Shown here piece by piece: positions 1 through 64,000 of a stretch of DNA of 64,000 nt. The notes beneath the pieces were generated by a model, which worked only from the letters and a program-made list of their open reading frames with translations, searched no databases and was not told the origin of the DNA. The stretch's first letter is position 1, and every line of letters starts with the position of its first letter. The position numbers were made by a program, and so were the translations under genes. Source of the stretch: Terriglobales bacterium (GTDB lineage Bacteria > Acidobacteriota > Terriglobia > Terriglobales > Acidobacteriaceae); NCBI GenBank assembly GCA_035764005.1, contig DASTZZ010000005.1, forward strand, positions 1 through 64,000. Direction: 5' to 3'.

Positions 1-897
1 AGAGATCGTCGTCGACGGACAGTTGGGGCAGGTATGGCCGCCCACCAGGTACCAATATCCTTCGTGCTCGAAAAACCCAATGCCCTCGAAGCTGACGTGC
101 GACATCACACGCACCGCTTCGCCGGTGGTTCCGGTCAGGTCAGGATTCAGCTTCTGCACCCACACGTCCCAGTTGGGGACGCCATTTACTATGTCCGCCA
201 TCACATCACTCGCGACATAGGCCGACCCATCGGCTTCGACCATGATGTCCAGGTCATGACTCAGGTACTTACCAGTCGGCTTAATTACGTCGCCCCATGG
301 ACCGCCCGGCGAGGTGGACTGCGCAATGTAATAGCCGTGCGGTCCGACAAACCACATCAGGTATCGGTGCCGCGGCGCGCTCCACACCACCTGCGGCTTT
401 TGGTCGCCCACCTGCTTACGGTCGTCCAAGGGGATATAGTCGCGGTCCGCGACGTGCCACCGCACCAGATCAGGCGACGACAAAGACACGATTCCGCACA
501 CGGGCTTATCGTTGCGAGCCGCATCCTCAGGCCGGTTACGACCGAACGCCATCGTTCCGCAGCCCCACTCGCGCCCATACATCCAGTACTGGCCTTCAAA
601 GTAGGCAAGATGGGCCTCATGCGCATCGATTGCGTTACCGTCAACGTCGATCGCGGTATTTACCGGACCATACTTGAGAGGAAAACGTGGACTCGCTGGT
701 AAGCCGTCATCGCCGTGAAGCAGATCCGGCGCAAAGTTGTTCAGGACTGCCACGGAGCTGCCTGCGGTCCGTGAGGAAGGATGCCCTTCAATTGTCGTGG
801 CGCTCACCGCTGCGATAACAACTTCACAAATCAGGAGCACCAAACCACTCAGTCTTACTGCGTTTTTGTGTGGAGTCGAGCTTGGGAAAGGCGGCAT
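1..897 (-). CDS. Exported GH43-like glycoside hydrolase, 3' end beyond window
   Basis: The reverse strand is open from an ATG at 897 to the window edge, 299 codons with no stop, so the C-terminus is missing. The N-terminus has a hydrophobic stretch (LSGLVLLICEVVIAAVSA) that suggests export. The body reads like the five-bladed beta-propeller of glycosidase family 43: a segment GNAIDAHEAHLAYFEGQYW with acidic residues, then YGREWGCG, SSPDLVRWHV and a Trp-rich blade (SPGGPWGDV, SHDLDIMVEADGSAYV). Such enzymes cut arabinan, xylan or galactan side chains; the substrate cannot be read here. The next gene upstream on the same strand is an exported esterase, which fits polysaccharide work. The family call is from recalled motifs and is moderately sure; the open frame is certain. 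Confidence 0.75.
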   Translation of the reverse strand, partial: MPPFPSSTPHKNAVRLSGLVLLICEVVIAAVSATTIEGHPSSRTAGSSVAVLNNFAPDLLHGDDGLPASPRFPLKYGPVNTAIDVDGNAIDAHEAHLAYFEGQYWMYGREWGCGTMAFGRNRPEDAARNDKPVCGIVSLSSPDLVRWHVADRDYIPLDDRKQVGDQKPQVVWSAPRHRYLMWFVGPHGYYIAQSTSPGGPWGDVIKPTGKYLSHDLDIMVEADGSAYVASDVMADIVNGVPNWDVWVQKLNPDLTGTTGEAVRVMSHVSFEGIGFFEHEGYWYLVGGHTCPNCPSTTIS

Positions 898-1516
898 TTT
901 GGAAACTGTCCCCGTTTAGCTGATTGCGCTGGATGTCGAGCACTCACAGCGTAACCACCAAGTCCCGATGGGTCAACGACGATATGTTTTCATAAGCATG
1001 TGGCAAGGCTGGCCGGAGCTTACCGGAAACATGGGGACATCCATGATAAGTACAAGTCAAGGGGAGACGGAGATTCGCCTGCACTTGGGAGTTTCCGAAT
1101 CGCCGTAAGCGACATGTGAAAGCCCAGGACAAAGTCCTGGGTCAGCAACAAAAACAAATTCGAGTCCCGGAAGGACGGCACCGTTGAAAGCGATGGTTAC
1201 GAACGATGGATTCCCGTTTTCTGCGATTTGGGATTGTGGATTTGTTCAATCCTACGTTCCGCGGAGGTATCGTCCCTCCGGGACTCATGTTCAAAACCAA
1301 TCGCACCCAGGACTTTGTCCTGGGCTTTCACATGTCGTGCCTCCGGCACTGGGAAACATGGAAAACCGTGACAGGCGGAACGTATTCTCCTTCATTTTTC
1401 CCGATTCAGGAACGTCCTATCTATCCTCATGTTTCTCTGTCTGGTCCCCATGTTTCTCTTTCCCCACCTGCTGCCCAACATCTGCCCGGTTTCGTTAGGC
1501 GGGCAATTCCGTCACA
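898..1516. other. Intergenic region with REP-like palindromes, no gene seen
   Basis: No convincing coding sequence is present. The stretch holds two CCCAGGAC-AAA-GTCCTGGG palindromes facing each other (see the 1110-1337 entry) and several degenerate copies of a GAAACATGGGGA-like motif (about 1026, 1349 and, reversed, near 1430 and 1450). The small open frames here have no recognisable protein features. Confidence 0.6.
1110..1337. repeat. Inverted repeat pair with nested palindromes
   Basis: Arms at 1110-1142 and 1305-1337 are reverse complements over about 33 bases, and each contains its own palindrome (CCCAGGAC, 3-base loop, GTCCTGGG at 1123-1141 and 1306-1324). The arms flank about 160 bases of non-coding DNA. 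This has the form of a REP/BIME-type element; no transposase is nearby. Confidence 0.8.
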
Positions 1517-2533
1517 CTACTTGGCGCGTGGACACAACCACCCGTTCGCGGTCAGCCACTCCAAAATGGGTGTCTGCCATTGGTCGCGTGGCATCAGGAA
1601 GAAGCCGTGCTGTCCCTTCTGAAAGAACCGCGCTTCAACGGGTACTCCTGCCCGTCGCAGGGCTTCAAAAAAGACAATGCTGTTGTCCACATCGACGAGT
1701 CGATCATCGGCGGCATGGAGTATCAGTGTGGGAGGCGTGTCTTTTGTTACTTGCAGTTCGTTGGAAAACAGCCGGACTTGGTCTTCCGACGGTTCGGGGC
1801 CGAGCAGCGCCTTGCGCGAATCCATGTGTGTGATCTTCGCGTCCATGCTGATGACCGGATAGACCACGATGAGGAAGTCGGGGCGCAGGCTGATGTGGTC
1901 CGGATTATCAACGTAGGCTTTACTAAAGTGCGTCGCCAAGGTTGACGCTAAATGCCCACCGGCCGAAAATCCGATTGCGCCGATACGTGCCGCATCCAGG
2001 TTCCACTCTGTGGCGTGCAGACGGACGAACCGCATCGCCTGTTGCGCGTCCTGAAGCGGTCCAATCGACTTGTCCTGCATGGTCTGATCGCTGGGAATAC
2101 GGTACTTCACCACAAACGCTGCGATCCCGTGGTCCACGAAGAACTGCGCCTGCTGTGTTCCCTCATAGTCAAACGTAAGCCCGGCATAGCTGCCGCCAGG
2201 AAAGATCAACAGGCCGGCTCCGTTGGCTTTCATCTTTGCCGGCAGATAAACCTGGATTTGCGGACGAGACACCTTCCGAATAAACGGGCCGGCTGATTCC
2301 TCATCTGGTCCAGGTTTTGAATTCGGAATCGCGCCGTCTCCATAAAGCGGAAAGCTTTGCATGCTCGGCGGAAAAAAGTCGCCCCTTCCGGAGGGAGCGG
2401 CGGTTTTCTGCGGCGCTGCCGGCGTCGGCCCTGCGTTTTGACAAAACACCGCTGGGACGAGAGTCGCCAGACCGAGAACCAGCAGCGCACTCACCAATTG
2501 CACGGTTTCGTGAGAAGAACGCGGTTTTCGCAT
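1517..2533 (-). CDS. Exported alpha/beta-hydrolase, acetyl-esterase type
   Basis: A secreted or periplasmic carboxylesterase of the BD-FAE/acetylxylan-esterase kind, probably removing acyl groups from plant polysaccharide. After a signal-like segment (LVSALLVLGLATLVPAVF) and a Pro/Ala-rich linker, the alpha/beta-hydrolase domain shows the oxyanion element FPGGSYAG near residue 115, the nucleophile elbow GFSAGG (Ser near 190), an Asp in HAADDRLVD and a His in KGQHGF, so the triad is complete. I chose ATG at 2533; a GTG two codons upstream is also possible. It lies upstream of and parallel to the GH43-like gene, 619 bases apart, with inverted repeats between them. Exact substrate unknown. Confidence 0.85.
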   Translation of the reverse strand: MRKPRSSHETVQLVSALLVLGLATLVPAVFCQNAGPTPAAPQKTAAPSGRGDFFPPSMQSFPLYGDGAIPNSKPGPDEESAGPFIRKVSRPQIQVYLPAKMKANGAGLLIFPGGSYAGLTFDYEGTQQAQFFVDHGIAAFVVKYRIPSDQTMQDKSIGPLQDAQQAMRFVRLHATEWNLDAARIGAIGFSAGGHLASTLATHFSKAYVDNPDHISLRPDFLIVVYPVISMDAKITHMDSRKALLGPEPSEDQVRLFSNELQVTKDTPPTLILHAADDRLVDVDNSIVFFEALRRAGVPVEARFFQKGQHGFFLMPRDQWQTPILEWLTANGWLCPRAK

Positions 2534-2771
2534 ACTCACGATCGTAATGGCAAACTCCTGTCGGCGCCGTCTGGGGACTGGGAGAAAGCAAACAAAGCGG
2601 GATGGGGAACAGACGGAAGGTTTCTAAACAACTCTGATTTTGCCATAATGGGAACGCTCCGTTAAGTGGCCATCGTTTCTTAATCGGAAAAGGATACGGT
2701 TCCGCGTGTCCGCGCTTCCCGCATAAACGTCGCGAGTGAAGGATAGGACACTGCGCTAATATCAAACCCTC

Positions 2772-3470
2772 ATGTGTGGACGGTATCGCTTAACGCGTGC
2801 AGACAGACTGGCAGAGAAGTTTGAGGCCGTTTACGGCGGCGATGATCTTGATCTGACGCCGCGCTACAACATCGCGCCTACTCAGCCGGTGCTGGTTGTG
2901 CGGGCAAACAATGGCCGGCGGGTGATCTCGTCGATGCGCTGGGGCCTCGTTCCATCCTGGGCGAAGGATGCTTCTGCTGCGCAGATCAACGCCAGAAGCG
3001 AAACACTCCTCGAGAAACCGGCTTTCCGCGAAAGCTTTGAGCGGCGTCGCTGCCTCATTCCTGCAGATGGTTTTTACGAATGGAAGCGTACCGCCAGCAC
3101 GAAGCAGCCGTTTCATTTCGGGATGAACGATGATTCTCTGTTTGCTTTCGCCGGTATATGGGACAGATGGAAGCAGCCGCGCGGCCTGGAAATCGAATCG
3201 TGCGCGATTCTGACAACCACTCCGAATGACTTGCTCAGCGAGGTGCACGACCGCATGCCGACGATTCTCAGGCCAGAGCACTACGATACGTGGTTAACCG
3301 CTCCCATTTTGGAAATTCAACGTCACATCGAGCTGTTTCGGCCCTTCGAATCTGCTTTGATGAAGCGGACCGCGGTCGGCTCTTTCGTGAACGATCCACA
3401 GAACGATTCGCCCGAGTGTGTAAAAGAGGCTCCCGAATTGGAGTCGCTACAGGCTCAACTGTTCGAGTGA
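2772..3470 (+). CDS. SRAP-domain protein, YedK/HMCES-type abasic-site sensor
   Basis: The family forms a thiazolidine DNA-protein crosslink with abasic sites in single-stranded DNA and shields them during replication. The protein starts MCGRYRLT, so Cys2 becomes the catalytic N-terminal cysteine after Met removal, which also fixes the start. Other family marks are present: RYNIAPTQPV, MRWGLVPSWAKD, NARSET, the catalytic Glu in DGFYEWKR, and the His in VHDRMPTIL. At 232 residues it has normal length. It stands alone, divergent from the esterase gene. No LexA-like box was identified in the 230-base upstream gap. Confidence 0.95.
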   Translation: MCGRYRLTRADRLAEKFEAVYGGDDLDLTPRYNIAPTQPVLVVRANNGRRVISSMRWGLVPSWAKDASAAQINARSETLLEKPAFRESFERRRCLIPADGFYEWKRTASTKQPFHFGMNDDSLFAFAGIWDRWKQPRGLEIESCAILTTTPNDLLSEVHDRMPTILRPEHYDTWLTAPILEIQRHIELFRPFESALMKRTAVGSFVNDPQNDSPECVKEAPELESLQAQLFE

Positions 3471-3688
3471 GCCTTCGAAGTACGAATTAGTACAACCAGA
3501 GCTTACTTGGTTTCGCTTGCGGGACGATTGTGAGTCCGTCCGATGACGTTCGGCGCCGCAGAACAGTTTTTGATGGCTCAAGAATTTGCAGCAGTTGAAG
3601 GCCGCAGATAAACTGAACCCCCCAAATTGCTGCTAATGGCGGCTCGCAGCGAAAAAAAATGAACAGCGTCGTCAACTGGAGGTGAGGA

Positions 3689-4822
3689 ATGGGTGTGCTC
3701 CTGGGTAATGCGTGGCGGGCAGCCGTGCTTGGAGTCGTTTTCTCCCTTGCCGTCCTGCCATCCATCGCCAGTGGTCAGGCTCCGAAGCGATCGACCGGGC
3801 ACGTTCCGGTTGTCGAGGATCTAATCCAGCTACTCCAGGCGCGACCAGATTTGCGAGCGGCGCTCGAGGGCGCAATTCGGACCGCTGACCTAAAAGGGTT
3901 CGAGAACACGGAAGCGCTTCTCGATCAACTGGACGATATGATCGCCACCGTCCCCAACGCGGAGCAGCACCGTCCGCCTCGGGAACTCGATCTTTACTAC
4001 ATTGTCGATCACGCACCGGAAGATCGGCTGAACCGTGACGCGAGTTTCATCGCCTGGATGAAGAAGTATCTGGAAGCGCGGGGCCAGTTTATGGACACGC
4101 CCGCGTCGGCTGCGAAAATCTCCTCCTACAAGGTTCTTGCCGGTTGGCGCCTTGATGACTACATCGCCGACCCAAGCGGCTGGATGACTTTCAACCAGTT
4201 CTTCGCTCGTGAAGTGAAGCCAGGCAAGCGGCCGATCGCTGAACCTTACAACGAAAAGGTGATCGTGTCGCCAGCCGACTCGGTTTTCGAGGGTGCGTGG
4301 GACATCGATGCGAACTCGAAGGTCACAGTCAAGGGCGTTACGTGGCCGATAGCGAAGCTCCTGGAGGGCAGCCCATACCAGGATGCGTTTGCAAACGGTA
4401 TCTACACCCACAGTTTCCTGAATGCCAATGACTATCATCGCTATCACGTACCGGTCGCCGGTGAGATCAAGGAGGTCCGCAAGATCCAGGGCCGGGTCTA
4501 CATGGACATGATCAGGAAGCCGGACGGCAGTCTCCAGGCCGTCGATGGCGATACCTACCAGTACAACCAGGAACGCGGTCTGATCGTCATCGATTCACCC
4601 GAAGTGGGCTTGGTCGCCGTGCTACCGATCGGCATGGGGCCCATTTCTTCGGTCAACCTCACACCCGAGGTTGGCGCCAGGCTGCAAAAAGGCGACGAGT
4701 TCGGCTACTTCATGTTCGGCGGTTCTGACATGGTGATGCTGTTCCAGAATAAGAAAGTCGTGATCAACGCCGAGGTTGGGAAGAAGTACCTGCAAGGGCA
4801 GCGCATCGGAGAGGTCCACTAA
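3689..4822 (+). CDS. Exported phosphatidylserine-decarboxylase-like protein
   Basis: A pyruvoyl-decarboxylase fold protein of 377 residues with a cleavable-looking signal peptide (AAVLGVVFSLAVLPSIASG), preceded by a good ribosome site (GGAGGTGAGG). PSD landmarks occur in order: FNQFFAREVKPGKRPI, SPADSVFEGAW with the catalytic-type Asp, the NDYHRYHVP histidines, and a C-terminal FGGSDMVMLF where true PSDs have the self-cleaving LGST or GSS; the Ser that would become pyruvoyl is kept but is followed by Asp. The N-terminal 130 residues resemble the extra domain of fungal PSD-like and PsiD-type decarboxylases. Classical bacterial PSD acts on the inner membrane without a signal peptide, so the substrate may not be phosphatidylserine. 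Isolated gene, no pss neighbour. Confidence 0.8.
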   Translation: MGVLLGNAWRAAVLGVVFSLAVLPSIASGQAPKRSTGHVPVVEDLIQLLQARPDLRAALEGAIRTADLKGFENTEALLDQLDDMIATVPNAEQHRPPRELDLYYIVDHAPEDRLNRDASFIAWMKKYLEARGQFMDTPASAAKISSYKVLAGWRLDDYIADPSGWMTFNQFFAREVKPGKRPIAEPYNEKVIVSPADSVFEGAWDIDANSKVTVKGVTWPIAKLLEGSPYQDAFANGIYTHSFLNANDYHRYHVPVAGEIKEVRKIQGRVYMDMIRKPDGSLQAVDGDTYQYNQERGLIVIDSPEVGLVAVLPIGMGPISSVNLTPEVGARLQKGDEFGYFMFGGSDMVMLFQNKKVVINAEVGKKYLQGQRIGEVH

Positions 4823-4906
4823 GCTCCTATTCTTCCGCGGCGGATGGGCGAGCAATTCTGAAGTGCCATTTTGGGAATGCAAGGGCAGTCTTACTGCGCT
4901 GGATGA

Positions 4907-5320
4907 TCACGTTGCATTGCTGGCAATCTCGCCGGATGCAGTGTCGTTCGGATAGTTGAAGAAGAGCTGATTGCCGTCGGGATCGTCGACCACCAGCAGC
5001 CTGTAGCCCCACGAACCATCCTTGACGGGAGCGCCCCTGGACTCGAGTTCCGCACGCAGCGCATCCACAGCGGCGGCAGCGGCCTCGCGCGTCGCCGGCT
5101 CGACGTTCAGGGAGATGAACATCAGCGCCTTGCCAATCTTCTCCGGCCAGGTGTCGGCGAGGATAAGCGCGCAGCCCTGGCGATCAACCTGTGCGACGTG
5201 TGCTCTGCCGTCCTCGTCGTAGCGCCAGGGGCTGGTGAAGCCGAGCCGGTCAACGTAAAAGCGGAGCGACGCCTCGACATCCTTTACATGTAAGACGGGG
5301 CGCGCGAACCAGTCTGTCAT
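4907..5320 (-). CDS. VOC-family (glyoxalase/bleomycin-resistance) protein
   Basis: A 137-residue single vicinal-oxygen-chelate domain pair. It opens with ARPVLHVKDVEASLRFYVDRLGF, shows the paired beta-alpha-beta-beta-beta units, and ends VVDDPDGNQLFFNYP with the metal-type Glu replaced by Gln. Such proteins bind small molecules or act as dioxygenase-, lyase- or antibiotic-binding proteins; the missing C-terminal metal ligand points to a binding role or altered chemistry. Converges with the PSD-like gene, about 85 bases away. Function unassigned. Confidence 0.85.
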   Translation of the reverse strand: MTDWFARPVLHVKDVEASLRFYVDRLGFTSPWRYDEDGRAHVAQVDRQGCALILADTWPEKIGKALMFISLNVEPATREAAAAAVDALRAELESRGAPVKDGSWGYRLLVVDDPDGNQLFFNYPNDTASGEIASNAT

Positions 5321-5592
5321 ACGCTATATGTCCTCGATGGAAGATTACTTCTTCCAGGATCAGGCTGAAAACAAGGCATTCACCATTCTGGCTTGGACGG
5401 GCGCACGTTCGTTTCCGGACAGATCAGGATCGCGGTGGACACTTCCAAACGCTATTTGTTTCACAAAGTCTTTTCCTTCTTCTTTTTCCTCAATAAGTTA
5501 CGTGTTGTATTAGGTTGGTAAAAGTCTTGCCCCCAAAGTCTTCATGGGCGGCAGCGGTAGGGGAATGTCTGTGCTGAAGGAAAACGGCTGAG

Positions 5593-8067
5593 ATGGGGGG
5601 ATTTACGCAGGACCTACGCTATGCGCTGCGTCAGATGCGCAAGAGCCCGGGATTTGCGACGATCGCCATGGTTACGCTTGCGTTGGGAATCGGCGCAAGC
5701 ACAGCGATGTTCGGCGTGTTGAATGCAGTACTGCTTCGTCCCATTCCATTCGCTGATCCTGACAGTTTGGTAAGAATCTTTTCCACGCAGCGCGGGACCA
5801 TTTTTGGTCCGTCGCCGATGGATCTGCGCGACTTTGCTGCTCAAAACCACACATTCGAAAAGATGGCTGTCTACGATGTGTGGAGAAAGAACGTCAGCTT
5901 CAGCGGTGGGTCGACGGAACCTGAACAAATGCGTGTGGGACTGGTTCCCGGCCAATATTTCGAAGTGCTCGGCATCAAGCCTCTGATGGGCCGGATCTTT
6001 AAAGATGAAGAGAACCGTTGGGGAAACAACTTCGTAGCCATCATCAGCTACGACTTCTGGCAGACGCGTTTTCACGGTGACCGCGCGGTCCTTGGCAAAA
6101 CGATCCGAATCAACGACGAGCCGTACCGCATTATTGGCGTAACGCCGGGTGAAATTCCCGACTACTGGGTTGGGACACCACCTGGCAAAACCGAGCTCTG
6201 GACGCCGTTTGTACCTTACGTGAATGGCAACAATACGGTTTGGAAAGAAAGCGCGCGAGGTGACCGTGGCTGGGGCGCGATCGGCCGTCTGAAACCTGGC
6301 GTAAGCATTCAGCAGGCGAACGCTGATCTGAACAGAATCGCAAGCAGTCTGGCTGCGCAATATCCGCTTGATCATGATGTTGGAGTAAAGCTGCAGCCGT
6401 TGCAGGAAGACCAGGTCCGGAACTTGCGTCCCATGCTGCGAGTTCTGATGGGTGCGGTTCTGCTAATCCTTCTTATTGCCTGCTCCAACGTCGCCAATCT
6501 GCTGTTAGCGAGAAATTCCGGGCGCACTCGAGAGATCGCTTTGCGGGCCGCCATGGGAGCAAAACAGCAGGCCCTCATTCGGCAATTCATGGTCGAGAAT
6601 TTGACTCTCGGATTGCTGGGCGGAGCGCTCGGCTGCGCGCTCGCCTGGTGGGGCTGTGCGATTGTGAGCCGAATTCATCCAGCGCAGCTTCCGCAGCTTG
6701 CGGGCGTGAGCATTGATTTTCGCGTCCTCGCGTTTGCTTTCTTCATATCCCTGTTCAGCTGCCTGATCTTCGGCATTGTGCCCGCTTTGGCCAATCTGAA
6801 AGTGAGTCCGGCGGAAAGTCTTAAAGAAGCCGGCCGCACCAGCACTACGAGCAGAGGGCGCAAGCGTTTAGGGCGTCTGTTTGTAGCGAGCGAGATTGCA
6901 TTCGCAGTGATGCTGCTGATCGCCACTGGACTCTTGATTCAGAGCCTCGTTCGATTGCAGAACCAAAACACCGGCTTCCGTCCCGATCATCTGTTACGAA
7001 CGCATTTGTATCTTCCATTTGTGCGCTATCCCAATACGGGAAGTATTACGCGATTCTGCGACGAATACGCCTCGCGCGTGCGCCAACTGCCGGGCGTGAA
7101 GGATGTGACCGTAAGCGCTGCGAGTCCGCCCGACGATCAATGGAAGCAAAACTTCACCATTGATGGCCAGCCTGTGTCGCGGCTCGAGGACACTCCTATC
7201 GCCGCGCGCAACGCCACGGATTCTAATTATCTGCGTACGCTCGGAATTCCCGTGATCGAGGGTCGTGATTTTTCGGAGTTCGATACGGAAACCAGTCCCG
7301 CTGTGGCTTTGGTAAATCAGGCGTTCGTGAAGAAGTATTTTCCTGGCGAAGATCCCCTTGGCAAACGATTGCGCATCAGTGTGGCGCAGCAGTTAGGGGT
7401 AGGACATACTGCCGACGAGGTTTTCACCATTGTCGGCGTGGTAGGAAATACGATGAACCGTGGTCCGGCGCTTCCGCCCATGCCGCACTTCACCACTCTG
7501 TTTCGGCAGACGCCCGATCTGAATGTCGGCTTCAAAACGTTGATCGTGCGCACGGCTCTTGATCCCATGCAGTTGGCGCCATCGATCCGGCAGCAGCTTC
7601 ATTCACTCGATCCCAACTTGCCGTTCGCGGAAGTCGCAACTGTGGATGAGCTGATTCTCGAGCAAACGGCCGATCGACGCTATACCACGGGCCTGCTCGC
7701 GCTGTTCGCAGCGTTAGGATTGCTGCTCGCTGGAATTGGCGTGTACGGAGTGGTGTCCTACGTAGTTGCGCAACGGACCGGCGAGATCGGCTTGCGCATG
7801 GCGCTAGGCGCGCAACGCGGGGACGTCCTCTGGCTAGTGGTCCGACAGGGAATTGGCATGGCCACAGCAGGTGCTGCAGCGGGGCTTTTTGGCGCTTGGG
7901 CGTTCCGAAAAGCGGTTGCGCAACTTGTGTTCGGCATTTCACCCGCGGACCCGATCACTTTTTTTGCCGCAGCAGCTCTTCTGGTTGGTCTCGCGGCCTT
8001 CGCATGTCTAGCGCCTGCGCGAAGGGCGATGAAAGTCGATCCTATTGTCGCATTGCGTTACGAATAG
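5593..8067 (+). CDS. ADOP-family ABC permease (MacB core plus FtsX domains)
   Basis: An 824-residue membrane protein of the acidobacterial duplicated-orphaned-permease type. It begins with the RYALRQMRKSPGFATIAMV signature, then a first MacB-like periplasmic core (about residues 50-260), an FtsX block with three membrane segments (about 285-420), a second periplasmic core (about 470-680) and a terminal FtsX block (about 710-815) carrying TGEIGLRMALGA and ending ALRYE. It would work with a separate MacB-type ATPase, none of which is in this window. Substrate unknown; relatives are linked to lipoprotein or peptide export. A similar gene lies at 9408-11873 on the opposite strand. Confidence 0.93.
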   Translation: MGGFTQDLRYALRQMRKSPGFATIAMVTLALGIGASTAMFGVLNAVLLRPIPFADPDSLVRIFSTQRGTIFGPSPMDLRDFAAQNHTFEKMAVYDVWRKNVSFSGGSTEPEQMRVGLVPGQYFEVLGIKPLMGRIFKDEENRWGNNFVAIISYDFWQTRFHGDRAVLGKTIRINDEPYRIIGVTPGEIPDYWVGTPPGKTELWTPFVPYVNGNNTVWKESARGDRGWGAIGRLKPGVSIQQANADLNRIASSLAAQYPLDHDVGVKLQPLQEDQVRNLRPMLRVLMGAVLLILLIACSNVANLLLARNSGRTREIALRAAMGAKQQALIRQFMVENLTLGLLGGALGCALAWWGCAIVSRIHPAQLPQLAGVSIDFRVLAFAFFISLFSCLIFGIVPALANLKVSPAESLKEAGRTSTTSRGRKRLGRLFVASEIAFAVMLLIATGLLIQSLVRLQNQNTGFRPDHLLRTHLYLPFVRYPNTGSITRFCDEYASRVRQLPGVKDVTVSAASPPDDQWKQNFTIDGQPVSRLEDTPIAARNATDSNYLRTLGIPVIEGRDFSEFDTETSPAVALVNQAFVKKYFPGEDPLGKRLRISVAQQLGVGHTADEVFTIVGVVGNTMNRGPALPPMPHFTTLFRQTPDLNVGFKTLIVRTALDPMQLAPSIRQQLHSLDPNLPFAEVATVDELILEQTADRRYTTGLLALFAALGLLLAGIGVYGVVSYVVAQRTGEIGLRMALGAQRGDVLWLVVRQGIGMATAGAAAGLFGAWAFRKAVAQLVFGISPADPITFFAAAALLVGLAAFACLAPARRAMKVDPIVALRYE

Positions 8068-8103
8068 ATCGCCTAATGACTTTTTTGCTAACCGACAGCT
8101 ACT

Positions 8104-8535
8104 TCATTTCGCTGACGTGCCAAAGTATTTATGCGCGATATCTATGACATCTATGTCGGTTAGTACACCATACTCGATGTGCGGCTTCTTTCCCGGTGTG
8201 ATGAAGTAGTATCCAACCTGCTTTTTTGACGGACGGAATGTGGTCACTGTACTCCCCACTCGAATGCGAAACGAGTGTCGATAAAGCTCATGAAACTCAA
8301 TCCCTAATTTCTTCACCGGTTTGCGAACGCGGGTTGCATAGAGCTGGAAGTCGGCTAGCGTTTCGTTCGTATCTGGATCTTTCTGCAACTCTGTTTTGGT
8401 GACCGGAGGGAAGAACGCGATTATTGTGGGTCCACGCGCCACAATCGCCCGAGGCTCCGTGGCGGACAGCCTTGCTGGTTGCGGGGATAGGATGCACGCG
8501 GAAGCACCGGTGAGAATCAGCAGAAGGCGTTTCAT
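8104..8535 (-). CDS. Hypothetical exported protein
   Basis: About 143 residues, not recognised. Start set at the Met of MKRLLLILTGASACILS (8535), which gives a plausible signal peptide with a Cys at the end of the hydrophobic run; the lipobox is weak. The mature part is mixed alpha/beta with many basic residues (VRKPVKKLGIEFHELY, RPSKKQVGYYFITPGKK). It ends 36 bases from the ADOP permease stop, in convergent orientation. Confidence 0.6.
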   Translation of the reverse strand: MKRLLLILTGASACILSPQPARLSATEPRAIVARGPTIIAFFPPVTKTELQKDPDTNETLADFQLYATRVRKPVKKLGIEFHELYRHSFRIRVGSTVTTFRPSKKQVGYYFITPGKKPHIEYGVLTDIDVIDIAHKYFGTSAK

Positions 8536-8563
8536 ATATTGATGTAGCCCAAGGCAGAACTGG

Positions 8564-8596
8564 CGCAAAAAGCGAAGACCTCCGGAATGCGGAGGC
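8564..8596 (-). terminator. Rho-independent terminator of the response regulator gene
   Basis: Read on the minus strand, CCTCCG-CATTC-CGGAGG is followed by TCTTCGCTTTTTG, just downstream of the 8622-9011 gene. Confidence 0.6.
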
Positions 8597-8621
8597 CTCG
8601 GCTCGGGGGAGGGCTACAAGC

Positions 8622-9011
8622 TCAGGAATTTGCTGCAATAGGCTGTTGTTGTTCCACAGCGGGACGCTCACCTAAAAAGAATTTGATTTTTTCAATCAGA
8701 GCAGGGAAGAGGTCTTCCTTTTGCAGGCATGCGGCTACATCTTTTCCGCCGTCAATTGGACCATAACCGGTCACGATAATCACGGGAGTGTTGGGACTTT
8801 TCTCGCGAACTTTGTGCGCTAATTCGACGCCGTTCATGCCTTCCATGCGGAAGTCGGTGACGAGAATGTCGAAATCCTGTTGATCGAACTTCTCCAGAGC
8901 CTCTTTTGCGCTGTACGCGCTGACTGCCTTGTAGCCCTGCATTTCCAGGATCTCGCAGCTCAGCCGCGCCAGGACTTCATGGTCGTCCACGAACAGGATC
9001 GCTTTCACCAT
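8622..9011 (-). CDS. Single-domain response regulator
   Basis: A 129-residue CheY-like receiver without an output domain. The acidic pair is in ILFVDDHEV, the phosphoacceptor Asp in DILVTDFRMEGMNG, the Thr/Ser switch in VIIVTGYG and the conserved Lys in LQKEDLFPAL, although that last region is divergent. It probably passes a phosphate between partners or acts by protein contact. No kinase gene is adjacent. A small open frame ends inside its start region with a 7-base overlap. Confidence 0.9.
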   Translation of the reverse strand: MVKAILFVDDHEVLARLSCEILEMQGYKAVSAYSAKEALEKFDQQDFDILVTDFRMEGMNGVELAHKVREKSPNTPVIIVTGYGPIDGGKDVAACLQKEDLFPALIEKIKFFLGERPAVEQQQPIAANS

Positions 9012-9274
9012 TGCACCTCTTCCGCGAGCTTACTCTTTGATCGCTGACGCTTAACAAATTCTTTTATGAAATCAGACCGGTAAGGCGGAAAGAAAAGACA
9101 CACCCCAACTTCTACCGTCGTTAGTTGCGGAAGCTGAACCGAAGGATGCCCGAATTCGGTAATCGATTTCGCGTAAAGCAATCGTTGCTCCGCGGTCATA
9201 GGCAAGTCTTTCGTTGTCATGAGCTTGCAGCGCTGGATTTGAAGCTCGCTTGTCGCAGATTGCCGCCGCTTCAT
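9005..9274 (-). CDS. Possible small protein upstream of the response regulator
   Basis: An 89-codon frame whose stop overlaps the response regulator start by 7 bases, as in translational coupling. No signal, membrane segment or known motif was seen; the C-terminus is basic (KEFVKRQRSKSK). It could be an unrecognised partner or a chance frame between the tRNA and the regulator. Confidence 0.35.
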   Translation of the reverse strand: MKRRQSATSELQIQRCKLMTTKDLPMTAEQRLLYAKSITEFGHPSVQLPQLTTVEVGVCLFFPPYRSDFIKEFVKRQRSKSKLAEEVQW

Positions 9275-9306
9275 CGCTGTGCTACCGTCAAAGGTGCCGC
9301 GCCTTC

Positions 9307-9383
9307 GGGCGGTTAGCTCAGTTGGTTAGAGCGCGTGCCTTACAAGCACGAGGTCGCAGGTTCGAGCCCTGCACTGCCCACCA
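9307..9383 (+). tRNA. tRNA-Val (anticodon TAC)
   Basis: A 77-base cloverleaf: acceptor GGGCGGT pairs with ACTGCCC (one G-T pair), D-arm TAGCTCAGTTGGTTAGAGC, anticodon stem CGTGC/GCACG around loop CTTACAA giving anticodon TAC, and T-arm GCAGGTTCGAGCCCTGC. The CCA end is encoded. It lies 24 bases from the convergent ADOP permease stop; no integrase or attachment duplication is next to it. Confidence 0.97.
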
Positions 9384-9407
9384 TAGACTTCCCAGAAAGC
9401 CTCATTG

Positions 9408-11873
9408 CTACTCGGCCCGCAGCGCTTGCGTCGGCTCAATCGATGCCGCTCTGCGGGCTGGTATGAATGCGGCTAACATTCCTACTGTTATCAGTACCGC
9501 CGACACGCTGATGTACGTGGCCGCATCCATCGGTGAGACTCCATACAGAAAACTCTTCAGTGATTGTTGCGCGGCGAGCGAAGCGAGCAGGCCGACTCCG
9601 AGGCCGATTCCGATCAGGGCCAGTCCTCGCTGCAGCATCATGCGCAGGATGAGCGCGCGATCCGCGCCTAATGCCATGCGGATTCCGATCTCGCGCCGAC
9701 GCTGTCCAACAATTTGCGACAGCACGCCATACAGTCCGGCCAGCACCATCATTATGGCAATCCCTGCAAACGCTGCGACCAAATACAATCCAAGGCGCTG
9801 GTTGAAGTCGGCTTCCTCATGGGCGCCTTCCAGCGTCTTTACTTCCTCGAGCGCAAACTCAGGAGCGGCTTCGTGGAAAAGACTGCGCACTGCCGGCGCG
9901 ATCTCCACATTGCCGTGCGTACGCACAACGTAGTTGGTTTCAGGCGCGACCAGAAAGCCGTAGAAAAATCCCGTAATGGGAATTTGCGAATACGGTAGAT
10001 CGATCTCGGGCAGAATCGCCGGCCCCAGCTTGGTTTGGACCATGTCGGCTGTTACGCCGACGATGGTGTACGGCTTGATCATGCCTGTATCTTTTCCGCC
10101 CAAATCAAGTTGCTTTCCCAGAGGATTCTCATTTCCAAAGTAGCGTCGCGCGAGAGTCTCGTTTATGAGTGCAACGTATGGGCTGCTCGCGCTGTCATCG
10201 GTGCTGATCGAGCGTCCGCGAATTACGGGAACCCTCATTACCTGTGTGAATCCCGCACTGATAGCCCGCACAAAGGCGTGACCCTTTTCCGTCTGCTCCT
10301 CCGGCCGCCCGACGATGTGAATCGAGGTGTTCATGTCGATTCCTTGGAACGGCACCGAATTTGTGTACGCAGCCGATTCCACTCCCGGCAAATTCTGAAT
10401 CTTCTCGAGGAGCGGTTCATAAACGCGCAACGCGATTGAGTTTGCCTGGTCGGCTTGTGCCGACGATTTCGTCGCTCCTGTGAAGAAGCCGGCGGCGTTT
10501 CCTGGCATCGCTAGAAACTGCGTGACATTCGATTCATCGAAGCCGAGATACATGTGCTGCAGTTTGTAGAGCGTGCGGAACATTAGTCCGCTGGAGATCA
10601 GCAACACCACCGACAACGCGACTTCACCGCCGACCATGGCCGCACTCAAACGCGAGCGCTTCGGACCGCTGCTCGTTCCGCGCGATCCTTCCTGCAGTAC
10701 GGTCTGCGGGTCGGTACGAGTTGCGATCCACGCAGGCACGATCGACGACAGCAGAGTCACAATGGCTGCCACAACCAGCAGAGCCACGAAGATGGTTGCG
10801 CGAATGTGAATCTCCTGCGAGCGCGGAATCAAATCGGGAGGCAGCCGGTGGACACCCATCAGCATGAAATGCGCGAGAGCGAGGCCGGCAGCAGCTCCGA
10901 AGGCGCAGAGCACTCCGCCTTCGGTCAACATTTGCGCGAAGAGAGCGCGGCGGCTCGCGCCCAGAGCTGTGCGCACCGCCAGTTCCTGACTGCGTGCAAG
11001 GCAGCGCGCGAGCAGCAGATTGGAGACGTTGGCGCACGCAATGAGCAACACGAGAATGAGCGCTCCAGTAAGGGCGAGAAACACCGGCTTTATCTGCGCG
11101 GTAACCAGGTTCCGTAATGGGATTAACTGGAGTCGCAGGTCCTTGGCTTCCTTCGGATATTTCTGCTGGATGCCGCGTGAGATAGCCGTGAGCTCCGCCT
11201 GCGCAGCGTCCGTACTCACTGCCGGCTTCATTTTTCCCAAGACATCAAGGAAGGTCGATCCGCGCTCTTTCATCGCGTCCGGCGGCGGCTGGTACGCGAT
11301 CCAGATGCCCTTGGAAACATCGCTTTCGCGGAAATTGAAGCCATCAGGGAGAACCCCGACGATCGTGTACGGTTCATCACCTACTTTGAGTTGCTGTCCA
11401 ACAGCATGCGGATCCGCGGCGAAATGCTCACGCCAGAAAGGCGCACTGAGAATCACAACATTCGGAGCGCCAGGCTGATTGTCTCCCGGAACGAAGCCTC
11501 GCCCAAGCATCGGGTTGACGCCAAGTACGTCAAAGATGTTCGCTGTCGCATGGATGGCAAAGACTCCCTCGCTGCTCTCGGAGCTGCGCGCCACCACGAA
11601 GTCCGGCAGATAGCCTGCGACAGCGGAAAACTGGCGTGCCTGCTCGCGAACATCGATGAAATTCGGCCAGGATGTGGCCTCGTGGTCCACAGGTCGGATG
11701 GCCACAATGCGATCCGCATCGCGATAAGGTAGGGGCCGCAGCAGGACACTGTCGATCACGGTAAACATGGCCGTGTTCGCGCCGATTCCGAGTGCCAGCG
11801 TGAGTACCGCAAGGGCGGCGAATCCGGGATTCTTGGCGATCTGCCGCAGAGCGAAACGAAGACTTTGAGCCAA
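9408..11873 (-). CDS. ADOP-family ABC permease (second copy)
   Basis: An 821-residue relative of the 5593-8067 protein with the same order: N-terminal FALRQIAKNPGFAALAVLTL, periplasmic core, FtsX block, second core, and a terminal FtsX block with REIGIRMALGADRALI and the end ARRAASIEPTQALRAE. The start is TTG at 11873 with AGGAG about seven bases upstream. The two proteins clearly differ in sequence, so this is not a recent duplication. It needs an unlinked ATPase; cargo unknown. Confidence 0.93.
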   Translation of the reverse strand: MAQSLRFALRQIAKNPGFAALAVLTLALGIGANTAMFTVIDSVLLRPLPYRDADRIVAIRPVDHEATSWPNFIDVREQARQFSAVAGYLPDFVVARSSESSEGVFAIHATANIFDVLGVNPMLGRGFVPGDNQPGAPNVVILSAPFWREHFAADPHAVGQQLKVGDEPYTIVGVLPDGFNFRESDVSKGIWIAYQPPPDAMKERGSTFLDVLGKMKPAVSTDAAQAELTAISRGIQQKYPKEAKDLRLQLIPLRNLVTAQIKPVFLALTGALILVLLIACANVSNLLLARCLARSQELAVRTALGASRRALFAQMLTEGGVLCAFGAAAGLALAHFMLMGVHRLPPDLIPRSQEIHIRATIFVALLVVAAIVTLLSSIVPAWIATRTDPQTVLQEGSRGTSSGPKRSRLSAAMVGGEVALSVVLLISSGLMFRTLYKLQHMYLGFDESNVTQFLAMPGNAAGFFTGATKSSAQADQANSIALRVYEPLLEKIQNLPGVESAAYTNSVPFQGIDMNTSIHIVGRPEEQTEKGHAFVRAISAGFTQVMRVPVIRGRSISTDDSASSPYVALINETLARRYFGNENPLGKQLDLGGKDTGMIKPYTIVGVTADMVQTKLGPAILPEIDLPYSQIPITGFFYGFLVAPETNYVVRTHGNVEIAPAVRSLFHEAAPEFALEEVKTLEGAHEEADFNQRLGLYLVAAFAGIAIMMVLAGLYGVLSQIVGQRRREIGIRMALGADRALILRMMLQRGLALIGIGLGVGLLASLAAQQSLKSFLYGVSPMDAATYISVSAVLITVGMLAAFIPARRAASIEPTQALRAE

Positions 11874-12011
11874 GGGGCAACTCCTGGTCTGGCACTTGCA
11901 CTCTGCAGGCCATTGTATTCCCTTGGAATTGAAAGGCTTAGGCCGATGCGGCTCCCTGGGTAGTGTTCGCTTGTGAACAGCGTCTGGCGACTACGAACGC
12001 CACTCCTTAAG

Positions 12012-12039
12012 AAAAAACGGCTGCGTGTTGCAGCCGTTT
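12012..12039 (-). terminator. Rho-independent terminator of the PilZ gene
   Basis: On the minus strand AAACGGCTGC pairs with GCAGCCGTTT across a short loop, followed by a run of T. It lies 29 bases past the stop of the 12068-12556 gene. Confidence 0.85.
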
Positions 12040-12067
12040 CTCAGCCCCAGCGATGGTCGAATTTCAC

Positions 12068-12556
12068 CTACGCGGCGTTCTCGATGTCCATCATGCGCTC
12101 GCGCAGTCCGGCGGTGCGCTCGAACATGCGCTCAACCATTTCCACCGCGTATCCAATGAATGACAGACGCTCGCGCACAAAGCTACGAGGTTGTTGGGGT
12201 TTGGGAGGCTTCGCCAACTGATAGCGCGTGAACTGAATCGCAACTCCGATCGCTGCTCCTTCGGCGCTCTCCTCCACGCGCACGACAACTCCTTCGCAGA
12301 TGATCGTTGTTTTTTCTCCCTGCTCAGGAAGAGAAAAATTCAGCTTTACTTTGTTGCCGATGCCCGGTTTCTTCATGCAGTAGAAAAATGCGCCGAGCAT
12401 GTTCATGTCGCGCATCAGGGCGGTATGAGGATCGCGTCCCAAATCGGGAAACAATGCGATCGCTCGAATAGGAAGGTGGACTCTCGAACATCTACGTTGC
12501 TCTGGGAGGGCACAGCGCATAACATCCAGAGCCCGTTGACTTTGTTGAAAATGCAC
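12068..12556 (-). CDS. PilZ-domain protein
   Basis: A 162-residue likely c-di-GMP receptor. Binding marks are visible: RRCSRVHLPI (RxxxR) near residue 21 and RDMNMLGAFF, a DxSxxG-type loop with Asn in place of Ser, near 50; the barrel continues through KVKLNFSLP and GVAIQFTRYQ. A C-terminal helix (VRERLSFIGYAVEMVERMF) follows. It starts at GTG 12556 behind a strong GGAGGAATAAA site. It has its own terminator, so it is probably monocistronic. Confidence 0.88.
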   Translation of the reverse strand: MHFQQSQRALDVMRCALPEQRRCSRVHLPIRAIALFPDLGRDPHTALMRDMNMLGAFFYCMKKPGIGNKVKLNFSLPEQGEKTTIICEGVVVRVEESAEGAAIGVAIQFTRYQLAKPPKPQQPRSFVRERLSFIGYAVEMVERMFERTAGLRERMMDIENAA

Positions 12557-12791
12557 TTTATTCCTCCAGTTGTGTGGGAGGGCGCACCACGAAAGTTGCA
12601 GTTACACGTCCATTTGTAAGTCATTGAATCCAGAGTTGCTGCTGGAGGGGATCTGAAAGGCTACAGTGCAATATTTGCGCTATGGCCGACATTGGCGTGT
12701 GAATTTCACCTGCAAAGAGTTGCACATAACTCGGTGCAGAGAAGTCGGAAAACACGCGTTTCGCGCTTAGACTGACATCAGCGAGGCAAGA

Positions 12792-13529
12792 GTGAATCAC
12801 TGCAGAAGACACACGCCCTTTACACCATCGAGCCAGCAATTGAGGCGCGTTTTGCTGTTAGTCGCCCTGATCGCACTCGTCGTAGTCTCAGCTCCACGAG
12901 CCCGGTCGCAGGAACCCGTTCCAACTCCGCCTGCGACGGTAAAGGCTGATTCCGCTCAGCGCCCAACGAGCACTCCATATACAGGCGATCTTTCCATTTT
13001 CGATACTCCGGATCGCGACAAGAAGCTTCAGGTCGAACGCGTGATGGACATCTTGAACATCCATGAAGGTTCAACCGTCGCCGACATCGGAGCCGGCTCA
13101 GGATGGTTCACGGTTCGCGCGGCCAAGCGAGTTGGCGATCCCGGCACGGTGTACGCGGTAGACATCAATCCGGAAGCAATCAAATACATCAACGATCGAA
13201 CCCAGAAGAACGGCATCCACAACGTGCGCACGATCGTCAGCACACCTGATGATCCAAAGCTGCCGGCCAATTCCGTCGATTCGGTTTTGATCCTCAAGAC
13301 CTACCACGAGGTCGCCGACCCGGTTCGCCTTCTCGAAAACCTGCGCAAGTCGCTACGCACGGGAGCGCGGGTGGGGATCATCGATCGCAATGGGAACGGC
13401 GAAGATCATGGCGTCGATAAGAAAGTTGTGGAGCAGGAGGCTGGGCGAGCTGGCTATCGGCTCGCAGGCGATTACGATTTCGTGAAACCAGACCGGGAGG
13501 ACTATTTCCTGGTACTCGAAGTGAAATAG
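12792..13529 (+). CDS. Exported class I SAM-dependent methyltransferase
   Basis: A 245-residue Rossmann methyltransferase with an N-terminal export signal (LLLVALIALVVVSAPRARSQ), unusual because SAM is cytoplasmic. Motif I is VADIGAGSGWFTVRAAKRV, followed by VYAVDINPEAIKYI (acidic ribose-binding residue), the post-I PANSVDSVLILKTYHE and a C-terminal GYRLAGDYDF. The start is GTG 12792; a TTG at 12840 would shorten the leader but keep the hydrophobic run. The acceptor is unknown. A repeat arm begins right after the stop codon. Confidence 0.85.
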   Translation: MNHCRRHTPFTPSSQQLRRVLLLVALIALVVVSAPRARSQEPVPTPPATVKADSAQRPTSTPYTGDLSIFDTPDRDKKLQVERVMDILNIHEGSTVADIGAGSGWFTVRAAKRVGDPGTVYAVDINPEAIKYINDRTQKNGIHNVRTIVSTPDDPKLPANSVDSVLILKTYHEVADPVRLLENLRKSLRTGARVGIIDRNGNGEDHGVDKKVVEQEAGRAGYRLAGDYDFVKPDREDYFLVLEVK

Positions 13530-13531
13530 TC

Positions 13532-13671
13532 GGTTTCGAGTTTCAGGTTTTGAGTTTCGGGAAAGCACCCTGCACCTGCGGAACGGAGCTTGATACTTCT
13601 CGTATCTCTTATAGGCGACGGAATTCTGTCGTGTTGATCACTTGAAACTCGAAACTTGAAACCCGAAACGC
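13532..13671. repeat. Imperfect inverted repeat after the methyltransferase gene
   Basis: Left arm 13532-13561 and right arm about 13643-13671 are reverse complements with about four mismatches in 27; both consist of GAAACTCGAAACCTGAAAC-like units. The arms fill the gap between the methyltransferase stop and the DUF2306-like gene. Confidence 0.75.
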
Positions 13672-13682
13672 CTTTAGCCTTC

Positions 13683-14462
13683 ATGTCTACGACTGCCACT
13701 CTCGCTCCTCATCCGAAGCCCGCGCTGAAGCGATTGATGTGGATTGGCATGCTCGTGCTCTGCGTGATCGCGGCTGCTGTCGTCATTCGTCGAATCACTG
13801 CTCTTGTGTCTCCGCCGACAAATGTTCCAGCGCAGCTGGCCGGGCTGGATCAGGTATTTGCCAACAAAGAAGCAATTACCCTCACTCACATCATTCCCGG
13901 ATTGGCATTTGTAATTCTCGTTCCTTTTCAACTCTCGCGCTCATGGCGTAACCGTCACCTGCGCGCGCATCGCTGGATGGGACGTATCGTCATGATTCTC
14001 GGCATAATCATCGGTGTATCGGGCCTGGGAATGAGCGTGCGGCCGATCGGAGGCGCCGTTGAAGCTTCCGCGACCATCTTCTTCGATTTCTTTTTTCTGT
14101 TCGCTCTCGCGAAGGCTTACCTGCACATTCGTCGGCGGGAGATCGACCTGCATCGCGAATGGGTGATCCGCGCCATGGCGATCGCGCTGGGCATTGCGAC
14201 CGTGCGTCCCGTTATGGGAGTTTTCTTTGCCACCAGCAGGATTACCGGCCTCACGCCTCACGAGTTCTTTGGCATCGCATTCTGGATTGGCTTCAGCCTC
14301 ACCTACGTCGCAGGCGAGCTCTGGATTCGATATACGCGCTGGCGCGCGCGGAGTGAATTACCATCAGCACAATCAAGGATTCCTCTATACGCAATGAACT
14401 GTCGTTCGCGCGCGATTCGCCGCAAAGAGGCGCCAACAGATTCCGATGAACCGTTTTGCTGA
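13683..14462 (+). CDS. DUF2306-like integral membrane protein
   Basis: About 259 residues with roughly six membrane helices (RLMWIGMLVLCVIAAAVVI, ITLTHIIPGLAFVILVPF, IVMILGIIIGVSGLG and so on) and the conserved histidines of this family in THIIPG, LRAHRWMGR and DLHREWVIR. Function is unknown; the histidines could bind haem or metal. I start at ATG 13683. The last 17 bases overlap eutB, so the two may be translationally coupled. Confidence 0.8.
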   Translation: MSTTATLAPHPKPALKRLMWIGMLVLCVIAAAVVIRRITALVSPPTNVPAQLAGLDQVFANKEAITLTHIIPGLAFVILVPFQLSRSWRNRHLRAHRWMGRIVMILGIIIGVSGLGMSVRPIGGAVEASATIFFDFFFLFALAKAYLHIRRREIDLHREWVIRAMAIALGIATVRPVMGVFFATSRITGLTPHEFFGIAFWIGFSLTYVAGELWIRYTRWRARSELPSAQSRIPLYAMNCRSRAIRRKEAPTDSDEPFC

Positions 14463-15813
14463 TTTGCGTGAGATCTTCGCCAAGGCGAATGAGGTCAAGT
14501 CTGGGGACCAGCTTGCCGGCATCGCGGCGGGCAATGAGCAGGAGCGGGTTGCGGCGAAGTGTGCGCTTGCCGATATCACCCTGCAGGAGATTCTTGATCG
14601 GCCGCTGCTTGAAGACGATGTCACTCGCCTCATCTACGATGGCTTCGACGAGCAGGCGTTCGCTCCTGTTCGCAGCATGACCGTTGGACAATTTCGGGAA
14701 TACGTCCTGAGCGACACGACCGGCGAGAGTGAACTGAAGCAGCTTCCATCAGGCATCATTCCCGAAATGGCAGCCGCTGTCGCCAAGATCATGAGCAACA
14801 AGGACCTGGTGCTCGCGGCGGCGAAGATTCGCAATGTCAGTCGCTGCCGGAATACCCTCGGCGAACGCGGAGTGCTGGCGATCCGCACCCAGCCCAATCA
14901 TCCCGCGGATGACATCGGCGGCATTCTGCTCGCTGCCTTCGAAGGACTGCTGTACGGTTGCGGGGATGCCGTGATAGGAGTGAATCCGGCGACGGATTCC
15001 GTTGAGACTGTCTCGGCGATTCTGCACGCCTTGCAGCGGCTGGTTGCCGCCTACGAGATTCCAACGCAGACGTGTTGTCTGGCACACATCACTACGCAAC
15101 TCGCAGCAATGGAGCGCGGCGCGCCAGTTGATCTGCTGTTTCAGTCGATAGCCGGAACGCAGGATGCGAATCGCAGCTTTGGCATCACCCTATCCATGCT
15201 GAAAGACGGTCGCGCTCGCGCGTTGGAACATCATCGAGCGCGCCGCGAGGTGCAGTGGCTTGGCGAAAACGTGATGTACTTCGAGACGGGGCAGGGAAGC
15301 GCATTGTCAGCCGAAGCGCATCACGGGATCGATCAGCTCACGCTGGAAGCTCGCGCTTACGGAGTCGCGCGGGCTTTTTCGCCGATGCTGGTGAACAGCG
15401 TTGTGGGATTTATCGGTCCGGAATATCTTTTCGACGAGCGACAGATTATCCGCGCTGGTCTCGAAGATCATTTCATGGGCAAGCTGTTGGGCCTGCCAAT
15501 GGGATGCGACGTCTGTTACACCAACCATGCCGAGGCCGACCAGAACTCAGCCGACAATCTGCTGATGTTGCTTACGGCTGCCGGATGTAACTACTTCATG
15601 GGAGTACCTTGTTCGGATGACGTGATGTTGAACTATCAGTCCACGAGCTACCACGACGCGCTGGCGATGCGGCGACTCTTTCATCTAAAGCCTGCGCCGG
15701 AGTTTCTCGGATGGCTGGAAAGTCGCGGAATTTATCGTGACAACGAACCTGCAGCACTCGATGGATCGTCGCATCGCGAGTTGATGAGCAAGGCCGTTGC
15801 TGAACTGGTGTAG
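14446..15813 (+). CDS. eutB: Ethanolamine ammonia-lyase large subunit EutB
   Basis: The catalytic TIM-barrel subunit of the adenosylcobalamin-dependent enzyme that turns ethanolamine into acetaldehyde and ammonia. At 455 residues it matches the usual length. Family segments include NEQERVAAKCALADITL, QPNHPADDIGG, DAVIGVNPATDSV, FQSIAGTQDANRSFGI, YFETGQGSALSAEAHHG and MGCDVCYTNHAEADQN. The start ATG overlaps the preceding membrane protein by 17 bases. eutC follows after a 190-base gap filled by a palindromic repeat. No reactivase EutA, dehydrogenase or microcompartment shell gene is in the window. Confidence 0.96.
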   Translation: MNRFADLREIFAKANEVKSGDQLAGIAAGNEQERVAAKCALADITLQEILDRPLLEDDVTRLIYDGFDEQAFAPVRSMTVGQFREYVLSDTTGESELKQLPSGIIPEMAAAVAKIMSNKDLVLAAAKIRNVSRCRNTLGERGVLAIRTQPNHPADDIGGILLAAFEGLLYGCGDAVIGVNPATDSVETVSAILHALQRLVAAYEIPTQTCCLAHITTQLAAMERGAPVDLLFQSIAGTQDANRSFGITLSMLKDGRARALEHHRARREVQWLGENVMYFETGQGSALSAEAHHGIDQLTLEARAYGVARAFSPMLVNSVVGFIGPEYLFDERQIIRAGLEDHFMGKLLGLPMGCDVCYTNHAEADQNSADNLLMLLTAAGCNYFMGVPCSDDVMLNYQSTSYHDALAMRRLFHLKPAPEFLGWLESRGIYRDNEPAALDGSSHRELMSKAVAELV

Positions 15814-15844
15814 TGGAAGGTCAATGTCCCGAACTTACGAAATA

Positions 15845-15990
15845 GGGACAGAACCGCCGGCGGTAGCCAGCGGGTCGGATGTCGCCGGAAGGCGAACTCC
15901 GAATGTGACGATACTGGCAACAATTGCGCAGAAACGCAGCCGCAACACATGCGGCTGCCCCTCCGCCCTCGCGCCGGTTCTGTCTCTGGG
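15845..15990. repeat. REP-like palindromic element between eutB and eutC
   Basis: Outer arms GGGACAGAACCG (15845-15856) and CGGTTCTGTCTC (from 15975) enclose CCGGCGGTAGCC and a perfect hairpin GCAGCCGC/GCGGCTGC at 15935-15957. The same GCAGCCGC hairpin and GGCGGTAGCC arm occur downstream of hisS at 44138-44272, so this is a repeat family. Confidence 0.8.
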
Positions 15991-16004
15991 CAACTGACAA
16001 ATTT

Positions 16005-16784
16005 ATGGCGGATTCTCTTCCTGCGATCCTCGACAAAGTTCGAACGCGGACTCCCGCGCGCCTGCTCGCAGGGCGCAGCGGCGGATCGTATCGCACCTCA
16101 ATGCAGCTGGAGCTGCGCGCTGCGCATGCTGCCGCTCGCGATGCCATGCGTACGGATTTCGATCTCAAAGAGCATGTAGGGACTGAACTAATCGAGCAAT
16201 ACGGGATTTTCGAAGTAACGAGCGAGGCAAGCTCGAAAGATGAATACCTGCTTCGTCCTGATTTGGGAAGACGATTTTCTGAGCAAACGCGAGGGAAGAT
16301 CGCAGAAGCTTGTCCGCAGTCCCCCGACGTGCAGATCTGCATTGGCGACGGGCTTTCGACGACTGCGGTCGCGGTCCAAGTTCCCGCGCTTCTGCCGCTA
16401 CTGGTCGATGGTGCTGTAGCTCGGAAATGGAATATGGGCCACACGTTTGCGATCCGATTCTGCCGCGTCGGCATTCTCAATGAGATTGGCGATCTGCTGC
16501 GCCCAGGGGTTGTCATCCTGCTGATCGGTGAGCGTCCCGGATTAGCGACAGCCGAGAGTCTTTCCGCCTATATGGCATATCGCCCTCGCGCGGGGCAGAC
16601 GGATGCCGGTCGCAATCTGATTTCAAATATTCACTCACGTGGCGTATGCGTGGAAGACGCGGCAGTCCGCATTCTTAATTTGGCTGAGCGCATGATGCGG
16701 TTGGAATTGAGCGGAGTTCAGTTGCGCGAGGAATTGCCGGGGACTCGAAGTGCAAACCAGTTGTCCCAAATAGGAGACAGGTGA
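16005..16784 (+). CDS. eutC: Ethanolamine ammonia-lyase small subunit EutC
   Basis: The small subunit that completes the B12-binding site of EutBC. Start set at the ATG at 16005 (MADSLPAILDKVRTRTPARL); longer versions would run through the upstream repeat. Conserved features: RTPARLLAGRSGGSYRT, LELRAAHAAARDAM, the IGDGLSTTAV loop and the C-terminal cobalamin-region segment RPGLATAESLSAYM followed by RNLISNIHSRGV. At 259 residues it is slightly shorter than enterobacterial EutC because the N-terminus is shorter. Confidence 0.95.
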   Translation: MADSLPAILDKVRTRTPARLLAGRSGGSYRTSMQLELRAAHAAARDAMRTDFDLKEHVGTELIEQYGIFEVTSEASSKDEYLLRPDLGRRFSEQTRGKIAEACPQSPDVQICIGDGLSTTAVAVQVPALLPLLVDGAVARKWNMGHTFAIRFCRVGILNEIGDLLRPGVVILLIGERPGLATAESLSAYMAYRPRAGQTDAGRNLISNIHSRGVCVEDAAVRILNLAERMMRLELSGVQLREELPGTRSANQLSQIGDR

Positions 16785-16880
16785 TCTCAGCTGCTTTCAT
16801 GTGCTGACGCAGCAAGAAAATAGAGGGCCGCCCTTAGACTCCGTTTTCTCCGCAAAAGACGCGCGAAAACCTCCGCTCAG

Positions 16881-17000
16881 GTGACACGGCTGTGGGAAGT
16901 GACACGGTTCGGGATAGTGACATGGATTTGATGGGTTAGACGATTTGGAGGTGACACCGTTTTTGAAAGGTGACATGGTTTCGGGAGGTGACACGGTTCT
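16881..17000. repeat. 18-bp direct-repeat minisatellite (GTGACAYGG)
   Basis: GTGACAC/TGG begins at 16881, 16899, 16917, 16970 and 16988, with a variant GTGACACCG at 16951. Spacings are 18, 18, 34, 19 and 18 bases. The consensus unit is about GTGACACGGTTTCGGGAG. It lies between eutC and the terminator of the HD-GYP gene. Confidence 0.85.
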
Positions 17001-17207
17001 GGGTGGGGGCACGAAATTGGCAGCTTTTCAAAAACGAGAAGAGGCCTGAAAGGCCGAAAGAAGTGCAGCCCAGCGGCGTAAGCCCTGGGTGAACAATCAA
17101 AACGGAACCGAGCCCTGAAAGGGCGACATGCGCTATTCCCACTTGGAACACATTTAAACGATTCTGCATTCTCTGCAGAGAGGATTGCCGAAGCTTCTTT
17201 TACAAAC

Positions 17208-17237
17208 GAAAACCCCGGCCTTGCGACCGGGGTTTTC
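17208..17237. terminator. Bidirectional terminator
   Basis: GAAAACCCCGG (17208-17218) and CCGGGGTTTTC (17227-17237) form a perfect stem with an 8-base loop and a short T run on either strand. It sits 26 bases past the stop of the HD-GYP/GGDEF gene. Confidence 0.9.
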
Positions 17238-17262
17238 TGCGAGGGCCTCGTGCTTAGGGTGC

Positions 17263-19716
17263 TCAGTTCACCTTTGCGGCTCGAGGAACTTGTTGGGAAA
17301 TGTCGATTCCGGCGTGGTGCTGTTGCTTCACCACATACATGCGGCGATCGGCTTCGGCGAGCAGTTGCTCGGCGTCGCGTCCGTCTTTTGGATAGAACGC
17401 AGCGCCCACGCTCAGCGAAACGATCTCTTCTCCGGTGACTTGCTTTCCCGCATCGATCGCGAGTTGGTTGAAGTAATAGGTTTTCTCCAGACTGTCTTCT
17501 GGAGTGAGTCCGGGCGCAACCACGACGAACTCGTCGCCGCCCATGCGGGCAACATAGTCGTACTCGCGGCAGGATTCTTTAAGCTTTTGCGCAAATGCGC
17601 GCAGTAGACGATTGCCTTCGAGGTGTCCGAAGCGGTCGTTCACCTGTTTGAAGCCATCGAGATCGCAGACGAGAACTGTTAACGCCTCTTCATGACGGCG
17701 GCAGCGCGACATCTCGCGATCCAAGTGCAGGAAGAGCGAGCGCGCATTCGGCAGTCCGGTGAGGTAGTCGGTTGTGGCGGACGTTTCGGCCAGGCGATAC
17801 TTCAGGGCGTTCTCAATCGAAAGTCCCAATTTGGAAGCGATCGCCAGCAGAATTCGCAGGTGGTCATTGGTGAACGCGTCTTTATCGGCGTGATAGAGAG
17901 CAAGTACGCCGAGCACGCCTTGCAAGCCTTCGAGCGGGACAGCTAGCGCCGAACGCAGAGTGCTGAACTTGGTGTCGTCGGCGAGGTATCCCGGCTCGAC
18001 TGATGGATTGCCATTCACGATAGCCTTGCGGTTCTGCGCAACCCATCCGGAGAGGCCTTGTCCCATCGGAATTTGCAGCGATGAGAACAGGCGGAAGTTG
18101 TCGCCGGTGACGAATTCGGGTACGAGACGATCGTCCTTCTTGCAATAGATGGCGATCGAGTCGTACGGAATCAGGCGCTTCAAGCGCACAGAAAGCACGG
18201 AAAGCGTTTCGTCGAGCGAGAGCGAGTTGCCGATGGTCTGGCTAAGCTCGAAGAGCATCTGCGCTTCCTGGCGAGCGCTCGCGATTGACGACAAGAACTC
18301 GACTTGATGAGCTTTCGCGACCACCGCCTGCTCGTCTGCATCGGCCTCGTTTTGCTCGAGTCCGGCGGCGGGAGCGCCTTTTTCTACACGCACATTGGTC
18401 GAGAGCTTTACCAGCGGATGATCTTGATCCTGGGCTTTTCGCTCGAGTTCCTGGTAATACTTTTTGAGAACCGCTACTACAGCAGGATCGAAACTTGCAC
18501 CTGCTTCGCGCTCGACGTGACGCATAGCGTCTTCGAGCGGAAGCGCACGGCGATATTGACGGTCAGAAGCTAACGCGTCGAGGCAATCGACAGCAGCGAG
18601 AATGCGCGCGCCGATGGGAATCTCTTCGCCGCGGAGACCGTATGGGTATCCACTGCCATCCCACTTCTCGTGGTGATAGCGCACGATCGGCACGACTGGA
18701 TACGGAAACTGTACGCGTTCGAGAATTTCGGCGCCAACGATCGGGTGGATCTTCATCTTCTCGAACTCTTCCGGGGTGAGCTTGCCCGGCTTCGAGATGA
18801 TGTGCTCAGGAACTGCGAGCTTTCCGATATCGTGCAGCAACGACGCTGCTCGCAGAGCCTCGAGTTCCTCTTCTGAAACTTTCATCTGCTTGGCGACTTC
18901 AACCGCGTAGACGCGAACACGCTTCAGATGCTCGTGCGTGGTGTGGTCCTTAGCTTCAATGGCGAGTGCCAGAGCTTCAATGGTTCGGAGGTGGAGTGAT
19001 GCCATCTCCTCGACGTGGTTCTTCTCGTGCTCGAGCCGTTCGAGGTAGAGGCGATAGGAACGGTAGATCCAGTAAACGGCCGGGAAGGCGAGCAGCGATG
19101 TTTCCCAGCCCGCATGCTGGTTGATCAGGTGCGCCAGCCCGGTGAGCGCGGCGCCGAACAGATAGTACGGGAAGCACCAGAAGTAGCATTCTTTCCAGAT
19201 CTTCTGTACAGACTTGTGTTCGGTGAGCGCGATGACGCCAGCTATCGGAACCGTATTGGCCAGGAAGTAAGTCGATGCCGCGGCAACGAGCGAGAGCGAC
19301 AGTCCCTGCGCAGATGTGTGCGAAAACCAACGGTTATTTACGTAGGTATACGCGAAGTATGACGCGCCGATGGCAGCCGCGTTTCCGCCTAAGTTGAAAA
19401 CCAGGTGAACGGGAGTGATTTTGCGCGATTTCCAGAGGCTCTGAGTGATGATCCCTGTGAGGCCGATCAACAACGTCTCTGGAAGATTAAGTTCGACGAT
19501 GCCTAGCAGCACGAAGAGGAAGTTCACTGACATCGTGCCGTTCACGCCCGGCAGGCTCACTTTGAGGCCCGAGGCTACAGCGGCGATGATGAGATATACC
19601 GCCAACCGCAACAGGTCCTGGGAGTGCCAGGTAAGCATTCCGTAGGCGAAGACTGAGGCGCCCAGGAGTGCTACAAATGTGATGAATGCACCAGCCTTAA
19701 GTCGGTCTGTTTGCAT
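17263..19716 (-). CDS. Membrane HD-GYP / GAF / GGDEF c-di-GMP protein
   Basis: An 817-residue protein that could both break and make c-di-GMP. Residues 1-225 hold several membrane helices (sensor region). The HD-GYP domain (about 245-425) is intact: HDIGK at 295-299 and HHEKWDGSGYP at 348-358. A GAF domain (about 480-640) follows, with a linker before it. The GGDEF domain (about 645-810) has the active GGDEF at 726-730 and an inhibitory-site RxxD (R717-D720) five residues before it, so product feedback is likely. Both catalytic motifs look functional. The gene is divergent from a sigma-54 activator with a PilZ end. Confidence 0.95.
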   Translation of the reverse strand: MQTDRLKAGAFITFVALLGASVFAYGMLTWHSQDLLRLAVYLIIAAVASGLKVSLPGVNGTMSVNFLFVLLGIVELNLPETLLIGLTGIITQSLWKSRKITPVHLVFNLGGNAAAIGASYFAYTYVNNRWFSHTSAQGLSLSLVAAASTYFLANTVPIAGVIALTEHKSVQKIWKECYFWCFPYYLFGAALTGLAHLINQHAGWETSLLAFPAVYWIYRSYRLYLERLEHEKNHVEEMASLHLRTIEALALAIEAKDHTTHEHLKRVRVYAVEVAKQMKVSEEELEALRAASLLHDIGKLAVPEHIISKPGKLTPEEFEKMKIHPIVGAEILERVQFPYPVVPIVRYHHEKWDGSGYPYGLRGEEIPIGARILAAVDCLDALASDRQYRRALPLEDAMRHVEREAGASFDPAVVAVLKKYYQELERKAQDQDHPLVKLSTNVRVEKGAPAAGLEQNEADADEQAVVAKAHQVEFLSSIASARQEAQMLFELSQTIGNSLSLDETLSVLSVRLKRLIPYDSIAIYCKKDDRLVPEFVTGDNFRLFSSLQIPMGQGLSGWVAQNRKAIVNGNPSVEPGYLADDTKFSTLRSALAVPLEGLQGVLGVLALYHADKDAFTNDHLRILLAIASKLGLSIENALKYRLAETSATTDYLTGLPNARSLFLHLDREMSRCRRHEEALTVLVCDLDGFKQVNDRFGHLEGNRLLRAFAQKLKESCREYDYVARMGGDEFVVVAPGLTPEDSLEKTYYFNQLAIDAGKQVTGEEIVSLSVGAAFYPKDGRDAEQLLAEADRRMYVVKQQHHAGIDISQQVPRAAKVN

Positions 19717-20068
19717 TGTGTTACCCTCGCATCTGCTCTTTTTGCATTTCGGATTCCAAGTGGCTGTTGGAATCGCTATCAGAGTTTCCTCATTGTTTTC
19801 TGCTAGTTACGTGGCATTCTCAAGAAGGTTCAAATCCTTGGGTGACAGCTTGTCGCACTGCGCCAAGCGAATTGAGACAGGATGTCCTAGTGGCTGCGAC
19901 ACGTGGCGCACCCCGGTCTGCCCCAAGATTCGTGCAGCTCGCACCGGTGGAAATTAAGGCTTAAACCGGGGGATTATCAGGCCAAGTACCGCTTTTTATT
20001 TGGGTTGCGAGCATCTACGCTGCTGGCCTACACTTCCCGCCCAGAGCGTCCGAAAGGCGTCACCACAG
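19717..20068. promoter_or_regulatory. Divergent promoter region of the c-di-GMP locus
   Basis: About 350 bases separate the divergently transcribed HD-GYP/GGDEF gene and the sigma-54 activator. Promoters for both genes must lie here if the starts are right. I found no convincing -24/-12 sigma-54 promoter (GG-N10-GC with flanks) or clear operator by eye. Confidence 0.5.
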
Positions 20069-21448
20069 GTGAGTAACGAACCCGTCATTCTCGATTTGCC
20101 CGGCGGTCAAGCTGTGTTCCGCAGCGAATCGATGAAGCGGCTCATGCTGATGGTTGAGCGCGTAGCGCGTCATAACGCCGCCGTTCTGATCATCGGCGAG
20201 ACGGGTACAGGCAAAGAACTGATTGCGCGCGCGTTGCATTTCCATTCGCTACGCGGAGATCAGCCGTGGATCGACGTTAATTGCGGAGCCCTTCCTGAGC
20301 ATCTCGTTGAAAGCGAACTGTTCGGATACGAGAAAGGCGCATTTAGCGGAGCGGACTCAGGAAAGCCGGGATTTTTCGAGCTCGCGAACAAAGGCACGCT
20401 GTTTCTGGATGAGGTTGGCGAGCTTGAGCCGAAGCTGCAGGTCAAGCTGCTTCGCGTGCTGGATGGAGTTCCTTACTACCGCCTGGGGGGAACGAAGAAA
20501 GTTGGGGTCGATGTCCGGTTGATTGCTGCGACGAACCGCGAGCTTGATCAGGCGGTCCGCGAAGGCAAGTTCCGAGGCGATCTTTATCACCGCTTGTCGC
20601 AATTTCAGCTGCGCGTTCCTCCTCTCCGAGAGCGGAAAGAAGACATCGTTCCCCTTGCCGAACATTTCCTGAAACAAAACTACACCGATGCTCGGCTATC
20701 TCCAGCAGCGGCAGCCATGCTTGAGGCTTATCGCTGGCCCGGAAACGTGCGCGAACTCCGCAATCTGATGATGCGAGCCGGCGCTCTCTGTGCAAATGGC
20801 ATAGTTGAACCGTCGGACTTGCCTGCTGAAGTGGAGCACGGCGAGGCGCAGATGAGTGTTGCCGCAGTCGCCAGTGTTCCGCAAAAGATTGGCTCCATGC
20901 CGCAGCGCGTTACTTCCTCAACCGGCAGCAGCGGAGGTGGGCTGCGCGATATCAAACGCCAGCGGATACTCGAAGCCTTGGCACGGCACAAAGGACATCA
21001 AGGTTTGGCCTCAGAAGAGCTGGGGATCTCTCGCCGCACTCTAAGCCGGCAACTGAAGCAAATGCGCGAGCAGGCGCAGGAGCAGAATCCCGAACTCGGA
21101 GTGCTCAGCCAGCGCCAGCAGAATTATTTCCGCAGCACGCTGGAAGGATCAGTAAAGATCAAGACTGAAGAAGGTAAGGAGTTCACAGCCTCGTGCGCGA
21201 ACGTGAGCCTGGGGGGTATGGCGATCTATGGCTTGCCGCTCGAAGCGCAGAACGCGATCACGCTGAATCTCACCTTTAAAATCCCCAGCGTGCAGGAACC
21301 GATCCAGGCTGAAGCCGAGATTGCGTGGTGCTCGCGTGATGGTCACGCCGGGATTAAGTTCGTGAAGATGGATGAATCGTCTGGTAGCGAGCTCAAACGG
21401 TGGATTCTGCAGAAGCAGGTCGAAGAGGGCTGGACTGCCCTAAAGTAA
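20069..21448 (+). CDS. Sigma-54 activator with C-terminal PilZ domain
   Basis: A 459-residue AAA+ enhancer-binding protein lacking an N-terminal receiver. Walker A is GETGTGKE (about residue 43), the sigma-54 loop is GAFSGA (about 90, Ser instead of the usual Thr), Walker B is LFLDEVGEL, and a Fis-type helix-turn-helix follows near 300-335 (LASEELGISRRTLSRQLKQM). Residues about 350-450 form a PilZ-like barrel with NVSLGG at 378-383 and a late WILQKQ helix; the RxxxR nucleotide motif is not exact (RQQNYFR). GTG at 20069 is my start; a TTG at 20000 is also in frame but adds unconserved residues. It sits beside a c-di-GMP enzyme and a paralogue. Confidence 0.9.
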   Translation: MSNEPVILDLPGGQAVFRSESMKRLMLMVERVARHNAAVLIIGETGTGKELIARALHFHSLRGDQPWIDVNCGALPEHLVESELFGYEKGAFSGADSGKPGFFELANKGTLFLDEVGELEPKLQVKLLRVLDGVPYYRLGGTKKVGVDVRLIAATNRELDQAVREGKFRGDLYHRLSQFQLRVPPLRERKEDIVPLAEHFLKQNYTDARLSPAAAAMLEAYRWPGNVRELRNLMMRAGALCANGIVEPSDLPAEVEHGEAQMSVAAVASVPQKIGSMPQRVTSSTGSSGGGLRDIKRQRILEALARHKGHQGLASEELGISRRTLSRQLKQMREQAQEQNPELGVLSQRQQNYFRSTLEGSVKIKTEEGKEFTASCANVSLGGMAIYGLPLEAQNAITLNLTFKIPSVQEPIQAEAEIAWCSRDGHAGIKFVKMDESSGSELKRWILQKQVEEGWTALK

Positions 21449-21557
21449 CCTCGCATATTGACCCAAGGTAACTGCCTAAGGTCGCAACACCAATGGATTT
21501 CCGGTCAGGTGAAAGCTATGTTGAAGGTCGCACTGTTGCGTCACAGTTGCGCGCCCT

Positions 21558-22508
21558 TTGTCTGCCATTCCCAAATCGGAAAACGTCGGCGGTATTTCGA
21601 CCATCGTGCACAGCCGCGCGATGGTTCGCCTGCTCGAAACGGCGCAGCGGATCGCAAAATCCAATGTCTCAGTGTTGATCACGGGAGAGACCGGAAGTGG
21701 GAAGGAAGTAATTGCCCGCGCGATTCATCAGTATTCCCTGCGCTGCAATCAGCCTTGGGTGGATGTAAATTGTGCCGCGCTGCCGGAGCATCTCGTCGAA
21801 AGTGAATTGTTCGGATACGAAAAAGGAGCATTCAGCGGAGCCGAATCGCAGAAGCCCGGATTCTTCGAGTTGGCGCATAAGGGCACTCTATTTCTCGATG
21901 AAGTCGGCGAGCTGGAGTCACGTACCCAGGTGAAGCTGTTGCGTGTGTTGGATGGCGCTCCGTATTACCGCGTGGGCGGATTGAAGAAAGTATCAGTGGA
22001 CGTGCGCATCATTGCCGCGACCAATCGCGATCTGGAAACGAGAGTCTCGCAAGGCGAGTTTCGCAGCGATTTGTTCCATCGACTCAATCAAATCCATTTG
22101 CGCGTGCCACCGCTGCGCGAGAGAAAAGAAGATATTGTGCCGCTGGCGAATCACTTCCTACATGGGATGTATCCGCACCTCAACTTTTCCGAAGAAGCCA
22201 AGCAGACGCTGGAGAACTATCACTGGAGCGGGAATGTCCGCGAGCTTCGCAATGTGGTCATGACGGCAGCTGTGTTTGCGACCAGCGAGATCGTCAGCGT
22301 TCACGAGCTGCCCGCTCACGTTCAACAGTCGCGCCCGCGGCTACAGATCGCCGGCAGTTCGGCACCGCTAGAAAAGATGGAAAAAGATCTAATCTTCGAA
22401 GCACTCCGTGGCTCCTCCGGGCATCAGCAAAAGGCCGCAAGAGTGCTGGGCATCTCGCGCCGCACTCTTAGCCGCAAGCTGCGGTCATACTCTTTGCGGA
22501 AGGCCTGA
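21558..22508 (+). CDS. Sigma-54 activator, short form
   Basis: A 316-residue paralogue of the preceding activator, with the AAA+ domain nearly filling the protein and no sensory domain. Walker A GETGSGKE, GAFSGAES loop, LFLDEVGELES, arginine-rich LRVPPLRERKEDIVP, then a Fis-type helix-turn-helix at the end (AARVLGISRRTLSRKL). It lacks the PilZ extension of its neighbour. The only start before the conserved region is TTG 21558; the frame is closed by a TGA just upstream. About 110 bases separate it from the previous gene, so they may be co-transcribed. Confidence 0.9.
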   Translation: MSAIPKSENVGGISTIVHSRAMVRLLETAQRIAKSNVSVLITGETGSGKEVIARAIHQYSLRCNQPWVDVNCAALPEHLVESELFGYEKGAFSGAESQKPGFFELAHKGTLFLDEVGELESRTQVKLLRVLDGAPYYRVGGLKKVSVDVRIIAATNRDLETRVSQGEFRSDLFHRLNQIHLRVPPLRERKEDIVPLANHFLHGMYPHLNFSEEAKQTLENYHWSGNVRELRNVVMTAAVFATSEIVSVHELPAHVQQSRPRLQIAGSSAPLEKMEKDLIFEALRGSSGHQQKAARVLGISRRTLSRKLRSYSLRKA

Positions 22509-22831
22509 TTCCCGACGGTACTCGCGATGTTCCCCACGCGTATAAACACTGGACGGCCGAGAATCGGACTGTCATATTCCCACTTAAGAGATACTGCGAT
22601 CGCGACAGTGTTAGAGCCTGTCATCCTGAGCCCCTCTTTGGGGCGAAGGATCTCCGGCGATGCTTGCGATAGAAATGTCGATGGCGAGGTTCCCCTGCCC
22701 ATGCCGCCTGGCCTTTCTGGTGGAAAAGCCATGGCTAGAGCAATTGAGTCTGAAATATCGCGGGAGATTCTTCGCCCCAAAGAGGGGCCCAGGATGACGG
22801 CTTCTGAGTTCGGTGGGCGTAGGCAAAGTAA
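22509..22831. other. Spacer holding a MITE-like inverted repeat
   Basis: No gene is seen; most of the spacer is the 22620-22798 inverted repeat described separately. The transcript start of the peptide transporter operon is expected near its right end. Confidence 0.6.
22620..22798. repeat. 34-bp arm inverted repeat
   Basis: Arms 22620-22653 and 22765-22798 are reverse complements with two mismatches, starting GTCATCCTGAGCCCCTCTTT. The arms enclose about 110 bases without a gene. The pattern GTCATCC recurs in a different form at 40891 and 41055. Confidence 0.85.
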
Positions 22832-23701
22832 ATGAGAACCCTTCGCATCATCGGTCGTCATCTGCTGATTATCCTGATCACCGCGCTGGTGGGTGGTCTG
22901 CTTGGTGCGACGTTGGTGCGCCTGGCCCCTGGGTTTGGCATTCAGGAAAGCGATCTCAACGCTCAGCTGAGCACGGAAGCGCGAAGGGCCCTGCACCAGG
23001 ATGATGCGGGCGAGCGCAACGTCATTTCCTATTACGGGCATTACCTTGGCAGTCTCATCCACGGGGATCTCGGATATTCACGCTCCATGGAACGTCCCGT
23101 TTCGGAACTGTTTCGAGATCGTTTGCCGGAGACGGTTGAATCCGTAGCGATTGGAGTTGCCGGAGGATGGCTGCTCGGGCTGGCGCTGGCGATTCCGGCA
23201 AGCTGGAAGCGAGCGCCTGTTTACAGTGCCGGCGCAACGCTGATCAGCGGAGTTGTTCTCTGCATTCCGTCGGCGGTCTTGGCGTTGATCTTTCTTGTTG
23301 TCGGCTCGCCTGGTAAGCTCGCTATCGCTCTTGTCGTTTTTCCAAAAGTATTCCGTTTCTCGCGCAATCTGCTGGTAAAGACCTACACGATGCCGCACGT
23401 GCTCACGGCACGAGCGCGTGGGCTGAGCTCGGCTCGCATCTTCGGCTGGCACGTTCTTCCCAATATCGCTGCACCGATGCTCGCGCTGGCGGGCGTGACA
23501 GTGAGCATCGCGTTTGCCGCTGCTATTCCAGTAGAGGTTGTTTGTGATTCTCCCGGATTGGGACAGCTCGCCTGGAAGGCGGCCCTGTCGCGAGATGTGC
23601 CTCTGCTGGTCAATCTCACGCTCGTAATTGCCATAGTTACGGTTGCGGCGAATTCGTTCTCTGAGCTGCTTTCTCCTGCAGCGACGAGGGATGTCATATG
23701 A
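22832..23701 (+). CDS. Peptide ABC transporter permease, DppB type
   Basis: A 289-residue inner-membrane permease with an N-terminal anchor (HLLIILITALVGGLLGATLV), a periplasmic loop (YYGHYLGSLIHGDLGYS) typical of DppB/OppB, and five further helices. The EAA-type coupling loop is LTARARGLSSARIFGWHVLPN. It overlaps the next permease gene by four bases (ATGA), the standard arrangement for a two-permease importer of di- or oligopeptides. Somewhat shorter than Escherichia DppB. Cargo could also be nickel or sugar-peptides. Confidence 0.9.
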   Translation: MRTLRIIGRHLLIILITALVGGLLGATLVRLAPGFGIQESDLNAQLSTEARRALHQDDAGERNVISYYGHYLGSLIHGDLGYSRSMERPVSELFRDRLPETVESVAIGVAGGWLLGLALAIPASWKRAPVYSAGATLISGVVLCIPSAVLALIFLVVGSPGKLAIALVVFPKVFRFSRNLLVKTYTMPHVLTARARGLSSARIFGWHVLPNIAAPMLALAGVTVSIAFAAAIPVEVVCDSPGLGQLAWKAALSRDVPLLVNLTLVIAIVTVAANSFSELLSPAATRDVI

Positions 23702-24501
23702 GCCGCACACGCTGGATCGCCACAAGTGTGCTCATTGCGGTATTCGTGCTCGCTTTATTCGCGAGCGCGTTCGCGCCGGCTCCGTATGCGAAGCAGTTCC
23801 GAAACGATACGGACCACCCGCCGTCAAGGCAGTTTCCCCTGGGAACCGACGAACTCGGCCGCGATCGTCTATCGCGTCTTCTCTATGGGATGCGGATTTC
23901 GCTTCTGCTCGCTCCCGCTGCAGCGCTGATTTCAACTGCTCTGGCCGCACTGATCGGAGGTGCGGGGGCGTATATCGGAGGCACTTGGGATCGAGCAACG
24001 AGCATGTTGATCGATTTATTCCTGAGCCTGCCGTGGCTCTTTCTATTGCTCACGCTTCGCGCACTGCTTCCACTCGACATCCCCGCAGTTACTTCGGTGG
24101 TTGTGACTTTTGCGCTGCTCGGCATTCTTGGGTGGGCAGCTTCTGCTCGAATCGTTGCCGCATCTGTGCGCTCAATTCGTACCTCCGAGTTTCTTCTGCA
24201 GGCGCGTGCCGCTGGATGCAAGCCTTTTCGCTTACTTTTGCGTCACGTGCTTCCCAACGTGAAGCCGATCTTGTTGGCGCAATTCTGGATTTCCGTACCT
24301 CTGTTCATTCTCACCGAAGCCAATTTGGGAATGCTCGGACTGGGGGTGACTGAGCCGCTTCCTTCATGGGGCAATCTGCTGCGCGAACTGGAGAACTACA
24401 CCGCGCTGCGCCACAGTCCATGGCTTTGGGTTCCGCTGCTTTCTCTCGTGATGGTTGTAAGCCTGTTCCAGTTTGCACTGGAAGCCGAGGAGCGAGCATG
24501 A
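23698..24501 (+). CDS. Peptide ABC transporter permease, DppC type
   Basis: A 267-residue second permease. DppC marks are the FPLGTDELGRDRLSRLLYG segment, GAGAYIGGTWDRATSMLIDL, and the EAA loop LLQARAAGCKPFRLLLRHVL, ending near the NLGMLGLGVTEPLPSWGNLL element. Start and stop overlap neighbours by four bases on each side, so the genes are translationally coupled. Confidence 0.93.
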   Translation: MSRTRWIATSVLIAVFVLALFASAFAPAPYAKQFRNDTDHPPSRQFPLGTDELGRDRLSRLLYGMRISLLLAPAAALISTALAALIGGAGAYIGGTWDRATSMLIDLFLSLPWLFLLLTLRALLPLDIPAVTSVVVTFALLGILGWAASARIVAASVRSIRTSEFLLQARAAGCKPFRLLLRHVLPNVKPILLAQFWISVPLFILTEANLGMLGLGVTEPLPSWGNLLRELENYTALRHSPWLWVPLLSLVMVVSLFQFALEAEERA

Positions 24502-26162
24502 AAGCATCGGGTCATCGCGTGATCGGGTCATCGGGTGAAGTCAATGTGTCGAGATTTCCGATCGTTATCGTTCTGGTAGCAGTTGGGCTACTTTGCTCTT
24601 GTAGCAAGAAGACGCAACCTACTAGCGAGCTTCACGTCACCATTAAGACTGATCCCAAAACCCTGAACCCGCTCATGGCAGAGGAGGATGCTTCCGACCG
24701 CATTCGCTACTTGACGGGCGGAGTGTTGATCCGCGTGAATCGGAAAGAGCAGGAGAATCAGGGCGAGTTGGCCGAGAGCTGGAACGTCGATGAGGGTGGC
24801 CGACGCATCACATTCAATTTGCGTCCTGGAGTGAAGTTTTCTGACGGCAGCGATTTTTCTGCCGATGACGTCGTCGCGACCGTCAAAGCTGCGCTCGACC
24901 CGAGCCTGCATTCTCCCAAGGGAGACCCTCTGCGCGCGGGCGGGAAAGCTGACGTGCGCGCGCTCGATCGCAATAGCGTCGTTATCAAATTTGAGCACCC
25001 AATCGCAGGTATCGAACGGCTTTTTGACGAAATCGCAATTTCTCCTGCACATATGGCAGGCAAGGCGGATTCGAGTGTCGTTTTGGGACCTTTCAGCGTG
25101 GCGGAACAGCGAGCAGGTGAGTATGTTCTGCTGAAGCGCAATCCATACTACTGGAAGAAGGACAGCGCCGGTCATCAGCTTCCATATCTGGATGCGATCC
25201 GCATGTATGTGTTGTCCAATCGCGACACCGAGCTAATCCGCTTCCGTCAGGGCGACATCCATCTCATCGATGCTCTCCCGCCCGATTTATACGAGCAGCT
25301 TCATAGCGAGGATCCAGGAGCGGCGCGCGATCTTGGGCCATCGGTAGAATCAGAACAATTCTGGTTCAACGAAGTTGCCAAAGCTCCGCTTCCGCCCTAC
25401 AAGAAAGCATGGTTCCGCTCGCGCAACTTTCGGCGCGCGATTTCCACTGCGATTAACCGTGCCGATCTCGCACGCGTGGCTTTCCGCGGACACGCGACGC
25501 CTTCGGTTGGTTTGGTGAGCCCGGCGAACAAGTTCTGGTTCGACAGGAATCTCAAGTCGATTCCCTACGACACGGGTGCGGCATTAGATCTGCTCAAGCA
25601 GGATGGCTTTACGAAAACGGGAGCTACGCTGAAGGATCGAAATGGGAATCCCGTGACCTTCTCGCTCATCACGAACGCAGGCAACAAGCCGCGGGAGCGC
25701 ATGGGGAGTCTCATTCAGCAGGACCTGCAGCAGATTGGGATTACCGTCAATTTCGTTCCGCTCGACTTTCCTTCGATTGCGGAACGGATCATGAAGACGT
25801 ATGACTACGATGCCTGCATGCTGGGACTTACAAACGTCGATCTCGATCCGAATGGACAGGTCAACGTGTGGATGAGTTCCGCTGATTTACACCAGTGGAA
25901 TCCTGCGCAAAAGACACCTGAAACTCTGTGGGAGGAGCAGATCGATAAATACCTTCGCGCACAGGCGTCAACGCTGGATCGCAAGCAGCGAAAAGCGGAT
26001 TTCGATAAAGTTCAGGAGATCGCTGCAGACGAAGATCCTATGCTGTATCTCGTCGATAAAAACGCACTGGTGGCGGTTTCACCGAAGGTAAAGAACGCCG
26101 ACCCGGTTGTGCTCACGCCACAGACTTACTGGAACGCGGAATATTTGTCGCTGGAGAAGTAG
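24498..26162 (+). CDS. Peptide-binding lipoprotein, SBP family 5
   Basis: The extracytoplasmic receptor of the importer. ATG 24498 has a strong GAGGAG site and overlaps dppC by four bases; a GTG at 24546 would remove a leader that contains a GATCGGGTCATCGGGTGA repeat. The lipobox is LCSC. The mature protein follows DppA/OppA: TSELHVTIKTDPKTLNPL, GELAESWNVDEGGRRITFNL, VKFSDGSDFSADDV, RNPYYWKKD, FRRAISTAINRADL and LGLTNVDLDPN. At about 554 residues it has normal length. Confidence 0.93.
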   Translation: MKASGHRVIGSSGEVNVSRFPIVIVLVAVGLLCSCSKKTQPTSELHVTIKTDPKTLNPLMAEEDASDRIRYLTGGVLIRVNRKEQENQGELAESWNVDEGGRRITFNLRPGVKFSDGSDFSADDVVATVKAALDPSLHSPKGDPLRAGGKADVRALDRNSVVIKFEHPIAGIERLFDEIAISPAHMAGKADSSVVLGPFSVAEQRAGEYVLLKRNPYYWKKDSAGHQLPYLDAIRMYVLSNRDTELIRFRQGDIHLIDALPPDLYEQLHSEDPGAARDLGPSVESEQFWFNEVAKAPLPPYKKAWFRSRNFRRAISTAINRADLARVAFRGHATPSVGLVSPANKFWFDRNLKSIPYDTGAALDLLKQDGFTKTGATLKDRNGNPVTFSLITNAGNKPRERMGSLIQQDLQQIGITVNFVPLDFPSIAERIMKTYDYDACMLGLTNVDLDPNGQVNVWMSSADLHQWNPAQKTPETLWEEQIDKYLRAQASTLDRKQRKADFDKVQEIAADEDPMLYLVDKNALVAVSPKVKNADPVVLTPQTYWNAEYLSLEK

Positions 26163-26178
26163 CGAAAGTTTTTTGCCA

Positions 26179-27024
26179 ATGCCGAACCGCAACACAATTG
26201 AGGAAGCAATCGCGCCGTCGGAAAGCTTGTATTCCACGAGTGCTCCACTGCTTTCGCTCGCGATCTCGGCCGACTATCCTGGCAAGCCTGGCGTGCTCCG
26301 CGACCTCCGGCTCGAGATGCAGCCGGGCGAAATTCTCGGATTAGTTGGAGAGAGCGGCTCAGGGAAGAGCACTCTGGCGTTGAGCATTCTTCGCCTGCTG
26401 GAGTTAAAAGGTGGGAAGAGCACTGGGAGCGTGCGCCTGAATGGACGCGAACTCATGACTCTGTCCCAGGCCGCAATGCGCAACGTGCGCGGCCGGGACA
26501 TTGGTTTGGTGCTGCAAAGTCCGATGTCGTCGCTGAATCCGGCATTGAAGATTGAAACGCAGATGTATGAAACCTGGGCTGCCCACAAGCCGGGCACTCG
26601 CAGGGAATGCACGCCGCGTTTTCTCGAATTGCTTCGCACTCTCAATTTGGATGTCGACGCCAAGTTTCTCCAAAGAAAACCAGCGCAGCTTAGTGTTGGA
26701 CAGGCACAGCGCGTGATGATCGCAATGGCGATAATGCATCACCCGTCGCTGCTGATTGCCGACGAGTGCACCAGCGCGCTGGATTTGATTACACAGAAGG
26801 AAGTGCTGAACATCTTTCGCAAACTCAGCCAGGATATCGGAACAGGCATTCTGTTCATCTCGCACGACCTATTAACGGTCTCAGCTCTCTGCCAGCGTGT
26901 GGCCATTCTCTATAAAGGTGAATTGGCTGAAATCGGATCGACCAAAGAGATTCTTCGTTGCCCCAGGCATGCGTACACGCAGGAACTCATCAAAGCTCTT
27001 CCCATTCCGGAACAGGTACGCTGA
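26179..27024 (+). CDS. Peptide ABC transporter ATPase, DppD type, divergent motifs
   Basis: The only ATP-binding protein in the operon, 281 residues. Walker A is GESGSGKS (57-64), Q-loop QSPMSSLNPALK, signature LSVGQ at 171-175 (family standard LSGGQ), Walker B LLIADECTSALD (usually DEPTSALD), and switch His in ISHDLL. The C-terminal solute-specific tail of the family is short. A DppF partner is missing, so either this ATPase forms a homodimer or a second one is encoded elsewhere. Start ATG 26179, 16 bases after the lipoprotein. Confidence 0.9.
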   Translation: MPNRNTIEEAIAPSESLYSTSAPLLSLAISADYPGKPGVLRDLRLEMQPGEILGLVGESGSGKSTLALSILRLLELKGGKSTGSVRLNGRELMTLSQAAMRNVRGRDIGLVLQSPMSSLNPALKIETQMYETWAAHKPGTRRECTPRFLELLRTLNLDVDAKFLQRKPAQLSVGQAQRVMIAMAIMHHPSLLIADECTSALDLITQKEVLNIFRKLSQDIGTGILFISHDLLTVSALCQRVAILYKGELAEIGSTKEILRCPRHAYTQELIKALPIPEQVR

Positions 27025-27126
27025 ACCAGCTACTCTGGCAGGCGCGGATTGGCACTCCGTGACGGCAACCCTCATACAACCCCTACCTCTAAGTAAACAG
27101 CCACACTTTTCTTAGGAGGATCATCG

Positions 27127-27612
27127 ATGCGAAATCTCTTATGCATGGCTGTGCTGCTGTTGAGCGCAGCCTGGGTTGCAGCTCAAAGTAGTTCGACGTA
27201 TCCGTCGAGTTCCAGCTCGAGCAATCAGTCTGCAAGCAGCTCAAGCCAGACAACACCAAGCAGCTCACAAACCCCAAGTAGTTCGACCTCAACCAACTCA
27301 AGCAACGCAGGTGAAACTAAAGTCGAAGGCTGTCTGAATTCGTCGAACGGCAGCTACACTCTTACTGCACGTGACGGCACCACGTATCAACTTAGCGGTG
27401 ACACATCACAGTTGGCCGACCATGTTGGTCATGAAGTTCAGATCACCGGGACGACGAGCTCCTCATCGGCTTCGTCAACATCGCCGAGCAGCTCCAGCAG
27501 CACAAGCCCGGCATCTTCTGGTGGCATGAGCAGCTCGAGTCAGCCGACGTTGAATGTAATTTCCATGAAACATATTTCTAAGACCTGCAGTGCAGGCTCG
27601 TCCTCTCGCTAG
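27127..27612 (+). CDS. Ser-rich exported protein with a small beta domain
   Basis: A 161-residue protein behind a strong AGGAGG site. It has a signal peptide (LLCMAVLLLSAAWVAAQ), then two long Ser/Thr-rich tracts flanking a globular segment at about 60-110 (VEGCLNSSNGSYTLTARDG, TYQLSGDTSQLADHVGHEVQ). The segment resembles the DUF5818-type beta domain of acidobacterial exported proteins, from memory. A second Cys near the end may pair with the first. Role unknown; the tracts suggest a wall- or surface-spanning linker. Confidence 0.75.
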   Translation: MRNLLCMAVLLLSAAWVAAQSSSTYPSSSSSSNQSASSSSQTTPSSSQTPSSSTSTNSSNAGETKVEGCLNSSNGSYTLTARDGTTYQLSGDTSQLADHVGHEVQITGTTSSSSASSTSPSSSSSTSPASSGGMSSSSQPTLNVISMKHISKTCSAGSSSR

Positions 27613-27630
27613 TCACTCCTTCAGACACAT

Positions 27631-27660
27631 GCCCAGCCTCAAAAAGCTGGGCTTTCTTTT
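27631..27660 (+). terminator. Rho-independent terminator
   Basis: CCCAGC, loop, GCTGGG then CTTTCTTTT, 19 bases after the stop of the Ser-rich protein gene. Confidence 0.85.
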
Positions 27661-27739
27661 ATAAAAACTGCAGTGCAAGTTTTTTCTGCTGCAGCAGCTT
27701 TGTTTGCATCTAACTGGTCGTGAAAGGCGGCTGAGTTAC

Positions 27740-28624
27740 TTGCAATCCATAAAAACGCGCGTTTTATTCGTTGATGATGAAGCCGGAATCCGATTAACGC
27801 TTCCCGCTATCCTGGAGCATGAGGGCTTCGTCGTCTCCGTTGCCGCGTCGGTGCCGGAAGCGCTTGAGATCATGAATCATCAGACATTCGATGTGCTCCT
27901 TACCGATCTCAACATTGGAGCGCCCGCCGACGGATTCATTCTGGTAAGCGCGATGCGCAAGATTCAGCCAGCCACTGCGACTTTCATCCTGACCGGATAT
28001 CCCGACTTTCAAACCGCGCTCGAAGCTATTCGCAAACAGGTCGATGACTACTTCGTTAAGCCCGCAGACATTCCGACCTTAGTCTCGACTCTGAAAGACA
28101 AGATCCATCGACCTCGCGAACTCTGCCAAACGCCGTGCAAGCGCTTGTCCACGGTAATTCGGGAAAATTCAAACGCAATCATCGAGCACTGGTTGCGAGA
28201 AGTCGGCGAGGATGAACGGCTTAAGTCGATTCCCATCAGCAAGGCCGCTCGTATCGATCACTTTCCCGATCTACTCGCTGATCTTGCAAACGTGCTCGCC
28301 ACGGGCGACGTCCAGGTGTCACAAACGTCCTTGACTACGGCGGCTGTGCATGGCGTAGACCGTGCCCAGCAGGGCTACACCATCCCGCAGCTCATTGCAG
28401 AAACGCGTCTGCTTCACCGCGTAATCGCTACCTGCCTTCAGAAGAACCTGCTGAGCATGGATTTGAGCGCTCTCATTCCGGACGCGCTGAAAGTTGGCGA
28501 GTACTTGCAGGCTCTACTGGAAGAATCTATTCGCACGTTTCAAGGGACAGACTCGGTCATTAAACCTGCCCCACGGGCCGCGAGCACCGGTGCGAAAGCA
28601 GAGAGCAGAGCCAAGGCGGGTTAG
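27740..28624 (+). CDS. Response regulator with RsbRD-like output domain
   Basis: About 294 residues. The N-terminal receiver has VLFVDDEAGIRL, phosphoacceptor Asp in DVLLTDLNIG, FILTGYP and a Lys in DYFVKPADIP. Residues about 140-270 look like the RsbT-co-antagonist N-terminal (RsbRD/globin-sensor-like) helical fold: IIEHWLREVGEDERL, DHFPDLLADLANVL, HGVDRAQQGYTIPQLIAETRLLHRVI. This suggests a stressosome-style or partner-switching output rather than DNA binding. I start at TTG 27740 behind AAAGGCGG; another TTG at 27704 gives twelve more residues. Confidence 0.85.
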   Translation: MQSIKTRVLFVDDEAGIRLTLPAILEHEGFVVSVAASVPEALEIMNHQTFDVLLTDLNIGAPADGFILVSAMRKIQPATATFILTGYPDFQTALEAIRKQVDDYFVKPADIPTLVSTLKDKIHRPRELCQTPCKRLSTVIRENSNAIIEHWLREVGEDERLKSIPISKAARIDHFPDLLADLANVLATGDVQVSQTSLTTAAVHGVDRAQQGYTIPQLIAETRLLHRVIATCLQKNLLSMDLSALIPDALKVGEYLQALLEESIRTFQGTDSVIKPAPRAASTGAKAESRAKAG

Positions 28625-28651
28625 TGGATTGAATTGGCCGAAACTCGCTCC

Positions 28652-29008
28652 CTAGTAACTGCCCTTCATTTTTTCTTTTACTGATTTCGCCAGCTTCTCA
28701 ATTTCATCGGCTTTTTTGATGACATCGAGCGAGAGCGTGTGCTCGTTGCTTTTGTCGACAGACTCCTTTAACTCGGTAGCGAGCTTGAGCAGGCGGTCGG
28801 TGTCCTTCTGCAGATTGGCCTGGCGCTGCTTGTTGAGCGCCTTCTCGCGGTCGTGCTCCATCTTCTCTTCCATCGGGTCTTTGGGTTTCTCGCGTCCGAA
28901 TTGTGGATTCTGAGATCCTGTGGGGAAAGGATCCTGCGTCTGCGCCGATGCCGCAGGGACGAGAAGACAGGAAGCAAGACACGCGATGAGACAGTTGCGC
29001 ACGAGCAC
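28652..29008 (-). CDS. Small exported coiled-coil protein
   Basis: About 118 residues from a GTG start, with a signal peptide (LIACLASCLLVPAASAQ) and a charged, helical mature part (EEKMEHDREKALNKQRQANL, KLATELKESVDKSNEHTLS) expected to form a coiled coil. It lies head-to-head with the MscS gene. Function unknown; similar small periplasmic proteins occur in acidobacteria, from memory. Confidence 0.75.
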   Translation of the reverse strand: MLVRNCLIACLASCLLVPAASAQTQDPFPTGSQNPQFGREKPKDPMEEKMEHDREKALNKQRQANLQKDTDRLLKLATELKESVDKSNEHTLSLDVIKKADEIEKLAKSVKEKMKGSY

Positions 29009-29112
29009 CTCAAGCGATTGCGGATTGTGCCGATTATAAATTGCTGCGACTGCGCGCCACAGCGGCGCCAGCCGCTTTCTCGCTATAATCCGAGTTCGCT
29101 CTCCTCGAATTC

Positions 29113-30018
29113 ATGCACTTTATAACTTCAGAAATTCTCGCGGAGCCCATCTGGGGACGGGTGGTTTCCGGCTGGCACGACGATCTCGCGAACTGGCTTC
29201 GCTCGAAGCTACCGCCAATCGTCGTCATTCTGATCGTTGCCGTGATCCTGACCCGACTGCTTGGGTTGATAACAAGAAAACTTCAGCAATTCAGCACACG
29301 CGAAGAGCTTCCCAGCCGCATTCGAGCTCAGCAATTGCGGACGCTCGCCGCGGTTATCCATAGCGTCGGCATTTTCATCATTTATTTTCTTGCGCTGCTC
29401 CAGATTCTCGAGAAGCTCGATGTCAACGTAGGACCTTTTCTAGCCAGCGCTGGGATCGCGGGTTTGGCGATTGGATTTGGGGCGCAGACCCTTGTCCACG
29501 ACGTAATCAACGGGTTCTTCATAATCCTGGAGAACATCTACGACATCGGCGACGTGGTGAAAATCGCCGGTGTACAAGGCACGGTTGAGTACATGTCGCT
29601 GCGTAAGACCGTTCTGCGCGATGACACCGGCGCGCTGCATTCGGTCCCAAACAGTGAGGTGAAGATCATCTCGAACATGACGCGCGATTGGGCGCAGGTC
29701 GCGCTGCATGTCTCCGTCGATTACAGTGAAAGTTCGGATCGCGTGATTCAGTTGCTGAAGCAAGTTGGCGAGGAATTGGAGAACGATCCTGAATACGGGC
29801 AGTACATCGTCTCGCATCCGGAAGTTCCGGGCATTGAGCGCGTGAGTGGATCAGAAGTTGATTACCTGATGGTCACGAAAACGCGTCCGGGCAAGCAGTA
29901 TGCGATCCGCCGCGAGCTGCGCCGGCGGATCAAAGCATGTTTTGAACGCAACAAGATCAAAGCTGGAGCTCCGAATCGCATGTACGTCATGGATGCTCCT
30001 CCGGCCACGCAAAGCTGA
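29113..30018 (+). CDS. MscS-family mechanosensitive channel
   Basis: A 301-residue small-conductance channel that releases solutes on osmotic downshock. Membrane helices are at about residues 30-55 (LPPIVVILIVAVILTRLLGL), 80-100 and the pore helix at 110-135 with the Gly/Ala-rich stretch FLASAGIAGLAIGFGAQTLV. The beta domain follows with FFIILENIYDIGDVVKI, RKTVLRDDTGALHSVPNSEV, then the C-terminal cytoplasmic cage. The next gene starts one base after its stop. Confidence 0.93.
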   Translation: MHFITSEILAEPIWGRVVSGWHDDLANWLRSKLPPIVVILIVAVILTRLLGLITRKLQQFSTREELPSRIRAQQLRTLAAVIHSVGIFIIYFLALLQILEKLDVNVGPFLASAGIAGLAIGFGAQTLVHDVINGFFIILENIYDIGDVVKIAGVQGTVEYMSLRKTVLRDDTGALHSVPNSEVKIISNMTRDWAQVALHVSVDYSESSDRVIQLLKQVGEELENDPEYGQYIVSHPEVPGIERVSGSEVDYLMVTKTRPGKQYAIRRELRRRIKACFERNKIKAGAPNRMYVMDAPPATQS

Positions 30019-30019
30019 G

Positions 30020-30811
30020 ATGGACACAGGACTCAAGAATAAAGTCGTACTGCTTACGGGATCGAGCGAAGGCATCGCCCGCGCTGCTGCAGAACGCTTT
30101 GCTGCGGAGGGCGCGCGTCTCGCGATGTGCTCGCGCAGTGAGGCGAAGTTGCGCAAAGCCGTGGACGATATCCGCGCGCGCCACAATTCGGAAATTCTCG
30201 CGGAAACGATGGACGTCACGAACTTCAATGCAGTCCAGCAATTCGTCAAGAAGGTGGCGGAAAAGTTCGGCAGTATCGATGTGTGTCTTGCGAACTCCGG
30301 AGGGCCTCCAGCTAAGAACTTTCTTTCCATTGAACTCGAGGAGTGGCGGCGAAATACCGACCTGATCTTTCTTAGCGTCGTAAATTTAGCCAAAGCGATC
30401 ATTCCTTACATGCAGAAGGCGGGCGGCGGCCGTTTCATTGCGGTTACGTCCACCTCAGTGAAAGGTTCGATTCCCGATTTGGTCTTGTCGAACGCGATCC
30501 GTCCGGCTGTTGTCGGACTGCTGAAGAGCCTTTCTATTGAATTTGGTAAGTACAACATCACCTTCAACAACGTTGCTCCCGGATATACAGCAACGGAACG
30601 TCTGAACGAGTTAGCCGGAACCAGAGCTCTGGCAGCGAACGTCAGCATCGGTGAAATCCATCAGAAGTGGTCGGAAGAGATTCCACTGCGCCGACTGGCT
30701 CGACCGGAGGAAGTTGCGGATGCGATCGTCTGGCTCGCAAGCGATCGGGCATCGTACGTGACCGGGCAGACGATTCTGGTGGATGGGGGAAGGTATCCGG
30801 GAGTGGCGTGA
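30020..30811 (+). CDS. Atypical short-chain dehydrogenase/reductase
   Basis: A 263-residue Rossmann protein. The nucleotide-binding motif is TGSSEGIARA (usual TGxxxGIG has Ala at the last Gly), followed by LANSGGPPAK and a C-terminal VTGQTILVDGGRYPG. The catalytic YxxxK is absent: the aligned segment SIPDLVLSNAIRPAVVGL has Ser and Arg where Tyr and Lys belong, although the preceding Ser (VTSTSVKG) is kept. This subgroup is widespread and may not be a normal reductase. It follows the channel gene by one base, so it is probably co-transcribed. Confidence 0.88.
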   Translation: MDTGLKNKVVLLTGSSEGIARAAAERFAAEGARLAMCSRSEAKLRKAVDDIRARHNSEILAETMDVTNFNAVQQFVKKVAEKFGSIDVCLANSGGPPAKNFLSIELEEWRRNTDLIFLSVVNLAKAIIPYMQKAGGGRFIAVTSTSVKGSIPDLVLSNAIRPAVVGLLKSLSIEFGKYNITFNNVAPGYTATERLNELAGTRALAANVSIGEIHQKWSEEIPLRRLARPEEVADAIVWLASDRASYVTGQTILVDGGRYPGVA

Positions 30812-30827
30812 AAACAAGCTGCCAGCC

Positions 30828-30921
30828 GCCAGCTACCAGCTTCCAGTCAAGACTTGTGTTCTGTGATGCCTGGAAGTCGATTGGGTTTAGCTGGAAGCTG
30901 GTAGCTGGAAGCTGGTAGCTG
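30828..30921. repeat. Inverted repeat of AGCTACCAGCTTCCAG units
   Basis: The left arm GCCAGCTACCAGCTTCCAG (30828-30846) is complementary to the right arm at 30891-30921, which is a tandem of two CTGGAAGCTGGTAGCTGG-type units. It fills the space before the ammonia-lyase. A related GCTAGCTACCAG repeat is at 55530-55561. Confidence 0.8.
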
Positions 30922-30924
30922 ATT

Positions 30925-32529
30925 TTGACCGCTCTTCACATCGACGGCGAACATCTCACGCTGGCAGACCTGCGTGCGGTCGTATCCGACCGCCGTCCTG
31001 TTTTGCTTGCTCCCGATGCCCGTGAAAAAGTCGCGGCCTCGCGTCGAGTGATCGATGATCTTGTGCGCGACAACCGAGTTGCTTATGCGGTGACGACTGG
31101 CGTCGGAAAGCTCAGCGATGTCCGCATCGCTCCCGAGCAGATTCGCGAGTTGCAGATAAATCTGCTGCGCTCTCACGCGGTTGGGGTCGGAGCTCCTCTT
31201 TCAGAGCCGGTGGTGCGAGCGATGATTTTGCTGCGCGCCAACTCGCTCGCAAAGGGTTTCTCCGGCGTACGCCCGATCGTGATCGATACCCTGTGTGCAA
31301 TGCTAAATCGCGGAGTGCATCCAATCGTCCCTTCGCAGGGAAGTGTTGGCGCGAGCGGTGACCTCGCTCCCCTGGCACATCTCGCGCTCGTACTGGCCGG
31401 AGAAGGCGAGGCTGTCTTTGAACGACATCGCCTGCCGGGAGCCGAAGCCATGACGGCAGCGCAGGTGAAGCCAATTGCGCTGGAAGCAAAGGAAGCTATC
31501 TCGCTCATCAACGGCACGCAGGCGATGCTCGCGATCGGCACGCTCTCGTTGATTGCTGCCGAAATTTTGGTCGATAGCGCCGATGTGCTTGGCTCGCTCA
31601 CGCTGGATGCCTTGCGGGGGACGACGGTCGCCATGGACGAACGCATTCAGCGCGCCCGTCCTCATGCGGGACAGCTCGCGAGTGCGCGCAACGTGCGCCG
31701 CCTGCTCGAAGGCAGCGAGATTCGTCAATCGCACATCGATTGCAAACGCGTGCAGGATGCGTACTCTTTGCGCTGTATTCCCCAGGTGCACGGCGCGGTG
31801 CGCGACACTCTGACGTTCTGCCGCGGCGTGTTCGAAATTGAGATGAACGCGGCCGTCGACAATCCACTGGTTTTCGCTGCTCCGCGGGATCATCGCGAAC
31901 CGCTGCGTCCATCTAAAGTCCTGGCAATTGACGATCGTCGCACCCACGAAACAATCAACGAGCAGTCCGACTTGGGGCAGGTGCTCTCAGGCGGCAACTT
32001 CCATGGTGAGCCAATTGCCTTTGCGCTCGATTACCTGGCAATTGCCTTAACGGCGCTCGCGGGCATCTCTGAGCGGCGGATCGAGCGCATGGTGAATCCC
32101 GCGCTCAATGAAGGACTGCCGGCGTTTCTCGCGGTCGGCGCCGGTCTCAATTCCGGATTCATGATGCCGCAGGTCACCGCCGCTGCGCTGGCCAGCGAAA
32201 ACAAAGTGCTGGCCCATCCCGCTTCGGTGGACTCAATCACCACCAGCGGCAACAAGGAAGACTACGTCTCGATGGGAATGACTGCCGCCCTTAAACTGCA
32301 GCGAGTCGTCGAAAACACCACGCACGTGCTGGCGATCGAAGCGGCTGCAGCCGCACAGGCAGTCGAATTTCTCGCACCGCTCAAGACGAGTCCACGACTG
32401 CAGAAAGTCCACGCCGCCATTCGGGAGACGAGTGCGAGAGTGGAGCACGATCGCGTGCTTGCCGGTGACTTCGCCAAACTCGCCGAACTGATTCGATCAG
32501 GAAAGTTGGCGCGCGCCATCTCCGAGTAG
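30925..32529 (+). CDS. Histidine ammonia-lyase-type MIO enzyme
   Basis: A 534-residue aromatic amino acid ammonia-lyase. The MIO cofactor triad Ala143-Ser144-Gly145 lies in SVGASGDLAPLAH. Further active-site segments: VTTGVGKLSD, RSHAVGVGAP, YSLRCIPQVHGA, AAVDNPLVF and GNFHGEPIAF. The Ser-His pair near 84 suits histidine or tyrosine rather than phenylalanine. About 28 extra residues (DHREPLRPSKV region) lie after NPLVF, which explains the length above the usual 510. Start is TTG 30925. No hutU, hutI or hutG is adjacent, so histidine catabolism cannot be confirmed here. Confidence 0.9.
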   Translation: MTALHIDGEHLTLADLRAVVSDRRPVLLAPDAREKVAASRRVIDDLVRDNRVAYAVTTGVGKLSDVRIAPEQIRELQINLLRSHAVGVGAPLSEPVVRAMILLRANSLAKGFSGVRPIVIDTLCAMLNRGVHPIVPSQGSVGASGDLAPLAHLALVLAGEGEAVFERHRLPGAEAMTAAQVKPIALEAKEAISLINGTQAMLAIGTLSLIAAEILVDSADVLGSLTLDALRGTTVAMDERIQRARPHAGQLASARNVRRLLEGSEIRQSHIDCKRVQDAYSLRCIPQVHGAVRDTLTFCRGVFEIEMNAAVDNPLVFAAPRDHREPLRPSKVLAIDDRRTHETINEQSDLGQVLSGGNFHGEPIAFALDYLAIALTALAGISERRIERMVNPALNEGLPAFLAVGAGLNSGFMMPQVTAAALASENKVLAHPASVDSITTSGNKEDYVSMGMTAALKLQRVVENTTHVLAIEAAAAAQAVEFLAPLKTSPRLQKVHAAIRETSARVEHDRVLAGDFAKLAELIRSGKLARAISE

Positions 32530-32703
32530 GACCGCCTTGCAAGGGTGTTCGCCTTAGGACTAAAGGAAAGTCTGGCTGAAATATTTACATTCTCCAGTAC
32601 AGGAAGCTCTTTGTTTTCAACGGATGCTTCTGGTATTGCGCTTGCATTTCCGACAGCGAGGTACTGCGCGCAGGCACAAGGACGCGCAGGCTACAGGAGA
32701 GTG

Positions 32704-33411
32704 ATGAAGTTCCCCAAGTGCATTTCCGGTTTTGGGCTGGCTGCGCTAATTCTCGTGGGCGCAGGTTGCAGCAAGCAGATGGCGACACCTGCGAGCGCTG
32801 CGCTCAAGAACAGTGATCAACCCGGTGCGGCTGCACCGTTCACCAACAAGGAGGCTGAAAACGCCGAGCAGCCGAAAAGTGCAACCGGTTCGCTCGTTCC
32901 TCAGGAAGTTGTGATTCCGTCAGGCACGGCCATTACTGTGCGGCTGCAGAATGCAGTTTCGAGTGCGACTTCGCGCCCTGGCGATCAATTTGAGGCTACG
33001 CTCGATCAGCCCATCACGGTCGACGGTCAGACCGTTGCCCCGGAGGGAGCGCACGTGATTGGCCGCGTTGTGGCGGCGCGCCGCTCAGGACGACTGACGC
33101 ATCCTGGTTACCTCCGCATCGCTTTATCCTCGGTAGACGTGAATGGGAAGGCGATTCCAATTCAAAGTTCGAGCGTAATGGTGGCCGGCGCTTCGCATAA
33201 GCGGCGAAACCTTGCCTGGATCGGCGGCGGTGCAGGAGGAGGTGCGCTCATCGGCGCGATCGCCAGCGGCGGCACCGGAGCATTGATCGGCAGCGCCATC
33301 GGCGCAGCCGGCGGAACAAGCGCTGCGTACGCGACCGGCAAGAAAGACGTAGGATTTGGCCCAGAACGTCGGTTGACCTTCCGCCTCACACGTCCAGCGA
33401 CGATAGCCTAA
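32704..33411 (+). CDS. Glycine-zipper envelope lipoprotein
   Basis: About 235 residues. ATG 32704 follows CAGGAGAGTG; GTG one codon upstream also fits. A signal peptide ends at VGAGCSKQ, a probable lipid-attachment Cys. The middle part is a beta-rich domain (VVIPSGTAITVRLQNAV, GDQFEATLDQPITV, APEGAHVIGRVVAARRSG), and a glycine-zipper segment follows (IGGGAGGGALIGAIASGG). The end is PERRLTFRLTRP. It resembles the protein at 56497-57195 in layout and in the INGK/VRLQNAV blocks. Function unknown, likely envelope-associated. Confidence 0.8.
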   Translation: MKFPKCISGFGLAALILVGAGCSKQMATPASAALKNSDQPGAAAPFTNKEAENAEQPKSATGSLVPQEVVIPSGTAITVRLQNAVSSATSRPGDQFEATLDQPITVDGQTVAPEGAHVIGRVVAARRSGRLTHPGYLRIALSSVDVNGKAIPIQSSSVMVAGASHKRRNLAWIGGGAGGGALIGAIASGGTGALIGSAIGAAGGTSAAYATGKKDVGFGPERRLTFRLTRPATIA

Positions 33412-33429
33412 GTAAATTTTCTCCCGCTA

Positions 33430-33465
33430 AAAAATCCGGAAGCGACATGTCGCTTCCGGATTTTG
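33430..33465. terminator. Bidirectional terminator
   Basis: AAAATCCGGAAGCG and CGCTTCCGGATTTT form a 14-base perfect stem with loop ACATGT. It serves the lipoprotein gene and possibly the convergent GYD gene. Confidence 0.9.
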
Positions 33466-33514
33466 TTTGCCGGCTTACCAACTCAACTAGCCATTACAGA
33501 GGACTTGTCGCTGT

Positions 33515-33850
33515 TCAGGCGGCGCTCGCAACCGCCGATTTGTATCCAGCCTTGCTCGCCCGACGCATGGCTTCCACAGCTTCCGCACTCGTCAGCAGCG
33601 GCGTGGTCTGGACTGTCTTGCATGCTCCGCCGGCCGCAAATGCCATCGCAATGGCAGCCGCGCTCACGTTATCGGGAAACTCCACAACTCCAACTATGTC
33701 GTAGCCACCGAAGCTGAACCAGAAATTCTGGATCTTGCCTCCCATGTTCTCGATTGGCTGGCGCACGATCTGAGTGCGGTCCTGCGGGTTCTTCACCAGA
33801 GCCGCCCAGCCCTCGGCCGAATAGGCAACTTGCATTAGATATTGGGGCAT
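33515..33850 (-). CDS. GYD-domain protein
   Basis: A 111-residue alpha/beta-barrel dimeric protein of the GYD family (MPQYLMQVAYSAEGWAALVK at the start, FWFSFGGYDIVGVVEFPD in the middle). The start ATG 33850 has AAAGGAGATCGCA upstream. The family is found across bacteria without a proven function; a stress-related or small-molecule-binding role is only a guess. Divergent from the PadR gene. Confidence 0.88.
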   Translation of the reverse strand: MPQYLMQVAYSAEGWAALVKNPQDRTQIVRQPIENMGGKIQNFWFSFGGYDIVGVVEFPDNVSAAAIAMAFAAGGACKTVQTTPLLTSAEAVEAMRRASKAGYKSAVASAA

Positions 33851-33980
33851 TGCGATCTCCTTTCGGATGGCAATATTCCCACTGCGATCGGCGTGCGTCA
33901 ATAAATTCTTCCATGCGTACAGCAAGTGCTTGCTTGCGAGTAATGCCTGCTATTCGAATTGACGGCGCTCTGTTTAATAG

Positions 33981-34000
33981 ATCATTATTGACATAATCAT
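33981..34000. promoter_or_regulatory. Near-palindrome over the PadR start codon
   Basis: ATCATTAT-TGAC-ATAATCAT matches on 7 of 8 positions per arm and runs into the ATG at 33999. No ribosome site precedes that ATG. It is a candidate PadR operator that would block its own start region. Confidence 0.5.
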
Positions 34001-34529
34001 GACTGACCTAATAATCTTGTCCACGCTGCTGGCAGGACCGAAGCATGGATATCAGCTCAAGCGCGAGGCGGGAATGATCCTGGGACAGGGCGTTCTGCAT
34101 AACAACCTCGTATATCCGCTGCTGCGCCGCTTCATGGACGAAGGCTGGGTGACTCGGCGGGAGACCGCAGGAGAACGAGGCCAAACGCGGCTTCGGTATG
34201 CGATCACCGCCTCAGGAAGACGAGAGCTGGTTGCCAAGCTGAGCGCTTTCAGCGATCAGGAGGCGCGCTCATCCGACGCTTTTCGATTACGCGTTGCTCT
34301 CTTTCAATTGCTCAACCCGCAGGTACGCGAGTGCATTCTTGAACGAAGAAAGAAACATCTCAGCGCGCGTCTTCAACATTTGGAGATCTTGGAACAGAAC
34401 TTTTCGCTAAATCACTACGCCGCAGAGGTGATATCGCACTTCTCGGCAGAAACCAAATCGGAGTTGAAGTGGATCCAACGCCTGCACTCGGCTGGGAAGT
34501 CACAGAAGAAGGAGGCACGAAATGCATAA
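33999..34529 (+). CDS. PadR-family transcriptional regulator
   Basis: A 176-residue repressor. The winged helix is seen in LLAGPKHGYQLKREAG, VYPLLRRFMDEGWVTRRE and RLRYAITASGRREL; the C-terminal half is a helical dimerisation domain (QVRECILERRKKHLSARLQH). It probably controls the ICMT-like gene, which it overlaps by eight bases. No Shine-Dalgarno is present before its ATG. Confidence 0.9.
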   Translation: MTDLIILSTLLAGPKHGYQLKREAGMILGQGVLHNNLVYPLLRRFMDEGWVTRRETAGERGQTRLRYAITASGRRELVAKLSAFSDQEARSSDAFRLRVALFQLLNPQVRECILERRKKHLSARLQHLEILEQNFSLNHYAAEVISHFSAETKSELKWIQRLHSAGKSQKKEARNA

Positions 34530-35148
34530 ACTCACGCTCTGGCAATGGAATCTTTGTTGCTGGTATGTGTGGATGATTGTGTGGGGCATTGCCGCGCTGA
34601 GGCGCAAGGCCGACAAAACAGTAGAACCGTTAACCAATCGGTTGGCCTACGCTCTCTTGCTTGCGTTTGGTTTTGCGTTGCTGTTTTCGCGCTCGCTGCC
34701 ACTGGGTCCATTGCGCGTCCGATTTGCGCCTCCGACAGAGTGGCTTCAGTTGCTCGGTCTCGCTGTCATGTATGTCGGTGTGGCGCTGGCGATTTGGGCA
34801 CGCATCACGATTTCCGACAATTGGAGCGGACGAATCACCGTCAAGGTCGGACATCAACTCGTGACGTCAGGTCCGTATGCGTTCGTGCGGCATCCGATCT
34901 ACACCGGGCTCCTGACGTGTGCAATCGGAACGGCGCTGCAAGTCGGTGAATGGCGCGGCTTAGCGGCGATCCCGATCGTTGCGGTTGGATGCACCATCAA
35001 GGCAAAGAAAGAAGAGCGGTACATGAACAAAGAATTTGGCGAGCGCTACAGCCAATATCGCCAGAGAACAGGATTTCTGATACCTCGACTAGTAGCAAGC
35101 TCCGAAGTGGACAGCCCAAATCGGCGTTCCTCCCAAGCCGGAGCTTAG
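34522..35148 (+). CDS. ICMT-like membrane methyltransferase
   Basis: A 208-residue membrane protein of the isoprenylcysteine carboxyl methyltransferase/phospholipid methyltransferase type. It has about five hydrophobic helices and the SAM-site block VTSGPYAFVRHPIYTGLL plus KKEERYMNKEFGERYSQYRQ near the end. The SD (AAGGAGG) lies in the preceding PadR gene and the two overlap. Substrate unknown; could be a small thiol, lipid or prenyl-type compound. Confidence 0.9.
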   Translation: MHKLTLWQWNLCCWYVWMIVWGIAALRRKADKTVEPLTNRLAYALLLAFGFALLFSRSLPLGPLRVRFAPPTEWLQLLGLAVMYVGVALAIWARITISDNWSGRITVKVGHQLVTSGPYAFVRHPIYTGLLTCAIGTALQVGEWRGLAAIPIVAVGCTIKAKKEERYMNKEFGERYSQYRQRTGFLIPRLVASSEVDSPNRRSSQAGA

Positions 35149-35173
35149 AGGCTCAGAAGCTTAGAAGCTTCCC

Positions 35174-36616
35174 TCAATCAAACCACTCCGCCGCAGCGAA
35201 TTGCGGAGTGGATCTTGCTGATTCACTTCGGGTGCCGTTCTGGGAAGTCATTTGCTCATTCCGAAAGTGGTCGAGAACCGACTCCAAAAACGGAAGCACG
35301 CGGTTGACCTGCTTTGCGCGGATGATCAGATCCCATAATGGTTCGAACTTCTTCCATGCTCCCGCATACGCGAGATGCCGAAAACGCGGAATCCACGAAG
35401 GCTTGGTCCAGGCGCCGCGAAGGATAGAACCCCAACGGTAGAAATCGTCGTAGGCACGCCAGTATCCCTCTTCCAATTCTTCCGGCCGCAGACGCTTCGG
35501 ACGGAAGACGCAATGGCGCGTGTCGTAGTCATCCCAATTGCTATGCAGTAAGCGTCCTTCGCTGACCATCCGGTGATACAGAGCTGTGCTTGGATACGGG
35601 GTAAGGATGTGAAACGTCGCCGTTTCAATCCCCTGGCTGATCGCCCACTCCACTGTGCGCTCGAAAACGCTGCTATCGTCATGATCCATGCCAAAGACGA
35701 AGCTGCCGTTGACCATTACGCCCAGATCGTGCAGACGCCGGATAGCAGCGCTGTAGTCACGGCGAATGTTCTGCACTTTCCTTTGCTCATGAAGGTTTTC
35801 GACATCCGTAGTTTCGAAGCCAACAAAGAGGCTCCGTAAACCACAAGTCACGGCCTTTTCGAGCAAGTCTGGCGCGAGTACGGAATTGACGGTCCCTGCC
35901 GCTTGCCACAATCTACCCATGCCGCGCATGCCTTCGAAGAGCGCAGCGGCGAAGCGCACGTTGCCGAAGAGGTGATCGTCGAGAAAATAGAGATGTTTGC
36001 CGGGTAGCCGCTCGATCTGCGATAGCGCTGCGTCGACAGTTTGCGTGTAGAACGATTTTCCGCCGCGAAAGAATGCTTCCTTGTAACAGAAATCGCAGAC
36101 ATAAGGGCATCCGCGCGACACGACGATTGAATTCGGCACCAGATACAAATGCCGTTTGATCAGATCGCGGCGAACGGGAGGTATGCCGAGCAACGTTCGG
36201 TTGGCTGACTGATACCGCCCTTGCGCCTGGCCCGCGCGCAAATCCTTCAGAAATTGTGGCCACGTGTCCTCGCCAGGACCGAGGAAGATCGTGTCAGCGT
36301 GTACGGCGGCTTCGTCGGGCAGAGAGGTGACGTGCAGCCCTCCGAGCACGACGTAACAGCCTTTCGCACGATACGCGTCGGCAAGGCGATACGCGCGCAG
36401 CGCCGAGGTTATGTACACCTGGATCACGACCAGATCAGGAGCATCGTCGGTGCGCAACTTCTCAACATGTTCATCCGTGATGGTGACCTCGTCATCGGCA
36501 GCGGCATAGGCCGCGAGCGTCGCTAATCCGAGCGGGGGAAACAGCGAGTACTTGATCGGCCGAAACAGCGGGCTTTTTGCTTCCGTCAACGCCGGCAGGA
36601 TCATCTTGATACGCAT
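35174..36616 (-). CDS. Radical SAM protein with B12-binding-like N-terminus
   Basis: A 480-residue enzyme with a Rossmann-like N-terminal domain (about 1-150) of the kind that carries cobalamin, but without a clear DxHxxG motif, and a radical SAM barrel whose cluster motif CPYVCDFC has Cys170, 174 and 177. Further family marks are YFLDDHLFGN, SLFVGFETTD and NGSFVFGMDHDD. Such enzymes methylate or rearrange lipids, hopanoids or tetrapyrroles; no neighbour gives the substrate. Monocistronic. Confidence 0.88.
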   Translation of the reverse strand: MRIKMILPALTEAKSPLFRPIKYSLFPPLGLATLAAYAAADDEVTITDEHVEKLRTDDAPDLVVIQVYITSALRAYRLADAYRAKGCYVVLGGLHVTSLPDEAAVHADTIFLGPGEDTWPQFLKDLRAGQAQGRYQSANRTLLGIPPVRRDLIKRHLYLVPNSIVVSRGCPYVCDFCYKEAFFRGGKSFYTQTVDAALSQIERLPGKHLYFLDDHLFGNVRFAAALFEGMRGMGRLWQAAGTVNSVLAPDLLEKAVTCGLRSLFVGFETTDVENLHEQRKVQNIRRDYSAAIRRLHDLGVMVNGSFVFGMDHDDSSVFERTVEWAISQGIETATFHILTPYPSTALYHRMVSEGRLLHSNWDDYDTRHCVFRPKRLRPEELEEGYWRAYDDFYRWGSILRGAWTKPSWIPRFRHLAYAGAWKKFEPLWDLIIRAKQVNRVLPFLESVLDHFRNEQMTSQNGTRSESARSTPQFAAAEWFD

Positions 36617-36706
36617 CGACTTGCATCTTATCGCATAGTACTTTGTAATGTAAAGTAATGTCGCAAGCGATCACGAATGAAGATCAAGATCAAATATGAG
36701 AGCTGT

Positions 36707-37126
36707 TCAGTTGGGACTTACAACTTCTGCCGCTGGAAAATCGTGGTACAGATCGATTGCCGAAAGCAGGCGCTCAGCCATGAATTCCGCCTTCTTTATG
36801 AATATTTCGGCGTGCGCCTGGTCGAGTAGTTCGGAAGTGGTCACCCTCCAGAGGGCGAGCCAGCGATCGAAATGATGTTGATTGAGCCGAGGCAGCTCTA
36901 TGTGCACCTGCATGGGATTTCCCTTGTAGCGGCGCGAGGCGAGCACCACAGTGGACCAGAAGTCAGACATCTTGGTCAGATGTTCTTCCCACTGGTCGCC
37001 GATGGCGCGGGCAAAAACCGGGCTCAGAAGCTCGTCCTGACGGAGGCGCGAGTAAAAACAATCGACAAGTTCTTTGATCTGTTCTTCGCTTGGGAGACTG
37101 ACAGTCGGAGGAGTGGAATACTGCAT
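36707..37126 (-). CDS. Group III truncated haemoglobin
   Basis: A 139-residue small globin. Family blocks are ELVDCFYSRLRQDELLSPVF, HLTKMSDFWSTVVL and KGNPMQVHIELP followed by HHFDRWLALW. The proximal His is likely in HHFDRWL. Group III globins bind oxygen or NO, often in microaerobic conditions. Followed on the same strand by no other haem gene. Confidence 0.9.
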   Translation of the reverse strand: MQYSTPPTVSLPSEEQIKELVDCFYSRLRQDELLSPVFARAIGDQWEEHLTKMSDFWSTVVLASRRYKGNPMQVHIELPRLNQHHFDRWLALWRVTTSELLDQAHAEIFIKKAEFMAERLLSAIDLYHDFPAAEVVSPN

Positions 37127-37183
37127 TCGGGTTCAATTGAAATGAGAGCTGCCTCTAAAGATGACCTAATGATCCCAGAAGAT

Positions 37184-37582
37184 TCAAGCTTTTTGATGTA
37201 CCTGCGCCAATCGCTTCTTGACGATCTGCTTTACGAGCGCGACAGGCAGTGGTTTTTCGATTGGGAACTGAATCGTTCCTTTGGACGTGACGAACCCCTC
37301 GATTTCGTCCTTCATTTCTTTGAGCACTGCACCGCCGGGAAACAGACTGCAGTGATGCGCAAATGCTGCATACCAGACCAGTATTTTCTTCTGTTTGAAT
37401 GCTGGAATGCCATAACTGATCACCTCGGTTGCATCCCTCGGCACGACGGAGCGGATGGTCGAGCGCATCTTCGTCAGCATCTCTCGGCCTGGCCCGTTGA
37501 TGCTTTCGAGGTACTCATCCACTGTCTTTGAGCGATTGCTCGCTTTTGATCTTGAACTGCGCTTGGGTTGCTGCTTTTTCAT
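37184..37582 (-). CDS. DUF1801 (YdhG/CyaY-like fold) protein
   Basis: About 132 residues with a Lys/Arg/Ser-rich N-terminus (KKQQPKRSSRSKASNRSKT) and the DUF1801 domain: VDEYLESINGPGREML, EVISYGIPAFK and the C-terminal FPIEKPLPVALVKQIVK. Relatives bind iron or act as metal chaperones. ATG 37582 is used; a GTG two codons upstream is possible. Confidence 0.87.
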   Translation of the reverse strand: MKKQQPKRSSRSKASNRSKTVDEYLESINGPGREMLTKMRSTIRSVVPRDATEVISYGIPAFKQKKILVWYAAFAHHCSLFPGGAVLKEMKDEIEGFVTSKGTIQFPIEKPLPVALVKQIVKKRLAQVHQKA

Positions 37583-37677
37583 GCGCACCTACTATGTCGA
37601 TGTCTCGACGAACGCCAAAACCAAGAGCAAACACGAAGTTCAAAGAGCAAGACGGCGGAGGCCCGAAGACTGCTTCA

Positions 37678-38553
37678 CTATTTTGAAGCGCTCGCCGCGG
37701 CCACATCTTTCGCTTGACCGGAGAAAAAAATTGCCAGTGGATCATTCGTCAGGCCCTTCAAAGCGCTGATAACTGCTTCAGCGTTTAGCTCAGCACCAGC
37801 GAGTGTGGTGTGCGTATGTTCATCCCCGAAGAGCGGGTCCACCTTGTCCGGTCCCAGCTGCTCATAGCGAGCGGCGATGATGTTATTCAGGTCTAGAAAG
37901 GGAACACCTTCTGCTTTCGCTACCTCTGCGGCCCAACCGGCGTAGTCGGAGCCGTCGCGTACGATTTTGCCGTCCTTCCATATCTTTCGCGGAATCTGTG
38001 AGCAAATCATCGGAATGGCGCCTTTGGCCTTGGTGTCGGAAACGTATTTCCGCAAGTACCAACCGTAGGTGTGGACGGTTTCGTGTTGCTTGGTAAGGAG
38101 ATTGTCGATCTCCTGAATCTCGTCTCCAGTGCCACGAAGCGAGCCGCGCGCGCGACTGTCGTCATTGATGGGTCCGCCATCGTTGTGCCCGAACTGGATC
38201 ATCACGAAATCACCGGGTCGCAGGGCAGCAACGACCGGGTCCCAATGTCCTTGCGTAATGAAGGTGCGGCTGCTGCGCCCGCCTAACGCCCAGTTCACCA
38301 CGTTGATTCTTGCCGGATCGAAATATTTGCCGACGAGATCGCCCCAGCCCCACTGTCCGTTAGCGCCATCGCCTCGGCCATTGCGCACCGTCGAGTCGCC
38401 CACGATGTACAACGTCGGCAGCTTCGGATTGGCCGGCTGCTTATTAATAGGCAAGCGATTCTGCTGCGGATCAGGCCCTTGAGCCCAAAACGGCACGCTG
38501 AATGTAAACAGAAGGAGGATCAGGTGAGGGAACCGTCGTTGAATAGATCTCAT
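37678..38553 (-). CDS. Exported rhamnogalacturonan-acetylesterase-like SGNH hydrolase
   Basis: A 291-residue exported GDSL-type esterase, signal peptide LILLLFTFSVPFWAQG. Catalytic blocks: nucleophile in VGDSTVRNG, Gly in WALGGRSSRTF, Asn in IQFGHNDGG, and the Asp-His pair in DEHTHTTLAGAELNAE. Likely removes acetyl groups from pectin rhamnogalacturonan in the periplasm or outside. No pectinase lies beside it. A repeat arm sits 19 bases upstream of its start. Confidence 0.9.
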   Translation of the reverse strand: MRSIQRRFPHLILLLFTFSVPFWAQGPDPQQNRLPINKQPANPKLPTLYIVGDSTVRNGRGDGANGQWGWGDLVGKYFDPARINVVNWALGGRSSRTFITQGHWDPVVAALRPGDFVMIQFGHNDGGPINDDSRARGSLRGTGDEIQEIDNLLTKQHETVHTYGWYLRKYVSDTKAKGAIPMICSQIPRKIWKDGKIVRDGSDYAGWAAEVAKAEGVPFLDLNNIIAARYEQLGPDKVDPLFGDEHTHTTLAGAELNAEAVISALKGLTNDPLAIFFSGQAKDVAAASASK

Positions 38554-38571
38554 CGATTTTTCACGAGATTA

Positions 38572-38602
38572 GGTCAGTACCGTCCGCGGTAGCGGATGGG
38601 TA
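38572..38602. repeat. Single repeat arm GTCAGTACCGTCCGCGGTAG
   Basis: The same 29-base arm as at 49683-49711 occurs here once, without its inverted partner, upstream of the esterase gene. Confidence 0.75.
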
Positions 38603-38814
38603 GGTTATCGTTCATATGCCTCCGCTTGCACCGCAAGCGTACACAAAGAAAGTTGAGTTTAGAGGCTCAGACCGTTACAGCGGAGTATTTATTCTCATTT
38701 TGCGCTGCGCAATCCGGAATAGATCGAGATTGCACGAAATCAAGGCGATTCGTAGCAATTGCTGGAAGAATTGGAAGCGGCAAGAGGTCGGTTTCCGTGT
38801 CGCAAAACGAGCGT

Positions 38815-40164
38815 TTAGCGGCTCACTACTTCTCCTGAAAGTCCCTGCGCCGTAAGTGCATCCACGTGTACCTGGATCCAGCGATTTCGCTCCACTTCAT
38901 GCGTAAGCTGCACGTTCAAGTAATTGTCCGTGAGCGCCTCGGTTCCAGCATCGCTGGTGCGAGCGAGGGTGATTGCCGGTAGAGTTCGCCCGATGAAGCT
39001 CAGTCGAAATCCAACATTCTTCGCGGCAGCCACTTCGCGCATGATTCGACTGCGAGCATGGGCCACTTGAATCGGAACTTGATCGGGCATGCTTGCGGCG
39101 GGAGTACCTGGACGCGGCGAATAGGTGAAGACGTGCAGATATGTGAACGGTAGGCGTTTCACGAATTCGAGCGATTCCCGAAATAGGTCATCCGTTTCGC
39201 CGGGGAATCCGACCATGACGTCGGCGCCGATGGCAGCGTGGGGCATTGCTTTACGGATCTTCTCGATTTTGTCTGCGTAGTGCCAAGGCCGATATTTGCG
39301 ATGCATCTTGCGGAGAATCGCGTCGCTGCCGGACTGCAGAGGAACGTGCGCGTGCTTGGCGACGCGAGGCGAAGATGCTACCAACTCGATCAGTTCGTCA
39401 GTCCAGTCCATCGGCTCGACTGAACTCAGGCGCAGCTTTTCCATCGAAGTACGTTCCAGAACCGTCCGCAGAAGATCGGGGAAGTGCTCCGGATTCTCGA
39501 AATCCCGTCCCCAGCGCCCGAGATTGATTCCCGAAATGACAACTTCCCGATAGCCCGCGTTCTCCAGCACGTGCAGTTCTTGTAGGACCGTTTCGGTCGG
39601 CAAAGATCGGCTCTGCCCGCGAACGAACGGAATCACGCAAAACGAGCAACGGTTGTCGCAGCCGTCCTGAATCTTCAAATTGGGACGTGTGCGTTCGATG
39701 CTGTCGAACACCGGTGCGGCTTGCAGCTCGGTATGCGCAAAGATGTCGCTGGCGTAAATCGTTCCGCGAAAGCTTGAATCGTTCTGCCCTGCATTGAAAT
39801 GGCGCAAGGGCAGGAAGTTCGGATCGTGTCTGTCCGCAACGATCTTCCCAATCTGATGCTTGTGCGAATTTCCTACAACCCAGGTGACGCCATCGAGCGC
39901 CGCGATTTCTTCAGGTGCGCGCTGGGCATAGCAACCCGTAACCAATATTTGTGCCGCTGGTTGCTCGCGGCGAACGCGGCGGATGGCGGCGCGAGCGTCC
40001 TGGTCGGCGGCGGCGGTGACGGTGCAAGTATTTAGAACGATGACCTCGGCTTCCGTGGGAGAGGTTACGCGCGCGAGTCCGCGATCGGCGAGTTGGCGTT
40101 CGATGGCGGAGCCGTCGGCCTGCTGCGCCCGACAACCAAAGTTCACGATGTAGTAACCCGCCAC
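38815..40164 (-). CDS. mtaB: tRNA t6A37 methylthiotransferase MtaB
   Basis: A 4Fe-4S radical SAM enzyme that turns t6A37 into ms2t6A in tRNAs. The N-terminal cluster cysteines lie in VNFGCRAQ, VLNTCTVT and TGCYAQR; the radical SAM motif is CDNRCSFC; the TRAM-type C-terminus follows (LSFIGRTLPAITLA, YLNVQLTHE). The short first Cys block and FVRGQSRS mark it as MtaB rather than MiaB. I start at GTG 40164, directly before VAGYYIVNFGC; GTG 40203 would add 13 residues. Divergent from a response regulator. Confidence 0.88.
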   Translation of the reverse strand: MAGYYIVNFGCRAQQADGSAIERQLADRGLARVTSPTEAEVIVLNTCTVTAAADQDARAAIRRVRREQPAAQILVTGCYAQRAPEEIAALDGVTWVVGNSHKHQIGKIVADRHDPNFLPLRHFNAGQNDSSFRGTIYASDIFAHTELQAAPVFDSIERTRPNLKIQDGCDNRCSFCVIPFVRGQSRSLPTETVLQELHVLENAGYREVVISGINLGRWGRDFENPEHFPDLLRTVLERTSMEKLRLSSVEPMDWTDELIELVASSPRVAKHAHVPLQSGSDAILRKMHRKYRPWHYADKIEKIRKAMPHAAIGADVMVGFPGETDDLFRESLEFVKRLPFTYLHVFTYSPRPGTPAASMPDQVPIQVAHARSRIMREVAAAKNVGFRLSFIGRTLPAITLARTSDAGTEALTDNYLNVQLTHEVERNRWIQVHVDALTAQGLSGEVVSR

Positions 40165-40308
40165 GGTGTTATCATAGCTTCTGAAACGGGGTGCTTGCTC
40201 CACCTCACAACCTTTGTCGCGGTAACTTGCATCAGAGCTACTCTGGATCGGCAGCGATCCACGGTACGCACGATCGGCTGGGTACCGGTAATCCCCCTGG
40301 AGCCTTCG

Positions 40309-40770
40309 ATGAAACGTCGCATCCTGCTGGTTGATGACGAACTCGCAATTCTGCTCACGCTGAAAGCTATTCTCGAAATCAACGGATTCGAAGTGGAAAC
40401 CGCCGCCTCGGCAAAAGAGGCTAAGAGCCGCCTTGCGGAAAACGCCTACCAGATGGTCATCACCGACATGCGGATGGAGACCGAAACCGCCGGCTATGAC
40501 GTGATCCGCGAAGCCAAGAAGAAAGATTACGACCCCGCCGTCGCCATCCTTACGGCGTTCCCTCTGTTAGGCAGTGACTGGAAAGAAGAGGGCGCCGACT
40601 CCATGTTGGTGAAGCCCATGAACACCAACGACCTGCTTCGTCAGATCGAAGCCCTGCTCATTGCCCACGAAGACAAGCGTCAAGACCGCCAGAACAATAC
40701 CGCCGCCTTAAAAAAAAAGTCGGTTAGCGGCATCCGCGAGACCAGAAGCGCGGTAGCGCGGCAGTCGTAA
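40309..40770 (+). CDS. Single-domain response regulator
   Basis: About 153 residues: receiver with RRILLVDDELAILL, Asp in MVITDMRMETE, AILTAFPL and the Lys in SMLVKPMNTNDL, then a basic tail (EDKRQDRQNNTAALKKK). No DNA-binding domain and no kinase next to it. Start ATG 40309. A run of nine A lies inside the tail region near 40711, a slippery site if expression were frameshift-controlled. Confidence 0.9.
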   Translation: MKRRILLVDDELAILLTLKAILEINGFEVETAASAKEAKSRLAENAYQMVITDMRMETETAGYDVIREAKKKDYDPAVAILTAFPLLGSDWKEEGADSMLVKPMNTNDLLRQIEALLIAHEDKRQDRQNNTAALKKKSVSGIRETRSAVARQS

Positions 40771-41188
40771 ACAGGCTGTCGGCTTTCGGCCATCGGCTAG
40801 AACCCAAAACACGACGCGGATTTCGCGGACGCTTCGCGCGCAGATTTGTGCGGAAGAATTCTCCAAGAAATTTAGGTTCTCCCTAGAACTTGTCATCCCT
40901 CGCGCAGCCGCGAGGCGCCAGTGATCTCATAAATTTGCTGTTGCTGCGCGAGGGATCTGCTTTTGCTTCTCTGATGGCGTAACAGCAGATCCCTTGCGCC
41001 GGAAACGCTAGTCCTCGAAGTTCTGACAGCTTCGCTGCGTCGCAAGGGATGACAGTGCGAGAGGAGAAGACAATTCGCGGAAGGAGGGAACAGTACCAAG
41101 CGAAAATGAACATACCAATCCCGTTTCCGCGTGAATCCGCGCGCGAAGCGTCCGCGCAATCCGCGTCGTGTTTTGGGTTGCGTTTGTC
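40771..41188. other. Repeat-filled spacer between regulator and zinc-ribbon gene
   Basis: No gene is supported; the long inverted repeat at 40801-41179 occupies nearly the whole spacer. Confidence 0.65.
40801..41179. repeat. Nested inverted-repeat element with 53-bp arms
   Basis: Arms 40801-40853 and 41127-41179 match as reverse complements with about five mismatches in 53 (outer end AACCCAAAACACGACGCGG). Inside is a second inverted pair TGTCATCCCTCGCG (40891) and CGCAAGGGATGACA (41041), and a third pair around 40945 and 40984. A shorter relative is at 50758-50902. No transposase is present, so it is a MITE-like candidate. Confidence 0.9.
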
Positions 41189-41497
41189 TTACGCCGTAGC
41201 GCCGGCTGCACGACGCTGCTGGAAGCATTCGCGGCAGAAGACCGGACGTCCCTGCGTTGGCTTAAACGGGACGGTGGTCTCTTTTCCGCAATGCGAACAG
41301 CTCGTGCGCGTCTCCACCTTCTGATAGGTGTTCGCGGGAGTCGCGCCTACCGCAGCGATGCGTTTGGCCTTGCAGGGCTTGCAGCGCTTGGGCTCGTTCT
41401 TGAATTGTTTGTCGTGGAAGAAAAGTTGTTCGCCGGCGGTGAAGAGAAACTCAGAGCCGCAATCGATGCACTTGAGCAGCCTGTCCTGGAATTCCAT
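41189..41497 (-). CDS. Small zinc-ribbon protein
   Basis: About 102 residues with several CxxC pairs: LKCIDCGSEF, EPKRCKPCKAKR, SCSHCGKETTVPFKP and VFCRECFQQRR, expected to hold two zinc ions. Such proteins are common beside rpsU or as cold-shock/DNA-binding small proteins. Start ATG 41497 (MEFQDRLLKCIDC); upstream codons give a non-conserved extension. Its function is not known. Confidence 0.85.
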   Translation of the reverse strand: MEFQDRLLKCIDCGSEFLFTAGEQLFFHDKQFKNEPKRCKPCKAKRIAAVGATPANTYQKVETRTSCSHCGKETTVPFKPTQGRPVFCRECFQQRRAAGATA

Positions 41498-41660
41498 GTG
41501 AGAAGCCCCCGTCCTTCCTGCGAAATACGTGGCTCCTCCGCTGGCGAGCGGGGAGGCACTCGCAGGACTTGTTCCCAACCTCAGGTTCGGCCCTCCGTTC
41601 CCATTTCGAGAACGGCTTACAACTGAACTTCTTGTGGCGGCTGCCGGTCTGGATACGGCA

Positions 41661-41685
41661 AGGGCCGCTCTCTTGAGCGGCCCTC
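41661..41685. terminator. Stem-loop between rpsU and zinc-ribbon gene
   Basis: AGGGCCGCTC-TCTT-GAGCGGCCCT is a perfect stem; on the plus strand it is followed by CTTTG, on the minus strand T-runs are weak. It may attenuate read-through from rpsU. Confidence 0.6.
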
Positions 41686-41698
41686 TTTGTACAGGCTG

Positions 41699-41896
41699 TT
41701 AATCCTGTTCTTTGCGAACCTTCTTCCGGTTCCGCTTGCGAGCCAGCGCTTGTTTTACGCGCTTCTTCTCGCCGGGTTTCAGATAGAAAGAATGCCGCTT
41801 TACCTCTTTAATAATGTCTTCCGTTTGGACCTTGCGTTTGAAGCGGCGGAGGGCGTTTTCCAACGGTTCTCCCTCTTGAACTCTAACTTCCGCCAA
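41699..41896 (-). CDS. rpsU: 30S ribosomal protein S21
   Basis: A 65-residue basic ribosomal protein: AEVRVQEGEPLENALRRFKR, then VKRHSFYLKPGEKKRVKQAL and the Arg/Lys-rich tail. It binds near the 3' end of 16S rRNA. Followed by the zinc-ribbon gene on the same strand, about 200 bases on. Confidence 0.95.
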   Translation of the reverse strand: MAEVRVQEGEPLENALRRFKRKVQTEDIIKEVKRHSFYLKPGEKKRVKQALARKRNRKKVRKEQD

Positions 41897-42140
41897 TACC
41901 TACACCCCCAGACTTTTCCTGTTTGGATTGGGTAGTTATTGCAGTCTTTCATGTGCAAGTCAAGCACAATCGGAGAGCACAACTACCGCCATAGTAGTAT
42001 CTCACCTGTAGCGTTCAACGGAGCGGAATCCAGGTGGGACTCGCTCCTCAGATCTGCCGGCCGGCAGGTCCGTTTAGGGAAATCAATACTATTCGTTACG
42101 CCTCGAGCAAGTCAGGAACTGCTTACAAATAAGGAGAGGA

Positions 42141-42682
42141 ATGATACGCAGTTATCAGGGCATTAGGCCCACGATTCCAGACTCATGCTATGTAGATGAA
42201 TCTGCACAGGTTATTGGAGACGTCGTGCTCGGCGAGCAAGCCAGCATTTGGATGAACGCCGTCGTTCGTGGCGATGTGCATTCCATCCGGATCGGAGCCT
42301 ATTCCAATGTTCAGGACTGCAGCGTGCTCCACGGTATGCGCAATCAGTACTCTGTGAACGTCGGAGAATGGGTCACAGTCGGCCACAACGTCACGCTGCA
42401 CGGCTGCACGATCGAAGACACCTGCCTGATCGGTATGGGCTCGGTAATCCTGAACAACACGCGAGTCGGCCGCGGCTCGATCATCGCCGCGCCGGGACAG
42501 TGATTCCCGAAAACACCGTGATCGAACCCAACTCGCTGGTAATGGGCGTTCCCGGAAAGGTCCGCAAAAAGCTCGAGCCCAAAGATGAAGAGATGATTCT
42601 GCGCTACGCGAGAAATTACTTGGATTACACAAAGATATACTTGCGTGAGCGGAGCGTGACCACCCTGCGAAAGCAGGATTGA
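42141..42682 (+). pseudogene. Gamma-carbonic-anhydrase-like protein, frameshifted
   Basis: The first frame (42141-42503) encodes a left-handed beta-helix start: IRSYQGIRPTIPDSCYVDES, GDVVLGEQASIWMNAVVRGD and GRGSIIAA, then stops in CCGGGACAGTGA. The second frame picks up exactly at GTVIPENTVIEPNSLVMG and runs to 42682. Deleting two bases near 42490-42496 restores the six-residue repeats (IIAAGT VIPENT VIEPNS). It could be a sequencing error, an authentic pseudogene, or programmed frameshifting; the joined protein would be about 180 residues. Zinc-ligand histidines lie in VLHGM and VTVGHNVTLHGC. Confidence 0.85.
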
Positions 42683-42827
42683 ACACGGAGGACACGGAGG
42701 GCGCAGAGTTTTCCCGTGCGGAGGCCCCCGCGCTTCCTCGTGATCAGCGTATTTTTCCTCAGACACAACATCGAATTGTCTGTTTTTATTTTCCTCTGTG
42801 ACCTCCGTGTCCTCCGTGTTCAATCCT
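42676..42827. repeat. Perfect 25-bp inverted repeat (ACACGGAGGACACGGAGG)
   Basis: GGATTGAACACGGAGGACAC... at 42676-42700 is reverse-complementary to 42803-42827 with no mismatch. The left arm contains the TGA stop (42680-42682) of the carbonic anhydrase frame. Confidence 0.9.
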
Positions 42828-42865
42828 CCAGTCGCATGGTTAAATGAAATCTAGGTGACTCTCAA

Positions 42866-44155
42866 TTGACGATCAAGGCCGTGCGCGGCACGCGCGATCT
42901 GCTGCCACCGGAGACTGCGCTGTGGAACCGCGTGGAACAGACTGCGCGCGAGGTCTTCGCGCTCTACAACTTCTCGGAAATTCGCACTCCCATTTTTGAA
43001 GATACGCAGCTCTTTGCTCGCGGAGTCGGTGAAGCTACCGACATCGTCTCGAAGGAGATGTACACATGGGAAGACCGGGCTCGCGCGCAATCCGAGAAAG
43101 CGCAGTCTCTGACACTGCGGCCGGAAAACACAGCCGGCGTTGTGCGCGCCTACATCGAGCACAAGCTATGGGAACGTCCCGGACTGCAGAAGCTGTACTA
43201 CATCGGCCCGCAGTTTCGCCGCGAGCGTCCGCAGAAGGGAAGATATCGACAGTTCTACCAAATCGGTGCTGAGGTAATTGGACCTCCTACGGCGGGAAGC
43301 GAGTCGCCTGCGCGCGATGCTGAAGTTCTGCAGATGTTGGTAATGCTGCTGAATCGCTTGCAGATCAAGGATTGGACTCTGCAGTTGAATTCGGTGGGGT
43401 CGTCGAGCAGCCGTCCTGCCTTCAACGAAGCGTTGCGGAAATCGCTGAGCGGAGTGGTCGATCGCATGTGCGCCGATTGCCAGCGCCGTGCGGTGACGAA
43501 TCCCCTGCGTGTCTTTGACTGTAAAGTTCCTGAAGACCAGCCCATCATCGAAAAACTTCCGCGCATTACAGGCTTTCTCGACGAAGCCGATCGCAAACAC
43601 TTCGAGCAAGTTCAAGATATTCTGCGCGCGACGGGTGTTCCATTCGTGATCAACGATCGTCTCGTCCGCGGCCTCGACTACTACACGCGCACCGCTTTCG
43701 AGTTCACGCAGGGTAGCCTCGGAGCTCAGAATGCCATTCTGGGAGGCGGGCGGTACGATGGCCTTTCCGAAGCTCTCGGCGGACCACACGCTCCGGGAAT
43801 CGGGTTTGCCATCGGCGAGGATCGATTCGTGATGGCGTTGGCTGCAACGTCGGGAACAGACGTTCCCGAATCGGTACCACAGGCTTACATTGCTCCACTA
43901 GGTGAAGGGATGAATGTCGCAGCAGCGAAACTGGCTTCTGAGCTTCGGACAGCAGGAGTTCGCGTTGAACTGGGCGACGAGAGTTTCCGGTTAAAGAAAT
44001 CCTTCGAGATCGCCGAGAAGCTGGGGATTGAGAATGTGATCATCGTCGGCGAGGATGAAACTAAGAGCGGCGAATACTCGGTCAAGAATCTCAAGACCGG
44101 CGAGCAGCAGAAGATGGGGACGACGGAGATAGCCGAACGGAACCGGCGGCGGTAG
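42866..44155 (+). CDS. hisS: Histidyl-tRNA synthetase
   Basis: A 429-residue class II synthetase. It starts at TTG 42866 (AVRGTRDLLPPE) with weak SD; motif 2 is QFRRERPQKGRYRQFYQ, the histidine-specific blocks are RGLDYYTRTAFEFT and GGGRYDGLSEALGG, and the anticodon-binding domain ends with IIVGEDETKSGEYSVK. The last residues AERNRRR and the TAG stop lie in the left arm of a palindromic repeat that also follows eutB, so the C-terminus was probably created by the element. Confidence 0.95.
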   Translation: MTIKAVRGTRDLLPPETALWNRVEQTAREVFALYNFSEIRTPIFEDTQLFARGVGEATDIVSKEMYTWEDRARAQSEKAQSLTLRPENTAGVVRAYIEHKLWERPGLQKLYYIGPQFRRERPQKGRYRQFYQIGAEVIGPPTAGSESPARDAEVLQMLVMLLNRLQIKDWTLQLNSVGSSSSRPAFNEALRKSLSGVVDRMCADCQRRAVTNPLRVFDCKVPEDQPIIEKLPRITGFLDEADRKHFEQVQDILRATGVPFVINDRLVRGLDYYTRTAFEFTQGSLGAQNAILGGGRYDGLSEALGGPHAPGIGFAIGEDRFVMALAATSGTDVPESVPQAYIAPLGEGMNVAAAKLASELRTAGVRVELGDESFRLKKSFEIAEKLGIENVIIVGEDETKSGEYSVKNLKTGEQQKMGTTEIAERNRRR

Positions 44156-44272
44156 CCGGTGGGGCAGCCGCGGTTTGTGCGGCTGCGCATGTTTCGAGAC
44201 TGCGCGCAACGTCTGTTAACTCGTTGTTGGGCTTGACGCCCAACAACGACCCACCGGCTACCGCCGCCGGTT
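44138..44272. repeat. REP-like element containing the hisS stop codon
   Basis: Outer arms AACCGGCGGCGGTAGCCGGT (44141-44160) and its complement at 44252-44272 enclose two perfect hairpins: GCAGCCGC/GCGGCTGC at 44164-44186 and GTTGTTGGGC/GCCCAACAAC at 44223-44247. The TAG of hisS (44153-44155) is in the left arm. Confidence 0.85.
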
Positions 44273-44385
44273 CTGTTGCCCGGTACCCCGCAGTTTTTCG
44301 CTATGCGAAGCGTTCAATCTTGCTCCGCTCAGAGTTGGTATGCTGAGTTCACGGGCTGGGCGGCCCATTTGATATCGCGGAATCG

Positions 44386-45372
44386 ATGAGGATCTTCAGC
44401 CAGTCGCGAAACGCCATGGGCACGGTCTTCGCGATCCATCTTTACGCTGAAAGCGAAGCAGAGGCTCTGAGTTTCTTCGAGGTCGCGTTCGAAGAAGTTG
44501 ACCGGCTCGAAGAGACGCTCAGCAAGTTCCGCCTATCGAGCGAGATCTGCCGCATCAACCGGCTTGCGGCATCACAGCCTGTCACTACGGATCCCGAAGT
44601 TTTTTCGCTCGTTGATGAGTCGTTGCGATATTCCGAACAAACCGGCGGTGCATTCGATATTACAGTCGGCCCGCTGATGCGTACCTGGGGGTTCTTTCGC
44701 GCCGAAGGTCACTTTCCCAATATCGATGACCTGAACGCAGCCCGAGAACGTACCGGCTTCGAAAAGATTGTTCTCGATCACGGTACTCGCACGATCCAGT
44801 TTGGTGTTCCCGGAATGGAGCTCGACTTGGGAGCAATTGGGAAAGGCTACGCGGTAGACCGCGCGGTCGATGTTCTTCGTGAGGCAGCCGTAAACGCGGC
44901 GCTGGTGGTCGCAGGGTCCAGCACGGTATATGCCCTAGGAGCTCCGCCGGGAGAACAAGGTTGGAAAGTCCATGTGCCCGATCCACTCGATCGGACGCGC
45001 AAGATTTCCACCGTGAAGCTTCTGGATCAGGCGATCTCGACGTCGGGCAGCTACGAAAAGTTCTTCGAGCTGGACGGGCGAAGGTACTGCCACGTAATGG
45101 ATCCCAGAACGGGAATGCCCGTCGAGGGTGTTGTGCAAACCACGCTGATTGGAACCGATGGAGCGATGACGGACGCGCTCTCGAATGCGCTATTTGTTCT
45201 CGGAGCCGATGGCGACACATTGATTTCGAAATTTCAGTACGTCAGCGCTTTATCCGTGCTGACGGATAGTTCGGCATCACGCATTCTGAAATGGAACTGG
45301 CCGGACGCTGCTATCGAGCGAAGTGAAATTATCGGTTTCAAACCACGGTATGGGAGGGCTCAGGCATCATGA
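44386..45372 (+). CDS. ApbE-like flavin transferase, no signal peptide
   Basis: A 328-residue FAD:protein FMN transferase homologue. Family blocks: RNAMGTVFAIHLY, FDITVGPLMRTWGFF, ELDLGAIGKGYAVDRAV, VVAGSSTVYALG and the acidic YCHVMDPRTGMPV. It lacks the usual lipoprotein signal, so it may act in the cytoplasm. ATGA overlap with the next gene implies co-translation. Confidence 0.9.
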   Translation: MRIFSQSRNAMGTVFAIHLYAESEAEALSFFEVAFEEVDRLEETLSKFRLSSEICRINRLAASQPVTTDPEVFSLVDESLRYSEQTGGAFDITVGPLMRTWGFFRAEGHFPNIDDLNAARERTGFEKIVLDHGTRTIQFGVPGMELDLGAIGKGYAVDRAVDVLREAAVNAALVVAGSSTVYALGAPPGEQGWKVHVPDPLDRTRKISTVKLLDQAISTSGSYEKFFELDGRRYCHVMDPRTGMPVEGVVQTTLIGTDGAMTDALSNALFVLGADGDTLISKFQYVSALSVLTDSSASRILKWNWPDAAIERSEIIGFKPRYGRAQAS

Positions 45373-46607
45373 ATCGGCGGGAGTTTATAGGGCGCACGGC
45401 AGGAGCAGTAGGCGGAGCATTGCTGCTCGGGGGCTCAGAACAACTGTTCAGCGCCCCCTCTGACCAGATAAATCTTGGCATCATTGGTGTCGGCAGCCGC
45501 GGCCAGCAGCTGATGCGTACCTTCCTTCGCGTGCCCGGCGTGCGCTTCGCTGGACTCTGCGACGTCTATGAGCCGCGCTTTTCGGCCGGTCGCAAGATCA
45601 CAGGAGAGAACACGCCCATTTATCACGACCACCGCGAGCTCCTCAATGCGCGCGACATTGACGCGGTAATCGTCTCAACGCCGCTGTCTTTCCACGCCGA
45701 CCACATCACTGCCGTGCTGGAAAGTGGACACCATGTTTACGGCGAAAAGAGCATGGCGCTCACCGTCGATGGATGCAATCGCATTCGAGAGACGGTAAAG
45801 CGCTCGGGCAAGCACTATCAGGTTGGACTCCAATATCACTATGCTCCCTGGTATCGCGAAGTGCTGAGCCGCATCCAGGCCGGCAAGTTGGGCAAGATCA
45901 CGCAGATCTACGCCTATTGGCATCGCAACAACAGTTGGCGACGTCCGGTGCCCGCAGGAGCAGACGAAAAGCTAGCGCGGTTGATCAACTGGAGGCTCTA
46001 CAAGGAATATTCCGGCGGGCTCGTCGCCGAGCTCGGGTCGCATCACATCAACTTCGCAAATGAAGTTTTCGGCGGTATGCCGAAGTCAGTCATTGGCAGC
46101 GGCGGAGTGGATTACTGGAAAGACGGTCGCGAAACCGACGATAACGTACAAGTCACCTACCGCTATCCCAGCGGGCAGACGCTGTTCTTCAGTGCAATCA
46201 CTACCAATCGCCTCGATGGCGATCAGATTCGCGTCTACGGAACCGACGGCAGTGCCGTTCTCACCGAAGCCGATGGAACTATCTACTACGAACCCAAGCG
46301 TCCCGAATCAGCGGTACAGCAGGAAACGATAGTTCAACACGGCATCGTCACTGGCGCAACGTATCGCTCAGAACTTCCGTATCGCGGTGTAGGCGAGCCA
46401 GTCCCGGTTCCAGCCGACAAAATGGGCAGCCCCGATTATCTCGCGTGCGCTTCGTTCATCGATGCCCTACGCGCGAACAAACGTCCTGAAGCAGACGAAG
46501 ACAAAGCCTGGAATGAAGGCATTGCCGTTTGCCTCGGAAACCAGGCGATTGCCCAAGGCCAGCGTTTGAAACTTGACGAGCATCTGGCCAAAGCTGCCGC
46601 TGCTTAG
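45369..46607 (+). CDS. Tat-exported Gfo/Idh/MocA oxidoreductase
   Basis: A 412-residue NAD(P)-binding oxidoreductase with a twin-arginine signal (NRREFIGRTAGAVGGALLLG) after the ATG at 45369. Rossmann motif GIIGVGSRGQQ, then the VYGEKSMALT site where the family has EKP; the catalytic-type SGGLVAELGSHHINFA carries the His pair. It is probably periplasmic and acts on a sugar or inositol-type compound. Coupled to apbE, which may flavinylate a partner rather than this protein. Confidence 0.88.
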   Translation: MNRREFIGRTAGAVGGALLLGGSEQLFSAPSDQINLGIIGVGSRGQQLMRTFLRVPGVRFAGLCDVYEPRFSAGRKITGENTPIYHDHRELLNARDIDAVIVSTPLSFHADHITAVLESGHHVYGEKSMALTVDGCNRIRETVKRSGKHYQVGLQYHYAPWYREVLSRIQAGKLGKITQIYAYWHRNNSWRRPVPAGADEKLARLINWRLYKEYSGGLVAELGSHHINFANEVFGGMPKSVIGSGGVDYWKDGRETDDNVQVTYRYPSGQTLFFSAITTNRLDGDQIRVYGTDGSAVLTEADGTIYYEPKRPESAVQQETIVQHGIVTGATYRSELPYRGVGEPVPVPADKMGSPDYLACASFIDALRANKRPEADEDKAWNEGIAVCLGNQAIAQGQRLKLDEHLAKAAAA

Positions 46608-46676
46608 TACAGAACCGCCGCCAGTTTCGCCGGAGAGCATGGCCAGCCTTACGACCGGCGCTTCCACGGACTCTGC

Positions 46677-46705
46677 GCTCAGCGTTACCGTAACGCTGAG
46701 CTTTT
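46677..46705 (+). terminator. Rho-independent terminator
   Basis: GCTCAGCGTTA-CCG-TAACGCTGAGC then TTTTA, 70 bases after the oxidoreductase stop. Confidence 0.85.
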
Positions 46706-46870
46706 ACCAGCGCTAAAGCGCAATCGTTGAGCGCTCGTTTGGACGACGCTCACGCGTCGCCGCCGATTAAAAGTCGGGGGCTTCCACCTTCGAACCTGTA
46801 CCTGACTCGACAGCTCGCACTTAAGCTTCCTTATTCTCATTCTGCTCAGAAAAAGCCTTAAACTGCTAGT

Positions 46871-48730
46871 TTGGATTCCGCCTCTCAGCCCGAATCTCAT
46901 CCCCGCCGACTTCTCCGGATCCTGCATTACGTCCGCCCGTATTCGCTGGCGGTTCTGGGATCGGTGATTCTGCTGGCCGCGGTGGGTTTGTTTGACGCCT
47001 TCCGGGTTGTGCTCGTCAAGCCGATTTTCGACGGAGTCCTGAAACCTGAGGAACTTACGCGCGATCTGCTGTTGTTCCGCGTTCGAGGACACGATATTTA
47101 CCTGCACCAATTTCTACCCAGCTATTTCCACAACGCCTGGACGATGGTTGCGGTAGCTCTGATCGGGGCCACAGTCCTCAAAGGTATCTGCGATTACCTG
47201 GGCACCTATCTGGTGAGCTATGCCGGGTTCGGAATGATTACCGACCTGCGGAATGAGCTTTTCCAGTCCATCCTGCGCCGGTCACTCGGATTTTTTCAGC
47301 GCCATTCCACGGGAACACTGCTCTCGACCATCATCAACGATGTTGAACGCGTGCAGTATGCGATGTCCACCGTGCTGGGCGAATTTCTTCAGCAGTTGTT
47401 CACCTTGATTTTCACTGCATGCGTGGTGGTGGTCTTTGGGGGGAAACTGGCTTGGGTTCTGGTGCTCTTTATTCCTATCGTCATTGCCTCCGTGCGTCGC
47501 ATCGGACGCAGCGTGCGCCACACGACGAGGAAGGGTCAGGACAAACTCGCGGAAATTCAGCATTTGCTGCACGAGATCATCGCCGGCAATCGCATTGTGA
47601 AAGCATTCAATATGGAGCTGTGGGAGGCGATGCGCTTCCGTGGCGCCTCACGCCGACTCTTCCGTGCGAATCTGCGTTCCGTCAGCGCACAAGCAGTGAG
47701 TTCGCCGTTGATGGACATCATCGGTGCAGTGGCCATCGCTCTGCTGCTATTTATAGGCAGAGACCGCATTCGCGGCGGTTTCATGACTGAAGGTGCATTT
47801 TTTGCCTTCATCGTTGCGGTGTTTAAGCTCTACGATCCGGTTCGCAAGTTCGCGCAGTTTTACAACAACTTCCAGCAGGCGCTCGGCGCTTCGTCGACAA
47901 TCTTCGACTTCATGGAAGTGGAAGACGATGTGAAAGACAAGCCCAACGCCGTCACGCTTCCACCGTTCAGAGACAGCATTCGGTTTGAAGCCGTCGATTT
48001 TTCCTATGACGATGAAGAAAGTGGACGCCAAGTCCTTCGCAACATCAATCTCGAAGTAAAAGCCGGAGAGATTGTTGCGATTGTCGGGCCGAGCGGAGCA
48101 GGGAAGTCCACGCTCGTCCGGTTGCTACCACGCTTCTTCGACGTGAGCACCGGTGCGATTTTGATCGACGGCCACGATCTGCGGGATGTGACCGTCCGCT
48201 CGCTGCGCAATCAGATTGGCCTGGTCACACAGGAAACCGTGCTTTTCAATGACACGGTGCGTAACAATATCGCCTACGGTCGCCCGAATGTTCCGATCGA
48301 ACAGGTGCAGGCTGCGGCCAGAGCCGCACTGGCACACGATTTCATCATGCGTTTGCCTGCCGGTTATGACACTGTAATCGGCGAGCGAGGGATGAGGCTT
48401 TCAGGAGGCGAGCGTCAGCGCATCTCGATTGCTCGCGCTTTGTTGAAAGACTCGCCGATTCTCATTCTCGACGAAGCGACGTCAGCGCTCGATGCCGAGT
48501 CGGAAGTGCTGGTGCAATCTGCGCTGCAGAACCTTCTTCAGAATCGGACTGCATTCGTGATTGCTCATCGGCTCTCGACTGTGCGCAGCGCGAATCGCAT
48601 TATCGTGATGGAGCACGGCACGATCTCCGACATCGGCTCCCACCACGAACTTTTGCAGCGATACGGAACTTATCAACGCCTGTACAATCTCCAGTTCGTT
48701 GAAATCGACAACGTCGCTGCATTGAAATGA
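46871..48730 (+). CDS. MsbA-like ABC exporter
   Basis: A 619-residue fused membrane and ATPase half-transporter. The N-terminal domain has about six helices (YSLAVLGSVILLAAVGLFDAF and so on), the NBD has Walker A VGPSGAGKSTLVRLL, signature LSGGERQRISIARAL, Walker B ILILDEATSALD and the switch IAHRL. It probably flips lipid A or other lipids. Start TTG 46871. YicC follows with a four-base overlap. Confidence 0.92.
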   Translation: MDSASQPESHPRRLLRILHYVRPYSLAVLGSVILLAAVGLFDAFRVVLVKPIFDGVLKPEELTRDLLLFRVRGHDIYLHQFLPSYFHNAWTMVAVALIGATVLKGICDYLGTYLVSYAGFGMITDLRNELFQSILRRSLGFFQRHSTGTLLSTIINDVERVQYAMSTVLGEFLQQLFTLIFTACVVVVFGGKLAWVLVLFIPIVIASVRRIGRSVRHTTRKGQDKLAEIQHLLHEIIAGNRIVKAFNMELWEAMRFRGASRRLFRANLRSVSAQAVSSPLMDIIGAVAIALLLFIGRDRIRGGFMTEGAFFAFIVAVFKLYDPVRKFAQFYNNFQQALGASSTIFDFMEVEDDVKDKPNAVTLPPFRDSIRFEAVDFSYDDEESGRQVLRNINLEVKAGEIVAIVGPSGAGKSTLVRLLPRFFDVSTGAILIDGHDLRDVTVRSLRNQIGLVTQETVLFNDTVRNNIAYGRPNVPIEQVQAAARAALAHDFIMRLPAGYDTVIGERGMRLSGGERQRISIARALLKDSPILILDEATSALDAESEVLVQSALQNLLQNRTAFVIAHRLSTVRSANRIIVMEHGTISDIGSHHELLQRYGTYQRLYNLQFVEIDNVAALK

Positions 48731-49647
48731 GCGGCGAATCACGGGAGCCCACCTCGCGCATGCCTGTCCGATCCATGACCGGATACGCTCAGCTCACGCA
48801 TCAGGTGAACGATCACCTCTCTTTTTCCCTCAGCCTCAAGTCCGTCAACCATCGTTTCCTCGATCTGCATTTCCGCATGCCCGCCGAGGCGAACGGTCTG
48901 GAGCTGAAGATGCGTCGCATGATCAAAGAGAAGATTGCGCGCGGGCACATCGAAGTTGGACTTTCTGTCCAGCACGGAGCTTCCGGCGGATTTCAGTTGA
49001 ATCATGCGCTGGTCGACGGATATGTCCGCGCATTTCAGGAGGCGGCGGAGCGGCTTGGTCTTGTCTCCCAGCCTGATCTGAACGCGGTATTGCGGTTGCC
49101 TGGCGCATTGTCGGGCGACTCCGCTGAAATTGATGACGTGTTGGAGAACACGATCCTTGGGCGTACCGAGCAGTTGATTGAGCGCCTGAATCACATGCGT
49201 GAAGAGGAAGGGCGCGGAATTGAAACGGAACTGCGCGACCGCATGAGGTCCCTGGCTCATGGCGTTTCCGAAATTGGGAAACTGCGGGCGCTAGTCTCGC
49301 GCGCCTACCTCGAAAAAGTTCAATCGCGCATGAACGAGCTTATAGGCGGACACGCCGATCCGGATCGCGTCCTGCAAGAAGCCGCCATGCTGGCCGAGCG
49401 CAGCGACATCCAGGAAGAGGTAGTTCGTCTGGAGAACCACATCAAGCACTTCCATTCGCTGCTCGACTCCGGCGGCGAGGCCGGCAAAAAATTAGACTTC
49501 TTGTTGCAGGAGTTGAATCGGGAAGCGAACACGCTGTTGTCGAAGACGGCAGGAGTGTCAGGCGAAGGTTTGCGGATTACTGAGCTAGGATTATTGATCA
49601 AATCAGAGATCGAGAAAGCACGCGAGCAGGTGCAGAACGTCGAGTGA
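48727..49647 (+). CDS. yicC: YicC-family endoribonuclease
   Basis: About 306 residues with the YicC N-terminus SMTGYAQLTHQ, KSVNHRFLDLHFRMP, and the C-terminal KKLDFLLQELNREANTLLSK. YicC acts in small-RNA decay and cell-division-phase growth. It overlaps the exporter by four bases. An inverted repeat and a CATCGGGTGATCG tail follow before gmk. Confidence 0.93.
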   Translation: MSGESREPTSRMPVRSMTGYAQLTHQVNDHLSFSLSLKSVNHRFLDLHFRMPAEANGLELKMRRMIKEKIARGHIEVGLSVQHGASGGFQLNHALVDGYVRAFQEAAERLGLVSQPDLNAVLRLPGALSGDSAEIDDVLENTILGRTEQLIERLNHMREEEGRGIETELRDRMRSLAHGVSEIGKLRALVSRAYLEKVQSRMNELIGGHADPDRVLQEAAMLAERSDIQEEVVRLENHIKHFHSLLDSGGEAGKKLDFLLQELNREANTLLSKTAGVSGEGLRITELGLLIKSEIEKAREQVQNVE

Positions 49648-49682
49648 GGAAGGATCGAGTCATCGGGTGATCGCACCCTTGG

Positions 49683-49753
49683 GTCAGTACCGTCCGCGGT
49701 AGCGGATGGGTGTACGCGAGACCGACCCATCTGCTACCGCAGACGGTACTGAC
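49683..49753. repeat. 29-bp arm inverted repeat upstream of gmk
   Basis: Arm GTCAGTACCGTCCGCGGTAG... at 49683-49711 and its complement at 49725-49753 with two mismatches, short loop. A single arm recurs at 38572. Confidence 0.9.
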
Positions 49754-49808
49754 TTGGGTCCGCGATGACCCAACCTGCAATAGTGTTTTGGGCTAATACA
49801 CGTCCTTC

Positions 49809-50516
49809 ATGGCTGGCATCCTCTTCATCATCTCGGCTCCCTCAGGCTCAGGGAAATCTACGCTCGTCAACGAGCTGCGCTCGATGGTACCCAATTTAGA
49901 CTTTTCGATTTCATATACGACGCGTCCGCCACGTGGCAGCGAGCAGAACGGCCGCGAATATTACTTCGTCACCCGCGTGGACTTTGAAAAGATGATTGCC
50001 GAAGATCGTTTTCTCGAATACGCAGAGGTCTTCGGCAACTACTATGGGACAGCCTGCCGCTTTCTCGATGAAGCGAAGCAGCGTGGCAAGGACCTGCTGC
50101 TCGATATCGACGTTCAGGGCGCAGCGCAGGTGCGCCAGAAAGTGCTCGACGCAGTGAGCATCTTCGTGATGCCTCCGAACAAGCACATCTTAGAGAGACG
50201 CCTTAGGAATCGCAGCCAAACCGATAAGGTTGACCCCAAGGTAATAGAGCGAAGACTTGAGAACGCGCAAAAGGAGATTGTGAATTACAAAGAATACGGC
50301 TATATTCTCGTGAACGAGATTCTGGACAAGGCAGTCGAAGAGCTGAAGGCCGTCGTCCTCTCCGAGCGAGTTCGTCGATCCGGCAAACAACCCACTCCTG
50401 ACGAATGCAAACTGATTCGTCTTGCGGAAGGTTGTCTGTTGGCCAACAGCCACGAGAGAGTGCGTCCCGTTTTGGAATCCTTCCAGGCCGCTGCGTCCGG
50501 ACCCCAACCCCGCTGA
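49809..50516 (+). CDS. gmk: Guanylate kinase
   Basis: A 235-residue enzyme that phosphorylates GMP to GDP. P-loop SAPSGSGKSTLV, GMP-binding SYTTRPPRGSEQNGREYYFV, then LLDIDVQGAAQVRQK and the C-terminal RRLRNR lid. rpoZ follows closely (14 bases), a common acidobacterial arrangement. Confidence 0.95.
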   Translation: MAGILFIISAPSGSGKSTLVNELRSMVPNLDFSISYTTRPPRGSEQNGREYYFVTRVDFEKMIAEDRFLEYAEVFGNYYGTACRFLDEAKQRGKDLLLDIDVQGAAQVRQKVLDAVSIFVMPPNKHILERRLRNRSQTDKVDPKVIERRLENAQKEIVNYKEYGYILVNEILDKAVEELKAVVLSERVRRSGKQPTPDECKLIRLAEGCLLANSHERVRPVLESFQAAASGPQPR

Positions 50517-50530
50517 GGTACGTCAAAGCA

Positions 50531-50752
50531 ATGGAACCCACGAAAGAGTTCGATAGTAAATATCGCTACATCCTCGTCGCCGCCCGCCGCGCCCGCCAGC
50601 TCCAGAACGGAGCCAGCGCACTGGTCGAGACCAACTCCCGCAAGGCGTGCCGTATCGCCCAGGATGAAATTGAAGCCGGCAAGGTTTCCTACGTCGTGCC
50701 CGAGCATACAGAAGTGACGGAAGTCCCCGCGCCGCAGCCGAGCGAAGAGTAA
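50531..50752 (+). CDS. rpoZ: RNA polymerase omega subunit
   Basis: A 73-residue polypeptide from the ATG at 50531: YRYILVAARRARQLQNGA and KACRIAQDEIEAGKVSYVVP match the omega fold. It follows gmk and precedes coaBC, a typical order. Confidence 0.9.
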   Translation: MEPTKEFDSKYRYILVAARRARQLQNGASALVETNSRKACRIAQDEIEAGKVSYVVPEHTEVTEVPAPQPSEE

Positions 50753-50757
50753 CGTCT

Positions 50758-50902
50758 AAAACCCGACGCGGATTTCGCGGACCCTTCGGGCGCGGATCAA
50801 CGCGGAAGGGAACAGGTTTCTGAAGTTTGTTCGTGGTTTGCTCCGTTCCGAATCATTGCCTTTGATCCGCGTCCCATCCGCGCAATCCGGCGTCGGATTG
50901 CG
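50758..50902. repeat. Degenerate relative of the 40801 inverted repeat
   Basis: CCCGACGCGGATTTCGCGGA (50763-50782) with an imperfect inverted copy around 50864-50902, as in the 53-base arms at 40801. Fills the rpoZ-coaBC gap. Confidence 0.75.
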
Positions 50903-50968
50903 CGTTTGCCTCTCGCGAACCACCAATGCCACGACTCCCTCTCCTACACATACGACTAAAATAGACAC

Positions 50969-52189
50969 ATGAGGGTCGCGCTCGGCGTGTGCGGCGGAAT
51001 CGCTGCCTATAAGGCTTGTGAAATCGTCCGCCTGCTGCAGGATCAGGGCATTCGCGTCCAGGTCATCATGAGCGCCGCCGCCCAGGAATTCGTGCGGCCC
51101 CTTACCTTTGCGGCGCTTTCCGGCGAAAAGGTCATCACAGGTCTTTGGGACGCAGGCGGGCAAGAGCCTAACCTCGATTCCGCCATTGAGCACATCAGCG
51201 TTGCCCAGAACATTGATGCATTAGTGGTCGCGCCATGCACGGCTGACATGATGGCTAAGTTCGCTCATGGTCAGGCGGACGATTTTCTCTCCACTCTCTA
51301 CCTCGCCACGCCTGCTCCTGCAATTGTTGCGCCAGCGATGAACGTCGAAATGTGGAATCACGCGGCGACGCAGGACAATCTTGAGACTCTGCGCAAGCGC
51401 GGCGTTTACGTCGTCGAGCCCGGCAGCGGATACCTTGCCTGCGGAATGGTCGGTGCAGGACGCTTGGCAGAGCCGGCGGAGATCGTCGCCGCTGCTTTGT
51501 CTGCCCTCGGCGTAGTTCGAGATCTCACCGGAGAAACGGTTCTGATCACGGCCGGTCCAACACGCGAGCCAATCGATCCAGTGCGCTTCCTGGGCAATCG
51601 CTCCAGTGGGAAGATGGGATGCGCAATCGCCGAAGCTGCGACTCGTCGCGGGGCAAAAGTGATTCTGGTCTCAGGACCAGTTACAACTGAAACTCCCGAA
51701 GGCGCGGAATTGATTCGCGTGGAGACCGCCGAACAGATGCGCAATGCTGTAATCTCACAGCTTGATCGGGCAACGATCGTGATTTCCGCCGCCGCTGTCT
51801 CCGACTTTCGTGTGCGCGATGCTGCCCAAGACAAAATCAAACGTAGCGGATCGCTCACACTCGAATTAGAACCCACGCCCGACATCCTTGCCGAAGTTTC
51901 GTCTCAGCGCCGCGCCGGACAAGTCCTGATTGGATTCGCAGCAGAGACTTCGAATGCACTCGAGAATGGCCGCGCGAAGCTACGCAAGAAGGCGATCGAT
52001 GCGATCGTAGTGAACGACGTTTCGAAGGCCGGCATCGGCTTCGACTCCGAGCGCAACGAAGTCACCATCATCACTCATGACGAAGAACTCGCAATTCCCG
52101 AAGCGCCGAAGCAGAAAATCGCGCATCGAATTCTCGATGTCGTGCTAAAACTGAAGATGCAGACGGGCAAAGCCGCTCCCGCTCGCTGA
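50969..52189 (+). CDS. coaBC: Bifunctional phosphopantothenate-cysteine ligase/decarboxylase
   Basis: A 406-residue CoA-pathway enzyme. The flavin-binding decarboxylase half begins GVCGGIAAYKACEIV and has SVDxPCTADMMAK-like PCTADMMAKFAHG and the PAMNVEMW motif; the ligase half has LITAGPTREPIDPVRFLGN and ATRRGAKVILVSGP. It makes 4'-phosphopantetheine from phosphopantothenate and cysteine. Followed ten bases later by the UDG. Confidence 0.95.
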   Translation: MRVALGVCGGIAAYKACEIVRLLQDQGIRVQVIMSAAAQEFVRPLTFAALSGEKVITGLWDAGGQEPNLDSAIEHISVAQNIDALVVAPCTADMMAKFAHGQADDFLSTLYLATPAPAIVAPAMNVEMWNHAATQDNLETLRKRGVYVVEPGSGYLACGMVGAGRLAEPAEIVAAALSALGVVRDLTGETVLITAGPTREPIDPVRFLGNRSSGKMGCAIAEAATRRGAKVILVSGPVTTETPEGAELIRVETAEQMRNAVISQLDRATIVISAAAVSDFRVRDAAQDKIKRSGSLTLELEPTPDILAEVSSQRRAGQVLIGFAAETSNALENGRAKLRKKAIDAIVVNDVSKAGIGFDSERNEVTIITHDEELAIPEAPKQKIAHRILDVVLKLKMQTGKAAPAR

Positions 52190-52198
52190 TCTTGATTC

Positions 52199-52987
52199 AT
52201 GTCCCAAAATTCAGAACTGCAGCAGCAACTGACTGAGCGCATCCGCTTCTATCGCGAGCTTGGCATTTACGACTTTTATCGGCGCGAAGTGCTACCGCAG
52301 ATTCAAACAGCTGTTGAACAAATATCGTCTGAGCGACTCGAAGCTGCAAGCGCGACGGCGTTACTCAATGAAAAGGAAATGACTCCAGAACAAGCGCTAC
52401 GCGCGATCCGCAAAGACATCGGCGATTGCACGCGCTGCGTGCTGCACAAACAAGGACGCAAACAGATTGTCTTCGGCGTGGGGAATCCCCGGGCAGACAT
52501 TATGTTCGTCGGCGAAGCCCCAGGCGCAGACGAAGATACGCACGGCGAGCCCTTCGTCGGACGCGCCGGCCAACTGCTTAACAATATGATTTCCGCAATG
52601 GGAATTCGGCGCGAAGACGTTTACATCGCCAACATCATCAAATGCCGTCCTCCCGGGAATCGGACTCCCGAACGAGATGAATGCGATACTTGCTCGCCGT
52701 TTCTCATGCGGCAAATTGAAGTCGTGAAGCCAAAGATCCTCGTTGCTCTTGGAGCCGTAGCTGCAAAAACTTTGCTGGGCGTGAACGATGCCATGATCAA
52801 CCTGCGCGGCCGGATTTACGACTTCAAGAATACGAAGCTCGCAGTGACGTATCACCCAGCATATCTGCTGCGAGATCCTCGGCAGAAGAAAGAAACGTGG
52901 AAGGATCTGCAGATGGTGATGAAGTATTTGGGAATGCCGCTTCCGAACCAGAGGGAACAGGTGACAGGGGACAGGGAACAGGTTTGA
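52199..52987 (+). CDS. Family 4 uracil-DNA glycosylase
   Basis: A 262-residue iron-sulfur UDG. Motif 1 [20 protein letters not shown], cluster Cys in CTRCVL and KCRPPGNR...CDTC, motif 2 [11 protein letters not shown]. It removes uracil from DNA, working with neighbouring priA in replication or repair. The C-terminal residues [11 protein letters not shown] and the stop lie in a repeat (52953-53029). Confidence 0.94.
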
Positions 52988-53029
52988 GAGCCGTTTCCCT
53001 GTATAACCTGTTCCCTGTAACCTGTGCCC
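52953..53029. repeat. GGGAACAGG inverted repeat spanning the UDG stop
   Basis: GGGAACAGGTGACAGGGGAC... at 52953-52982 faces CCCTGTATAACCTGTTCCCT... at 52997-53029. The left arm encodes the last twelve residues of the UDG. Confidence 0.8.
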
Positions 53030-53035
53030 TTGCGC

Positions 53036-55522
53036 ATGTCTTCCTTTTGCGACGTAGCTCTGCCCGTTCCTCTGGAGATGACGTTTACCTATCGTGTGAA
53101 CGGCCAGACTCCCGTGGTAGGAGGGCGAGTCCTCGTTCCATTCCGCACATCGCGATTGCCCGGCGTTGTCACTGCGCTGCATGATCGTGCGCCGAGCATG
53201 GAGACGAAGATGGTGCACTCGGTGCTCGACGCCGAGCCGCTCATCGACGCGCCTCTCATGCAGCTTGCCGACTGGATATCGAGCTACTACCTCGCGCCGA
53301 TCGGAGAAGTGCTGCGAGCCATGCTGCCATTGCAAGCGGAGGTCAAGCGCGATTGGAGCTACAGCATTACTGAATTGGGACAGAAGGCGCTTTATGACTC
53401 TGCCCACTTCGGGAATTCTGGGCGGTCGAAGAAGAGTATGACCGAGCAGATGCTCGAATACCAGGTGCTGGATTTCCTTTCGCAGGTCGATGAAGTCCGC
53501 GAGCACGCGCTCAAGAACGCAACTGGCGCGACCCGCGATGTACTGCGTGGATTGCACTCAAAGCGTTGGATCCTGCGGCAGGATGTCTCTTCGACTCGCG
53601 ATGCAAGTCGGACAATTAAAATCGCGCGCCTGGTCGCGAACCCTGAGCCCTCGACGCGCAGGCTGAATGAGAATCAGCAGGCGCTTCTCTCCAAACTCGA
53701 GAAAGCCGGCGGCACCATGCCTGTTCGTGAGCTTCGCGAGCCGGAGCTTCCCCACACAACGCTCCACACGCTGGTTCGGCGCGGTCTGGTGAGCATCGAA
53801 GAGAAACCCGCTGAGTTTCACGTAGCAGGAGTTCCGGCATCGTCGTCGCAAATCGCGCGAGGAGATTTGAACACCGCCCAGCGCGCAGCCCTCGATGCCA
53901 TTGAAGTTGCTGTAAGCGACCGGCGATTTTCTGTTTCCCTTCTGCATGGCGTAACCGGCTCCGGAAAAACCGCGGTTTATCTCTCAGCGATGCAGTCAGT
54001 GCTTGCGCAAGGACGATCAGCGATACTGCTGGTGCCCGAAATAGGGCTCACGCCAGCGGCCGCAGCGAATCTTTACCGCATTTTTGGCGAGCAGGTCGCG
54101 ATTCTTCACTCTGGTTTGACCAACGGTGAACGCGCTGAACAATGGCACCGCATCCATCGCCGAGATGCGCGAATTGTCGTTGGGACGCGCTCGGCAGTAT
54201 TCGCGCCTGTGCGCGACTTGGCGCTAATTGTGATCGACGAAGAGCATGACGGCTCCTACAAGCAGGAAGAAACCCCGCGCTATAACGGACGCGATGTAGG
54301 CGTGATGCGCGGCAAACTTTCAGGTGCTGCGGTCGTTCTCGCGTCGGCTACGCCAGCGCTTGAGACCTACCACAATGCGCGAGAAGGCAGATATCGTCTG
54401 ATCGAGCTGCGCGAGCGCGTGCAGCAGAGGCCCTTGCCTGAGGTCGAAATCATCGACATGCGCGAGGAGTTCCAGCAGACCGGCGAAGAAAAGATTTTCT
54501 CGCGCAGGCTGATCGAGCAAGTTACCGAACGCCTCGAAGCCAAAGAGCAGGTGATGTTGTTGCTCAATCGACGCGGATATTCCGCCGTTGTGCTGTGTCG
54601 TTCCTGCGGCGAGAAGATGCAATGCGTGAATTGCGCGGTGGCGCTCACTCATCACAAAGGCATGGTCTCGCCGGCGGCGCTCACGCAGCGTGTTCCGGTT
54701 GGCCAGCGGCTCGAATGCCACTACTGCGGATACCGCACAACTGTGCCGAAGCTTTGTCCCAAATGCGGAAGCGAGCATCTGTTCTTCCTCGGTGCAGGTT
54801 CAGAGAAGATTGAAGAATCCCTGCAGCAGTCATTCCCGAATGCCCGCGTCGGTCGGCTTGACCGCGACACGGTTCGCACGCGCCACGATTTTGAACGCGT
54901 GCTCAATCAGCTTCACGCAGGCGAGCTCGACATGCTGGTCGGAACCCAGATGATCGCGAAAGGGCACGATATTCATGGAGTCACGCTCGTCGGCGTGATC
55001 GGCGCCGACTATGCCCTAGGTCTGCCCGATTTTCGGGCGGCAGAAAGGACCTTTCAGCTACTGACGCAAGTCGCAGGACGTGCAGGACGCGGCAATTTCG
55101 CAGGCGAGGTCGTTTTGCAAACATACTTTCCGGAACACTATGCAATTCGCTTTGCGGCAATGCACGATTACATCGGCTTCTACGAGCAGGAGCTGCGTTA
55201 TCGCAGCTGGATGCATTACCCGCCGTTCACCAGTGTCGCCAACGTTCTGTTGCGCAGCGACAAGCTCGAGCTTGCGATGCGCTACGCGGGCATCGTGCAT
55301 CGCTGGGTCGATCGCACGCGGTTGGAAGGAATTCGTCTGATGGGTCCGGCTGCCGCGCCGCTATCGCGTCTCAAGCGCGACTATCGCTTCCATTTCATTC
55401 TGAAGTCATCCAGTCGGGAAAGGCTGAACGCAACTCTCCGTGCGCTGGTCACAAGCGCGGTTGCAGAAGAGGTGCCGCGCACGAGCATCATTGTCGATGT
55501 GGATCCCCAGTCGTTGATGTGA
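53036..55522 (+). CDS. priA: Primosomal helicase PriA
   Basis: A large replication-restart helicase, about 828 residues. The N-terminal DNA-binding domain is followed by the helicase: LHGVTGSGKTAVYLSAM, DEEHDGSYKQEETPRYNGRD, ASATPALETY, then the zinc-binding cysteines CRSCGEKMQCVNCA and CHYCGYRTTVPKLCPKCG, and GAGSEKIEESLQQ. It reloads the replisome at stalled forks. ATG 53036 is used; GTG 53024 would add four residues from the preceding repeat. Confidence 0.95.
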   Translation: MSSFCDVALPVPLEMTFTYRVNGQTPVVGGRVLVPFRTSRLPGVVTALHDRAPSMETKMVHSVLDAEPLIDAPLMQLADWISSYYLAPIGEVLRAMLPLQAEVKRDWSYSITELGQKALYDSAHFGNSGRSKKSMTEQMLEYQVLDFLSQVDEVREHALKNATGATRDVLRGLHSKRWILRQDVSSTRDASRTIKIARLVANPEPSTRRLNENQQALLSKLEKAGGTMPVRELREPELPHTTLHTLVRRGLVSIEEKPAEFHVAGVPASSSQIARGDLNTAQRAALDAIEVAVSDRRFSVSLLHGVTGSGKTAVYLSAMQSVLAQGRSAILLVPEIGLTPAAAANLYRIFGEQVAILHSGLTNGERAEQWHRIHRRDARIVVGTRSAVFAPVRDLALIVIDEEHDGSYKQEETPRYNGRDVGVMRGKLSGAAVVLASATPALETYHNAREGRYRLIELRERVQQRPLPEVEIIDMREEFQQTGEEKIFSRRLIEQVTERLEAKEQVMLLLNRRGYSAVVLCRSCGEKMQCVNCAVALTHHKGMVSPAALTQRVPVGQRLECHYCGYRTTVPKLCPKCGSEHLFFLGAGSEKIEESLQQSFPNARVGRLDRDTVRTRHDFERVLNQLHAGELDMLVGTQMIAKGHDIHGVTLVGVIGADYALGLPDFRAAERTFQLLTQVAGRAGRGNFAGEVVLQTYFPEHYAIRFAAMHDYIGFYEQELRYRSWMHYPPFTSVANVLLRSDKLELAMRYAGIVHRWVDRTRLEGIRLMGPAAAPLSRLKRDYRFHFILKSSSRERLNATLRALVTSAVAEEVPRTSIIVDVDPQSLM

Positions 55523-55561
55523 AAAGAAGCTGCTAGCTACCAGCCGCTAGCTGCCAGCTAC
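55523..55561. repeat. GCTAGCTACCAGCCGCTAGC repeat containing the rnhB stop
   Basis: Close copies of GCTAGCTACCAG and GCTAGCTGCCAG between the priA and rnhB stops. The TAG of rnhB lies inside (55547-55549), and the C-terminal residues come from it. The unit resembles that at 30828-30921. Confidence 0.75.
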
Positions 55562-56365
55562 TGCTTCGAGCTGTGCACATTCTGTTTCGATCTGAGGCTG
55601 TTCGTCTGCTTCCACTTCCTCTTTTAACTCTGCGAAAAGATCCGGGGTGTGTTCGGCTTGAGCCATCCAGACTGGCGCAAACGATTGGCGATGCAGCGGT
55701 GATGGCCCGTGCTCTCGCAAGACGGCCTTGTGCTTGGGCGTGCTGTAGCCCTTATTGGAGGCGAGACCGTAGAGTGGGTATTGAGCATCGATCTCGCGCA
55801 TCATGCGATCGCGTTCCACTTTGGCGATGATCGATGCTGCAGCGATCGAGCAGCTTAGTGCGTCGCCATGAATGATCTTCGTCTGCTTGAACGGAATGTC
55901 GATCTTGAGTGCATCGACTAAGACATGATCGGGAGCAGGTTCCAGTTGCTTCACAGCTGACGCAAGCGCTTCGAGAGAAGCCCAGTAGATATTGATCTGA
56001 TCCACACGTGCCGCATCGACCGATGCGATGGCGTATGCGATCGAATGTTCGCGAATACGCTCGGCGAGCACCTCGCGTACTTCCGGCAGCAGCAGCTTGG
56101 AATCACGCAGCCCGCGGATGCGGTAGTCAGGTTTGAGGATTACGGCAGCAGCAACGACAGGACCGAAGAGAGCGCCGCGCCCGACTTCGTCCACGCCAGC
56201 GACCAGTTGAGCGCCGTCTGCCCATGCAAGCTTCTCGTACCTGAGCGTGCATTTGAGCTTTTTAAGAAGCCGCAGCTTGAGCGTGGACATCGAGCGCTGC
56301 TCCTCGCCCGGCTTGAGCAGCCTGAGGTACTTCTTTGCACGCTTCGATGGTTTCTTGGTCGCCAC
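55547..56365 (-). CDS. rnhB: Ribonuclease HII
   Basis: About 272 residues, longer than usual because of a basic N-terminus (KKPSKRAKKYL). The catalytic block is VAGVDEVGRGALFGPVVAAAVIL (D, E), with LRDSKLL, DALKIDIPFKQTK, and ASIIAKVERDRMM. It removes ribonucleotides and RNA primers. GTG 56365 is the given start; an ATG at 56290 would trim 25 residues. Converges with priA. Confidence 0.9.
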   Translation of the reverse strand: MATKKPSKRAKKYLRLLKPGEEQRSMSTLKLRLLKKLKCTLRYEKLAWADGAQLVAGVDEVGRGALFGPVVAAAVILKPDYRIRGLRDSKLLLPEVREVLAERIREHSIAYAIASVDAARVDQINIYWASLEALASAVKQLEPAPDHVLVDALKIDIPFKQTKIIHGDALSCSIAAASIIAKVERDRMMREIDAQYPLYGLASNKGYSTPKHKAVLREHGPSPLHRQSFAPVWMAQAEHTPDLFAELKEEVEADEQPQIETECAQLEAVAGS

Positions 56366-56446
56366 TTTCGGGATATTAGCAGCGATTGCTGTGGAGCGAC
56401 CGGTGGAAAACGGGAACCCCTCTATTATTTGTCAGAAGAAATGGGC

Positions 56447-56482
56447 AAAAGAAAGGCTGGACTTGAGGTCCAGCCCTTTTCT
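56447..56482 (-). terminator. Rho-independent terminator of the 56497 gene
   Basis: On the minus strand AAGGGCTGGAC-CTCAA-GTCCAGCCTT then TCTTTT, 15 bases past the stop. Confidence 0.85.
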
Positions 56483-56496
56483 GGCAAAGTTGTAGC

Positions 56497-57195
56497 TTAC
56501 CGCGGATTGCTGCTGTTATCGCGCGGCTGATTGTTGTTGTACTGATTATTGTTGTACTGATCTGGAGGCGGCAGCTCGCGTCCGTGTCCCTGATAGCCTT
56601 CGTACTGGTGCATGCGAACGGCGTTCTGCAGACGGAAATTCAGCTCGGTCTCGGCCGGAACATTGAGTTCCTTGCCTTTGGTCAAAATCTGAGTGCCGGC
56701 TCCAGCGCCCGCTCCCAATATGGCGCCGATGGCTGCGCCTTTGCCACCACCAGCCAGTGCGCCGATGAGTGTGCCCGCTAATGCACCGCCGCCCACATAC
56801 TCGCCAGTGCGCTTGTTCATGCCGATTCCGCCATTCTTGCTGCTGGCGGCAGCGCTGGTACTTTCGGTATCAAGACGATAGTGACGGCCGTTGATGTCGA
56901 CCGAGCGCAGGTCGAGCGTCATGTCGTTGCTGTTGTCGCCGGTAGAAACCACCGCGAGCTGAGCCGGAGCTCCCTTCGGGATGATCACATTGCCGTTCGC
57001 GCCGACTACATCGCGCGAAATCGTTCCCGGGAACATGGCGCCGGGCTGTACATTGCCTTTTTTGGCATTAATGTCCTGGTCAACACGCACGTGAACCTCA
57101 GTTCCGGCGGGGACCTCGGACGCATTCTGCGCAAACGCTCCAAATGCAAACAGGAGCGCCGCACACATGGTCAAGCGAGATGCGAGTTTTCGCAT
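56497..57195 (-). CDS. Exported glycine-zipper protein, Asn/Gln-rich tail
   Basis: About 232 residues. ATG 57195 has an AGAGGAGG site. Signal peptide LASRLTMCAALLFAFGAFAQ, then beta-rich domain (VPAGTEVHVRVDQDINAKKG, GTISRDVVGANGNVIIPKGA), a glycine zipper (GGGALAGTLIGALAGGGKGA) and a tail rich in Asn/Gln (QYNNNQYNNNQ). It shares VDING, LRLQNAV and PE blocks with the lipoprotein at 32704, so it is a paralogue. Role unknown. Confidence 0.82.
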   Translation of the reverse strand: MRKLASRLTMCAALLFAFGAFAQNASEVPAGTEVHVRVDQDINAKKGNVQPGAMFPGTISRDVVGANGNVIIPKGAPAQLAVVSTGDNSNDMTLDLRSVDINGRHYRLDTESTSAAASSKNGGIGMNKRTGEYVGGGALAGTLIGALAGGGKGAAIGAILGAGAGAGTQILTKGKELNVPAETELNFRLQNAVRMHQYEGYQGHGRELPPPDQYNNNQYNNNQPRDNSSNPR

Positions 57196-57233
57196 GAAAA
57201 TTCCTCCTCTGAAATCCTCAGCAGACACTTCAA

Positions 57234-58208
57234 TTGTCTGACCTCTATCTGTTAACTAAAGATGCAAGCTGTTGCTGGGAGGTGCGCTGCGCGCAGCAGA
57301 ACAGATGCAACGGGCAGCTCTGGACGGCTCCGGTCTGCTGCGTGATCAAGGATCTTGAACTTACAGTTAGCTCAACGACGGCCGGCTGCGCTGGTTACTG
57401 TGGATTACTTCGGAGTGGGGAATTCAGTCCCGACGCGAAGAAGAACGCCACCGCTGACTTAGAATTGCACAGGAAGTCTCCCCGCCGGGTGAAAGTCGCG
57501 AAGGTGTCAAAAAGGAAAGAGCTGCGCACCAGGGCTGTTTTGCCCGTGAAGATGACTGGCACCGACGTCCATGCCAAGCCATTTTCCCTCATAACTCACA
57601 CGTTAGATCTCACGCTCGAGTCTGCACGCATTGCAGGCGTAAACGTGCGGCTCAGCATCGGCCAGACTGTATTTCTGCATCGCTTCGGCGTTCGCGCTCG
57701 CTTCAGTGTGAAATGGATTGGCTCAGGAACACGGCGGGGCCAATGTGGACTGAAGGCACTGGAGCTCTCAAAACCGCTGTGGGGAATCAGTCTTCCGCAA
57801 AGACAAAAGGATAAGTTCTGGGTCGAGCCCACGCCTAAAGATCGCCGTCGCTTTCCTCGTCATGCGTGCTCCGGCGGTGCGGAGATCTTCGGTGCGCTCG
57901 AGTACCCGTTCTGGACCGAAATAACCGACATCTCAGCATCCGGCCTTTACGTGAAAACCTTCAGTCCGCTGCCCAGAGGCACGCTCGTGCGCGCGAGAAT
58001 TAATTCGGCGGATTTCCGATTTGAAACTCACGCGGAAGTTCGAACGTCAGATCCAGCTGTCGGCATGGGACTTCGCTTTACCGTGATGTCGCCCACGAGC
58101 CTCTCCGAGCTGCGCGATCTTCTGGAAAGCTTGCGTGTCTCTTTCATTGATTCGGGAAAGCTGGAAGACATCATCGTTGACGACGATGTCCTGGTAGAAA
58201 CCTGGTGA
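57234..58208 (+). CDS. Tandem PilZ-domain protein with Cys-rich N-terminus
   Basis: A 324-residue protein. Residues about 95-200 form a first PilZ-like barrel (KRKELRTRAVLPVKM, VRLSIGQTVFLHRFG) with imperfect motifs, and about 205-310 a canonical PilZ with RRRFPRHAC (RxxxR) and TDISASGLYV (DxSxxG), so the second should bind c-di-GMP. The N-terminal 60 residues carry eight Cys (CCWEVRC, NRCNG, VCC, GCAGYC), possibly a metal site. The start is TTG 57234; later starts would lose the Cys block. Divergent from the glycine-zipper gene, 38 bases apart. Confidence 0.82.
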   Translation: MSDLYLLTKDASCCWEVRCAQQNRCNGQLWTAPVCCVIKDLELTVSSTTAGCAGYCGLLRSGEFSPDAKKNATADLELHRKSPRRVKVAKVSKRKELRTRAVLPVKMTGTDVHAKPFSLITHTLDLTLESARIAGVNVRLSIGQTVFLHRFGVRARFSVKWIGSGTRRGQCGLKALELSKPLWGISLPQRQKDKFWVEPTPKDRRRFPRHACSGGAEIFGALEYPFWTEITDISASGLYVKTFSPLPRGTLVRARINSADFRFETHAEVRTSDPAVGMGLRFTVMSPTSLSELRDLLESLRVSFIDSGKLEDIIVDDDVLVETW

Positions 58209-58218
58209 GCGGAATTCC

Positions 58219-58869
58219 CTAGCTGGGAAAGTGAAAGTGGACGTCCTGTCGCGAAGCCACAGGCATGCCATTGATCGTAGCCGGACGGAAGTGCCACTGC
58301 TCGAGCACCGAAAGCACTTTCTCATCGATGCCGTATCCGATCGATACCAATACTTTCTTCTTCACGATGTTGCCGGCAACGTCGATGGTGACTTCAACGA
58401 CGACATCGCCGGCAACGCCGGCAGGAAGCTCATCGGCATTCACATGGGGATCAGGAAACTTCACGGGGAGCGCCGGAAAAGCTCCGGCTCCGGAGACCGG
58501 ACCCACATCGGAATCGCCGTCGGGAGAGCCCATCGCAGGAGCCTGCACCTTGGCGTCCGTGGGATGCTCGTCGGTCTGATGTGGTGAGGTATGTCGAAAT
58601 TTGACAACGCGGTGGTGTGCCGGAGCGTTGTACTTCAATCTCCGCGATTCTTCATTTACCGGAATGCGAAGTGACGGGTCAGTGGGCAAATAGACCAAGC
58701 CGATAGAGCTACCATTTTCGCCCGCCAAAACCATGGTGCGGTTGATGAGTGGTGGTTCAGGTTGCCAGCAAAGATATCCGATCAGCAGCCCGTGAAGGAT
58801 GAAGGAGACTACAAAGGCGCGGCGCGGCAGCCCAGTTCCTATCTCATTCGCTTTGGCAAAACTAACCAT
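58219..58869 (-). CDS. TonB-family protein
   Basis: A 216-residue protein with one N-terminal membrane anchor (FVVSFILHGLLIGYLCW), a Pro/Lys-free linker and the TonB C-terminal domain: GDVVVEVTIDVAGNIVKKK, GIDEKVLSVLEQWHFRPAT, and FHFPS. It would transmit energy to outer-membrane receptors; no ExbB, ExbD or receptor is in the window. Converges with the PilZ gene, ten bases between stops. Confidence 0.88.
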   Translation of the reverse strand: MVSFAKANEIGTGLPRRAFVVSFILHGLLIGYLCWQPEPPLINRTMVLAGENGSSIGLVYLPTDPSLRIPVNEESRRLKYNAPAHHRVVKFRHTSPHQTDEHPTDAKVQAPAMGSPDGDSDVGPVSGAGAFPALPVKFPDPHVNADELPAGVAGDVVVEVTIDVAGNIVKKKVLVSIGYGIDEKVLSVLEQWHFRPATINGMPVASRQDVHFHFPS

Positions 58870-59182
58870 TGAGCACCTTACAGAGGCAGTCGGGAAAACC
58901 GCCGGTGGCTCTCAAACATAGTAGTCTAGTTTCCGTCGCCCACACGGGTACCGACGAGACTCCTCAACATAGACCTTCGGTGCGGAAATTCGTGAGCAGC
59001 GGAATGACTTTGCGCCATACATGGTCGCCCGGCCGGCAGGTTTGCAGCTCTTGGCTCCAAACAGCCATGCAAGCTACACCTACGAAATCGTTCAACTCTC
59101 GAAAGGCGCAGACACTTAGGTACATCCACCTAGACCGTACGCCCGATTGCCGGTGTCTTCAGTTCAGAGTAGAACTTTCCAT
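58870..59182. other. Non-coding spacer between tonB and the DUF3857 gene
   Basis: No gene or repeat of note is seen; promoters for both divergent genes are expected here but none is clear. Confidence 0.5.
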
Positions 59183-62100
59183 ATGCGTCGATGCGCTGGT
59201 CTCATCCCTTTTCTCTTCGTTGTTGTTTCAGTCGGGGCACAACAGACTCCTTCTGATTCGCGAAAAAAATTTCCCGAATCGCCGAAGCCACAGCCACAAC
59301 AAGCGCAAACGCCGCTTACGCCGCCGGCTGCCGCCGAGAAAGCCGCCGATTATTCCCAGCAGGCATTCGTTATCGAAAAATATCTGACGAAGATTCGTTT
59401 CGAAAACAATGGCACCTCCGAGCGCGAACAGACGACGCGCATTCGCATTCAGACGCAGGCTGGCGTGCAGGCATTCGGGCAACTGCATTTTCCCTATAAC
59501 GCCGCGAACGATAGGATCGAGATCGTCTCAGTCAAGGTCACCAAGCCGAATGGAGCGGTCACAATTGCGGGTCCCGATTCCGTGCAGGATTTGACGGCAC
59601 CGGTCGCGCGCGAGGCGCCGATTTACAGCGATCTCCACCAGAAAGACATTGTTGTTCCAGGGCTCGCGCCGGGGGACGTCCTCGAATACGACGTGAAAGT
59701 CAACGAATTCGAACCGCTGGCTCCCGGGCAATTCTGGTGGGAGCAGCAGTTCATCTCAAAAGTCATCGTTCTTGACGAGCAGTTGCAGGTCGATGTTCCC
59801 GCCGGCCGCGCGCTGAAAATGCGAAGCAAGAACGTACAGCCAGAGATCGCCACTGCGAATGGCCGTACGACATATTTATGGAAGAACGCAGTTCTGAAAC
59901 TCGACGACGACGATTCCAATTCCTCTAAAAAGAAAAAGAAGAAGAAAGTGGAGGACGATGAAGACGAAATCCCTGATGTTCAACTCAGCACCTTCCAGTC
60001 ATGGGACGAAGTTGGTCGATGGTATTCAAGTCTGGAACGCGATCGAGTAAAGCCCGACCAGACGATTCGTGCTCGTGCCGCAGAGCTGACTGCCTCGGCG
60101 AAGAGTGACGTTGAAAAAGTCGAAGATCTGTACGACTTCGTCGCACCTCGCTATCGCTACGTTGGAATCTCCTTCGGCGTCGGACGATTCCAGCCGCATT
60201 CGGCAGTGGATGTACTGAACAATCGCTACGGCGATTGCAAAGACAAGCACACGCTGCTCGCGTCGCTGATCAAGGCTGCTGGGCTCGATGCCTATCCGGT
60301 GTTGATTCACCACGCGCGCAAGCTTGACGAGACCGTGCCGTCTCCGGCGCAGTTCGATCACGTCATCACGTTCGTGCCCCTCAAGTCTGCCCCGGACCAT
60401 GCCGGAAATCTGCGCGGGATCTGGCTAGACTCAACCACGGAAGTCGCGCCATTTCGCATGCTGGTCGCGAGCATTCGGAATAAGAAGGCTCTGCTCGTTC
60501 CGCCAAACGGTGAGGCAGAAATTGTGACCACTCCCGCCGATCTGCCTACTGCCAATTACCAGTCGGTAAAAGTCACTGGCAAGATCAGCCAGGTAGGGAA
60601 GCTTGAGGCCACGTACGAATACAGCGTTCGCGGTGACGCCGAGCTTGCGTTCCGCATGGCCTTCCGCGGAACACCGCAACCGCAGTGGAAGAAGGTGATC
60701 GAGTACCTGAACATGTACCAGGGACTCGCCGGCGATGTAGACGATGTGAAAGTTGGCGATCCCTCGGATACGCATCATCCACTTGAGTTCAGCTACAAGT
60801 TGACGCAGGCCAACTTTCTCGATTGGACTACGAAGAGCTCGCAGCTGGCGATCCCGCTGCCGCGCCTCGACATGAGCTGGGCCAATCTCGATGAAGATGA
60901 CGACGAGGATCGCACCAAGCCGTTCGAATTTCCTGCAGCCCCGCTGCAAACGCACGAGACGGTCAAAGTCGAGCTTCCCGACGGCTACAACTATCGTCCT
61001 CCTGTGCCAATCAGTGTGAAGCGCGACTACGCGACCTACTCGGCCGATTACAAGCTAGATGGACACACGCTCACGGTGACGAAAGATCTCTCACTCGGCA
61101 TGCGTGAAATCGCGGCCAGCCGTGGAGCTGATTTGCGCGCCTTTGTGCGCGCAGTAGCTGCAGACACGGCGCAAAGCATGTTCGTCGAGAGCCTCTCGGC
61201 AACTTCGGCCTCGAACATTCCCGCAGGAATGTCAGCCGACGATCTCAATGACGCCGGCATCGCCGCACTCAAGAACCAGAATTTCCGCGCAGCATCAGAG
61301 TTGCTCAAGAAAGTGGTTGAGCTTGAACCCAAGCACAAAGACGCCTGGAACAATCTAGGCCGCGCGTATCTTGCGCTCGCCCGCTATGACGATGCAATTT
61401 CGGCTTTTCAAAAGCAGGTCGACATCAATCCCTTCGACGAGTTCGCCTACAACAATCTTGGCATGGCCTATCAGGCACAGCAAAAATACGATGACGCCAT
61501 TACTGCATATAAGAAGCAGCTTGATGTAAATCCGCTCGACCAATTCGCGCACGGAAATTTGGGTTCGCTCTATCTCGAGCAGAAGAACTACACCGATGCC
61601 GTTTCGGAACTCGAACGGGCGGTGCAGATCACACCACAGAATCCGGGGCTGGAAGCGAACCTTGGCCGCGCTTACCTGAACGTGAATCAGCCGGAGAAGG
61701 CGCTGGCCGCATTCGACAAAGCTGTCGAACTGGCTCCATCTCCGGGCATCTGGAACAACGTGGCTTACGAACTCTCCACGCACAAGACTCATCTCGACAA
61801 GGCCCTCACGTATGCGGAGTCGGCAACGTCGGCAACAGAAGCTGGGCTGCGCAATGTGGATGTCGATCACCTCACGCTCAACGATGTCGGACTCACGATG
61901 AGCATCGGCAGCTATTGGGACACGCTCGGATGGGTGTACTTCCAGAACAATGAGCTCGATAAAGCCAAGCGCTACATTGAAGCCGCATGGCTGCTCGACG
62001 AGCACTCCGAGATCGGCGACCATCTCGGACAGCTCTATGAAAAGATGGGGCGCAAACAGGATGCAGTCCATTTCTATGCGATGGCGGCAACTGCGAACCA

Positions 62101-62497
62101 CAAGATTCCCGATGCCGAAGAACATCTGAAATCCCTCGTTCCCGATTCGAAGCGTAGTGCCGCCGAAGTGGAGCGCGCACGCCAGGAGCTGCAAGCACTG
62201 CGCAGCGCGCGTCTCCCGTGGTCGGGCAAAAATGCAAGCGCGGAATTCTTTCTCAGCTTCTCAGCTACTGGAAGTTCGGACGGTCGTCCGATCAGACCCG
62301 AGCAAGTTAAATTTGTTCGGGGAGATGAAGCGCTGCGCAGCTACACAACTCAGTTGCAGGCGGCTTCCTTCACCGTGGAATTCCCAGACGACACTCCGAT
62401 TAAGCTAGTTCGCCGCGGAGTGCTAACCTGCGACGAAGCTAAGCACCAGTGCCAGATGACGTTGATGCTGCCGGAAGACGTGAGGACGCTGGATTGA
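59183..62497 (+). CDS. Exported DUF3857-transglutaminase-TPR protein
   Basis: About 1104 residues with a signal peptide (RRCAGLIPFLFVVVSVGAQ). DUF3857 covers about residues 60-240; a Lys/Asp/Glu low-complexity segment (KKKKKKK) follows near 250; the transglutaminase-like core has Cys in NNRYGDCKDKHTLLASLI (Cys near 352), His in FDHVITFVP and Asp in WLDST; the C-terminus has six or so TPR units (AWNNLGRAYLALARYDDAIS, AYNNLGMAYQAQQKYDDAIT, HGNLGSLYLEQKNYTDAVSE). Family function is unknown; TPRs suggest a scaffold or peptide-processing role. Start ATG 59183. Confidence 0.9.
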   Translation: MRRCAGLIPFLFVVVSVGAQQTPSDSRKKFPESPKPQPQQAQTPLTPPAAAEKAADYSQQAFVIEKYLTKIRFENNGTSEREQTTRIRIQTQAGVQAFGQLHFPYNAANDRIEIVSVKVTKPNGAVTIAGPDSVQDLTAPVAREAPIYSDLHQKDIVVPGLAPGDVLEYDVKVNEFEPLAPGQFWWEQQFISKVIVLDEQLQVDVPAGRALKMRSKNVQPEIATANGRTTYLWKNAVLKLDDDDSNSSKKKKKKKVEDDEDEIPDVQLSTFQSWDEVGRWYSSLERDRVKPDQTIRARAAELTASAKSDVEKVEDLYDFVAPRYRYVGISFGVGRFQPHSAVDVLNNRYGDCKDKHTLLASLIKAAGLDAYPVLIHHARKLDETVPSPAQFDHVITFVPLKSAPDHAGNLRGIWLDSTTEVAPFRMLVASIRNKKALLVPPNGEAEIVTTPADLPTANYQSVKVTGKISQVGKLEATYEYSVRGDAELAFRMAFRGTPQPQWKKVIEYLNMYQGLAGDVDDVKVGDPSDTHHPLEFSYKLTQANFLDWTTKSSQLAIPLPRLDMSWANLDEDDDEDRTKPFEFPAAPLQTHETVKVELPDGYNYRPPVPISVKRDYATYSADYKLDGHTLTVTKDLSLGMREIAASRGADLRAFVRAVAADTAQSMFVESLSATSASNIPAGMSADDLNDAGIAALKNQNFRAASELLKKVVELEPKHKDAWNNLGRAYLALARYDDAISAFQKQVDINPFDEFAYNNLGMAYQAQQKYDDAITAYKKQLDVNPLDQFAHGNLGSLYLEQKNYTDAVSELERAVQITPQNPGLEANLGRAYLNVNQPEKALAAFDKAVELAPSPGIWNNVAYELSTHKTHLDKALTYAESATSATEAGLRNVDVDHLTLNDVGLTMSIGSYWDTLGWVYFQNNELDKAKRYIEAAWLLDEHSEIGDHLGQLYEKMGRKQDAVHFYAMAATANHKIPDAEEHLKSLVPDSKRSAAEVERARQELQALRSARLPWSGKNASAEFFLSFSATGSSDGRPIRPEQVKFVRGDEALRSYTTQLQAASFTVEFPDDTPIKLVRRGVLTCDEAKHQCQMTLMLPEDVRTLD

Positions 62498-62514
62498 AGC
62501 TGGCCCTAACAAGA

Positions 62515-62963
62515 TCAACATTTGCGTAGGTAGCTAGAAAGCTGCAGGATGCGCAATCCTGGAATAGTTGGTAATGCACGATCGTTCGTAAGAAAGCTTG
62601 TGCATTTCGCGACCAGAGCCGCGGTCAACTGCAGAGCATCTGCTGTTCTCGCCTTTGTTGCTGCCCTTAAATGCGCTGCAGCTCGAAGATGGTCACGGGA
62701 GATCTCGACAATTTCCACTCCCTCGCTTTTAGTCAGCAACGCCTCGTAGCGGCTAGCAATCGAGCGATTGCCGATCCTATAAGGCACTGCAAGCACTTCC
62801 AACAACGTAAGTGCCGAGTCACTAAGAGCTGCCTTCCATTACTAGCCTCGTTGAAAAGAGGCTCAATGATGGGAAGGTATTGGACGTTCTCTTCAATGAA
62901 GTAAATGAAAATCGCTGCGTCTACTCCAACTGGTCCAGAACCGACGTCGGCGATCAATCCCAA
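62515..62963 (-). pseudogene. PIN-domain toxin, frameshifted (VapC type)
   Basis: Reading from TTG 62963, the frame begins VGSGPVGVDAAIFIYFIEEN with the first PIN Asp, then after QLLVT the frame is lost; the next frame restarts at LLEVLAVPYRIGNRSIAS and carries the rest: ARTADALQLTAALVAKCTSFLTNDR. Adding one T in the ACTCGGCAC stretch near 62817-62819 would rejoin it as VTSALTLLEVL. It is either a sequencing error or a dead toxin, which would leave the antitoxin alone. Intact PIN toxins are RNases. Confidence 0.82.
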
Positions 62964-63184
62964 GAGGCTCGTTCTCTTTCGATGTGGTCAGCAGGGTCAA
63001 TCTCGTTCCAAAGTTCTTTACCCAATCCTTTTAGCTCCAAAATGGACAAACGCTTTGGGGATTCCAAGGCAGAGCTCAACAGGTGCAGAACTTCTTGCGC
63101 AACCGATCGACGCTCCCGCTTCGCCTTGGCTTTTATCTTCCGATACAGAGAATCGGGTACGTTCTTGACGTTCAATACCGCCAT
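62954..63184 (-). CDS. RHH-type antitoxin, VapB/FitA-like
   Basis: A 76-residue protein with an N-terminal ribbon-helix-helix: AVLNVKNVPDSLYRKIKAKA, RRSVAQEVLHLL. The C-terminal tail (PADHIERERASWD) would bind the PIN toxin. It has an SD of GGAGGAACAAC and overlaps the toxin start by ten bases, the usual type II operon order. Confidence 0.88.
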   Translation of the reverse strand: MAVLNVKNVPDSLYRKIKAKAKRERRSVAQEVLHLLSSALESPKRLSILELKGLGKELWNEIDPADHIERERASWD

Positions 63185-63284
63185 AGTTGTTCCTCCATTT
63201 TGGAGGAAGTCCTAACTAGGTCAACACTATAGTCGTATTCGATTGGCTTTATTTCTCCGTTTTTGATAATCAAATGAGATCAGT

Positions 63285-63650
63285 ATGCAATATATGTTGC
63301 TCATTTACCTTGACGAAAATTCGCTCAGCGAAGCCGAGCGGGCACAGTGCTATCAGGATTCCGCTGGATTCGCCAGACAGCTCCACACCAGACGCCAGTA
63401 CGTCTCAGCGGCTCCGCTTTATCCGACTTCTTCCGCCAAGAGCGTGCGGGTTAAGAACGGAAAGACGATGGTCACGGATGGTCCGTTCGCCGAAACCCAC
63501 GAGCAGCTCGGGGGATTTTTCCTGATCGAAGCCGACAGCATCGATAGAGCCACGGAAATCGCCAGCCAGATTCCTGCAGGCAGGTGGGGCACGGTAGAAG
63601 TTCGTCCCGTCCTGCAGGTAGAGGGCCTGCCTGAGGCTGCTTCGGCGTAA
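63285..63650 (+). CDS. YCII-domain protein
   Basis: A 121-residue YCII-related protein: MQYMLLIYLDENSLSEAER, VRVKNGKTMVTDGPFAETHE and QLGGFFLIEADSIDRATEIA. The His/Asp pair in the DGPFAE block is typical of this DGPF subgroup. Function unknown; relatives are linked to sigma factor genes, none of which is here. Confidence 0.9.
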   Translation: MQYMLLIYLDENSLSEAERAQCYQDSAGFARQLHTRRQYVSAAPLYPTSSAKSVRVKNGKTMVTDGPFAETHEQLGGFFLIEADSIDRATEIASQIPAGRWGTVEVRPVLQVEGLPEAASA

Positions 63651-63750
63651 TCGAGTTTCGTCTGCAGTAAATAACAAAATCGATCTTGTTGTCATTCACG
63701 GTTGACAGCCGCTCTGTCGGCCAGAGAGGCACCATTTCAGGAATGCGTTA

Positions 63751-64000
63751 ATGGACAAACTTTATCAGAGAGAACTCATGCACACATTTGGTTCATGGAC
63801 AGCGTCGCTGTTGTTGATCGTGATCGCATGCAGTTGCAGCAATGCCCAGTCCGCGAAGTACATCGATCCCTTTATGGGAACTGAAGGCGGCGGACACGTC
63901 TTTCCCGGCCCCAGCCTGCCGTTCGGCATGATCAAACCTGGTCCTGACATGAGTCCCAATACGGGAAACGCCGGCTGGCTGCCTGACGGAAACATCAACG
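63751..64000 (+). CDS. GH92 alpha-mannosidase-like protein, 3' end beyond window
   Basis: Open to the window edge. From ATG 63751 (or 63778) it has a hydrophobic signal (WTASLLLIVIACSCS) with a possible lipobox VIAC, then YIDPFMGTEGGGHVFPGPSL and PFGMIKPGPDMSPNTG, the N-terminal hallmark of family 92 exo-acting mannosidases. These calcium-dependent enzymes cut alpha-1,2-mannose from N-glycan- or fungal-type mannans. Only about 83 codons are seen. Confidence 0.85.
   Translation, partial: MDKLYQRELMHTFGSWTASLLLIVIACSCSNAQSAKYIDPFMGTEGGGHVFPGPSLPFGMIKPGPDMSPNTGNAGWLPDGNIN

Follow-up and report, generated by a model that had tools for sequence, protein, structure and literature searches.

The DNA analyzed here (the window) is a 64,000-nucleotide stretch of a Terriglobales genome of 5.1 Mb in 131 contigs, and it carries an intact ORF that starts at ATG and encodes a 377-residue protein with an unusual FGGSD motif (Table 1). 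A match to Pfam family PF02666 across residues 168 to 374 (E 1.8e-49; 168.5 bits against a Pfam gathering score of 22) is too strong to be due to chance, and in the predicted structure the roughly 130 residues that separate a hydrophobic N-terminal stretch from this core fold into a helical domain. The only further PF02666 gene of the host genome is of a short type, with a 216-codon frame and FGSR at the motif, and we take it to encode the housekeeping enzyme.

Table 1. Features of the FGGSD gene and its product, in window coordinates.
Feature	Position	Strand	Basis
CDS, exported-type FGGSD PF02666 protein, 377 aa	3689..4822	+	ORF and Pfam match
GGAGG, likely ribosome-binding site, 6 nt before ATG	3678..3682	+	Read directly
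Predicted signal peptide, about residues 1-29, putative cleavage site	3689..3775	+	Hydropathy; N-termini of sub-clade
N-terminal helical domain, residues 36-160, PsiD-type homologue	3794..4168	+	hhalign; model alignment
PF02666 pyruvoyl decarboxylase core, residues 168-374	4190..4810	+	Pfam match
Asp197, equivalent of E. coli PSD Asp90	4277..4279	+	35/35 rows
His241, family-specific, two positions before the Tyr137 equivalent	4409..4411	+	35/35 rows
His250, equivalent of E. coli His144 (cleavage and decarboxylation)	4436..4438	+	35/35 rows; role from PMC7952604
His253, equivalent of E. coli His147	4445..4447	+	35/35 rows
FGGSD motif, residues 343-347; predicted cut Gly345/Ser346	4715..4729	+	Conservation; ends of PsiD beta chains
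Predicted alpha chain, 32 residues, about 3.66 kDa (computed), Ser346 becoming pyruvoyl	4724..4819	+	Predicted from motif

The surroundings of the gene give no clue to a substrate, with an SRAP gene upstream and a glyoxalase gene downstream on the other strand. A conserved neighborhood was likewise rejected as a substrate clue, as no cluster of neighbors is common to the clade of the window protein apart from chance-like pairs; among 105 flanking ORFs from 33 sources (picked mechanically, some of them spurious) no Pfam family occurs in more than three. The host genome has 13 matches to the permease family PF13520, which were uninformative. Farther along the window, ORFs of 824 aa (5593-8067, + strand) and 821 aa (9408-11873, - strand) fall in one similarity cluster with an ORF at locus L026, and are presumably MacB/FtsX-like permeases by sequence type.

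Relatives were collected by searching genome contigs with a two-sequence profile (the window protein and one relative of 43% identity), which yielded 35 loci. Two were left out of the family alignment (A3): L046, a short match with the motif region outside the frame, and L039 (940-2096), where an FGGSD gene is split part-way between two frames by mutation or assembly error. The 35 rows of A3 are the window protein and 34 proteins from 33 loci, because one locus (L017:3079-5341, from a Bacteroidetes metagenome-assembled genome, or MAG) holds a tandem pair of FGGSD genes, each encoding an N-terminus of export type; start codons of the rows were picked by eye, and L008 and L028 are the same protein from apparently the same genome. 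By record title, the FGGSD family is thinly spread over at least eight phyla, mostly as MAGs, so that some contigs may be misbinned; the titles include Acidobacteriota, Pseudomonadota, Myxococcota, Bacteroidota, Planctomycetota, Gemmatimonadota, Actinomycetota, Omnitrophota, Bipolaricaulota, and Aminicenantes. The relatives closest to the window protein come from two Acidobacteria MAGs, one of which has two copies, giving three proteins at 70-72% identity; two Woeseiaceae proteins follow at 58 and 60%. Five genomes of the same genus contained no FGGSD relative at E 1e-10, and only five of 396 genomes from the phylum match at E 1e-30, namely the window's own, G438 (also FGGSD), and three with other motif types. 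The gene is patchily distributed and may have been transferred. A scan of viral contigs for spread by phages confirmed no relative, and 56 plasmid records match, none of them at 60% identity or above.

An earlier note on this DNA had described the self-cleavage motif as FGGSD standing in place of LGST. The motif is indeed present, but the description as LGST with letters changed does not stand: this is the one-residue-longer FGGS form, in which the Asp alone is special. The beta chains of PsiD, the Psilocybe L-tryptophan decarboxylase, stop at FGG in PDB entries (8zia_I, 8x4q_A) whereas that of E. coli phosphatidylserine decarboxylase (PSD) stops at LG, and seven bacterial PsiD-like proteins have GGST or GGSS at the motif. 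FGGST also occurs in two long PSDs, from Aureibacter and Fusobacterium, which group with PSDs in our trees, so the first letters of the motif are not decisive by themselves. Judged by these comparisons, FGG/S is no degenerate or decayed LGST and its sole oddity is the Asp after the Ser, a residue at the +1 position for which the structures examined offer no precedent. Both S346 and D347 are invariant in A3 (35/35), as are D197, H250, and H253, with G345 in 34 rows and D248 in 30; E. coli equivalents were counted from the DYHRVH stretch of the PDB alignment, E. coli PSD itself being outside the row alignment. The window protein therefore keeps all of the self-cleavage Asp, His, and Ser residues of the PF02666 superfamily, and the retention of the Ser claimed previously extends to every aligned family member. 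In a study of the E. coli enzyme, autocleavage is assigned to D90/D142-H144-S254 and carboxylate recognition to H144, and the T255A variant is described as uncut at 4 h and about 70% cut in purified form (PMC7952604). A variant that is slow yet largely cleaved suggests that, in E. coli PSD, the residue at this position modulates cleavage without being decisive for it.

The extra N-terminal domain proposed by the earlier note proved to be homologous to that of PsiD, and helical in the AlphaFold2 model (pLDDT 84.3, pTM 0.78; residues 1-10 and 14-30 below 50). Family residues 36-160 align with the N-termini of seven PsiD-like proteins by hhalign at 97.6% probability (E 2.9e-12), against at most 0.6%, and no E better than 0.09, in 20 column-shuffled controls. 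The window protein is not hit by Pfam model PF12588, even with the threshold relaxed to E 1; three of the six rows of alignment A2 are. In the predicted model, residues 36-344 superpose on PsiD with a Z of 24.6 over 303 residues. Next come an Aspergillus oryzae protein at Z 23.0 and E. coli PSD, whose best Z is 17.8 across 205 residues, and each of the 18 Foldseek matches at E of 0.001 or below is a chain from one of the three. Below these decarboxylases, at Z of 12.3 or less, rank domains of the sugar-permease IIA and M23 peptidase types, which were rejected as kin, the similarity being taken as a common barrel arrangement of the core.

The named relatives differ in how much they share with the window protein. 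PsiD (PDB 8x4q, 8zia) is its best PDB match by sequence as well as by fold, with the same two-domain layout and FGG/S, although identity is only about 20%, the position of His241 is Gln, and the PsiD substrate is known. The A. oryzae protein, which is PsiD-like and named an arginine decarboxylase by PDB title only (9jer, 9jf5), has the same fold and domain layout at about 21% identity, but its chain sequence stops at GGS rather than GG. E. coli Psd (7cnw, 6l06) shares the core, the DYHRxH stretch, and the Asp, His, and Ser residues, but has LGST, amphipathic N-terminal helices, and phosphate contacts at Tyr137 and Ser166 (PMC7952604). Bacterial proteins that combine PF12588 and PF02666 (Burkholderia, Enterobacter, Plesiomonas), annotated as phosphatidylserine decarboxylase family proteins, form a sister clade with a homologous N-terminal domain, yet carry GGST or GGSS and not GGSD, and are about 26-31% identical to the window protein; five of the seven bacterial PsiD-like rows have Glu at the Asp197 position and none has a strongly hydrophobic N-terminus. 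Among the open-access literature matches listed, no paper dealt with the FGGSD family or with the Aspergillus arginine decarboxylase, most subscription papers lying outside the scope of that search.

Two trees, a quick one with 56 rows and a careful one with 49 (three near-duplicates and four long-branch rows having been dropped), agree with each other; both were built without fungal PsiD. In the careful tree, 32 FGGSD rows form one clade (support 99/97) and the seven PsiD-like rows another (100/98), and the two are sisters, so that the window protein falls beside rather than inside the bacterial PsiD-like clade. A branch with support of 100/99 separates both from the long PSDs, though the program warns that long branches meet at this root split, and the window protein sits within a sub-clade of 11 rows (98/93). 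Clustering with standard Psd, which the earlier note had named as evidence against its reading, was found in neither tree. All eight NCBIfam models that hit the protein describe PSD or archaetidylserine decarboxylase, and all score below their cut-offs (for example, 92.6 against 111.75 bits for TIGR00163 and 126.3 against 371 for NF001941). Assignment to standard Psd was thus rejected on the trees, the NCBIfam cut-offs, and the motif. Outside the FGGSD clade, an export-type relative on a long branch (L011:1226-2476, - strand) has YGGSL at the motif and Tyr-His-His in place of Tyr-His-Arg, and is possibly a further exported type.

The signal peptide claimed previously is supported at the level of sequence, where the N-terminus is of export type, with a 13-residue hydrophobic stretch from residue 11 (mean hydropathy 2.71) preceded by one Arg, and looks like a Sec signal. 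By hydropathy and motifs, all 11 rows of the sub-clade have export-type N-termini, 10 of them with a strongly hydrophobic stretch (2.58-3.33) and L019 with 1.73. We take L045 to carry a lipobox, L017b a borderline one, and L019 a twin-arginine motif. Outside the sub-clade, only two of 24 rows (L032 and L044) are of export type, 22 of the 24 being judgeable given that L031 is without its N-terminus and the start of L036 is cut by a contig end. This distribution fits a single gain of export in the window sub-clade, as far as N-terminal sequences can indicate. The L044 protein (536-1996; Aminicenantes) also has a long insertion inside the core.

The nature of the substrate can be approached through positions that contact phosphate in E. 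coli PSD, which are reported as Y137 and S166, with the Y137F/S166A double mutant substantially less active (PMC7952604). In the FGGSD family, the Tyr137 position is Phe in 25 of 35 rows and Tyr in one, and the Ser166 position is Leu or Met in all 35. Taken singly, these positions do not cleanly indicate the substrate, because other rows also vary there: the 11 long PSDs have Tyr (10) or Arg (1) at the first and Pro (6), Ser (4), or Asn (1) at the second, and the seven PsiD-like rows have Phe (4) or Tyr (3) and Ser (6) or Leu (1). Five residues (A173, S228, H241, Q294, and D347) occur in every family row and are not among the top three letters at those positions in the PSD or PsiD-like rows; position 241 is His in 35/35 FGGSD rows, Gln in 7/7 PsiD-like rows, Thr in 11/11 long PSDs, and Ile in both FGGST PSDs. 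Together with the PsiD-type architecture, the altered phosphate-contact positions make a non-phospholipid substrate likely, in line with the non-lipid one suggested by the earlier note.

A further PF02666 match is present in 28 of the 31 FGGSD-holding genomes searched (the genome of L040 being outside this count), so the FGGSD gene looks mostly like an addition to, and not a replacement of, phosphatidylethanolamine synthesis. The exceptions are G450, G463, and G474; the best counter-example is G450, a 1.1-Mb record titled chromosome, in which FGGSD could therefore be the only PSD-like enzyme.

Based on sequence, domain homology, model fold, conservation, clade membership, and export-type N-termini, we propose, with a probability of roughly 60%, that the window gene encodes an exported, self-cleaving, PsiD-like pyruvoyl decarboxylase of an amino-acid-like substrate. 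The proenzyme would cross the inner membrane and, once folded, cut itself between Gly345 and Ser346 through Asp197/Asp248-His250-Ser346, yielding a beta chain of about 35 kDa and the 32-residue alpha chain starting with pyruvoyl. A small amino-acid-like substrate would then be joined through its amino group to the pyruvoyl group as a Schiff base, with His250 engaging its carboxylate, and CO2 and a primary amine would be freed outside the cytoplasm, with an amine signal, acid consumption, or nitrogen use as candidate benefits. Since the cofactor would be made from the protein's own chain, no supply of pyridoxal phosphate would be needed outside the cytoplasm.

An exported lipid enzyme, which at the periplasmic face of the membrane would decarboxylate phosphatidylserine, lyso-PS, or some other lipid with a serine head, is the strongest competitor to this proposal, though we consider it unlikely. 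It would account for the core shared with PSD and the identity of the NCBIfam hits, export would bring the protein beside membranes, the lipobox of L045 and the borderline one of L017b would fit it, and the three of 31 genomes without another PF02666 gene are in its favor. Set against these are scores under all eight NCBIfam cut-offs, a position outside the PSD clade, a PsiD-type domain occupying the region of the E. coli PSD amphipathic helices, and the changed phosphate-contact positions. Less probable still is that the N-terminal stretch is an uncleaved anchor holding the enzyme at the inner membrane with its chemistry unchanged; the stretch is clearly hydrophobic and visual inspection shows no strong signal-peptidase site, but the export-type N-termini of clade relatives differ in kind (lipobox, twin-arginine) and are a better fit to an outside location. 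Equally improbable is a non-enzymatic or barely maturing pseudoenzyme with its fold kept for binding, in line with the dead enzyme that the earlier note had allowed for, because, although Asp replaces a Thr whose loss slows cleavage in E. coli PSD (PMC7952604), Ser346, His250, His253, and Asp197 are found in 35/35 rows, PsiD beta chains stop at the same FGG, and dN/dS between the window gene and five relatives is 0.18-0.23 (dS 0.87-1.63, the highest near saturation), a ratio of about 0.2 that makes a dead enzyme unlikely.

Clues to function come from relatives without export-type N-termini, in Enterobacter (about 31% identity) and Corallococcus (41-44%). On an Enterobacter cancerogenus plasmid typed as conjugative (L083:941-3741), a PsiD-like gene with FGGST, labeled as a phosphatidylserine decarboxylase family protein, begins 29 nt downstream of a gene annotated as a basic amino acid/polyamine antiporter. 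In Corallococcus (L020:6845-9107), an ORF with both channel Pfams (3.7e-13 and 3.1e-12) lies upstream of the FGGSD gene on the same strand, with 10 nt, including AGGAG, between the channel stop and the decarboxylase ATG; near PDB relatives of the channel ORF include the pentameric channel ELIC. The same ORF coordinates recur at L021 (6845-9107), where the genome's channel match adjoins the FGGSD gene. A search at E 1e-40 of 145 genomes from the order to which the L021 genome belongs detected the FGGSD gene in four, all of them with the channel gene adjacent, and in the phylum PF02931 matches 6 of 195 genomes, of which the four strong matches are the same genomes with the adjacent pair and the two weak ones (7.0e-5 and 9.6e-4) are without it. 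The four decarboxylases are 91-100% identical to that of L020, and therefore represent one inherited arrangement and not four events. The genes for the ELIC-like pentameric ligand-gated channel and the cytosolic-type FGGSD decarboxylase of Corallococcus likely form an operon. Of the 32 genomes with an FGGSD gene, the other 30, including that of the window, gave no match to the channel, and six Acidobacteriota channel loci showed no such decarboxylase gene within about 1.5 kb. Work on ELIC reports that this channel is activated by primary amines and that a putative amino acid decarboxylase gene lies beside its own (PMC3119659).

Here, we describe a window gene that, by sequence, is a member of a bacterial family that is scattered and uncharacterised and has the magic-mushroom tryptophan decarboxylase as a relative, and for which, as for other FGGSD-type genes, the label "phosphatidylserine decarboxylase" is probably wrong. 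As a rule, amino acids are decarboxylated in the cytoplasm, and most of the enzymes involved depend on pyridoxal phosphate. We tentatively suggest a broader scheme, which we hold to be possible rather than probable, in which the FGGSD proteins make up a hitherto unrecognised family, namely pyruvoyl decarboxylases of amino acids with a specificity of their own (His241, Gln294, Asp347), the window clade is an extracytoplasmic, amine-making branch with a self-made cofactor, and the Corallococcus proteins are a cytosolic branch, co-transcribed with an ELIC-like channel, that makes the natural ligand of the channel or removes its precursor. If this is true, the Corallococcus pairing would extend the published pairing of ELIC and a decarboxylase to a second decarboxylase class, and an exported decarboxylase with its own cofactor would represent a novel way of making amines outside the membrane. 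The pairing in Corallococcus also makes the natural ligands of bacterial pentameric channels testable through the amine of the neighboring decarboxylase.
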